Source: Paracoccaceae bacterium
GTDB lineage: Bacteria; Pseudomonadota; Alphaproteobacteria; Rhodobacterales; Rhodobacteraceae
DNA length: 32,338 nt
Reading direction: 5' to 3'
NCBI GenBank assembly: GCA_024227755.1
Contig: JAAEUB010000153.1
Coordinates: 1 to 32,338 of the forward strand
Shown: piece by piece, positions 1 to 32,338 of the stretch
Numbering within the stretch: position 1 is the first letter of the stretch
How the letters are laid out: every line of letters starts with the position of its first letter
Position numbers and translations under genes: made by a program
The notes under the pieces: generated by a model
What the model saw: only the letters and a program-made list of their open reading frames with translations
What the model was told of the DNA's origin: nothing
Databases searched by the model: none

Positions 1-43
1 ATAACAAAAAGGGTTAGAGCATTCGAAGCAATGTTGCGCCACA

Positions 44-1306
44 TCAATCCTTGACCTCACCCATGATCAAACAGGCATTGGTGCCGCCAAACCCGAACGA
101 GTTTGACATTGCCACTCGGATTTCACGTTCATGTTTTTTGTTTGCAGCCAGGTTCAGCACCGGCGTCACCGCAGGATTGTCCAGATTGATCGTTGGCGGG
201 GCAACATTGTCGCGGATCGCCAGAATTGAGAAAACCGCCTCAACCGCGCCGGCAGCCCCCAGAAGGTGACCGATCGAGCTTTTGGTCGAGGACATCGTCG
301 CCTTGCTGGCAGCGTCCCCCAGCAAGCGCTCAACAGTGGCCAGCTCAATCGTGTCTGCCATGGTCGATGTGCCGTGGGCATTGACGTAATCCACCTGATC
401 GGGGCGCATCCCGGCACGCTTCAAGGCCGCCACCATGGCCCGAAAGCCACCGTCACCATCAGCCGAAGGCGCTGTGATGTGATAAGCGTCACCGGACATC
501 CCGTATCCCAGTATTTCCGCATAAATCTTAGCCCCGCGCGCACGGGCATGTTCCAGTTCCTCAAGCACCACGATCCCGGCACCCTCGCCCATGACAAAAC
601 CGTCGCGGTCTTCGTCATAAGGGCGGCTGGCACTTTGCGGGTCATCCGCATGTTTGGTGGACAGGGCCTTGGCAGAATTGAACCCGGCAATGCCGATTTT
701 GCAAATTGCCGCTTCTGCCCCGCCTGCGACCATCACATCTGCGTCGTCCAGCATGATCATCCTGGCAGCGTCGCCAATTGCATGCGCCCCGGTGGCGCAG
801 GCCGTGGTCACCGCGTGGTTCGGTCCTTTAAATCCATAGCGAATGGAAACCTGTCCCGAGATCAGATTGACCAAAGCACCGGGAATAAAAAACGGCGACA
901 GACGGCGTGGCCCGCGTTCCTTGACCAAAAGCGTCGCATTAGTGATCGAATTCAGCCCGCCAATACCCGAGCCTATCATCACCCCGGTGCGACATTTACT
1001 TTCCTCATCCTCGGGTTTCCAGCCCGCGTCTTCAACCGCTTCTTGCGCCGCCGCCACACCGAAAAGGATGAAATCATCCACTTTGCGTCGGTCCTTGGCT
1101 GCCATGAAGTCATCTGGATTAAAGCTGCCGTCAGATCCGTCACCAAGGGGCACTTCGCAGGCATAATTGGTGGCAAGGCCTTCGGTGTCAAAACGTGTAA
1201 TAGTTCCTGCCCCGGACTGACCGTCCAGAATCCGGCGCCAGGTTTCCTCAAACCCCGAGGCCAAAGGCGACACCATTCCCATTCCCGTGACGACCACTCG
1301 ACGCAT
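44..1306 (-). CDS. fabF: Beta-ketoacyl-ACP synthase II (FabF)
   Basis: Condenses malonyl-ACP with acyl-ACP in fatty acid elongation in the cytosol. The product is 420 residues, the usual KAS II length. It begins MRRVVVTGMG, carries the active-site cysteine in TTACATGAHAI, and has the two catalytic histidines in NAHGTSTMADTIE and SSIGHLLGAAGAVEA, ending in the glycine-rich SFGFGGTNACL motif. An in-frame extension to 1369 exists, but the ATG at 1306 starts the conserved sequence and has an AGAGGG-type ribosome site just upstream, so it is preferred. It is the last visible gene of a minus-strand fab block. In related genomes mltG often follows fabF, which would lie beyond the window edge. A separate gene (1509-2156) lies between it and acpP, which is unusual. 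Confidence 0.97.
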   Translation of the reverse strand: MRRVVVTGMGMVSPLASGFEETWRRILDGQSGAGTITRFDTEGLATNYACEVPLGDGSDGSFNPDDFMAAKDRRKVDDFILFGVAAAQEAVEDAGWKPEDEESKCRTGVMIGSGIGGLNSITNATLLVKERGPRRLSPFFIPGALVNLISGQVSIRYGFKGPNHAVTTACATGAHAIGDAARMIMLDDADVMVAGGAEAAICKIGIAGFNSAKALSTKHADDPQSASRPYDEDRDGFVMGEGAGIVVLEELEHARARGAKIYAEILGYGMSGDAYHITAPSADGDGGFRAMVAALKRAGMRPDQVDYVNAHGTSTMADTIELATVERLLGDAASKATMSSTKSSIGHLLGAAGAVEAVFSILAIRDNVAPPTINLDNPAVTPVLNLAANKKHEREIRVAMSNSFGFGGTNACLIMGEVKD

Positions 1307-1508
1307 GTTACTGCCCTCTTTCCAGATTTTTTGCCCAGATTTTCCTAGGTCCTTAGATACCGTGGCCAAGGTCCGGGGGGCAAGTCAAAAGGCGCAACCA
1401 AAAGCGTTTCGCCCTGCATCGGGAAAAAGAAACCAGACGAGGCGCCCGGCATAAGCCGGTTTTATGAGCGTTTAGCATCCGCTTTCACGCAAAAATGGAT
1501 GTGAAGAC

Positions 1509-2156
1509 CTATGAGGCGATTGTCTTTGCTTCAGACGGGTGTTCAGCGGCCAGAGCCGCAGCTGCACGGGCAAGATCATAATCCACCTGAAGCATCATCC
1601 AAAACCCGGGTTCAGTGCTGAAGAACTGCGCCAGACGCAAAGACATCTCGCTATCCACCGCCATGTCTCCGGCAATCAATTGCTCAATACGCGCGCATGG
1701 CACGCCGATCTCAGTGGCGAGGGAATGACACGACAATTCCTGTGGCCCCATAAATTCCGCGGCCAGAACATGGCCCGGATGGGCCGGTGTGGCCGTCGTG
1801 ACCACCACATCAGGCACTTCAACCGGCAATTCGGTCTCAAGCCCCTGATCCTTCCAGGCGTTCAGCCCGCCGGTCATATGCGAAATTCCGGTGTGACCTG
1901 CCTTGATCAGCATTTTGGCTGCGGCTTCAGAGCGTTTGCCAATGGCGCAATGCAAAACAACTTTGCGACCGGGCAGAACCGGGAAAAACTCGGGGTCCAG
2001 TGAAGACAGCGGCAGCAACATTGCTCCGGCAATATATTCCGCCTCGTATTCACTGGTCTCGCGTACATCAACCAGCAAAACCTCGCCATTTTCCAGCCAA
2101 GCCTGGACCTGCGCCGGGGAAACGTCTTCTATCAATACTGCTGTGTCACGGGGCAT
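1509..2156 (-). CDS. Rhodanese domain fused to HigA-like HTH domain
   Basis: The 215-residue protein has two domains. Residues about 8-112 are a single rhodanese domain with a complete active-site loop, C70-A-I-G-K-R-S76, fitting CxxGxRS, preceded by the DVRE motif at residues 30-33. Residues about 125-200 read as a HigA/VapI-type helix-turn-helix: HPGHVLAAEF, then LATEIGVPCARIEQLIAG, then SLRLAQFFSTEPGFWMMLQVDYDL. Rhodaneses transfer sulfur via a cysteine persulfide. HigA proteins are DNA-binding antitoxins and autorepressors. No HigB-like toxin ORF is visible next to it. The inference is a DNA-binding regulator whose rhodanese domain senses or carries sulfur. It sits between acpP and fabF with its own spacing from both, and the bidirectional terminator at 2271-2309 lies upstream. 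The start ATG at 2156 has an AAAGG ribosome site. Domain calls are firm; function is open. Confidence 0.88.
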   Translation of the reverse strand: MPRDTAVLIEDVSPAQVQAWLENGEVLLVDVRETSEYEAEYIAGAMLLPLSSLDPEFFPVLPGRKVVLHCAIGKRSEAAAKMLIKAGHTGISHMTGGLNAWKDQGLETELPVEVPDVVVTTATPAHPGHVLAAEFMGPQELSCHSLATEIGVPCARIEQLIAGDMAVDSEMSLRLAQFFSTEPGFWMMLQVDYDLARAAAALAAEHPSEAKTIAS

Positions 2157-2178
2157 GATATTTGCCTTTCAGAATAGA

Positions 2179-2192
2179 TTTCACTGTTGAAA
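2179..2192. promoter_or_regulatory. Short inverted repeat upstream of rhodanese-HigA gene
   Basis: TTTCA-CTGT-TGAAA is a 5-bp inverted repeat with a 4-base spacer, centred about 30 bases upstream of the ATG at 2156. HigA-family proteins often bind small inverted repeats near their own start, so this could be an autoregulatory operator. The repeat is short enough to occur by chance. Confidence 0.25.
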
Positions 2193-2270
2193 CTATCTGA
2201 TACGCCCCGGAATGTCGGTCCTGAATTGCATCCACAACCGCGACAATCACCCAAAAACAGCGCCCTAAAC

Positions 2271-2309
2271 GAAAAACGGTGCCGCCCTTGCAGGTGGCAC
2301 CGTTTTTAT
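2271..2309. terminator. Bidirectional intrinsic terminator after acpP
   Basis: An 11-bp stem (2276-2286 with 2293-2303, one G-T pair) has the 6-base loop CTTGCA. It is flanked by an A-run on the left and a T-run (TTTTTATT) on the right, so it has a U-tract on either strand. It lies 34 bases beyond the acpP stop and before the rhodanese-HigA gene, so acpP transcription probably ends here and the next gene needs its own promoter. Confidence 0.85.
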
Positions 2310-2342
2310 TGCTTTACGGGGCATATGCCCCGATGAAACCTA

Positions 2343-2576
2343 TCAGGTGGCTTCTGTGATGAACTTCACCGCGTCGCCAAAGGTTTGGATAGTTTCGGCA
2401 GCGTCATCCGGGATTTCGATACCGAATTCTTCTTCAAAAGCCATAACCAGTTCAACCGTATCCAGGCTGTCTGCGCCCAGATCATCAATGAACGAGGCCG
2501 ATTCCGACACCTTGTCCTCTTCAACACCCAAATGCTCAACAACAATCTTCTTCACACGATCTGCGACGTCGCTCAT
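2343..2576 (-). CDS. acpP: Acyl carrier protein (AcpP)
   Basis: This is a 77-residue acidic carrier protein that holds growing acyl chains on 4'-phosphopantetheine. The attachment serine is S37 in the motif [15 protein letters not shown], and the helix II/III residues [10 protein letters not shown] are typical. The length equals the family norm. The start ATG at 2576 has GAGGAAA upstream. A 174-base gap separates it from fabG and contains a candidate promoter (2698-2725), while a strong terminator follows at 2271-2309. Together these suggest acpP is transcribed at least partly as its own highly expressed unit. Confidence 0.98.
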
Positions 2577-2697
2577 ATTATTTCCTCACAGTTTCAGCCA
2601 TATGGCCATTTTCTTTGGCCCATTGGGCCGCTCCAACCTCCGCACTTTTTCACGAAGGCCCTCAATACATCACGCATATGAGGGAAAATCTGCGCCG

Positions 2698-2725
2698 CCT
2701 ATAACATATCAGCGCAACAAGGCAA
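2698..2725 (-). promoter_or_regulatory. Candidate acpP promoter
   Basis: On the minus strand a TTGCCT box (2725-2720) is followed after 16 bases by TATAGG (2703-2698), a fair sigma-70-type match in the fabG-acpP gap. It would give a leader of roughly 110 bases before acpP. This rests on sequence match only. Confidence 0.4.
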
Positions 2726-2750
2726 ATGAATTTACACCGGGGAAACCCGC

Positions 2751-3488
2751 TTAAATCATCGCCATCCCACCATTTACATGCATCGTCGAGCCGGTGATAT
2801 AGCCCGCTTCCTTGCTGGCCAGATACAACACGGCGCTGGCGATCTCCTCAGGCGTGCCCATACGGGCCGCGGGGATTTGCGCGTTGATCTTACCTTTTTG
2901 GTCATCTGACAGGCCTTCGGTCATCGCCGTTGCGATAAATCCGGGGGCAACCGCGTTAACGGTTATGCCCCGGCTGGCGACCTCATAGGCAATGCTTTTC
3001 GACATCCCGACCATGCCCGCCTTAGAGGCAGCGTAATTCGCCTGCCCCGGATTGCCGGTGGTGCCGACGATCGAGCTGATATTGATAATCCGCCCCCAGC
3101 GTGACTTCATCATCGGGCGCATGACACCGCGACACAGGCGCATTGTCGAGGTCAGGTTGACCTCCAGTACCTGCGCCCAATCCTCATCTTTCATACGCAT
3201 GAATATCTGATCGCGGGTGATCCCGGCATTGTTGACCAAAATATCAATGCCCCCCATCGCCTCGATGGCCTGCTTGGGCAGGGCCTCGACCGACTCAACG
3301 TCACTCAGATTACATGGCAGAACATAGGCACGTTCCCCAAGATCAGCGGCCAGAGCTTTCAGCGGTTCAACCCGAGTGCCAGACAGCGCGACATTCGCTC
3401 CTGCCTCATACAAAGCTTTGGCGATGGCCCCGCCAATGCCCCCGGATGCCCCGGTGATCAGTGCGTTTTTTCCTGTCAGATCAAACAT
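2751..3488 (-). CDS. fabG: 3-oxoacyl-ACP reductase (FabG)
   Basis: NADPH-dependent reduction of 3-oxoacyl-ACP, an SDR-fold enzyme of 245 residues. Visible motifs are the Rossmann TGASGGIGGAIA near the N-terminus, NNAGITRDQIFMRM, the catalytic Ser in INISSIVGTTGNPGQ, and YAASKAGM with catalytic Tyr and Lys. The C-terminus has YITGSTMHVNGGMAMI. An in-frame extension to 3632 reads into the fabD tail and is low-complexity Gly/Arg. The ATG at 3488 starts MFDLTGKNALITG and has a GGAAAGGAA ribosome site, so it is the start. It lies 50 bases downstream of fabD and is probably co-transcribed with it. Confidence 0.97.
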   Translation of the reverse strand: MFDLTGKNALITGASGGIGGAIAKALYEAGANVALSGTRVEPLKALAADLGERAYVLPCNLSDVESVEALPKQAIEAMGGIDILVNNAGITRDQIFMRMKDEDWAQVLEVNLTSTMRLCRGVMRPMMKSRWGRIINISSIVGTTGNPGQANYAASKAGMVGMSKSIAYEVASRGITVNAVAPGFIATAMTEGLSDDQKGKINAQIPAARMGTPEEIASAVLYLASKEAGYITGSTMHVNGGMAMI

Positions 3489-3538
3489 CTGTATTCCTTT
3501 CCTAACCTGTCTCGGAGGGTGAATTTTTCCGAAATATC

Positions 3539-4477
3539 TTACCCGTCCACCTCCACCGCGGCCGCCACATCCTCGGGCGTACCAACCGCTCGCGTGGCCA
3601 CATCTTTGTCGATACGACGGATCATGCCACAAAGGGCTTTGCCAGCCCCAATCTCCCAGATTTCACTGACGCCCTGCCCGGCCATCCAAGCCACGCTTTC
3701 ACGCCAACGCACTGACCCAGTGATCTGCTCCACCAAAAGTGCGCGGATCACGTCCGGATCAGTGACGGCCTCGGCGCGCACATTTGCCACTACGGGCACA
3801 ACCGGGGCCTCAATTTCCACCGCGGCCAGGGCTTCGGCCATCACCTCGGCGGCGGGCTGCATCAAAGCACAGTGGAAAGGTGCTGACACAGGTAATAAAA
3901 CCGCCCGGCGCGCGCCCTTTTCCTTGGCTATGACCAAAGCCCGTTCGACCGCCGCCTTATGACCGGAAATTACCACCTGCCCGGGATCATTGTCATTTGC
4001 CGCCTGACAGGTCTCGTCCCCGGCCGCTTCAGCCGCCACTTCTGACGCGGCAGCGAAATCCAACCCCAGCAAGGCTGCCATTGCGCCCCTACCCACCGGC
4101 ACCGCCGCTTGCATGGCAACACCACGTTTGCGCAGCAGGCGCGCGGTATCGGCCACGCTGATTGCGCCGACCGCTGCCAATGCTGAATACTCGCCAAGTG
4201 AATGGCCGGCCACGTATTTTGCATCTATCGCCTTGATTCCTTCGGCTTCTAACGCACGCATCGCTGCCAGCGAGGTAGCCATAAGCGCTGGCTGCGCGTT
4301 CTGGGTCAGGGTTAACTCGTCCTGCTCACCCTCCCATATCAGCGCCGACAGCTTTTCGCCCAACGCCTCATCAACTTCATCGAAAATGGCCCTGGCGGCC
4401 GGATATGCCTCGGCCAGGGCTTTGCCCATTCCGATCGCCTGCGCCCCTTGTCCGGGAAATACCAATGCACGGCTCAT
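3539..4477 (-). CDS. fabD: Malonyl-CoA:ACP transacylase (FabD)
   Basis: Transfers malonyl from CoA to ACP to feed chain elongation. The 312-residue protein starts SRALVFPGQGAQAIGMG. It has the nucleophile S93 in AGHSLGEYSALAA, the malonate-binding R118 in LRKRG, the catalytic H202 in SAPFHCALM, and the Q167-containing GQVVISG segment. The length is typical. The ATG at 4477 has AAGGAG upstream. It is the first gene of the minus-strand fab block (fabD, fabG, acpP, rhodanese-HigA, fabF). No fabH or plsX is visible nearby, in line with many Rhodobacteraceae where those genes lie elsewhere. Confidence 0.97.
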   Translation of the reverse strand: MSRALVFPGQGAQAIGMGKALAEAYPAARAIFDEVDEALGEKLSALIWEGEQDELTLTQNAQPALMATSLAAMRALEAEGIKAIDAKYVAGHSLGEYSALAAVGAISVADTARLLRKRGVAMQAAVPVGRGAMAALLGLDFAAASEVAAEAAGDETCQAANDNDPGQVVISGHKAAVERALVIAKEKGARRAVLLPVSAPFHCALMQPAAEVMAEALAAVEIEAPVVPVVANVRAEAVTDPDVIRALLVEQITGSVRWRESVAWMAGQGVSEIWEIGAGKALCGMIRRIDKDVATRAVGTPEDVAAAVEVDG

Positions 4478-4582
4478 GTCTGCTCCTTGGATCTGTTCAG
4501 ATCAGGAGATACCTGCCAAATAAGGCAGGCGCAATTACCAGCTTGGAAAATCGTGCCTGAGAAACGCTTGAAATGTCTGCCG

Positions 4583-5257
4583 TCAGGCCGCCAGCCCTGT
4601 AGAAACATAAGTGCGCGGGCCAAGGATCAGGGGTGTCCGGTTGTTTGATTTTTTTGTCGCCATCGGATCATACGGGCCCGCCTTGGCGCCAAGATCTTTT
4701 GCCAGGCGTACGCGATAGGGGTCAAGTTTGGCTTTTGGGCCTCGCGCGGCGACCAGGGCGAAATCACTATCGGCCAGTTGCAGCAGCAACCAGGCCATAT
4801 CAGGGTCGTGATCGGCATCCCACAGGCTTACCACATCCACGTCTTCAAAAGCGTGTACACATTCAAGGGAAAACGAGCCTGAAAGATTGCGAAACCCTGA
4901 ACGCAATTCCCGGCCTTCCAGATCAACCTGCACTTCGCGTCGGATAACCTGCCGCGCACGGTGCAGGAAAAGTGTGCCAAGGGCTACATACAGCGTCGTC
5001 AATGCCAGCTTCATCTCGATGATTTCCGCGCCAGCCATCGCCTCGGGTGCCAGCCATAACGCCATGGCAGCGATCATAAGTCCGACGCCAAGAATTTTTC
5101 TGAGCATTGCGATGACACCCACCGGTGGCTCCTGATCAAATGTGCTGATCAGAACATAACCCCACAAAGTCGGGTTCACCTCATAGCATGGTTTTTCTGG
5201 CGCGTTTGCTAAATGTCCTGCCCCAATGTCCACGCCAATCCCTGTATGGTAAGCCAT
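4583..5257 (-). CDS. Unassigned two-TM membrane protein
   Basis: This 224-residue product was not recognised. It has a polar N-terminus of about 48 residues, two hydrophobic segments (about 52-71 and 82-99), and then a soluble C-terminal part of about 120 residues (VQVDLEGRELRSGFRN... to DPYRVRLAKDLG). That part reads like a compact beta-rich domain, possibly PH-like, facing the cytosol. The GTG/ATG choices matter little here: the ATG at 5257 has a strong CGGAGG site 5 bases upstream, whereas the internal ATG at 5107 would remove the N-terminal 50 residues and has a poor site. It lies on the same strand as fabD, about 105 bases upstream, and could be read in the same direction. Confidence 0.7.
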   Translation of the reverse strand: MAYHTGIGVDIGAGHLANAPEKPCYEVNPTLWGYVLISTFDQEPPVGVIAMLRKILGVGLMIAAMALWLAPEAMAGAEIIEMKLALTTLYVALGTLFLHRARQVIRREVQVDLEGRELRSGFRNLSGSFSLECVHAFEDVDVVSLWDADHDPDMAWLLLQLADSDFALVAARGPKAKLDPYRVRLAKDLGAKAGPYDPMATKKSNNRTPLILGPRTYVSTGLAA

Positions 5258-5484
5258 CTTCGCCTCCGACTAATAATCCTCGTCACCGGCAATTCTGGTT
5301 AGTAAAGATGGCGGCAATTGGGCAGACGCGGTGTTTTATCGTGACGGGCGAATGGGTAATGCGTTCCCGCATTTTATCTGAAATACCGATTGGATGAGGG
5401 AGCGCCCACATCAATGAGAGAGAGTGGGCTTCTTCCATTTCCCCTGCAGCAGGTAAAACGCGGGAAGGCTTTAGACAACCGCGC

Positions 5485-5512
5485 TTGCATCCAAACCGGT
5501 GAAGTGTATAAC
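5485..5512 (+). promoter_or_regulatory. Candidate promoter of rpsF-rpsR-rplI
   Basis: TTGCAT (5485-5490) and TATAAC (5507-5512) are separated by 16 bases and lie just upstream of the structured leader. Both hexamers are good sigma-70 matches, and the position is right for the ribosomal protein operon. Confidence 0.55.
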
Positions 5513-5552
5513 GCGCTATCCTTCCGCATCATAGCAATGCGTCGCCCCTCGT

Positions 5553-5583
5553 GGCCGGGTCGTGGAAGGTTTGACCCCCGGCC
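5553..5583 (+). ncRNA. Possible S6:S18-binding leader hairpin of rpsF
   Basis: The left arm GGCCGGGTC (5553-5561) pairs with GACCCCCGGCC (5573-5583), leaving an unpaired CC on the 3' side next to CGG and an 11-base loop. Leaders of rpsF operons in many bacteria carry a stem with a bulge containing CCG that binds the S6:S18 complex for feedback control, and this hairpin fits that description. It ends 34 bases upstream of the rpsF ATG. The assignment is by resemblance only; no covariance model was run. Confidence 0.5.
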
Positions 5584-5617
5584 TTTGAAGCGCGCCGAAA
5601 ACAGAATAGGAGAGCAC

Positions 5618-5971
5618 ATGCCGCTTTATGAGCATGTCATGATCTCGCGCCAGGATCTTTCCGGTGCGCAGGCCGAAAGCCTCATCGAACATTTTGGAAC
5701 CATTCTTGCTGACAATGGCGGCAAGGTTGAGATGAGCGAATATTGGGGCATCAAAACGATGGCCTACAAAATCAACAAGAACCGCAAAGGCCATTATGCC
5801 TTTTTGCGCACTGATGCACCGGCACCGGCCATTCAGGAAATGGAACGTCTGATGCGCCTGCACGACGACGTGATGCGGGTTCTGACGATCAAGGTTGACA
5901 AACATGCCGAAGGTCCTTCGGTTCAAATGCAAAAACGCGAAGAGCGCGGCGACCGCCGTCCTCGGCGTTAA
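5618..5971 (+). CDS. rpsF: 30S ribosomal protein S6
   Basis: This 117-residue S6 binds S18 on the platform of the small subunit. It starts MPLYEHVMISRQDLS and contains the conserved YWGIKTMAYKINKNRKGHYAFL block and the LMRLHDDVMRVLTIKV segment. The C-terminus is basic (KREERGDRRPRR). The ATG at 5618 has an ATAGGAGAG ribosome site. It is the first gene of rpsF-rpsR-rplI, with rpsR 16 bases downstream. Confidence 0.98.
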   Translation: MPLYEHVMISRQDLSGAQAESLIEHFGTILADNGGKVEMSEYWGIKTMAYKINKNRKGHYAFLRTDAPAPAIQEMERLMRLHDDVMRVLTIKVDKHAEGPSVQMQKREERGDRRPRR

Positions 5972-5987
5972 GGAAGGGATCTAAACC

Positions 5988-6215
5988 ATGGCTAGCAAAC
6001 CATTTTTCCGCCGCCGCAAGGTCTGCCCCTTCTCAAGCGACAATGCGCCAAAGATCGACTACAAGGACACGCGTCTTTTGCAACGCTACATTTCCGAGCG
6101 TGGCAAGATCGTGCCTTCGCGTATCACCGCAGTTTCCGCCAAGAAGCAACGAGAGCTTGCCCGCGCCATCAAACGCGCGCGCTTCCTCGCCCTGCTTCCC
6201 TATGCTGTGAAGTAA
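5988..6215 (+). CDS. rpsR: 30S ribosomal protein S18
   Basis: This 75-residue basic protein pairs with S6 on the 30S subunit. It has the characteristic [13 protein letters not shown] start, [48 protein letters not shown] in the body, and family length. It sits between rpsF and rplI with gaps of 16 and 10 bases, so the three are one operon. The AAGGGATCTAAACC sequence before the ATG is an adequate ribosome site. Confidence 0.98.
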
Positions 6216-6225
6216 GGAGAGCATC

Positions 6226-6867
6226 ATGCAAGTAATCCTTCTCGAACGTGTGGCAAAGCTTGGGCAGATGGGCGACGTTGTCGACGTCAAATCCGGTTTC
6301 GCCCGCAACTTCCTTTTGCCGCAGGGCAAGGCGCTGACAGCCTCGGCTGCCAACGTGACCAACTTTGAAAACCAGAAAGCTCAGCTTGAAGCGCGCAATC
6401 TGGAAACCAAGACAGAAGCCGATGCTCTGGGCGAAAAACTTGCCGGACAGCAGTTCGTGGTGATTCGCTCTGCCTCAGATGCCGGTTCGCTCTATGGCTC
6501 GGTCACCCCGCGCGACGCAGCCGATGCTGCGACCGCTGATGGCTTCAGTGTCGACAAAAAGCAAGTCGCCCTGACTTCGCCGATCAAAGAGCTGGGTCTG
6601 CACATGGTCATGGTGATCCTGCACCCAGAAGTCGAAGTTTCGATCGAACTTAACGTGGCACGCTCTGAGGAAGAAGCTGAGCTTCAGGCCTCAGGCAAAT
6701 CCATTCAGGAGCTGGAAGCCGAAGCCGAAGCCGAAGCCGAGTTCGAAATTGCCGAGCTTTTCGACGATATCGGTGCCGCTGCGGCAGAAGACGACGACCT
6801 TGTCGAAGTCCCCGAAGGCGGAGACGCCGAAGAAGCCCCTTCCGCTGAGGGTTCAGACGACGACTAA
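6226..6867 (+). CDS. rplI: 50S ribosomal protein L9 with acidic C-terminal tail
   Basis: L9 binds 23S rRNA near the L1 stalk and restrains ribosome movement. Residues 1-50 hold the conserved N-domain ([34 protein letters not shown]). The C-terminal domain ends near residue 148. A further tail of about 65 residues is strongly acidic, built from Glu-Ala repeats near residue 165 and Asp/Glu runs ending in GSDDD. The total of 213 residues compares with about 150 in E. coli. Such tails occur in L9 of related alphaproteobacteria. The repeated GCCGAA codons at 6718-6740 form a small tandem repeat that could vary in length. Confidence 0.96.
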
Positions 6868-6889
6868 TCCATTCGTCACGCACATTTTG

Positions 6890-6925
6890 AAGGCCGCAGT
6901 CTAATCCCTGCGGCCTTTTGCTTTT
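6890..6925 (+). terminator. Intrinsic terminator of rpsF-rpsR-rplI
   Basis: A 10-bp perfect stem (AAGGCCGCAG at 6890-6899 with CTGCGGCCTT at 6908-6917) has an 8-base loop and is followed by TTGCTTTTC, 22 bases after the rplI stop. Confidence 0.88.
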
Positions 6926-6960
6926 CTTAAGCCACGTCCTTTTAATCTGAACCGGAACAA

Positions 6961-7001
6961 GGTGTTTCGAAACACCGAGAAAGCGGTTTCGAAACCGCTT
7001 T
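6961..7001. repeat. Tandem double palindrome sharing a GTTTCGAAAC core
   Basis: Two perfect palindromes stand side by side: a 16-mer at 6961-6976 and a 22-mer at 6980-7001, each centred on GTTTCGAAAC. They sit in the rplI to transglycosylase gap, and the flank 7021-7055 (GCGATTCAGG...AGCGCTCTAAA) resembles the ends of intergenic mosaic elements common in alphaproteobacteria. The operon terminator is already present at 6890, so this is probably a dispersed palindromic repeat or a protein-binding site. The copy number in the genome cannot be seen from here. Confidence 0.6.
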
Positions 7002-7146
7002 TCCCGGTTCCCATCTTCTGATGCGATTCAGGTTTTCACGACAGCGCTCTAAAGTGGCAAGGAACCGCCTCCATTCGCCGGGCTGGGCTGCTCCTCTATT
7101 CTTGTGAGCCGCTTGCACTTAAACAGGCGCACGAAAGAGAGGTAGC

Positions 7147-7641
7147 ATGCCAACAATGACCCGCCGCGCATTACTGACCCTGCTGCTGGCCTCTGGTGTC
7201 ACCGCCTGTAGCCGCAGCCGTGAAGGCCCACGCGAGGTGCAGGTTGCATCTAATGACGCGCCGCGAACTCCTCTTTATCCAAACGAGACCCCTGAACTGC
7301 GAGCATTGATCGAGAAATACGCGGGTATTTACGAAGTTCCGGTCGAATTGGTGCACCGGGTGGTGATCCGTGAAAGCACCCATCGGCCATGGGCGCGCAA
7401 CGGGCCTTATTATGGCCTGATGCAGATCCTGCCTGCCACCGCTCGCACGATGGGGCATTCAGGACCGGCTTCCGAGCTTTTGGATGCCGAAACCAATCTT
7501 AAATACGCGGTCAAATACCTGCGCGGCGCATGGATCGTCTCAGGCGGCGATATGGACGCGGCCGTGATGTGGTATGCGCGCGGGTATTATTACGAGGCCA
7601 AACGCCTTGGCCTGCTGTATGAAACCGGGCTGCGGTCATAG
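7147..7641 (+). CDS. Lipoprotein lytic transglycosylase (SLT domain)
   Basis: A 164-residue exported protein predicted to cleave peptidoglycan glycan strands. The N-terminus RRALLTLLLASGVTAC is a signal peptide ending in a lipobox-like VTAC, placing the lipidated Cys at residue 21. Residues about 52-160 are an SLT/goose-lysozyme-like domain: catalytic Glu76 in VVIRESTHRP, GLMQILPATARTMG, NLKYAVKYLRG and AVMWYARGYY. The size fits a minimal SLT lipoprotein. The ATG at 7147 has GAGAGG upstream; an ATG at 7156 is an alternative. It appears to be monocistronic and is convergent with the 7670-8143 gene. Confidence 0.9.
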   Translation: MPTMTRRALLTLLLASGVTACSRSREGPREVQVASNDAPRTPLYPNETPELRALIEKYAGIYEVPVELVHRVVIRESTHRPWARNGPYYGLMQILPATARTMGHSGPASELLDAETNLKYAVKYLRGAWIVSGGDMDAAVMWYARGYYYEAKRLGLLYETGLRS

Positions 7642-7669
7642 GCCAGGATGAGCCCAGCCTATGTTTGGA

Positions 7670-8143
7670 TTACCGGTTGAAGGTCTCAAGATACAAAGTC
7701 GCATCACAGACCGACCCGTCATGGGTCCCGACCCAGATATCCATCCAGCCATTCGAAGGCCGCGTCAGGATAATGCGCGCATCCAGATTGCCATTGTCAT
7801 CGTCGTCGTAATACCAGTTTGCAGCACCGGTATTGATCAACAGGATACTGTCACAACGGCTGATGACGGAAATCGCCAGCTTATAGCCACCCATCCCCGA
7901 AAGATTCAGTGAAAAATCTGGTGCCTCGGTCACATATCCGCGGCCTCGATCACTGCCGAAACGGATACCGCAGCCAAGGATTGAATGATCCCCGCCGGCG
8001 CGGATACTTACGCTTTGCTCGTTGTACATGCTACGCCCGGTCAGCTCATAAGTCTGGCCATAAAGGCTGTAGTTAGGACATGCCGATGCGGCACCTGCAA
8101 TCAGCATGGCAATTACTGACAAATAAAACGCTCGAATATTCAT
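7670..8143 (-). CDS. Small secreted protein with four cysteines
   Basis: This 157-residue exported protein has a clear signal peptide (cleavage after ASA, residues 19-21). The mature part begins CPNYSLYG and contains four cysteines (C22, C58, C97, C146), enough for two disulfides. Recurring blocks such as GMGGYKLAISV, ANWYYDDDDNGNLDARI and MDIWVGTHDG suggest a beta-sandwich like the accessory domains attached to secreted proteases in Rhodobacteraceae, here standing alone. The Asp/Asn-rich YYDDDDNGN stretch could bind calcium. No catalytic motif is seen and the function is unknown. The ATG at 8143 has AAGGGG upstream. Confidence 0.75.
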   Translation of the reverse strand: MNIRAFYLSVIAMLIAGAASACPNYSLYGQTYELTGRSMYNEQSVSIRAGGDHSILGCGIRFGSDRGRGYVTEAPDFSLNLSGMGGYKLAISVISRCDSILLINTGAANWYYDDDDNGNLDARIILTRPSNGWMDIWVGTHDGSVCDATLYLETFNR

Positions 8144-8244
8144 AACGTTACCCCTTTGTTTTTGCTCTGCTCACAGACTAACAAAAGAAGTGTTCGCGCG
8201 GCAACAGATTTCGATCCGGTTACAACGATTGTAATACAACGAAA

Positions 8245-8268
8245 AAGGGCAGCCAAAAGGCTGCCCTT
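8245..8268 (-). terminator. Intrinsic terminator of tig
   Basis: A perfect 10-bp stem (AAGGGCAGCC with GGCTGCCCTT) has a 4-base loop. On the minus strand it is followed by TTTTTCG. It lies 26 bases beyond the tig stop codon. Confidence 0.85.
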
Positions 8269-8293
8269 GTCATGTTCGTCTGAGAAAAGACGC

Positions 8294-9628
8294 TTATTCT
8301 TCTTCCAGCGCCTCGACTGCTTTTTCCAGTTGGCCCTTGTCAACTTCCTTAACCGAGACATCAGCCAGTTCAAAAGCATAATCAATTACTTTGTCTTCAA
8401 ACAAAGGTGCCTGAATTTGCTGGCGCATCTGTGGGTTTTGCTGAACGAATTCAAAGAATTCTTTTTCCTGGCCCGGATATTGACGCGCCTGGTTCATCAC
8501 CGCCTGGGTCATTTCAGCGTCCGAGACTTCAATCTCGTTCTTTTGTCCCAGTTCCGCCAAAAGCAGGCCCAGACGTACCCGGCGCTCGGCCAGTTTGGTG
8601 TGCTCGTCCGTGGTCTCGATCTCAGGGTGGTCATGGCCCTCAACGTCGGGGTTTTCCTCGTGCCACAACTGATGCGCAATCTGACTGGCCTCGGCCTCGA
8701 CCAGGCTGTCTGGCAGGCCAAAGCTGACCTTCTTGTCCAGCGCATCCAAAAGCCCGCGTTTCATCACCGCGCGCGCAGCACCTTTGTACTCTTCCTCAAG
8801 CCGTTCGCTGACCTGTACTTTCATCGCCGCAAGATCCTCTGCGCCATATTTTTTGGCCAGCTCATCATCAATCTTTGCAGCAGCGGGCTTCTTCACGGCT
8901 TTCACACTGCACTCAAAGACTGCGTCTTTTCCGGCCAGGTTTTCCGCGCCGTAATCTGCCGGGAAAGCAACCTTAACCTCAAGTTCCTCACCAGCTTTTA
9001 CGCCGACAAGCTGTTCTTCAAAGCCTGGGATGAAGCTGTTTGAGCCCAATACCAGCGGATAATCCTCGGCAGCGCCGCCATCAAAGGCTTCGCCGTCAAC
9101 CTTACCAAGAAAATCAATGACGATCTGGTCACCATCTTTGGCCTTTGAGCCCTTTTTGCGGTCGTCGAAATTCTGCGCGTTTTCTGCCAGAGATTTCAGG
9201 GCGTCATCAATGTCGCTATCGTCTGCCTTCACAACCAGTTTTTCAAGCGCGATGCCCTTAAGGTCAACCTCGGGAATTTCAGGCAGCTTTTCATAGGTCA
9301 TCTCGACCTCGACATCATCGCCCTCTTTCCAGTCTTCCTGATTGGTCATCTGAACCTGAGGCTGTTGCGCCGGGCGGTCGCCACTTTCTTCAAAATGGCC
9401 GCTCATCGCGCCGTCAATGGCTTCCTGCATCACTTCGCCCATCAGGCGGTCGCCATACTGCTTTTTCAGCAGCGCCATCGGTACTTTACCTTTGCGAAAG
9501 CCCTTCAGTTCCACTTCGGGCTGTGCCTCGATCAGCTTTTCGTTCACCTTGGCGTCCAGATCAGCGGCGCTGACCACCATCTTATAGCCGCGTTTCAGGC
9601 CTTCATTCAGGGTCTCGGTCACCGACAT
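8294..9628 (-). CDS. tig: Trigger factor (ribosome-associated chaperone and PPIase)
   Basis: This 444-residue chaperone binds at the ribosome exit tunnel. The N-terminal ribosome-binding domain contains the signature [17 protein letters not shown]. The central FKBP-like domain begins near residue 150 ([45 protein letters not shown]), and a helical C-terminal domain follows. The end is acidic (VEALEEE). The length is close to the family norm of about 430-450. It appears to be a single gene with its own terminator at 8245-8268; a possible promoter lies at 9689-9717. The usual tig-clpP-clpX linkage is absent. Confidence 0.97.
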
Positions 9629-10063
9629 CTTTTCGTCCTTTTCACGTCTTGAAGAGCCGGTCCAATCCCGGCCAATAATTCAGCCGCCCTTCTATGGGGG
9701 CAAAGTCTTGGGTGCAAGGCAAAATCCATCTTTTGACTAAGGGTTTCGCTTAAACTGACCCAACTGCCGCCTCGCCCACTGACGCAGGCCGCATAAAAAA
9801 AACAACAAGAGTTCACAAGCCTCCGTCCATCCCCTAAACTGACGATATTCCAGCTCCATTTGCCTCATGGGTGAGAAACACGAGTTTTAGATGATATCCA
9901 GACGAGCAGTCACACGCAAAATGTCCAGGCGAAAATTCACCTCGTTCAGCTTCGCGATTTTCATTGGACCGGCTTTTTGTGGGCGTTTCAGACCAATGTC
10001 AGCGCGTAACACCATCGAAAGCCAACCAAAATCGCAGTGGCTTTTGAAGCGCGAAGACCTGGG
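9629..10063. other. 435-base divergent intergenic region
   Basis: It lies between tig (minus) and the GMC oxidoreductase (plus). A candidate tig promoter is seen at 9689-9717. The rest is comparatively AT-rich, and a 91-codon minus-strand frame (9887-10162) runs into the oxidoreductase gene and resembles nothing known. No repeat, att site or RNA gene was recognised. Confidence 0.5.
9689..9717 (-). promoter_or_regulatory. Candidate tig promoter
   Basis: On the minus strand TTGCAC (9717-9712) is followed after 17 bases by TAGAAG (9694-9689), about 60 bases upstream of the tig ATG. The -35 is good and the -10 is moderate. Confidence 0.35.
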
Positions 10064-11476
10064 ATGATTAGAGATCTCGAAACTCATGAAAATGATGCGC
10101 AGCTTGAAAGCGATATCTGCATTATCGGCGCGGGGGCTGCAGGTATCACCCTTGCGCTGCAATTGGCGAAGTCCGGTCAGAAAGTCACGTTGTGCGAAGG
10201 GGGCGGTTTAGATCAAAGCGATGCGTCTCAAAGTTGCTATATTGGGGAAGTCAGGGGTGATCCGTATTTTGGCCTCGACTGGGCAAGGTTAAGATATCTC
10301 GGTGGCACAACAAATCACTGGTCCGGCTGGTGCCGGACATTTGAAAGCATCGACTTTGACCGCTCCTACATTGCGCCCGAACACAAATGGCCGATCACGA
10401 AATCCGATCTCGACCCTTTCCTCGAAGATGCAGGCCAAATCCTCGAAATAACTCCAGATTTCAACGACGGCCCGGCTGACGCATCAGGTATTAAGCCAAT
10501 CGGCTACAGGTTTTCCCCTCCGACGCGGTTTGGCGAAAAATACTTTGAGCAGCTCAAGGCATCGCAGCAGATTGAACTTGTCCTGAACGCCAACCTAATA
10601 GCAACCGAGAGCGCTGGCGGGGCAATCTCCGCAGCCCGTTTCAAGTCCTATTCCGGCACAGATTTGACGATTCGTGCGAAAAAATATGTTCTGGCCATGG
10701 GCGGCATTGAAAACAGTCGCATGCTGCTGTGGTTGCAAAGTCAGGCCGGGGACGGCTTGCTCAAAACGACCCTGCCAATTGGCAATTATTGGATGGAACA
10801 TCCCCACTTTCTATTGGGAATGGCCTTCGTCGAGACCGAGGTTTCCAATCAGTGGACTTACGGTATCTCTGGCGAGGTGCAAAGGAATGAAAAAATCCTG
10901 AATTGCGGCTTCAGGGTGGATGAGATTTCCAAAGAAGAAACCGAAAAGTTGTTGGCCGATCTGCAATGTGTCGCCCCCGCCTACGCAGACAGAATTGCCG
11001 GGATGATCGACGAGCAAAAGGTTTGCGGCGCGCAACTCAGATCCGCATGGGAGCAGGAACCGGTGAGAAGCAACTCTGTTGAGTTATCAACCCAGGAAAA
11101 GGATATATTCGGCATTCCCCGGGTCGTTCTTAACTGGAAAAAAAGCACTTTGGATAAGCGAACTATCCGCAAATCCGTCGAGATATTCAATCAGTGGCTG
11201 ATGGATAATGATCTGGGCCGGATCAAACCCGATACTTGGGTCCTGTCAACGGATCCCTACCCGACAGATGATGAACTTGCGGGCTTTCATCATATGGGTG
11301 GCACACGGATGGGCAGTGACCATAAAACTTCGGTCGTCGATGGCAATTGCAAGGTACATGGCACCGCGAACATGTATGTCGCCGGTTCTTCCGTATTCAC
11401 CACCAGCGGCCACAACAACCCAACACTGCCCATTGTCCAGCTGGCACTGCGTCTGGCCGATCATTTGGTTGAATAG
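10064..11476 (+). CDS. GMC-family FAD-dependent oxidoreductase
   Basis: A 470-residue flavoenzyme predicted to oxidise an alcohol or sugar hydroxyl. The FAD dinucleotide-binding motif GAGAAG is at residues 22-27 and the acidic end of strand 2 is at CEGGG. A YLGGTTNHWSGWC segment near residue 80 fits the GMC flavin-contact region. The C-terminus has HHMGGTRMG (H409-H410) and TSGHNNPTLPIV (H450, N451), matching the GMC_oxred_C active-site region, followed by a long helix. Two starts are possible: GTG at 10037 or ATG at 10064; neither has a good ribosome site, and ATG is chosen because homology starts after it. The gene stands alone, with base composition that looks more AT-rich than its neighbours, and faces a tRNA-Leu 3' end. 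The substrate is unknown. Confidence 0.88.
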   Translation: MIRDLETHENDAQLESDICIIGAGAAGITLALQLAKSGQKVTLCEGGGLDQSDASQSCYIGEVRGDPYFGLDWARLRYLGGTTNHWSGWCRTFESIDFDRSYIAPEHKWPITKSDLDPFLEDAGQILEITPDFNDGPADASGIKPIGYRFSPPTRFGEKYFEQLKASQQIELVLNANLIATESAGGAISAARFKSYSGTDLTIRAKKYVLAMGGIENSRMLLWLQSQAGDGLLKTTLPIGNYWMEHPHFLLGMAFVETEVSNQWTYGISGEVQRNEKILNCGFRVDEISKEETEKLLADLQCVAPAYADRIAGMIDEQKVCGAQLRSAWEQEPVRSNSVELSTQEKDIFGIPRVVLNWKKSTLDKRTIRKSVEIFNQWLMDNDLGRIKPDTWVLSTDPYPTDDELAGFHHMGGTRMGSDHKTSVVDGNCKVHGTANMYVAGSSVFTTSGHNNPTLPIVQLALRLADHLVE

Positions 11477-11629
11477 AAATCGGGACCGCCAGAAATCAGG
11501 CCAATGTGTCCCTGAATAAGTGGTGCCGCTAATCGGACAAATCTAGAACCGTGGCACCCAAAGACGCAACTGCGTCTCGGGCGGCCAGCCCGCCCCGTCG
11601 GAGGTGCTTTGTACCATGAGACAAAAATG

Positions 11630-11714
11630 TGGTGCGGGTGAAGGGACTCGAACCCCCACGCCGTAAGGCGCCAGAACCTAAATCTGGTGCGTCTACCAAT
11701 TCCGCCACACCCGC
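11630..11714 (-). tRNA. tRNA-Leu (anticodon UAG)
   Basis: The 85-base minus-strand gene starts GCGGGTG at 11714, has the D arm with TGGCGGAATTGGTAGACGCA, the anticodon stem CCAGA/TCTGG with loop TTTAGGT (anticodon UAG at 11680-11678), a long variable arm, the T arm GGTTCGAGTCCC, and an encoded CCA at 11632-11630. The 7-bp acceptor stem GCGGGTG/CACCCGC is perfect. The long variable arm and anticodon identify a leucine CUN-reading tRNA. Confidence 0.97.
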
Positions 11715-11847
11715 ACGTCCCCGCGCCCTATAGCAAAGCAATTTGGGGCGCGCGAGCGTAAAAACACAGGTTTTTCGTAGCCCTTAACGGTTTTTTCGCC
11801 TAACCTTGGCAAAAAGAACGAGCAGTTGAAATAAAACCGAGGCGAAA

Positions 11848-12111
11848 ATGGCCCGACAGGATTTGCGCAGGGCATCGCCCTGCAAGCATGGATATGCCGC
11901 CCAGCCCGAATGTGGGCTGGCTTCTGGCACGATCATTTACACGACCGAAGGCGCTTTGCCTGTGGAGTTTCTGATCCCCGGCGACCGGGTGATCACCCGC
12001 GCAGGCGCGCGTGTATTGCAGGGGGTAGTGGCCAAAGCGGGGGGCTTCATTCTCAGCTTTAAAAACCCCGAGGTGATTTACGCAGATGGCATTGAGACCC
12101 TCGCCGCCTAA
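11848..12111 (+). CDS. Mini Hint-domain-like protein
   Basis: An 87-residue protein with a segment CGLASGTIIYTTEGALPVEFLIPGDRVITR (split by the reader at CGLASGT and PGDRVITR) that follows the start of Hedgehog/intein (Hint) domains, where Cys, Gly and Thr open the splicing or autoprocessing fold. Only the first Hint strands fit within this length, and no C-terminal His-Asn block follows, so it is probably not autocatalytic. Longer Hint-containing proteins are frequent in Rhodobacteraceae. The gene converges on nnrD, the two stop codons overlapping at CTAA (12108-12111). The ATG at 11848 is preceded by CCGAGGCGAAA, a usable ribosome site. It could be a truncated relative or a genuine small family. 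Confidence 0.65.
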   Translation: MARQDLRRASPCKHGYAAQPECGLASGTIIYTTEGALPVEFLIPGDRVITRAGARVLQGVVAKAGGFILSFKNPEVIYADGIETLAA

Positions 12112-12986
12112 ACGCCCAAGCTTCTGAAAACCTTCGGCAATTCCTCTGGTATATCCTCGGCTATCAAGCCCGGACCGAAGCTTAGCGCGCATTCCACATG
12201 CAGCCACGCCGCCGTCTCAGCCGCCTGCATCGGGTCAAACCCACGCGCCAGCAACCCGGTGATGAAGCCCGCCAGGACATCGCCCGATCCAGCAGTCGCG
12301 AGCCACGGTGCCGCGCGTTCGTAGGCTGCCGAATTTATGGAACAGCGCCCGTCCCGCGCGGCAATCACGGTATCGGCCCCCTTAACCAACACAGCGCAGC
12401 CCGCCCGCGCCGCCGCTTCCCGTGTCGCATCGACCTTGGAAAAGGCCGGGCCTTTGCTTGCGGGAGCCGCCAATTTCGCGGCAATATCTGGGAACAACCG
12501 GGCAAATTCACCTGCATGGGGGGTAATTACGCATTTTTCATGCAGGATATCAAAGAGTTCCGCCGGGCTGTCCACGTATGCCGTCAGAGCATCCGCGTCC
12601 AGTACACAGGCCCGCCCAGCCTCCAACGCCACCGGCACCAATTCCCGCGCCCGCTCCTGCCCCAACCCCGGCCCCAGACAAAGCGCATTGATCCGGGTAT
12701 CTTCAAGCACCCGCGCCAAGGCGTCACCATCGTGAACAGGTGATATCATCACCGCATCCACCCGCGCAGAATTTTCCACCAAAGCCTCAGGAGGCACGCC
12801 CACAGTGACCAACCCCGCCCCGATCCTCAACGCGCCGCGCGCCGCCAACCGCGCCGCGCCGCCCTTGCCGGACGGGCCTGCGAGGATCAGGGCATGGCCG
12901 TGAGTAAATTTGTGGCAGCTGGGCGATTTGCAAAGCGCATCGACCCTGGCAGGGTTGCCTGAAATGGTGTGTGGATCTCGGGACAT
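12108..12986 (-). CDS. nnrD: ADP/ATP-dependent NAD(P)H-hydrate dehydratase
   Basis: Repairs hydrated NADH and NADPH by ATP- or ADP-dependent dehydration. The 292-residue protein matches the C-terminal half of bifunctional YjeF: HGHALILAGPSGKGGAARLAARGALRIGAGLVTV, NALCLGPGLGQ, VLDADALTAY, ITPHAGEFARLF, VLVKGADTVI and the catalytic-region signature TAGSGDVLAGFITGLLARG. The start ATG at 12986 has GGAGG 5 bases upstream. It lies 38 bases downstream of nnrE and in another frame. In most bacteria and in many relatives the two are one polypeptide. Here the N-terminal 25 residues (SRDPHTISGNPARVDALCKSP) look like the former linker. Confidence 0.92.
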   Translation of the reverse strand: MSRDPHTISGNPARVDALCKSPSCHKFTHGHALILAGPSGKGGAARLAARGALRIGAGLVTVGVPPEALVENSARVDAVMISPVHDGDALARVLEDTRINALCLGPGLGQERARELVPVALEAGRACVLDADALTAYVDSPAELFDILHEKCVITPHAGEFARLFPDIAAKLAAPASKGPAFSKVDATREAAARAGCAVLVKGADTVIAARDGRCSINSAAYERAAPWLATAGSGDVLAGFITGLLARGFDPMQAAETAAWLHVECALSFGPGLIAEDIPEELPKVFRSLGV

Positions 12987-13024
12987 TCATACCTCCGGCT
13001 GTCGTATTTAGGAAAATGGGAAAG

Positions 13025-13762
13025 TCAAAGGCCGATATCCTTAAGCACGACATTGCCGCAAAGGGTGCTGAAGGGCCCGCCCTCATGCCCTGTCTTCTTT
13101 CGGTGGAACGTCACGCACAGGTCCGCCGGGAGCACCCCGGTGCCGGACATGCCTTCGCCGTATACAATGTCGCCTGTGTCGGCATCACGGCCGCTACAGA
13201 TGTCGATCGCAACAACCCGTGCGTCATTCAGGTCTCTGAAATTGGTCAAGTAGTCCCAGTGCCACACAAGGTCGTCAAGACCGGTCAATGGACGCGACAG
13301 GCCAATGCCGAAGAGAGCGTCAATCAAAACAAACGGGGGTGGTGAAATGCAGGACGGATCGCGCTGCAGGTCACGAACATGCGAGGCAGCCTCAGCGAAG
13401 AGTTCTCCCGCACCATCGTCGGCTCGCAAAAGGTGGAACGGCCCGAATTGGAGCCACCGCTCATAATTCACCCGCGCGTCCGGCGGCAGTTTGTCGGGAT
13501 CACCATAAAGGAACACCTCGACCTCCCAGCCCCATTCCTCGAGCAGCCGCGCCACCACAAATCCGTCGCCGCCATTGTTGCCGGGACCGCACAGAACCAC
13601 AGCGCGATGCGACGCCTTTGCCAGTTCCGGCCATTCCTCAAAGACCGCTTCAACCACCCCCCTGCCCGCGCGCTCCATCAGTTCCAGCCCGGTGACTTCA
13701 CCCGAGGAAATCGCGGCCTGTTCAATGGCACGCATCTGGGCGGCGGTAAGGAGTTCGGTCAT
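13025..13762 (-). CDS. nnrE: NAD(P)H-hydrate epimerase (YjeF N-terminal type)
   Basis: Interconverts R and S forms of NAD(P)HX so that NnrD can dehydrate them. The 245 residues contain the YjeF_N marks GLELMERAGRGV, CGPGNNGGDGFVVARLL, DALFGIGLSRPL, VAIDICSGRDADTG and ADLCVTFHRKKTGH, ending GNVVLKDIGL. The family consensus near the phosphate or substrate site is usually DIPSGLDADTG; here Pro is Cys and Leu is Arg, and a short insertion precedes PADLCVTFH. The ATG at 13762 follows GAGG; a GTG at 13777 is an alternative. Divergent from glnB across a 173-base gap. Activity is likely but the altered loop is worth testing. Confidence 0.9.
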   Translation of the reverse strand: MTELLTAAQMRAIEQAAISSGEVTGLELMERAGRGVVEAVFEEWPELAKASHRAVVLCGPGNNGGDGFVVARLLEEWGWEVEVFLYGDPDKLPPDARVNYERWLQFGPFHLLRADDGAGELFAEAASHVRDLQRDPSCISPPPFVLIDALFGIGLSRPLTGLDDLVWHWDYLTNFRDLNDARVVAIDICSGRDADTGDIVYGEGMSGTGVLPADLCVTFHRKKTGHEGGPFSTLCGNVVLKDIGL

Positions 13763-13878
13763 AATGCCTCGATTCACTTTTGCCTAAAAAACAGGCAGTT
13801 TGCACAAAATAAGGGCGCGCATCGTTAAAGCAGCGTAAAAGAATGCACCTACGCACCCTTCCGTCAGACTAGCCAATT

Positions 13879-14274
<396 letters not shown>

Positions 14275-14307
14275 CCAATCGTGAAAGCAACCAAAGGACA
14301 AAGAGAA

Positions 14308-15714
14308 ATGAACATCAAGGACGTTCTCAAACAGATCAAGGACGAAGACATTGCCTATGTCGACATCCGCTTCACCGACCCGCGCGGTAAACTCCAGCAT
14401 GTGACAGTAGACGTGGACATTGTCGACGAAGACTTTCTGGAAGAAGGTTTCATGTTCGACGGCTCGTCGATTGCCGGTTGGAAAAGCATTGAAGCTTCGG
14501 ACATGAAGCTGATGGCCGACATGACCAGCGCCTATGTCGACCCCTTCTATGCCGAAAAAACCCTGTGTCTGCATTGCTCGGTAGTTGAGCCAGACACTGG
14601 CGAAGCTTATTCACGTGACCCGCGCGGCACCGCCCAAAAAGCCGAGGCCTACCTAAAAGCGTCTGGCATTGGCGATGTGGCATATATGGGTCCCGAGGCC
14701 GAGTTTTTCCTGTTTGACGACGTACGTTTCCAGGTAGGGGTCAACAAGGTATCCTATGAGGTCGATGCAATCGACGCTTCGTGGAACACCGACACCGAAT
14801 ATGAAATGGGCAATACCGGCCACCGCCCCGGTATCAAGGGCGGCTATTTCCCGGTTAACCCAATTGATGATGCGCAGGATATTCGGGGTGAAATGCTCTC
14901 GACCATGAAGTCGCTGGGGATGAAAACCGACAAGCACCACCACGAGGTTGCTTCATGCCAGCACGAGTTGGGCCTGATCTTTGACAGCCTGACCAAACAG
15001 GCCGACGAGCTGCAGAAATACAAATACATCATCCACAACGTCGCCCACGCCTATGGCAAAACCGCGACCTTCATGCCAAAGCCCATTGCTGGCGATAACG
15101 GCACCGGAATGCATGTGAATATGTCGATCTGGAAAGATGGCAAGCCTTTGTTTGCAGGTGATAAATACGCCGATCTTAGCCAGGAAGCCCTGTGGTTTAT
15201 CGGCGGTATCCTGAAGCATTCCAAGACCCTTAACGCCTTCACAAACCCGGCGACCAACAGCTACAAGCGTCTGATCCCCGGCTTCGAAGCTCCGGTTTTG
15301 CGTGCCTATTCTGCCCGTAATCGTTCCGGCTGCGTGCGTATTCCGTGGACCGAAAGCCCCAAGGCAAAACGCGTCGAGGCGCGCTTCCCCGATCCCGCGG
15401 CCAACCCTTACCTGTGTTTCGCCGCACTTCTGATGGCCGGCCTTGACGGCATCAAAAATAAAATCGATCCCGGCCCCGCACAGGACAAAAACCTTTACGA
15501 CCTGCCAGCGGAAGAGCTCGAAGGCATCCCCACAGTCTGCGCATCCCTGCGCGAAGCTCTGGAAAGCCTTGCGGCTGACCACGACTTCCTTCTGGCCGGT
15601 GACGTTTTCACCAAGGACCAGATCGAGGGGTATATGGAGCTGAAATGGGACGAGGTGTTTGAATACGAACACACCCCGCACCCGGTTGAGTTCAAGCTTT
15701 ACTATTCGTGCTAA
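14308..15714 (+). CDS. glnA: Glutamine synthetase type I
   Basis: ATP-dependent amidation of glutamate, a dodecamer. It is 468 residues, exactly the GSI-beta length. Marks include MFDGSSIAGWKSIEASDM, GPEAEFFLFD with metal-binding Glu, HHHEVASCQHE, the NGTGMHVNMS ATP-binding loop, and the adenylylation site Y397 in KNLYDLPAEE. Adenylylation by GlnE controlled by GlnB is therefore expected. An in-frame GTG extension from 14281 exists; the ATG at 14308 follows GGACAAAGAGAA and gives the standard N-terminus MNIKDVLKQIKDEDIAYVD. A strong terminator follows at 15754. Confidence 0.98.
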   Translation: MNIKDVLKQIKDEDIAYVDIRFTDPRGKLQHVTVDVDIVDEDFLEEGFMFDGSSIAGWKSIEASDMKLMADMTSAYVDPFYAEKTLCLHCSVVEPDTGEAYSRDPRGTAQKAEAYLKASGIGDVAYMGPEAEFFLFDDVRFQVGVNKVSYEVDAIDASWNTDTEYEMGNTGHRPGIKGGYFPVNPIDDAQDIRGEMLSTMKSLGMKTDKHHHEVASCQHELGLIFDSLTKQADELQKYKYIIHNVAHAYGKTATFMPKPIAGDNGTGMHVNMSIWKDGKPLFAGDKYADLSQEALWFIGGILKHSKTLNAFTNPATNSYKRLIPGFEAPVLRAYSARNRSGCVRIPWTESPKAKRVEARFPDPAANPYLCFAALLMAGLDGIKNKIDPGPAQDKNLYDLPAEELEGIPTVCASLREALESLAADHDFLLAGDVFTKDQIEGYMELKWDEVFEYEHTPHPVEFKLYYSC

Positions 15715-15753
15715 AACACGGGCCGAATTTACCGCCTGAATAGACATGCGACC

Positions 15754-15790
15754 AAAGGGCACCCGGAACAGGGTGCCCTTTTTGCTTTAG
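15754..15790 (+). terminator. Intrinsic terminator of glnB-glnA
   Basis: A perfect 11-bp stem (15754-15764 with 15771-15781) with loop GGAACA is followed by TTGCTTTA, 39 bases after the glnA stop. Confidence 0.9.
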
Positions 15791-15842
15791 CCTGACTGCG
15801 TTATAGTGTTAAATTCAGTGGCAGCTCAAAAAGGATAGGAAA

Positions 15843-16385
15843 ATGACCCAACTTACTCAGGAACAACAGGCCATGCAGGCTGCTATCCGCAAAAAGGCGA
15901 TGATCTGGGGTATTGTTCTTGGCCTGATCGTGGCCGGATTGGCCTGGTGGTTGTTGGGCTCACAAGGCACCGCAATCCGAGGTGGCGGCGCGGTGCTTGG
16001 CGGTTTCGCGGCTGGCTTTGCCACTTTGCGAAAATCCATGTCCTCAGGGGCTTCCGATGCCCGTTGCGGCGCGTGCAACGCGGCTTTCTCGATCTCACGC
16101 AGCGACCGGGTTGAAGAGGTGATCGGCTCTGAACCCAAGGAAAAACGTGAAGAACAAGACGACGCAAGCACCGAGGTTACAACCTGGGTCGAAGACAAAG
16201 TTGCGGTCAAGGAAACCTATACCTGCACCTCTTGCGGCGACGAAACTACGAAAGAGTTTGAGATTACCCGGCGGCGCGATGAAGAAACCAGCGTTGAGCC
16301 CGCACCGGTGGTGAAAGCCGCTAAAAAGGCCGACAAGAAAAGCAATTCGTCGAAATCAAGCAAGCCACCGAATAAGAAAAAGTAA
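15843..16385 (+). CDS. Membrane protein with two CxxC zinc-ribbon knuckles
   Basis: An unassigned 180-residue protein. Residues about 19-38 form a transmembrane helix, and a second glycine-rich hydrophobic stretch follows (about 46-62). After them are two CxxC pairs, C75-C78 (CGAC) and C128-C131 (CTSC), which would together bind one zinc in a ribbon-like fold. Between them lies an acidic segment. The C-terminal 25 residues are Lys/Ser-rich and end KKK. The layout resembles small zinc-ribbon membrane adaptors, but no family is recognised. The ATG follows AAAGGATAGGAAA, a good ribosome site. It probably stands alone, after the glnA terminator. Confidence 0.78.
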   Translation: MTQLTQEQQAMQAAIRKKAMIWGIVLGLIVAGLAWWLLGSQGTAIRGGGAVLGGFAAGFATLRKSMSSGASDARCGACNAAFSISRSDRVEEVIGSEPKEKREEQDDASTEVTTWVEDKVAVKETYTCTSCGDETTKEFEITRRRDEETSVEPAPVVKAAKKADKKSNSSKSSKPPNKKK

Positions 16386-16427
16386 CCTGAACCTGCCCAT
16401 TTAAGCTGCCATTTTCCCCGTAAAGCC

Positions 16428-16484
16428 CGCAAATCTTACCATTTGCGCCGTAAATCCTCCGCATTATCCGCGCAGGTTTACGGC
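16428..16484. repeat. Two adjacent inverted repeats
   Basis: CGCAAAT (16428-16434) pairs with ATTTGCG (16441-16447) around a 6-base loop. Next to it GCCGTAAA (16447-16454) pairs with TTTACGGC (16477-16484) around a 22-base loop. They lie in a 205-base gap with no gene. There is no T-run, so they are not a textbook terminator. They may be an operator for the downstream gene. Confidence 0.35.
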
Positions 16485-16590
16485 CAAACAACACGTGATC
16501 CGCCATGTTCAATGAATCCATATTGGCCCTTCTATTGGCCCGGTGCCCCACCGCAAAGCAGGCATTTAGGCCTGCCCTCGGGGATATATC

Positions 16591-17433
16591 ATGAGTTACC
16601 TTGCCCGGATTGACAAAGCCGCCATACATAAAGAAAGCCAGATGGCTCAGTTACTGCTGGCCTCACCCCATCAGGGTGACCTGGAAACGCTTGCGGCGGC
16701 TGTTATGTCAGTGATCGGCGAGACAAGTGAGACCCTGAAAACCGCCCGCGAAAGCGGTAACCGGACAAGGCTGGTGCTGCGCTCAGATACCGCCACAATT
16801 ATGCTGGCAAAATCATGCACGCCCCTTGGGGCCGAGCGTTTCAGCCGCGCCTTAGATCCGTTCTCAACCGCCGCCGAACGCGCTGCCCTGGTTGCCATCA
16901 TTGGCCATCACGAGGCATTTGTAACTTTGAAACTACGACCAGACGCGTACCAGAAAATCACTGCACCCGAGCTGTTATACTTGGGCGTCTCCGAGATTAA
17001 CCGCCTTGTGAAACCACTGGGGGTCTTGTGGGGACCGAACCGGCGCCTGCATCACGGGGCAGGCTTGCCAATCATTCCTAAGGGTCAGGCGCCAATGCAG
17101 CTGCTGCTGGCACCGTGTATCAGAAACGTTGGCCCAAGGCGGCATGCCGTGCTGCATTTCAGCGGCGCGCACTCCGCTCTCGGCTTCGGGTTGGAGCTTC
17201 AGCTGGCCTCGCTCGATCAAGACACGGCAATCACCGCCGGTCTGGCTTTCGCCAGCGCCTGCCGAACTGAAAAAACCACGCTTGTGGGTCGCTCATTTTG
17301 CCATGATGGCCTGACTTTTCGCATTGCGCATGCAAGTGACGGCGCGCGTGTGACCTTGATCCCGCTGAACCCGGCAATGTCAGGCACCATTGCGATAACC
17401 CCGGACGTTAACGAGGCCAAAACAGCCGCTTAG
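16591..17433 (+). CDS. Hypothetical protein, unrecognised
   Basis: The 280-residue product has no signal peptide or transmembrane segment and matches no family known to me. It looks globular and cytosolic, with an N-terminal helical part (about 1-55), a central part with RLVLRSDTATIMLAK and HHEAFVTLKL, and a C-terminal part with alternating strands (RRHAVLHFSGAHSALGFGLELQLA, LTFRIAHASDGARVTLIPL). Codon use looks like its neighbours. The ATG at 16591 follows CGGGGATATATC; a second ATG at 16642 is possible. Its TAG stop overlaps the TAA stop of the convergent lipoprotein gene. Confidence 0.7.
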   Translation: MSYLARIDKAAIHKESQMAQLLLASPHQGDLETLAAAVMSVIGETSETLKTARESGNRTRLVLRSDTATIMLAKSCTPLGAERFSRALDPFSTAAERAALVAIIGHHEAFVTLKLRPDAYQKITAPELLYLGVSEINRLVKPLGVLWGPNRRLHHGAGLPIIPKGQAPMQLLLAPCIRNVGPRRHAVLHFSGAHSALGFGLELQLASLDQDTAITAGLAFASACRTEKTTLVGRSFCHDGLTFRIAHASDGARVTLIPLNPAMSGTIAITPDVNEAKTAA

Positions 17434-18338
17434 GGGGTGTCGACCCCGATCTGACTCTCACTCACCAAGGGCCAGGCGTCAAAAATTCGCGCCGCCATCA
17501 GCCATTCATCGCCGCTGTCCCACCCTGCCTTTGAGCCAAACACATATCCCATGAAACGCGCAGGATTTTTACCCCGTAAGACCCCGGCCACGAACTCATC
17601 GGGCCAGATAGAGGGGCGCCCATAGGTTAAGGACACCGGCATGTTCATCTCTGGCAGGACCTTGTTGATCAGCTCGGTGCAGTAATAGACGTCAGGCGTG
17701 GAAAGGCTGAAATGAAAGTCGAAGGGTTTCCCGATTTCGGTGAAAAAATCGACTATTGCCCGCCGTTTTCGCGCCCGGCTAAATCCGGTTGGACGAAATA
17801 TTGCGGCTGCATCCGCCTCCAAAACCTCGCGCCTGTCCCCCAGTCGCACCCCGACATCCACGGCCTCAATGGCAATGCCACCGGCGCGGATACGTTGATG
17901 GAACTTGGCAACCGCCGGATGGTCCCAAACCCCAAGCGCCCTCAGTTGCGCTTCGTTACCGGTATAGATTACCATATGGCCAAAATAGCCTTCGCCGCTC
18001 GCGCCCGAAAGACGCCCGCCATTATAGGCCGCAATCAAATCCAGCGGCTCGGCCTGATCCAGCAAATAGGCATGAGCGCCGGGCTGGTCAGTCAGGTATG
18101 CCGGGCGCAAAATGGTATTGCGGGCAAAAGGCAGCACCCATAAGGAATTTGCCTCGGTGAAATCGACCACGGCAACCGGAAACTTTTCGTCACTTGGGCA
18201 GCACGCCTTTAGACCGGCATCAAAGTCGATATTCCCAATGTCGGCCACACCTATGGCGTTTTTGTCCTGCTGTGTGCACCCGGCCAAAATGACCGCGAAC
18301 CAGACAGGCACCAGCAAAGCCCTTAACACCCGCCACAT
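17430..18338 (-). CDS. Lipoprotein with permuted papain-like (YiiX/C92-type) domain
   Basis: A 302-residue exported lipoprotein. The start ATG at 18338 has AGGGGAAA upstream, and the signal peptide ends in a textbook lipobox ILAGC with lipid-bearing C21. The mature part has the circularly permuted NlpC/P60 order: GYFGHMVIYTG with H121 first, then much later DFHFSLSTPDVYYCTELIN with C220 and E222. Such proteins (YiiX/YaeF class) are predicted amidases or thiol hydrolases acting on amide or lipid bonds in the envelope. The substrate cannot be read from sequence. It converges with the unrecognised gene at 16591 by 4 bases. Confidence 0.85.
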   Translation of the reverse strand: MWRVLRALLVPVWFAVILAGCTQQDKNAIGVADIGNIDFDAGLKACCPSDEKFPVAVVDFTEANSLWVLPFARNTILRPAYLTDQPGAHAYLLDQAEPLDLIAAYNGGRLSGASGEGYFGHMVIYTGNEAQLRALGVWDHPAVAKFHQRIRAGGIAIEAVDVGVRLGDRREVLEADAAAIFRPTGFSRARKRRAIVDFFTEIGKPFDFHFSLSTPDVYYCTELINKVLPEMNMPVSLTYGRPSIWPDEFVAGVLRGKNPARFMGYVFGSKAGWDSGDEWLMAARIFDAWPLVSESQIGVDTP

Positions 18339-18551
18339 CGCTTTCCCCTGATCAAGCAATCCCGAACCTCTTCAATCGGTTTTCAACAGATTTTACAATA
18401 CTTCACGTTACATGTGCCCATCCATGGCGGGGCTTCGCGCACATTTTTGCCGGGAACCCGGAAAACAGGTGCAAAAAGCGACAAGTCGCGGCGAAAACAG
18501 CACGCCAATCTCAGCTTCTCTGCCTAGTCTCAGGGAAAATGGGAGGATACT

Positions 18552-19895
18552 ATGGCGAACCATTACCGCGATACGCGCAAGATTGACCCGACCAAAGGCG
18601 ACCGCCTTGGCGATGGAACCCCGAATGATGCAGACCGGGTCGAGATCGGCCCGACCCAGATGGCCTTTCGCGAATGGGAGGGGGCAGGCCTGACCCTGCC
18701 CAATCTTGCTGCCATGCGCGAATTTCGCTGGAAACGTCTGACCCAGCATATTGTTGAGCGCGACTATGGTGGCATTTTATTGTTCGATCCACTGAATATC
18801 CGTTACGCCACCGACACCACCAACATGCAGCTTTGGAACACCCATAACCCGTTTCGCGCGGTGCTTTTATGTGCTGACGGCTACATGGTAATCTGGGATT
18901 ACAAGAACTCTCCCTTCATGGCCGATTATAATCCGCTGGTGCGCGAGGCGCGTGATGGCGCCTCGATGTTCTATTTCGCAGCCGGCGACAAGATCGAGCA
19001 GAAAGCCGACAGTTTTGTCGCCCAGATCAGTGACTTGATGGCCGAACATAGCGGCGGTAACAAACGTCTGGCGGTCGACAAGATCATGGTGGCCGGGCTG
19101 CGCGCACTTGAGGCTGCGGGCTTCACGGTGGAAGAAGGCGAAGAAGTCACCGAAAAATCCCGCTCGGTCAAAGGTCCCGATGAGATCCTTGCCATGCGCT
19201 GCGCCATGCATGCTGGCGAGGCAAGCGTCGCCGCGATGGAGCGTTTCAGCCGCGAAAATGTCCCCCTTGGTCACACCAGCGAAGACGATATCTGGGCCGT
19301 CTTGCACGCGGAAAACATCAAGCGCGGCGGCGAATGGATCGAAACCCGGCTGCTTACCTCGGGCCAGCGCACCAATCCGTGGTTTCAGGAATGTGGCCCG
19401 CGCATTGTGCAGGATAACGAAATTGTTGCCTTTGACACTGATCTGATCGGTTCTTACGGCATCTGCGTCGACATCTCGCGCACCTGGTGGATAGGTGAGG
19501 CGAAGCCCACAAACGCCATGATTTATGCGATGCGCCACGCCCATGAACACATCATGACCAATATCGAAATGCTGCGCCCCGGCGTGTCAATCAAAGACCT
19601 TTCCCTGAACGGGCATCGGCTTGATCCCATTTTCGACAAGTGGAAATATGGTTGCAAAATGCACGGGGTTGGCCTCTGTGATGAATGGCCCCTGGTGGCC
19701 TATGAGGACAAGCATGTTGAAGGCGCGTTTGACTACCCGCTTGAGGCGGGAATGGTCTTATGCGTCGAAGCTTTGGTTGGCGAAGATGGCGGCGAGTTCT
19801 CGATCAAGCTCGAGGATCAGGTGCTGATCACCGAAGACGGCTATGAAAACCTGACCAAATACCCGTTCGATGCGGCCCTGATGGGCGAGGGGTGA
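18552..19895 (+). CDS. dddP: DMSP lyase DddP (M24 metallopeptidase fold)
   Basis: Cleaves dimethylsulfoniopropionate to dimethyl sulfide and acrylate. The 447-residue protein has the creatinase N-domain and pita-bread C-domain of M24 peptidases. The metal ligands fall at D295, D297 (AFDTDL), D307 (CVDISRTWW), H371, E406 and E421, the same numbers I recall for the Ruegeria lacuscaerulensis enzyme; D377 in HGVGLCDEWPLVAY corresponds to its proposed catalytic Asp. Blocks such as LLFDPLNIRYATDTTNMQLWNTHNPFRAV are DddP-specific. The ATG at 18552 follows a perfect GGGAGG. No DMSP transporter, acrylate genes or regulator is next to it, so it is an orphan lyase. Confidence 0.95.
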   Translation: MANHYRDTRKIDPTKGDRLGDGTPNDADRVEIGPTQMAFREWEGAGLTLPNLAAMREFRWKRLTQHIVERDYGGILLFDPLNIRYATDTTNMQLWNTHNPFRAVLLCADGYMVIWDYKNSPFMADYNPLVREARDGASMFYFAAGDKIEQKADSFVAQISDLMAEHSGGNKRLAVDKIMVAGLRALEAAGFTVEEGEEVTEKSRSVKGPDEILAMRCAMHAGEASVAAMERFSRENVPLGHTSEDDIWAVLHAENIKRGGEWIETRLLTSGQRTNPWFQECGPRIVQDNEIVAFDTDLIGSYGICVDISRTWWIGEAKPTNAMIYAMRHAHEHIMTNIEMLRPGVSIKDLSLNGHRLDPIFDKWKYGCKMHGVGLCDEWPLVAYEDKHVEGAFDYPLEAGMVLCVEALVGEDGGEFSIKLEDQVLITEDGYENLTKYPFDAALMGEG

Positions 19896-19942
19896 CTCCG
19901 TTTGCCTGGACGGAACGGTGCCTGCGCATAGCAAAATGTATT

Positions 19943-19956
19943 GATGTAGATCATAT
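19943..19956 (+). promoter_or_regulatory. Fnr-type box upstream of the cytochrome pair
   Basis: TTGATGTAGATCAT matches the Fnr/FnrL consensus TTGAT-N4-ATCAA at all but the last base. It is centred near 19949.5, with an AT-rich TATATAGTATAG segment about 25 bases downstream that could hold the -10, the arrangement of an Fnr-activated promoter. It lies 59 bases before the diheme cytochrome start and 47 after the dddP stop. Confidence 0.7.
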
Positions 19957-20014
19957 CACGATCCCTCTATATAGTATAGGCTAAATAGTTATAAACCAAC
20001 AGGAGGGATAGGAC

Positions 20015-20722
20015 ATGTGTAGATTTCTTTTGATAGTTGCAGCCAGTTTTGGCGTGTCGACGTTGACGGTTCCAGTCGCGCAAGCTCAGGATTTAACCAT
20101 CGCTAACGCCGCCAGTATCGCGCGTGGCGGTCAGATTTATGACAAGTGGTGGAAGGTTCTGGGCAATCCGGAACCAACCGAAACCCACGCGGCTTACCCC
20201 GCGGACAGCGCAAAAGACGGCTCTGCCACATGGCGTTGCAAAGAATGTCATGGCTGGGACTATATTGGCCCTAACGGTCGCTATTCCTCAGGCTCACACT
20301 TCACCGGCATCACCGGGATCGAAGGTATGGCCGGCGGCGACACAGCAGCGATCACAGCCGCGATCCGCGGTGGATCACACGGCTTCACATCCGACATGAT
20401 CGACGATGCCGCGATGGCTGATCTGGCGCTTTTCGTGTCGCAAGGCCAATATGACATAACGGCCTATGTGACCGACGGCGCATCTACCGGGGATCCGGTG
20501 GTCGGCGAAGCAGCATATGCGACGATTTGCGCTGGCTGTCACGGTGATGATGGCATGAAAATAAAAGAAATGCCGCCAATGGGCGAGCTTTCGGGCAATC
20601 CTCAGGAAATGATCCACAAGATCATCAACGGTCAGCCCACTGAATCCATGCCGGCAATGCGGATATTCGGACCACAGCTTGCTGCAGACATAACGGCATA
20701 TGTGGCAACCTTACCGCAATAA
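20015..20722 (+). CDS. Periplasmic diheme cytochrome c
   Basis: The 235-residue protein has a signal peptide (MCRFLLIVAA... cleaved after AQA near residue 24) and two class-I-like haem sites: C75-K-E-C78-H79 and C172-A-G-C175-H176. Likely axial methionines lie in the MGELSG and PAMRIFGP regions of the second domain. The first domain has the Trp-rich YDKWWKVLG and WRCKECHGWDYIG. The ATG follows AGGAGGG. The gene is 81 bases upstream of the NapC-like gene on the same strand and behind an Fnr box, so the two likely form an oxygen-responsive electron chain. Confidence 0.92.
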   Translation: MCRFLLIVAASFGVSTLTVPVAQAQDLTIANAASIARGGQIYDKWWKVLGNPEPTETHAAYPADSAKDGSATWRCKECHGWDYIGPNGRYSSGSHFTGITGIEGMAGGDTAAITAAIRGGSHGFTSDMIDDAAMADLALFVSQGQYDITAYVTDGASTGDPVVGEAAYATICAGCHGDDGMKIKEMPPMGELSGNPQEMIHKIINGQPTESMPAMRIFGPQLAADITAYVATLPQ

Positions 20723-20802
20723 GACCCTAGCCAAGTCATCAAACAAACCTCCGGGTCCCCGCCCTGTCTGGGTGAGGATCCGATATTGAAAGGCTTGCCG
20801 GT

Positions 20803-21396
20803 ATGACACAGCAAACACAAAATAACCCGGGATTCATCCGGCGACTGTGGCGTTGGTTCTGGGGGCCAACCGCGCGCTTCGGCTGGGGCGCCATTCTGGT
20901 TATCGGGGGCATATGCGGCATCCTTTTCTGGGGCGGTTTCAACTGGGCGATGGAGGCATCGAACAGCCCCAAATTCTGTATGAGTTGCCACGAGATGGCC
21001 GATAATGTCGGTCAGGAATGGATGAAGTCGTCCCATTACCGCAATGCTTCGGGCGTGCGTGCAACCTGTGCCGATTGCCACGTCCCAAAAGCCTGGGGAC
21101 CAAAACTGATCCGCAAGATCCGCGCCACCAACGAACTTTACCATCATTTCGCAGGGACAATTTCGTCGCCCGAAGAGTTTCATGCCCACCGTGCCGAAAT
21201 GGCCGAGAGGGTCTGGGCGTCAATGCGTGCCTCGGATTCGCGCGAATGCCGAAATTGCCACAGCGAACATGCGATGGATTTTGAGGCTCAGTCAGCGCGG
21301 TCACGCGAAAAAATGGTTCCGGGCATCGAAGAGGGCAAGACCTGCATTGACTGTCACATGGGCATCGCCCATCGACTACCGCCTCGCGACGACTAA
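20803..21396 (+). CDS. NapC/NirT-family tetraheme quinol dehydrogenase
   Basis: The 197-residue membrane-anchored cytochrome has one N-terminal transmembrane helix (about 27-47) and four CxxCH haem sites: C59-C62-H63, C89-C92-H93, C149-C152-H153 and C181-C184-H185. Spacing and length match NapC/NirT proteins, which take electrons from quinol to periplasmic acceptors. There is no nap, nir, tor or dms catalytic gene alongside; the diheme cytochrome immediately upstream is the only visible partner. The GAAAGG ribosome site precedes the ATG. Its TAA stop overlaps the TAG of the convergent gene. Confidence 0.93.
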   Translation: MTQQTQNNPGFIRRLWRWFWGPTARFGWGAILVIGGICGILFWGGFNWAMEASNSPKFCMSCHEMADNVGQEWMKSSHYRNASGVRATCADCHVPKAWGPKLIRKIRATNELYHHFAGTISSPEEFHAHRAEMAERVWASMRASDSRECRNCHSEHAMDFEAQSARSREKMVPGIEEGKTCIDCHMGIAHRLPPRDD

Positions 21397-22289
21397 TCTG
21401 GCGCAGTAAAATGAAACCGTGCCAAAAGCCCGAAATGATCCGAACCCAACAGCGGCAAACGCTCGACCCGCCCGGTCCCGCTAACCAGCACATGATCAAT
21501 CGGCACGCGCAGCCAGCCATTTGACTTGATCAAGGTAATATGGGCAGGCCCAAGACGATTTGTACCAGTCCGCCGTGCTATCTGCCGCATCCGGTACGAC
21601 CACGGCACCATATTGAAATCCCCGCCGATCACCTTCGCTCCGCTCAATCCGGCAAGAAGCGGTAAAAGTCGGCCGACCTGTTCAGACTGGGAATGTGGCC
21701 AAGGCCAATGCAGGTGGATCGACACCACCCAGACCGGGCCGTCCGGCATATTCACCCGCATAGCCGCCAGCCCATCATGCTCGGCGCAAATGCCGCTGCC
21801 TTCAACCATCGGCCAGCGCGCGGCCACCGCCACCCCTCCGACAGAGGCAAAGGAGCAAAACTGGCGCGACGGATAAGCGGTGCCCAATTCATCAAGGATG
21901 GCCAGATTGACGCCGCTGACCTCCTGCAGGGTAACAAAGTCCGGCGCTCGGGTCAGGATATCACGGCCAAGTACCGCTGGGTCAGGCATACGAAACAGCA
22001 TGTTTTTTTGATAAAGGCTCAGCCCGCTGCCAGAGGTCGCGAAGGCCCCTGCCCGACTGTCAGGCCAATAAAGCGGCGGCAATGAGATTATCGCGAAAAG
22101 CAGGGCTATCCCTCCGCGCCAGCGCCGCCTGAATGCAAAGAGTATCAATCCGCAAGCCAGTAAGGCCAAAGCCAGATAGGACCGGAAAACCGCCAGACTG
22201 TCGCCCGCCGGGTGCAAGGCCCCCATAAAACTTGCGGTCAAAAGGGCGGCCGAGCATATCGTTACCAGAAAAACAGAAATTCGGATCAT
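21393..22289 (-). CDS. Endonuclease/exonuclease/phosphatase family membrane protein
   Basis: Three hydrophobic segments fill roughly the first 80 residues. They are followed by an exonuclease-endonuclease-phosphatase domain with LQEVSG (metal-binding Glu), VSIHLHWPWPHS, GGDFNMVPW, IDHVLVSG and the C-terminal GSDHFGLLARF. All the catalytic motifs are present. Members of this layout are membrane-anchored phosphodiesterases of unknown substrate. The ATG at 22289 is used; a GTG at 22298 adds three residues, and neither has a clear ribosome site. The gene is divergent from the hydrolase-OsmC gene and overlaps the tetraheme gene tail to tail by 4 bases. Confidence 0.88.
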   Translation of the reverse strand: MIRISVFLVTICSAALLTASFMGALHPAGDSLAVFRSYLALALLACGLILFAFRRRWRGGIALLFAIISLPPLYWPDSRAGAFATSGSGLSLYQKNMLFRMPDPAVLGRDILTRAPDFVTLQEVSGVNLAILDELGTAYPSRQFCSFASVGGVAVAARWPMVEGSGICAEHDGLAAMRVNMPDGPVWVVSIHLHWPWPHSQSEQVGRLLPLLAGLSGAKVIGGDFNMVPWSYRMRQIARRTGTNRLGPAHITLIKSNGWLRVPIDHVLVSGTGRVERLPLLGSDHFGLLARFHFTAPD

Positions 22290-22434
22290 GCAATGCACTT
22301 ACCGCGATAAGCGAAACAGGGGAACTGATCACCTAGACGTGAGCGAGATGATGCCGCACTTGCAACCCGCCACCCGAAACTCATATCTGAAATACAAAAT
22401 CAGAACCTGCCATTACCCGAAGCCGGAGAATACC

Positions 22435-23658
22435 ATGCAAAGCGAACATATCACATTCACCGGTAATGGAGGGGCAACACTGGCTGCCCGCCTTGACCTG
22501 CCCGACGGGCCACATCTGGCCACGGCGCTGTTTGCGCATTGTTTTACCTGCTCCAAGGACATCTTACCTGCCCGCCGGATCGCCGCGCGCCTGACCGGGG
22601 CGGGCATTGCGGTTTTGCGCTTCGATTTCACCGGGCTTGGCCATTCTGGCGGCGAGTTTGAAAATACCACCTTCACCTCGAATGTTCAGGACCTTCTGGC
22701 CGCGTGCGCGTATCTGTCTGGCCGCGACATGGCGCCAAGCTTGCTGATCGGTCATTCGCTGGGGGGTGCGGCAGTGCTGAAAGCGGGGGCACAGATGGAC
22801 AATATCAAAGGGGTCGTAACCCTCGGCGCGCCCTATGCGCCTGATCACGTCAAACACAACTTTGCTGATCACCTTGAAGACATCATGCGCGACGGGGCTG
22901 CTGATGTTGATCTTGGCGGCCGTCCATTTCGCATCGGCAAGGATTTTCTTGACGATATCAACGCCATCAAGCTTCAGCCTGCCATCCACCACCTTAACGC
23001 CGCCCTTTTGGTGATGCACGCCCCACGCGATATCGTCGTGGGTATCGAAAACGCACAAGAGATTTTCACCGCCGCGCGCCATCCTAAAAGTTTTGTCACC
23101 CTCGATAATGCCGACCATCTGATCAGCCGCGCCGAGGACGCGGAATATGCCGCCGACGTCATCGCCGCCTGGGCCAGACACTATCTTGACCTCACCCCAC
23201 CTGCCCCACCCCCCGGCGCGCCCGAAGGCATCGTCCGGGTGCGCGAGGCAGATCCCGGTGGCTTCCTGCAGGATGTCACATCCGGCCCCTTGCATCACAC
23301 GTTGGCGGATGAACCTGTGGCGTATGGCGGCACCAATCGCGGCATGTCGCCTTATGGGTTTCTGTCAGCCGGTCTTGGGGCCTGCACCTCAATGACAATC
23401 CGCATGTATGCGCGCCGCAAGGGCTGGCCGCTGACCGGGGTGCGCGTCGATGTTACCCATGACAAGGTCCATGCTCAGGACGCGGGCACCGGCAGCGCCC
23501 AAAAAATCGACACCTTCCACCGCACTGTATTTCTTGACGGAGACCTTGATGACACTCAACGCATGCGGCTTTTGGAAATCGCCGATAAATGCCCGGTCCA
23601 TAAAACCCTGATGCATACCAACCGGATCGAAACCTCGCTGGCTTTGGTAGGCGATTAG
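22435..23658 (+). CDS. Alpha/beta hydrolase-OsmC fusion protein
   Basis: A 407-residue two-domain protein. Residues about 1-255 are an alpha/beta hydrolase with the nucleophile elbow GHSLGG (S108), D199 in HAPRDIVV and H228 in NADHLIS as the likely triad. Residues about 265-407 are an OsmC/Ohr domain with the two redox cysteines C317 (GACTSMT) and C386 (DKCPVHKTL). OsmC domains reduce organic hydroperoxides. The fused architecture is known in proteobacteria, and the hydrolase may release or bind the peroxidised substrate. The ATG at 22435 follows CCGGAGAA; an upstream in-frame extension from 22288 lacks support. Confidence 0.93.
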   Translation: MQSEHITFTGNGGATLAARLDLPDGPHLATALFAHCFTCSKDILPARRIAARLTGAGIAVLRFDFTGLGHSGGEFENTTFTSNVQDLLAACAYLSGRDMAPSLLIGHSLGGAAVLKAGAQMDNIKGVVTLGAPYAPDHVKHNFADHLEDIMRDGAADVDLGGRPFRIGKDFLDDINAIKLQPAIHHLNAALLVMHAPRDIVVGIENAQEIFTAARHPKSFVTLDNADHLISRAEDAEYAADVIAAWARHYLDLTPPAPPPGAPEGIVRVREADPGGFLQDVTSGPLHHTLADEPVAYGGTNRGMSPYGFLSAGLGACTSMTIRMYARRKGWPLTGVRVDVTHDKVHAQDAGTGSAQKIDTFHRTVFLDGDLDDTQRMRLLEIADKCPVHKTLMHTNRIETSLALVGD

Positions 23659-23671
23659 TTCGGGCCGCGCA

Positions 23672-23715
23672 CCGGAGTTTTCGAAAATTCCGGGCAAAAA
23701 TCTTTAAAGATTTTT
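23672..23715. terminator. Twin palindromes between convergent genes
   Basis: A 22-base near-palindrome (23672-23693, one G-T pair, centred on TTTTCGAAAA) is followed two bases later by a perfect 20-base palindrome AAAAATCTTTAAAGATTTTT (23696-23715). They sit between the hydrolase-OsmC stop (23658) and the SIMPL stop (23738), each with A/T runs. They may end transcription from both sides. Side-by-side placement recalls the 6961-7001 pair. Confidence 0.55.
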
Positions 23716-23737
23716 GGGCGCGCCGAAAGGCGGTGCT

Positions 23738-24430
23738 TCACTCCCCGATGGCAAAGACCATATTCACACTGGCGCTGATGCTCAACTCACCGGACGCTAC
23801 CGGCATTGCCTCAAAACTGGCCGCCCCCCTCGCCATCATGACAGGTGCACCACCGCCGCCGCCATCGCTTATGGTCAATACCGGACCCAGCTCAACGCCA
23901 GCGGCTTCCGCCAGTAAGGCCGCACGCGCCATCCCATCTTTAACCGCCGCAACTCTTGCTTCTTCCTGCAGCGGCTCTGGTACTTGAAGACCAAAGCGCA
24001 AGCCATTGAACTCATTGGCTCCATCTTCAGCCACCTGATCGAGTATCCGCCCCAGAGACGCCAGATCACGCACCCTGATCGTGATCATGTTAGAAGCTGA
24101 AAATCCCGTGATCTTCGGCGGCTCGTTTGAGGATGACGAGCGGCTGGAAAACAGCGGATGCAGGTTGAGGTTGCTGGTTTGCATGTCCCGCGGCGCAATT
24201 CCTGCCGCTTCAAGCCGGGTAAAAACACGTGCGGTTACGGCTGACACTTCTGCCAAAGCTTCCCCTGCCTGGCGCGCCTGGCTGGTTGTTCCAAGGGTGA
24301 TCGTTGCCATATCCGGCTTGGCTTCAACCTGCCCCTGCCCGGTCACCGAGATGGTGCGAGATGCCTCCTCGGCCATAGCAAAAGGTGCGAAAAGTATCAG
24401 AAATCCGGCTAATTGTACCAATAGACGCAT
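23738..24430 (-). CDS. SIMPL-domain (DUF541) periplasmic protein
   Basis: The 230-residue exported protein has a signal peptide (about 1-20, ending AMA) and then the SIMPL hallmark EEASRTISVTGQGQVEAKPDMATITLG. Further family blocks are GIAPRDMQTSNLNLHPLF, ITGFSASNMITIRVRDLASLGRILDQV and the C-terminal ISASVNMVFAIGE. The family is widespread in the envelope and linked to stress responses without a settled biochemical role. The ATG at 24430 follows AAGGAGGAAAAAA. It is a single gene, convergent with the hydrolase-OsmC gene. Confidence 0.92.
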   Translation of the reverse strand: MRLLVQLAGFLILFAPFAMAEEASRTISVTGQGQVEAKPDMATITLGTTSQARQAGEALAEVSAVTARVFTRLEAAGIAPRDMQTSNLNLHPLFSSRSSSSNEPPKITGFSASNMITIRVRDLASLGRILDQVAEDGANEFNGLRFGLQVPEPLQEEARVAAVKDGMARAALLAEAAGVELGPVLTISDGGGGGAPVMMARGAASFEAMPVASGELSISASVNMVFAIGE

Positions 24431-24598
24431 GTTTTTTCCTCCTTTTGTGCCATTCTTGCGCTAAATCCCGCCACCTACAAGCATTTGACCCCTGCGCACC
24501 CTTTCCTTGCGCTAAAACCTGCTGTAGTTTCAGGTCGGTGGCAGAAGTCTTCTTCTGACGCTGGGGAAGTATGCACTCAATGACGAATTAAGGCGATT

Positions 24599-27500
24599 AT
24601 GAAACCGAATTTTGCGCTGAATCTCAGTCATGATGGCATCGGGTTATTTCACCGGACCAATGGAAGTAAAGACGGCTGGACGCTGATCGGCCAGGTCGCC
24701 CTTGATGACGACGAGTTGGGCACAAAGCTTGCCATCCTGCGCAAGACCGCTGCTGATCTGGAAAAAGGCGGGGTGGCAACCAAGCTGATCATCCCAAACT
24801 CACAAATCCTGTATACCGAGGTGGAAGCTCCTGGCCCCGATGACATCACCCGCGAAGTGCAAATCAGGGCCGGTCTCGAAGGATTAACCCCTTATGATGT
24901 CGGTGAACTGGTTTTCGACTGGCGCAAGGGTAAGGGCAATAAGGTAATGGTCGCGGTTTTGGCCCGCGAAACCCTGAGTGAGGCCGAGCAATTTGCCAAA
25001 GAGCATCGGTTTAATCCTGTCAGCTTTGTTGCCCGTCCCAACAATAAAGGCTTCAAGGGCGAAGCGTTTTTCGGTAAGGCCACTGGCGCCGCCGCCCTGC
25101 TTGGAGCTGGCGAACGGATAGAGCCGGATCAGAAAGCGGTTCCTGATCTCAAGGTGGAAAAACCTGATCGGTCGGCAAAAGCACAGCAACCGCCAGAAAA
25201 ATCCCCACCAGAGGAACCCAAAGTCGCGCCCGCAAAAACAGCGGATATACCCCTTGCGGGGAAAGACGACGGACCTGATGCCGGGGAAAAAGCCGCGAAG
25301 AAAACCGGGGCAACCCCTTCTGACGCCGCCGCAGAATCAACTGTAGAACCAGCCACAAAGCCAGTTAAAGCGTCGCCCAAGCCCACCGCAAAAGAAACGG
25401 CGTCGAAAACCGAAGCCCGGCCCGATACCGCGCAACAGACAGCGCAGGTGGCGCAGGCAGATACGGAAACACTCACCGGCCCCCAAGAGGACGACGCGCG
25501 TATTGAGGCACTTCTGGCTGAAGTGGCCGAACCTGAAGCAAAAGAGCCCGAACCGGACACTTCCGGCGATCAGAAAAAGCCGCAAAACCCAGCAAAGTCA
25601 AAAGCCCGGGCAAAATCAGCTGCAAAATCAGCTGATAATCAGCCCCCCGCACCGGTTTTGGCACCGTTCCCCCCGACGCCGGAAGCCGAAGACGACGAGC
25701 CTACGCCTTTCATGCCCTCGCCGCCTCCGCCACCGCCGCGCAGGCAATTGCCGACCGGACTGCACGTCAAAACAAGCGTACCAAAACCAGCCACACGCGT
25801 TGTTACGCCGAGTGGAAGCAACCCCTTTTCAACGCCGCCAAGCAAATCGGCACAAAAAGTTGAACCCGGACCAGCTGCGGCGTTCTCTTCACGTCGCAGC
25901 GGCGACGCGTTGGCAGGCAAAAGCACAGCCGCCCTTGGCGGCAGCACCCGCAAGCAAAAGCGGCGGTTTTCCCTGACCGAAAGCCTTTCCACCATAAAAT
26001 CGTCAACCGGATCTGTCGCCGGCATTGCGACGAAAATCGCAGCCCGCAGACCAGCCGCGGGAAAATCCCCCCAGGGAACCAGCCCTTCCCTTACCGCGAA
26101 TAAGGGCGGTAGCAGCCAGGCGACCTCTGGTGATGGGCCGGGGGCAATAAACAGCCTGTTTACCCGCGCAACATCCGGTGCGCAGGAATTGTTAAATCGG
26201 GCGAAAACGACAAGGGCCGCCCCAGTTGTGAACGGCGCCGACAAGGCTTCGGGTAACAATGACACCCGCCCGGTTCTTCCCGACCCGACACCTAAGCCCA
26301 AACCAACAGCCAAACCGCTGATGGCTGACAGGGCACATCTGGGCAAGACGGGCCAGGGAAAGACCGGATTGCAGGCGACACCAGTTACCGCCAAGCCCAA
26401 TCCGGACCAACTCACCCCATTGAACATTGCCAAGCCTGCCGATAGTGAAGCCGACCGGCTGACCATGTTTGGTGCGCGCAAATCACAAAACCCCGATATT
26501 GGCGGCAAGCCAAAATACCTTGGACTGGTTCTGATCCTGATCTTGCTGCTGGTGATGGCGGTAACCGCACTTTCATCGGTGTTTTTCTTTTCTGACAGTT
26601 CATCGCTGTTCGGCCGGGGTGACGAAAACGAGTTCGCCGCCGCTGCGGTGCCGGAGATAACAACGACCATCGCCGGGACCGATGTAGGAAACACACCGGC
26701 ACCGCCGCGCCCGACCGCGCCGCAAACACCTGCCACAGGCGACGCAGGCTCTGGTGAGACCGCACCGGTTCCGTCCGGGCAAGGTGATCAGGCCGCGCTT
26801 GATCAGATTACTACAGACCTTATGAACGACGCCGAACCGGAACCCGAGCCTGAATTGCCCAGCCCGACGCCGGACGAAACCACAGAAACCATGACTGCGA
26901 CCACCACGGCACCGCAAAACCCGCTGGGGCTAAGTGAGGACACCGCCCAATCGCATTATGCGGCAACCGGGATCTGGCAAAAAGCGCCCGACCCTCTGGG
27001 TGAGCCGCAAAGCAGCCGGATCGACGAACTTTATGTGGCATCAATCGACCCTGCCATTTCGTCGCAAGACGCGGTGGCACTTCCCTCAGGTTCCGCTACA
27101 GCGCAAGAGGCTCGGCCCGCCACCCCCCTGCCGCCGCCGGAAGCGGGAACCAGTTTCGCCTTTGATGATCGCGGATTGGTGACACCAACACCCGAAGGCA
27201 CCCTGTCGCCCGATGGCATATTGATTTATTCGGGCAAGCCCCCGATTGTACCGGACCCGCGACCGGGCACCGCGCCTGTGCCAGCAACCATCGCGCCGGA
27301 TGTTTTGCAAGGATTTCGCCCGCATCCGCGCCCCGCCTCGCTGATCGAGGATAACGAGCGCGCAAATCTGGGTGGCGCAACCCTGGCAGAACTGGCGGTA
27401 CTGCGCGCGCCGGTGCGTCCGGCCTCGCTCCAGGCTCAGGCTCAGGCCGAAGCAGGCGCAGACACCGCACCGAACGAGCTTGCCATCGCCGCCTCACCCA

Positions 27501-27874
27501 CCCCGGGCTATCGCCCCGGCAACTTTTCAACTATCGTGGAGCGTGCACGCGAGAACGCAGATGCATCCGACGGATCCGTCGTGGTCGCGGCCTCTGCCGC
27601 TGCGGTCACTGTGCCCTCAATCCCCACTCGTGCTTCGGTGGCCACCCAGGCCACAATCAACAATGCTCTTAGTCTTAATCGCATCAACCTGATCGGTATC
27701 TACGGCTCCTCCACCGACCGCCGCGCTTTGGTGCGCCTTTCCAGCGGGCGATATGTAAAAGTCTCGGTCGGTGACAGGCTGAACGGTGGCAAGGTGGTGT
27801 CGATCACCGAAACCCGGCTGATTTACACGAAAAGCGGCAGGAACAAGACGCTGGATATCCTGCCACTGGGCTAA
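24599..27874 (+). CDS. 1091-residue protein with GspL/PilM-like N- and PilP/GspC-like C-terminus
   Basis: Residues 1 to about 165 form a globular domain (FALNLSHDGIGLFHR, KLIIPNSQILYTEV, VFDWRKGKGNKVMVAVLARETL) that reads like the start of an actin-like GspL/PilM cytosolic domain. A long disordered, Lys/Pro/Ala/Glu-rich stretch follows, with a polyproline block near 372-381, up to a single transmembrane helix at about 640-664 (YLGLVLILILLLVMAVTALS). Then comes a Pro/Thr-rich periplasmic linker. The last 64 residues (1028-1091: NLIGIYGSSTDRRALVRLSSG, VSVGDRLNGGKVVSI, RLIYTKSGRNKTLDI) resemble the PilP/GspC homology region. Such proteins are often mislabelled IF-2. No other secretion or pilus genes are nearby. 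The ATG follows TTAAGGCGATT. Fold assignments are by resemblance. Confidence 0.75.
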   Translation: MKPNFALNLSHDGIGLFHRTNGSKDGWTLIGQVALDDDELGTKLAILRKTAADLEKGGVATKLIIPNSQILYTEVEAPGPDDITREVQIRAGLEGLTPYDVGELVFDWRKGKGNKVMVAVLARETLSEAEQFAKEHRFNPVSFVARPNNKGFKGEAFFGKATGAAALLGAGERIEPDQKAVPDLKVEKPDRSAKAQQPPEKSPPEEPKVAPAKTADIPLAGKDDGPDAGEKAAKKTGATPSDAAAESTVEPATKPVKASPKPTAKETASKTEARPDTAQQTAQVAQADTETLTGPQEDDARIEALLAEVAEPEAKEPEPDTSGDQKKPQNPAKSKARAKSAAKSADNQPPAPVLAPFPPTPEAEDDEPTPFMPSPPPPPPRRQLPTGLHVKTSVPKPATRVVTPSGSNPFSTPPSKSAQKVEPGPAAAFSSRRSGDALAGKSTAALGGSTRKQKRRFSLTESLSTIKSSTGSVAGIATKIAARRPAAGKSPQGTSPSLTANKGGSSQATSGDGPGAINSLFTRATSGAQELLNRAKTTRAAPVVNGADKASGNNDTRPVLPDPTPKPKPTAKPLMADRAHLGKTGQGKTGLQATPVTAKPNPDQLTPLNIAKPADSEADRLTMFGARKSQNPDIGGKPKYLGLVLILILLLVMAVTALSSVFFFSDSSSLFGRGDENEFAAAAVPEITTTIAGTDVGNTPAPPRPTAPQTPATGDAGSGETAPVPSGQGDQAALDQITTDLMNDAEPEPEPELPSPTPDETTETMTATTTAPQNPLGLSEDTAQSHYAATGIWQKAPDPLGEPQSSRIDELYVASIDPAISSQDAVALPSGSATAQEARPATPLPPPEAGTSFAFDDRGLVTPTPEGTLSPDGILIYSGKPPIVPDPRPGTAPVPATIAPDVLQGFRPHPRPASLIEDNERANLGGATLAELAVLRAPVRPASLQAQAQAEAGADTAPNELAIAASPTPGYRPGNFSTIVERARENADASDGSVVVAASAAAVTVPSIPTRASVATQATINNALSLNRINLIGIYGSSTDRRALVRLSSGRYVKVSVGDRLNGGKVVSITETRLIYTKSGRNKTLDILPLG

Positions 27875-28204
27875 AACCGGCAAATCCAAAGCACTGCTCA
27901 CTTATTCTGCACCGAAAAAAGCGGATGCAGACCTTAGTCGCGTCAAATTCATCGATCTCAATCTGCCCACGCTCGATCGATTCGAACGACGCCTTGAATT
28001 TGCACAGGTTACGGTAACACGCAAACCCCTTGTCGGTGTTTCCTTTGTGGCAATCGTTAGTCAGTTGATCGGGGTAATAGTAACCTATCCCGACCGGAAG
28101 GCATTTACCCACTTGAAGGCGAAAGGTTTTAACTTCATCGAAATCACTTGGCATTAGGTCTCTGGGATGAACCGATTTTTTTCCCTGTCAGGATGTGCCG
28201 CTGA
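27875..28204. other. 330-base gap with an open frame lacking a start
   Basis: On the plus strand a stop-free frame runs 27879-28154 (92 codons, ending TAG at 28155-28157). Its translation looks protein-like (FIDLNLPTLDRFERRLEF, VAIVSQLIGVIVTY, FNFIEITWH) but has no ATG near its beginning; internal GTG and TTG codons are the only options. The minus strand also has a 116-codon frame, rich in Cys and Phe and judged non-coding. It may be a gene remnant. Confidence 0.4.
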
Positions 28205-29419
28205 ATGAGCTTTGTTGAACGCCGCCGGGAAAATCGCCCCAAAACAGGCGAAGCCCCTTTTAAAGTTTCTGAAGTTTTCTTTTCGCGCACGGATGCACGC
28301 GGTGTCATTCAAGCCGGTAACTACGTATTCCGCCGCGTCGCAGCATATGAATGGGATCAGATGTTTGGGGCACCACATAAAATCATCCGCCATCCGGATA
28401 TGCCCAAAGCTGTTTTCTGGTTGCTGTGGGATACTATCAAACGCGGCGAAGTGATTGGCGCATACGTGAAAAACCTGGCGTCTGACGGGCTCTATTATTG
28501 GGTTTTTGCCACGGTTATGCCGGCTGAGGGTGGATATATTTCGGTCCGGATAAAGCCGACAAGTCCGGTTTTTGAGTTGGTAAAAAAGGAATACGCAGCA
28601 CTGCTTCAGGCGGAAAAAGAACAAGGCTTAAGCCCCGAAGCCGCCGCAAATGTGCTGCTGGCACGCATTCACGAGCTTGGATTTGACGATTATGCCCAGT
28701 TTTGCGCCTATGCCCTAAGCGAAGAACTGACCGCGCGCGATGCGGGCATGGAAAAACCCGTCGATAAAAACATCGCTGATTCAGTCAAGGCCCAGAAAGT
28801 CTCAGTCGAGCTTAAGGAAGAAACCAGCGGGCTGATCAAAGATTTCGAATCCATGCGCACCATCCCGCACAATATGCGCGTCATCGCCTCGCGGTTGGAG
28901 CCTACGGGCGGACCGATCTCAACCCTCAGCCAAAACTATGGTTCCATGTCGCAAGAAATCTCTGACTGGTTTGAGGAACACGTCAACGGTACCAACAGCA
29001 ACTTTTCAACAATCGGGCCGCGCATATCCTCCTCGATGTTTTTAAGATGTGTCGCGCGCATCCTGACCGAGGCCAGTTTACAGCTGGAAATGGAAAAACG
29101 CAGGTTGGGGGATGTGGATCTGGCCAAAGAACGCGGTCTTTTACGCGGGCTTCACAACGAATATGTCAACAAATCTGCCGTTGAAATCAAAAACGTTGCC
29201 GAAGAAGCAGGGAAGATATCGAATGCCTGCAGGATCATGCGCAGGCAGGTTCTTGGGTTAAGCACCACACGCGTCATGTGCAAAATCGAAGGCGCACGGA
29301 CCACAAATCAAGGTGAAGGCCTGGACGACATTATAACCCAACTGGACACCTTTCAGTCCTGCATCACCACCCGGCTTGAACGGATTGCCCATTTTGCTTC
29401 GCGTATCCAAAGCTCATGA
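28205..29419 (+). CDS. Soluble Aer-type PAS sensor protein
   Basis: In the 404-residue protein, residues about 20-125 are a PAS domain very close to that of the aerotaxis receptor Aer: FFSRTDARGVIQAGN, GAPHKIIRHPDMPKAVFWLLWDTIKRG, KNLASDGLYYWVFATVMP and YISVRIKP. In Aer this domain binds FAD and reports redox state. Here no transmembrane segment, HAMP or MCP signalling hairpin follows. The rest (about 150-404) is helical, with a long stretch (SVELKEETSGLIKDFESMRTIPHNMRVIASRLEP) that recalls chemoreceptor-like helices but lacks the conserved tip. A cytosolic redox or oxygen sensor is inferred. The ribosome site before the ATG is weak. Confidence 0.85.
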   Translation: MSFVERRRENRPKTGEAPFKVSEVFFSRTDARGVIQAGNYVFRRVAAYEWDQMFGAPHKIIRHPDMPKAVFWLLWDTIKRGEVIGAYVKNLASDGLYYWVFATVMPAEGGYISVRIKPTSPVFELVKKEYAALLQAEKEQGLSPEAAANVLLARIHELGFDDYAQFCAYALSEELTARDAGMEKPVDKNIADSVKAQKVSVELKEETSGLIKDFESMRTIPHNMRVIASRLEPTGGPISTLSQNYGSMSQEISDWFEEHVNGTNSNFSTIGPRISSSMFLRCVARILTEASLQLEMEKRRLGDVDLAKERGLLRGLHNEYVNKSAVEIKNVAEEAGKISNACRIMRRQVLGLSTTRVMCKIEGARTTNQGEGLDDIITQLDTFQSCITTRLERIAHFASRIQSS

Positions 29420-29443
29420 AGCAACCCGTAATAATAATGTGAC

Positions 29444-30469
29444 TCACTCCTGACCCGCAGCAACCCCGGCTTCCTCAAACGTCGCCATGCCCGAATGGCA
29501 GGCAATTGCCGCTTTCAAAATGCCAATGGCCAAAGCCGCGCCCGATCCCTCGCCTAGGCGCAGCCCAAGCGATACCAGCGGCTCTTTTCCCAGTTGCTGC
29601 AAAATCGCCCCATGGGCACCTTCAGCCGAGACATGCCCGGCAATTGCGTGATCCAGGGCACCCGGCCGTGCGACCTCCAGACAGGCCGCGGCACTTGAAC
29701 AGATGAAACCATCAAGAATTACCGGTATCCGCTCAGAACGCGCCCGTGCAATCGCCCCGACCATTGCCGCCAATTCGCGCCCGCCCAGACAACGCAGGGC
29801 TTCAAGCCCGTTGCTGCGCGCAGCAGGATTGGCACCGACACCTTCGGCCACAACCCGGGTCTTAAGCGTCAGACCGTCATCATCAATCCCTGTGCCACGG
29901 CCAGTCCAATCGGATGCCTCACCACCGAAAAGCGCCAAGGCTATCGCTGCTGCCGAGGTGGTGTTGGCAATTCCCATCTCGCCGGTGACCAAGAGGTCAG
30001 CCTCGGTGTTAACCGCCGTCCAACCTTTGGCCAGTGCTTCAACCAACTCGGCCTCGCTCATTGCCGGGCCCTTGGTGAAATCAGCGGTCGGTTGCTCCAG
30101 CTGCAATGCGTGTACGTCCAACTGCGCACCAAATGCCCCGGCCAACTGGTTTATAGCCGCCCCTCCGGCCTGAAAATTCCCCACCATCTGCGCCGTCACT
30201 TCGGCCGGAAAAGCCGAAACACCCTGTGCTGCCACGCCGTGATTACCGGCAAAGATAATTATCTGCGGGGCGTTGATCTGCGGGCGGCCATCACCGCGCC
30301 AGCCCGCATACCAGATCGCCAGATCCTCCAGCCGCCCCAACGCGCCGGGGGGTTTGGTCAGACATTTGTTACGGGTTTTTGCAGCAGCATCTGCGCTCAT
30401 ATCCGGTCCGGGTGCAGCCCCCAGAATGGCTTGAAATTCCGTGATCGAGGTGAAAGGTGCAGCCAACAT
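29444..30469 (-). CDS. cobT: Nicotinate-nucleotide:dimethylbenzimidazole phosphoribosyltransferase
   Basis: Makes alpha-ribazole phosphate for the lower ligand of cobalamin. The 341-residue protein has the CobT marks [59 protein letters not shown], and the catalytic-Glu segment [13 protein letters not shown]. Length is normal. The ATG at 30469 follows AGGAATTCCCT. It is divergent from cobS over 82 bases, so the two lower-ligand genes probably share a regulatory region. No cobalamin riboswitch fits in so short a gap. Confidence 0.96.
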
Positions 30470-30551
30470 AGGGAATTCCTGATTTGATTTAAGTGTACTT
30501 TGTCTTTACCCATGCGACGCGCCCTGCAACAGACAAAAATGAGACAAAGCC

Positions 30552-31322
30552 ATGCGAGAAAACGACAAAAGCCTGATTATTGCCGCCGACCTGAGTCATG
30601 CGATTGGCCTTTTGACCCGGCTTCCCCTGCGCCCTGTCCCATTCGATGAAACCCGTCCCATTGCAGCAAGCGCCTGGGCGTGGCCCCTGATCGGTGCCGG
30701 TCTTGGCCTGATCGGCGGTCTGATCGGGCTTGTTCTTGCCAGTATGGGTGCTGGACCGGGCATTTGCGCCGGGGTGACACTGGCGGCGATGATGATGCTG
30801 ACCGGCGCGTTGCACGAGGACGGATTGGCCGATTCGGTCGACGGGCTGTGGGGCGGGCAGGAAACAAGCCGCCGCCTTGAGATAATGAAAGACAGCCGGG
30901 TCGGCAGCTACGGCGTTTTAGCTTTGACGCTATCCGTGCTTTTGCGGTGGAGCGCACTTGCCACTTTGTTTCACGCTGGCTGGGTCCTTGCCCCACTGAT
31001 CGCAGTCGGCGCGCTTTCACGTCTGCCGATGACCATTTTGATGGCAAGTCTGCCCAATGCCCGCACCAGCGGGCTGGCGGTTTCGACCGGGCGCCCTGAA
31101 AGCCAAACAATCGTGTTGGGCGCAGCAATTGCCCTGATCGGCAGCCTGTTTATCATTGGATCGGCCGTCATACCCGTGGCCTTCTGGATCGCTCTTATCA
31201 CCATCCCCATGGCGGTTTTGGCCAAAGCGAAAATCGGGGGACAAACGGGCGACATTCTGGGGGCCAGCCAACAATTGGCCGAGATTGCCGCGCTGGCAAG
31301 TCTTGCTGCCATGGCCACATGA
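30552..31322 (+). CDS. cobS: Cobalamin synthase, adenosylcobinamide-GDP ribazoletransferase
   Basis: Joins adenosylcobinamide-GDP with alpha-ribazole (phosphate) at the membrane. The 256-residue, Gly/Ala/Leu-rich protein has several transmembrane segments and the CobS/CobV signature GALHEDGLADSVDGLWGG followed by RRLEIMKDSRVGSYGVLAL and a C-terminal KIGGQTGDILGASQQLAEIAAL. All metal-binding Asp residues are present. The start at 30552 has only a weak ribosome site. Paired divergently with cobT; the cobU/cobC genes are not in the window. Confidence 0.96.
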   Translation: MRENDKSLIIAADLSHAIGLLTRLPLRPVPFDETRPIAASAWAWPLIGAGLGLIGGLIGLVLASMGAGPGICAGVTLAAMMMLTGALHEDGLADSVDGLWGGQETSRRLEIMKDSRVGSYGVLALTLSVLLRWSALATLFHAGWVLAPLIAVGALSRLPMTILMASLPNARTSGLAVSTGRPESQTIVLGAAIALIGSLFIIGSAVIPVAFWIALITIPMAVLAKAKIGGQTGDILGASQQLAEIAALASLAAMAT

Positions 31323-31401
31323 AGAAGCCATGACAACATCATGTTAATAGGTGGTAAAACGCGATATAACCGCTCAGACTGAAAGCCTTACGGCGGTAAA
31401 A

Positions 31402-31911
31402 TCAGGCGGCAACGCGCGCCATCAACACGTCGCCCATCTGCTTCATCGCAGAAACTTCGTCTGTGCCGATTACCACGGCAACCTCGCGCGTCATCCGCTC
31501 CAATGCCGCCTCGTAAAGCTGACGTTCAGAATAGCTTTGCTCGCGCTGGTCATCATTGCGGTGCAGGTCGCGCACAACCTCGGCAATCGCAATCAGATCG
31601 CCAGAGTTGATTTTCTGCTCGTATTCCTGCGCCCGACGGGACCACATGGCACGCTTTACACGCGCCTTACCCTTCAGTGTGTTCATCGCCTGAGATACCA
31701 GCTCGGGCGATGAAAGGTCACGCATACCGACCTCGATCGCCTTGTTTGTTGGTACCCGCAGGGTCATCTTGTCTTTTTCAAACGCCACCACGAAAAGTTC
31801 AAGAACCAGCCCTGCTACTTCCTGTTCTTCGATGCTGACGACCTTGCCAACACCATGCGCCGGATAGACGACAAACTGGTTCGGGCGGAAATCATACTTT
31901 TTCTTGCTCAT
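31402..31911 (-). CDS. carD: CarD/CdnL-family transcription regulator
   Basis: This 169-residue RNA polymerase-binding protein stabilises open promoter complexes. The N-terminal RNAP-interacting domain includes FRPNQFVVYPAHGVGKVVSIEEQEVAGL and LRVPTNKAIEVGMRDLSS. The C-terminal helical DNA-binding domain holds KARVKRAMWSRRAQEYEQKINSGDLIAIAEVVRDLHR and SYSERQLYEAALERMTREVAVV. The in-frame extension upstream to 32064 is not homologous; the ATG at 31911 has AAGGAAG upstream and starts MSKKKYDF. It follows fdxA on the same strand with its own promoter candidate at 32070-32098. Confidence 0.96.
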   Translation of the reverse strand: MSKKKYDFRPNQFVVYPAHGVGKVVSIEEQEVAGLVLELFVVAFEKDKMTLRVPTNKAIEVGMRDLSSPELVSQAMNTLKGKARVKRAMWSRRAQEYEQKINSGDLIAIAEVVRDLHRNDDQREQSYSERQLYEAALERMTREVAVVIGTDEVSAMKQMGDVLMARVAA

Positions 31912-32069
31912 GTGGCGTTCTTCCTTTGATAAGGCAAATCCTGGACAGGCATATAAAAACCCAAGAGGCCTCGGCCCCCTGCATTTCAGTTGATTTGTTT
32001 CGTTTCTTACTCGCGTCGCGGCAGGCATTAAGCCCGCGCGTCTGGCCTCCGGTATTATTGTCAAAGATG

Positions 32070-32098
32070 AATATAGCAGAAAAACCGCCTGTTTTAAA
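32070..32098 (-). promoter_or_regulatory. Candidate carD promoter
   Basis: On the minus strand TTTAAA (32098-32093) and TATATT (32075-32070) are separated by 17 bases in the fdxA-carD gap, about 160 bases before carD. The -10 is strong and the -35 is weak. A 12-base palindrome GCGCTGCAGCGC (32099-32110) abuts the -35. Confidence 0.5.
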
Positions 32099-32196
32099 GC
32101 GCTGCAGCGCAGAACAACTCATTTTTAGCGGTTTTTCAGTCGTTTAAGACGCAAACTTTTTTTGTTCACGCACCAGTTTCGGTCAGGGATGGCGAA

Positions 32197-32338
32197 TCAA
32201 TTTCCATCCCCTGGTTTTTCCGAGAAATACTTTTCCAGCTTACCTTCCTCACCGTCACGTTCTTCAGCTTCAGGCAATTGGTCTTTCTTTTCAACGATGA
32301 CCGGCCAAAGCTCCGAGTATTTGCGGTTGAATTCAACC
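32197..32338 (-). CDS. fdxA: Ferredoxin FdxA, C-terminal part (cut by the window edge)
   Basis: The last 46 residues of a minus-strand gene read VEFNRKYSELWPVIVEKK, then EAEERDGEEGKLEKYFSEKPGDGN and a TGA stop at 32197-32199. This matches the C-terminal tail of the 7Fe FdxA ferredoxins of Rhodobacteraceae, which lies after the cysteine-rich iron-sulfur half. The clusters themselves lie outside the window. The gene neighbours carD, as in related genomes. Confidence 0.87.
   Translation of the reverse strand, partial: VEFNRKYSELWPVIVEKKDQLPEAEERDGEEGKLEKYFSEKPGDGN

Follow-up and report, generated by a model that had tools for sequence, protein, structure and literature searches.

A single-chain GspL-GspC chimera is a core protein of one alphaproteobacterial family and is kept in genomes without a detectable secretin

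The closest described counterparts of the protein analysed here are inner-membrane platform proteins of type II secretion systems (T2SS) and type IV pili. GspL, encoded in gsp operons, consists of a cytosolic domain, a single transmembrane (TM) segment behind it and a periplasmic domain of the GspL/PilN-type family, whereas GspC and PilP hold an HR domain that a periplasmic linker connects to the inner membrane. A PDZ domain or a coiled-coil can follow the HR domain of GspC, but neither is universal and some known GspC proteins end at the HR domain. According to the accessible portions of PMC3169554 and PMC9239104, the HR domain binds the N0 domain of the secretin. Fusions involving such proteins have also been described. 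GspB and GspAB, as far as the accessible portion of PMC9239104 covers them, have a single TM segment, a variable linker, an HR domain and, in some cases, a fused cytosolic domain, which is the GspA ATPase or DUF3391; they act on the secretin and form a scaffold between the membranes and the cell wall. In Pseudomonas putida, the two neighbouring platform proteins PilO and PilP of a pilus system are fused, with the HR domain at the end (PMC3169554, accessible portion).

The gene under study occupies positions 24599..27874 of the plus strand in a 32,338-nucleotide stretch (the window) of contig JAAEUB010000153.1 from a Paracoccaceae bacterium. It is an uninterrupted open reading frame (ORF) with an ATG start, and this ORF call together with a layout conserved among relatives defines a single-pass GspL-GspC chimera of 1091 residues. 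The anatomy of the protein is near certain. A GspL/PilM-type cytosolic domain (residues 1-165; 24599..25093) is followed by a Pro/Ala/Glu-rich cytosolic linker (approximately residues 175-621; 25121..26461), judged to be disordered from its composition and poor conservation, and by the juxtamembrane motif TMFGAR (residues 622-627; 26462..26479), whose FGAR part is present in 37 of 65 relatives. Hydropathy reveals one strong hydrophobic segment, the TM helix at residues 643-661 (26525..26581; mean KD 2.93), as in GspL, and lysines preceding it lead us to expect an N-in/C-out topology. The periplasmic linker includes a conserved part (residues 780-985; 26936..27553) with RP..RP boxes, and RPxxRP or RPxRP boxes occur in 61 of the 65 relatives. 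The chain ends with a short helix and an HR domain of the GspC/PilP type (residues 1004-1091, core 1027-1090; 27608..27871). All of these features lie on the plus strand. The initial annotation had described linkers of about 475 and about 360 residues around one TM helix; by the boundaries set here they measure 468 and 342 residues. Proline makes up about 15% and alanine about 21% of the linkers, while cysteine ranges from none to 0.1%.

Compared with GspL, the window protein has no match to the GspL/PilN-type periplasmic family and carries the HR domain in its place; searches of the whole protein with Pfam and NCBIfam at E<=10 returned only PilP/GspC, at the C-terminal end. Compared with GspC, the chain stops at the HR domain with neither a PDZ domain nor a coiled-coil after it. 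Unlike PilP, it shows neither a signal peptide at its N-terminus nor a lipobox on inspection by eye, and its N-terminal end is a folded cytosolic domain. It resembles GspB/GspAB in overall plan, but the cytosolic partner is of the GspL type, and it differs from the PilO-PilP fusion in its N-terminal partner. Our literature search, with few subscription papers within reach, returned no paper whose listing describes this protein; the accessible portion of PMC2241609 mentions 29 Rhodobacterales-specific proteins, many of them hypothetical.

An AlphaFold2 model of the N-terminal domain, computed from 18 family sequences, has a mean pLDDT of 92.4 and a pTM of 0.87. In a Foldseek search of this model against the PDB, GspL occupied ranks 1-5 (E 5.8e-9) and PilM ranks 6-14 (1.4e-5), with FtsA after them. 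VIA alignment likewise placed GspL first (Z 11.3, rmsd 3.3, 150 aligned residues), before PilM (Z up to 10.4), FtsA (up to 8.4) and DnaK (up to 7.5). The modelled domain is thus assigned to the actin-like superfamily with GspL as its nearest member; PilM has the same fold but is more distant. The sequence tie to GspL is weaker than the fold tie. Pfam matched no family in the N-terminal domain of the window protein, its T2SSL family matched 3 of 18 N-terminal domains and, in a wider set, none of 52 at E<=0.01, and no PDB chain was matched by our N-domain sequence profile. The best sequence link comes from the reverse profile search: a 52-row profile (A4) found GspL-like ORFs in T2SS-type operons of 5 of 285 genomes of the class outside the family (best E 4.8e-13), each adjoining GspM- and GspC-like ORFs. 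Two rows of A4 were later recognised as unfused GspL; a 68-row rebuild, with these rows removed and those of the family profile A1 added, recovers all five GspL ORFs (E 3.9e-10, 7.1e-10, 8.2e-8, 1.2e-5 and 5e-5, values that refer to a small ORF set). Homology to alphaproteobacterial GspL is therefore detectable at the level of sequence profiles.

The model of the C-terminal domain has a mean pLDDT of 80, with the HR part mostly above 90. Foldseek ranks 1-7 against the PDB were all HR domains of PilP or GspC (7.9e-4 to 0.08), and chance matches followed. In VIA alignments the HR domain of GspC reached Z 9.9 (rmsd 1.6, 60 aligned residues) and PilP Z 7.7-9.2; the group of HR and HR-like folds extended down to Z 6.5, and the next rows stood at 3.4. 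For the window protein taken by itself, sequence comparison gives weak evidence: Pfam PilP gave E 0.092 on the whole protein and 9.5e-4 on its HR region (below cut-off), NCBIfam gave PilP at 4.7e-5 and GspC at 1.4e-4 (both below cut-offs), and the HR profile searched against PDB sequences had a sole GspC match (E 1.2), ranked behind ribosomal protein L2 (0.06). Pfam PilP matched the HR regions of 19 of 19 relatives at E<=1 (best 4e-4). The suggestion of the initial annotation that the two ends are GspL/PilM-like and PilP/GspC-like is hence borne out by Foldseek and VIA for both predicted structures, and by the N-domain profile that finds GspL genes.

An alignment with 16 relatives shows both ends (1-165 and 1005-1090) to be conserved around a single TM segment; the cytosolic linker is poorly conserved and the periplasmic stretch better so. 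We inspected 84 loci for layout (78, and 6 added later). In 65 of them both ends lie on one ORF, N-terminal domain first, main TM segment between and HR domain last, with protein lengths from 614 to 1431 residues (median 994). The cytosolic linker of these proteins ranges from -6 to 544 residues (median 325), and the TM segment stands directly behind the N-terminal domain, as in GspL, only in L049, L133 and L134; most fused members have a long cytosolic linker, and fused members have no gsp operon around them. The periplasmic linker ranges from 285 to 693 residues (median 370) and is never shorter than 285, a length of at least 285 residues being a feature that sets these proteins apart from GspC and PilP. 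The other 19 loci comprise cuts at contig ends (L032, L033, L138, L312, L313, L316), a stretch of 100 N (L314), a locus with the C-terminal part alone (L050), unfused genes of genomes G021 and G012, spread over two contigs in either genome (L135, L136, L145, L146), other genes (L147, L148, L149) and four loci (L048, L137, L315, L317) with the ends in two ORFs and no contig end between them. Locus L048 looks like two true genes, while the two-ORF state of the other three may reflect splits or sequencing shifts.

The arrangement is not an orphan, which goes beyond the initial annotation; almost every family genome that we examined has it. The 196 genomes of the order that we searched all belong to a single family, presumably that of the window, and profile A1 matched the N-terminal domain in 195 of them, with one match listed in 193 and two in G105 and G179. 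The exception, G180, has a 614-residue ORF with a divergent N-terminal domain (4.2e-7) and an HR end. Outside the family, A1 matched none of 285 genomes of the class. The fused gene is a core gene of this family. Among the best 80 of 499 loci, the carriers that have a name belong largely to Rhodobacteraceae such as Sulfitobacter, Roseovarius (including R. nubinhibens ISM) and Marivita, which is why the window is presumed to belong to the family as well. In a first set of 25 family genomes the N-terminal domain was found in 21; the gene is cut at contig ends with the C-terminal part visible in G003 and G004, G019 has a 223-residue secreted C-terminal part only, and neither end was found in G002 (99% complete). 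A plasmid origin was rejected, as a plasmid collection held no match to the window. The HR profile matched 12 of the 285 outside genomes, and by our own reading of the sequences several of these matches lie beside secretin-, GspM- or ATPase-like ORFs.

The distribution of the gene can be compared with that of the known HR partner. The secretin profile had a match in 188 of the 196 family genomes and none in the other eight (G062, G094, G201, G206, G223, G095, G178 and G210), the first five of which belong to one genus (g43). All eight retain the N-terminal domain and seven retain the HR domain; in the eighth, G223, the gene runs off the contig end and the HR domain is out of view. Both ends lie in one ORF in six of the eight, and in two ORFs in G094. 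The T2SSE ATPase had no match in four of the eight (G062, G201, G095, G178); it fell below the cut-off in G223, gave short matches in G094 and G206, and in G210 corresponded to a cpaF-like gene preceded by an insertion-sequence-like ATPase at the contig start. Since G210 keeps cpaF in this setting, it is weak evidence. Draft assemblies can hide a secretin, and the window genome itself is 90% complete. HR bit scores remain high in the secretin-less genomes G178 (133), G210 (114) and G095 (105), two of the eight scoring as well as genomes that have a secretin (130 for the window), whereas those of genus g43 are much lower (63-74), which is compatible with relaxed constraint there. Neither the STN domain (PF07660) nor the GspD N0 domain (PF21305) was found in any of nine genomes (the window genome and the eight without a secretin), and the N0 search was positive in 5 of 5 GspD-bearing controls. 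In these nine genomes the known partner of the HR domain is thus undetectable, yet the HR end is kept. Retention of the gene in genomes without a detectable secretin suggests that it has another job across the envelope.

We therefore favour, with moderate confidence, the reading that the GspL-GspC chimera has been reused as a secretin-independent tether from the cytosol to the outer envelope. By analogy with GspL-GspE and PilM-PilN (titles of PDB entries 4pht and 2ych), the N-terminal domain would dock a putative cytosolic partner, while the TM helix would anchor the chain in the inner membrane and the long Pro-rich linker with its conserved RP boxes would span the periplasm and the cell wall. 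The HR domain might grip a putative periplasmic or outer-membrane partner in the manner of HR-N0 binding (PMC3169554 and PMC9239104, accessible portions), and a single chain would in this way couple an activity in the cytosol to the outer envelope. The bridge between cytosol and periplasm put forward in the initial annotation accordingly holds as a predicted topology, whereas a working mechanical bridge is what the proposed tether would add to it.

A role at a pilus secretin is possible in most genomes, since secretin and gene co-occur there, and the protein could be the adaptor between inner and outer membrane that is so far missing from the family's Tad pilus, its HR domain docked on the secretin of that pilus and its GspL-like end on the ATPase. 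The secretins of the gene-bearing genomes are mostly 460-540 residues long, like the Tad secretin of the window genome, whose one secretin match sits in a tad-type locus; moreover, the accessible portion of PMC10499894 notes that Tad lacks a homologue of GspC or PilP and raises the possibility that it needs one. However, the same portion describes a Tad secretin with a VirB9-like N-domain in place of N0, and the Tad secretin of the window genome shows PF13629 and no N0 family. The gene also lies outside the tad-type locus, which is on another contig (C40), and is kept in the eight genomes without a secretin match. We consider this adaptor role unlikely, if marginally more likely than the other alternatives.

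It is also improbable that the two halves work separately with no bridging, the HR part acting alone and the cytosolic part being a leftover or a regulator. Linker lengths vary very freely, G018 encodes the halves in a pair of overlapping genes, the second start being preceded by a ribosome-binding-like GGAGG, and the N-terminal half appears dispensable in G019, because only the secreted C-terminal part is kept there. But 65 loci carry both ends in one ORF, and across 52 divergent rows the well-conserved N-terminal domain has 6 columns that never vary and 20 that hardly do. That the protein is an accessory part of a T2SS or type IV pilus encoded elsewhere in the genome is very improbable: both domains stem from such systems and the gene accompanies GspD N0 domains in four family genomes, but the only secretin and only T2SSE match of the window genome lie in its tad-type locus, the T2SS operons of the family have GspL-, GspM- and GspC-like ORFs of their own (by position and size, one GspC being profile-matched), and most family genomes have no second, GspD-sized secretin among the matches listed.

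The fused protein has a traceable ancestry, which the initial annotation did not address: a gspL-gspM-gspC cassette is its very probable source. In genomes G021 and G012 the fused gene is absent, and gspL, gspM and gspC lie unfused near metY instead; a gsp-operon location is found only for these unfused cassettes, that of G012 in part. In G021, contig C23 bears a metY-like gene, an MshEN-T2SSE ORF (an ATPase) and a gspL reaching the contig end, and contig C119 ends on the same 97 bases, inside gspL, and continues with gspM (T2SSM_b 4.6e-8, above cut-off) and a 281-residue gspC-like gene with an HR end. This is the one relative with an ATPase beside the three genes. In G012, a GspL-like ORF stops close to the end of one contig, a metY-like gene lies some 3 kb behind it, and a second contig begins with gspM (T2SSM_b 3.4e-14) and a 514-residue gspC-like gene; no contig overlap was found, and the gspL is presumed to adjoin gspM-gspC. 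The order L-M-C in T2SS-type operons is given by profile matches on both sides in L304, L305, L307 and L311, and by position and size in the remaining ones.

Trees were rooted on T2SS GspL+GspC, and the second of them took 17 of the 58 rows with a long linker. The unfused pair and the fused forms that lack a cytosolic linker (G180, G008) branch earliest, G005 comes next and then the rest. The early group, adjacent to T2SS GspL+GspC, consists of the unfused two and three fused forms with almost no cytosolic linker. The order of the earliest branches is unsure, as these are long and treekit gave a warning that long branches meet. Because the unfused parts share the neighbourhood of metY with many fused genes (a metY-like gene is upstream of the fused gene in 35 of 68 loci), collapse of the cassette is the most likely origin of the giant protein. 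A deletion spanning gspM may have joined the front of gspL to the end of gspC with loss of the inner parts of both, and disordered sequence would have been inserted on the cytosolic side after the fusion.

A broader reading, plausible but tentative, is that the protein is a family-wide core connector, in which a T2SS platform (L-M-C) collapsed into one chain and was reused free of the secretin, with the steps from unfused cassette to linker-less fusion and to long-linker fusion still readable today. If the connector reading is true, a building block otherwise seen only in secretion and pilus machines became a core gene of a large family, even in genomes without a detectable machine, and the HR domain would have a new class of partner. 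The protein would then be a natural case of a nanomachine platform reduced to a single chain, offering a direct route to binding partners of GspL-like and HR domains other than GspE and secretins, and a defined target for work on the envelope of an abundant group of bacteria.

The surroundings of the gene were also analysed. The window has 94 ORFs of at least 90 residues, most of them overlapping, and 28 further ORFs were chosen for a Pfam scan. None of these 28 belongs to a secretion or pilus family, nor is a GspA or GspS gene among them, in keeping with the earlier statement that no other gene of such a machine is in the window; 4 of the 28 match no family. No secretion cluster recurs in at least 6 of 68 loci, and we found no conserved genomic link to a different process, which the initial annotation had named as evidence against its reading. 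Control by the envelope regulator CenR was rejected: with a matrix from the 14 binding sites printed in the accessible portion of PMC9275681, scores above the 95% shuffle level occur in 5 of the 65 upstream regions, where about 3 are expected by chance, and the region upstream of the window gene scores low. A function deduced from the neighbourhood was likewise rejected, as the frequent neighbours are housekeeping-like and variable. Their names are our own sequence reading, except for SIMPL, CobT, CobS and CarD, which are Pfam matches. An antiporter-like ORF lies downstream in 34 of 68 loci and a CobT-like neighbour is present in 20. The divergent neighbour in the window is a SIMPL/DUF541 gene (23738..24430, minus strand), for which we claim no partner role; a SIMPL-like ORF stands beside the fused gene in 25 of the 68 loci.

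Split or reduced forms of the fused gene, which joins a GspL/PilM-type cytosolic domain to a C-terminal HR domain of the GspC/PilP type, include those of two genomes, G018 and G019. In G018, the two halves are encoded as two genes on the (+) strand (locus L048:8860-10343), where the stop of the first half-gene overlaps the start of the second, which is preceded by GGAGG. Only the C part is present in G019 (L050:9051-9722, +), as a signal-peptide-like product of 223 aa in the same kind of locus, with SIMPL- and metY-like genes adjoining.

The HR profile search listed a second HR match in 3/4 family genomes and a single match in the window genome. Second HR-like ORFs, besides the fused gene, are stand-alone and encode 99-145 aa; they lie at L085:5041-5340 (-), after purF- and cvpA-like genes, L147:4585-5022 (-) and L148:4021-4365 (+), and no obvious signal peptide is present in these three. 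Small genomes from a different family (0.9 Mb; L194, L198) also have an HR-domain ORF, with an ATPase-like ORF on one side and a TM protein on the other. Loci L273 and L279 have identical coordinates on contigs of equal length, in records titled Flavobacteriia MAG and Roseobacter, one of which is probably mislabelled.

The unfused gspL-gspM-gspC cassette of G021 is adjoined by an MshEN-T2SSE ATPase (L319:1017-3896, -), whose two domains are separated by a long low-complexity stretch. In G210, a family genome without a secretin match, one contig opens with an insertion-sequence-like ATPase, directly followed by a cpaF-like gene (L149:1-2000).
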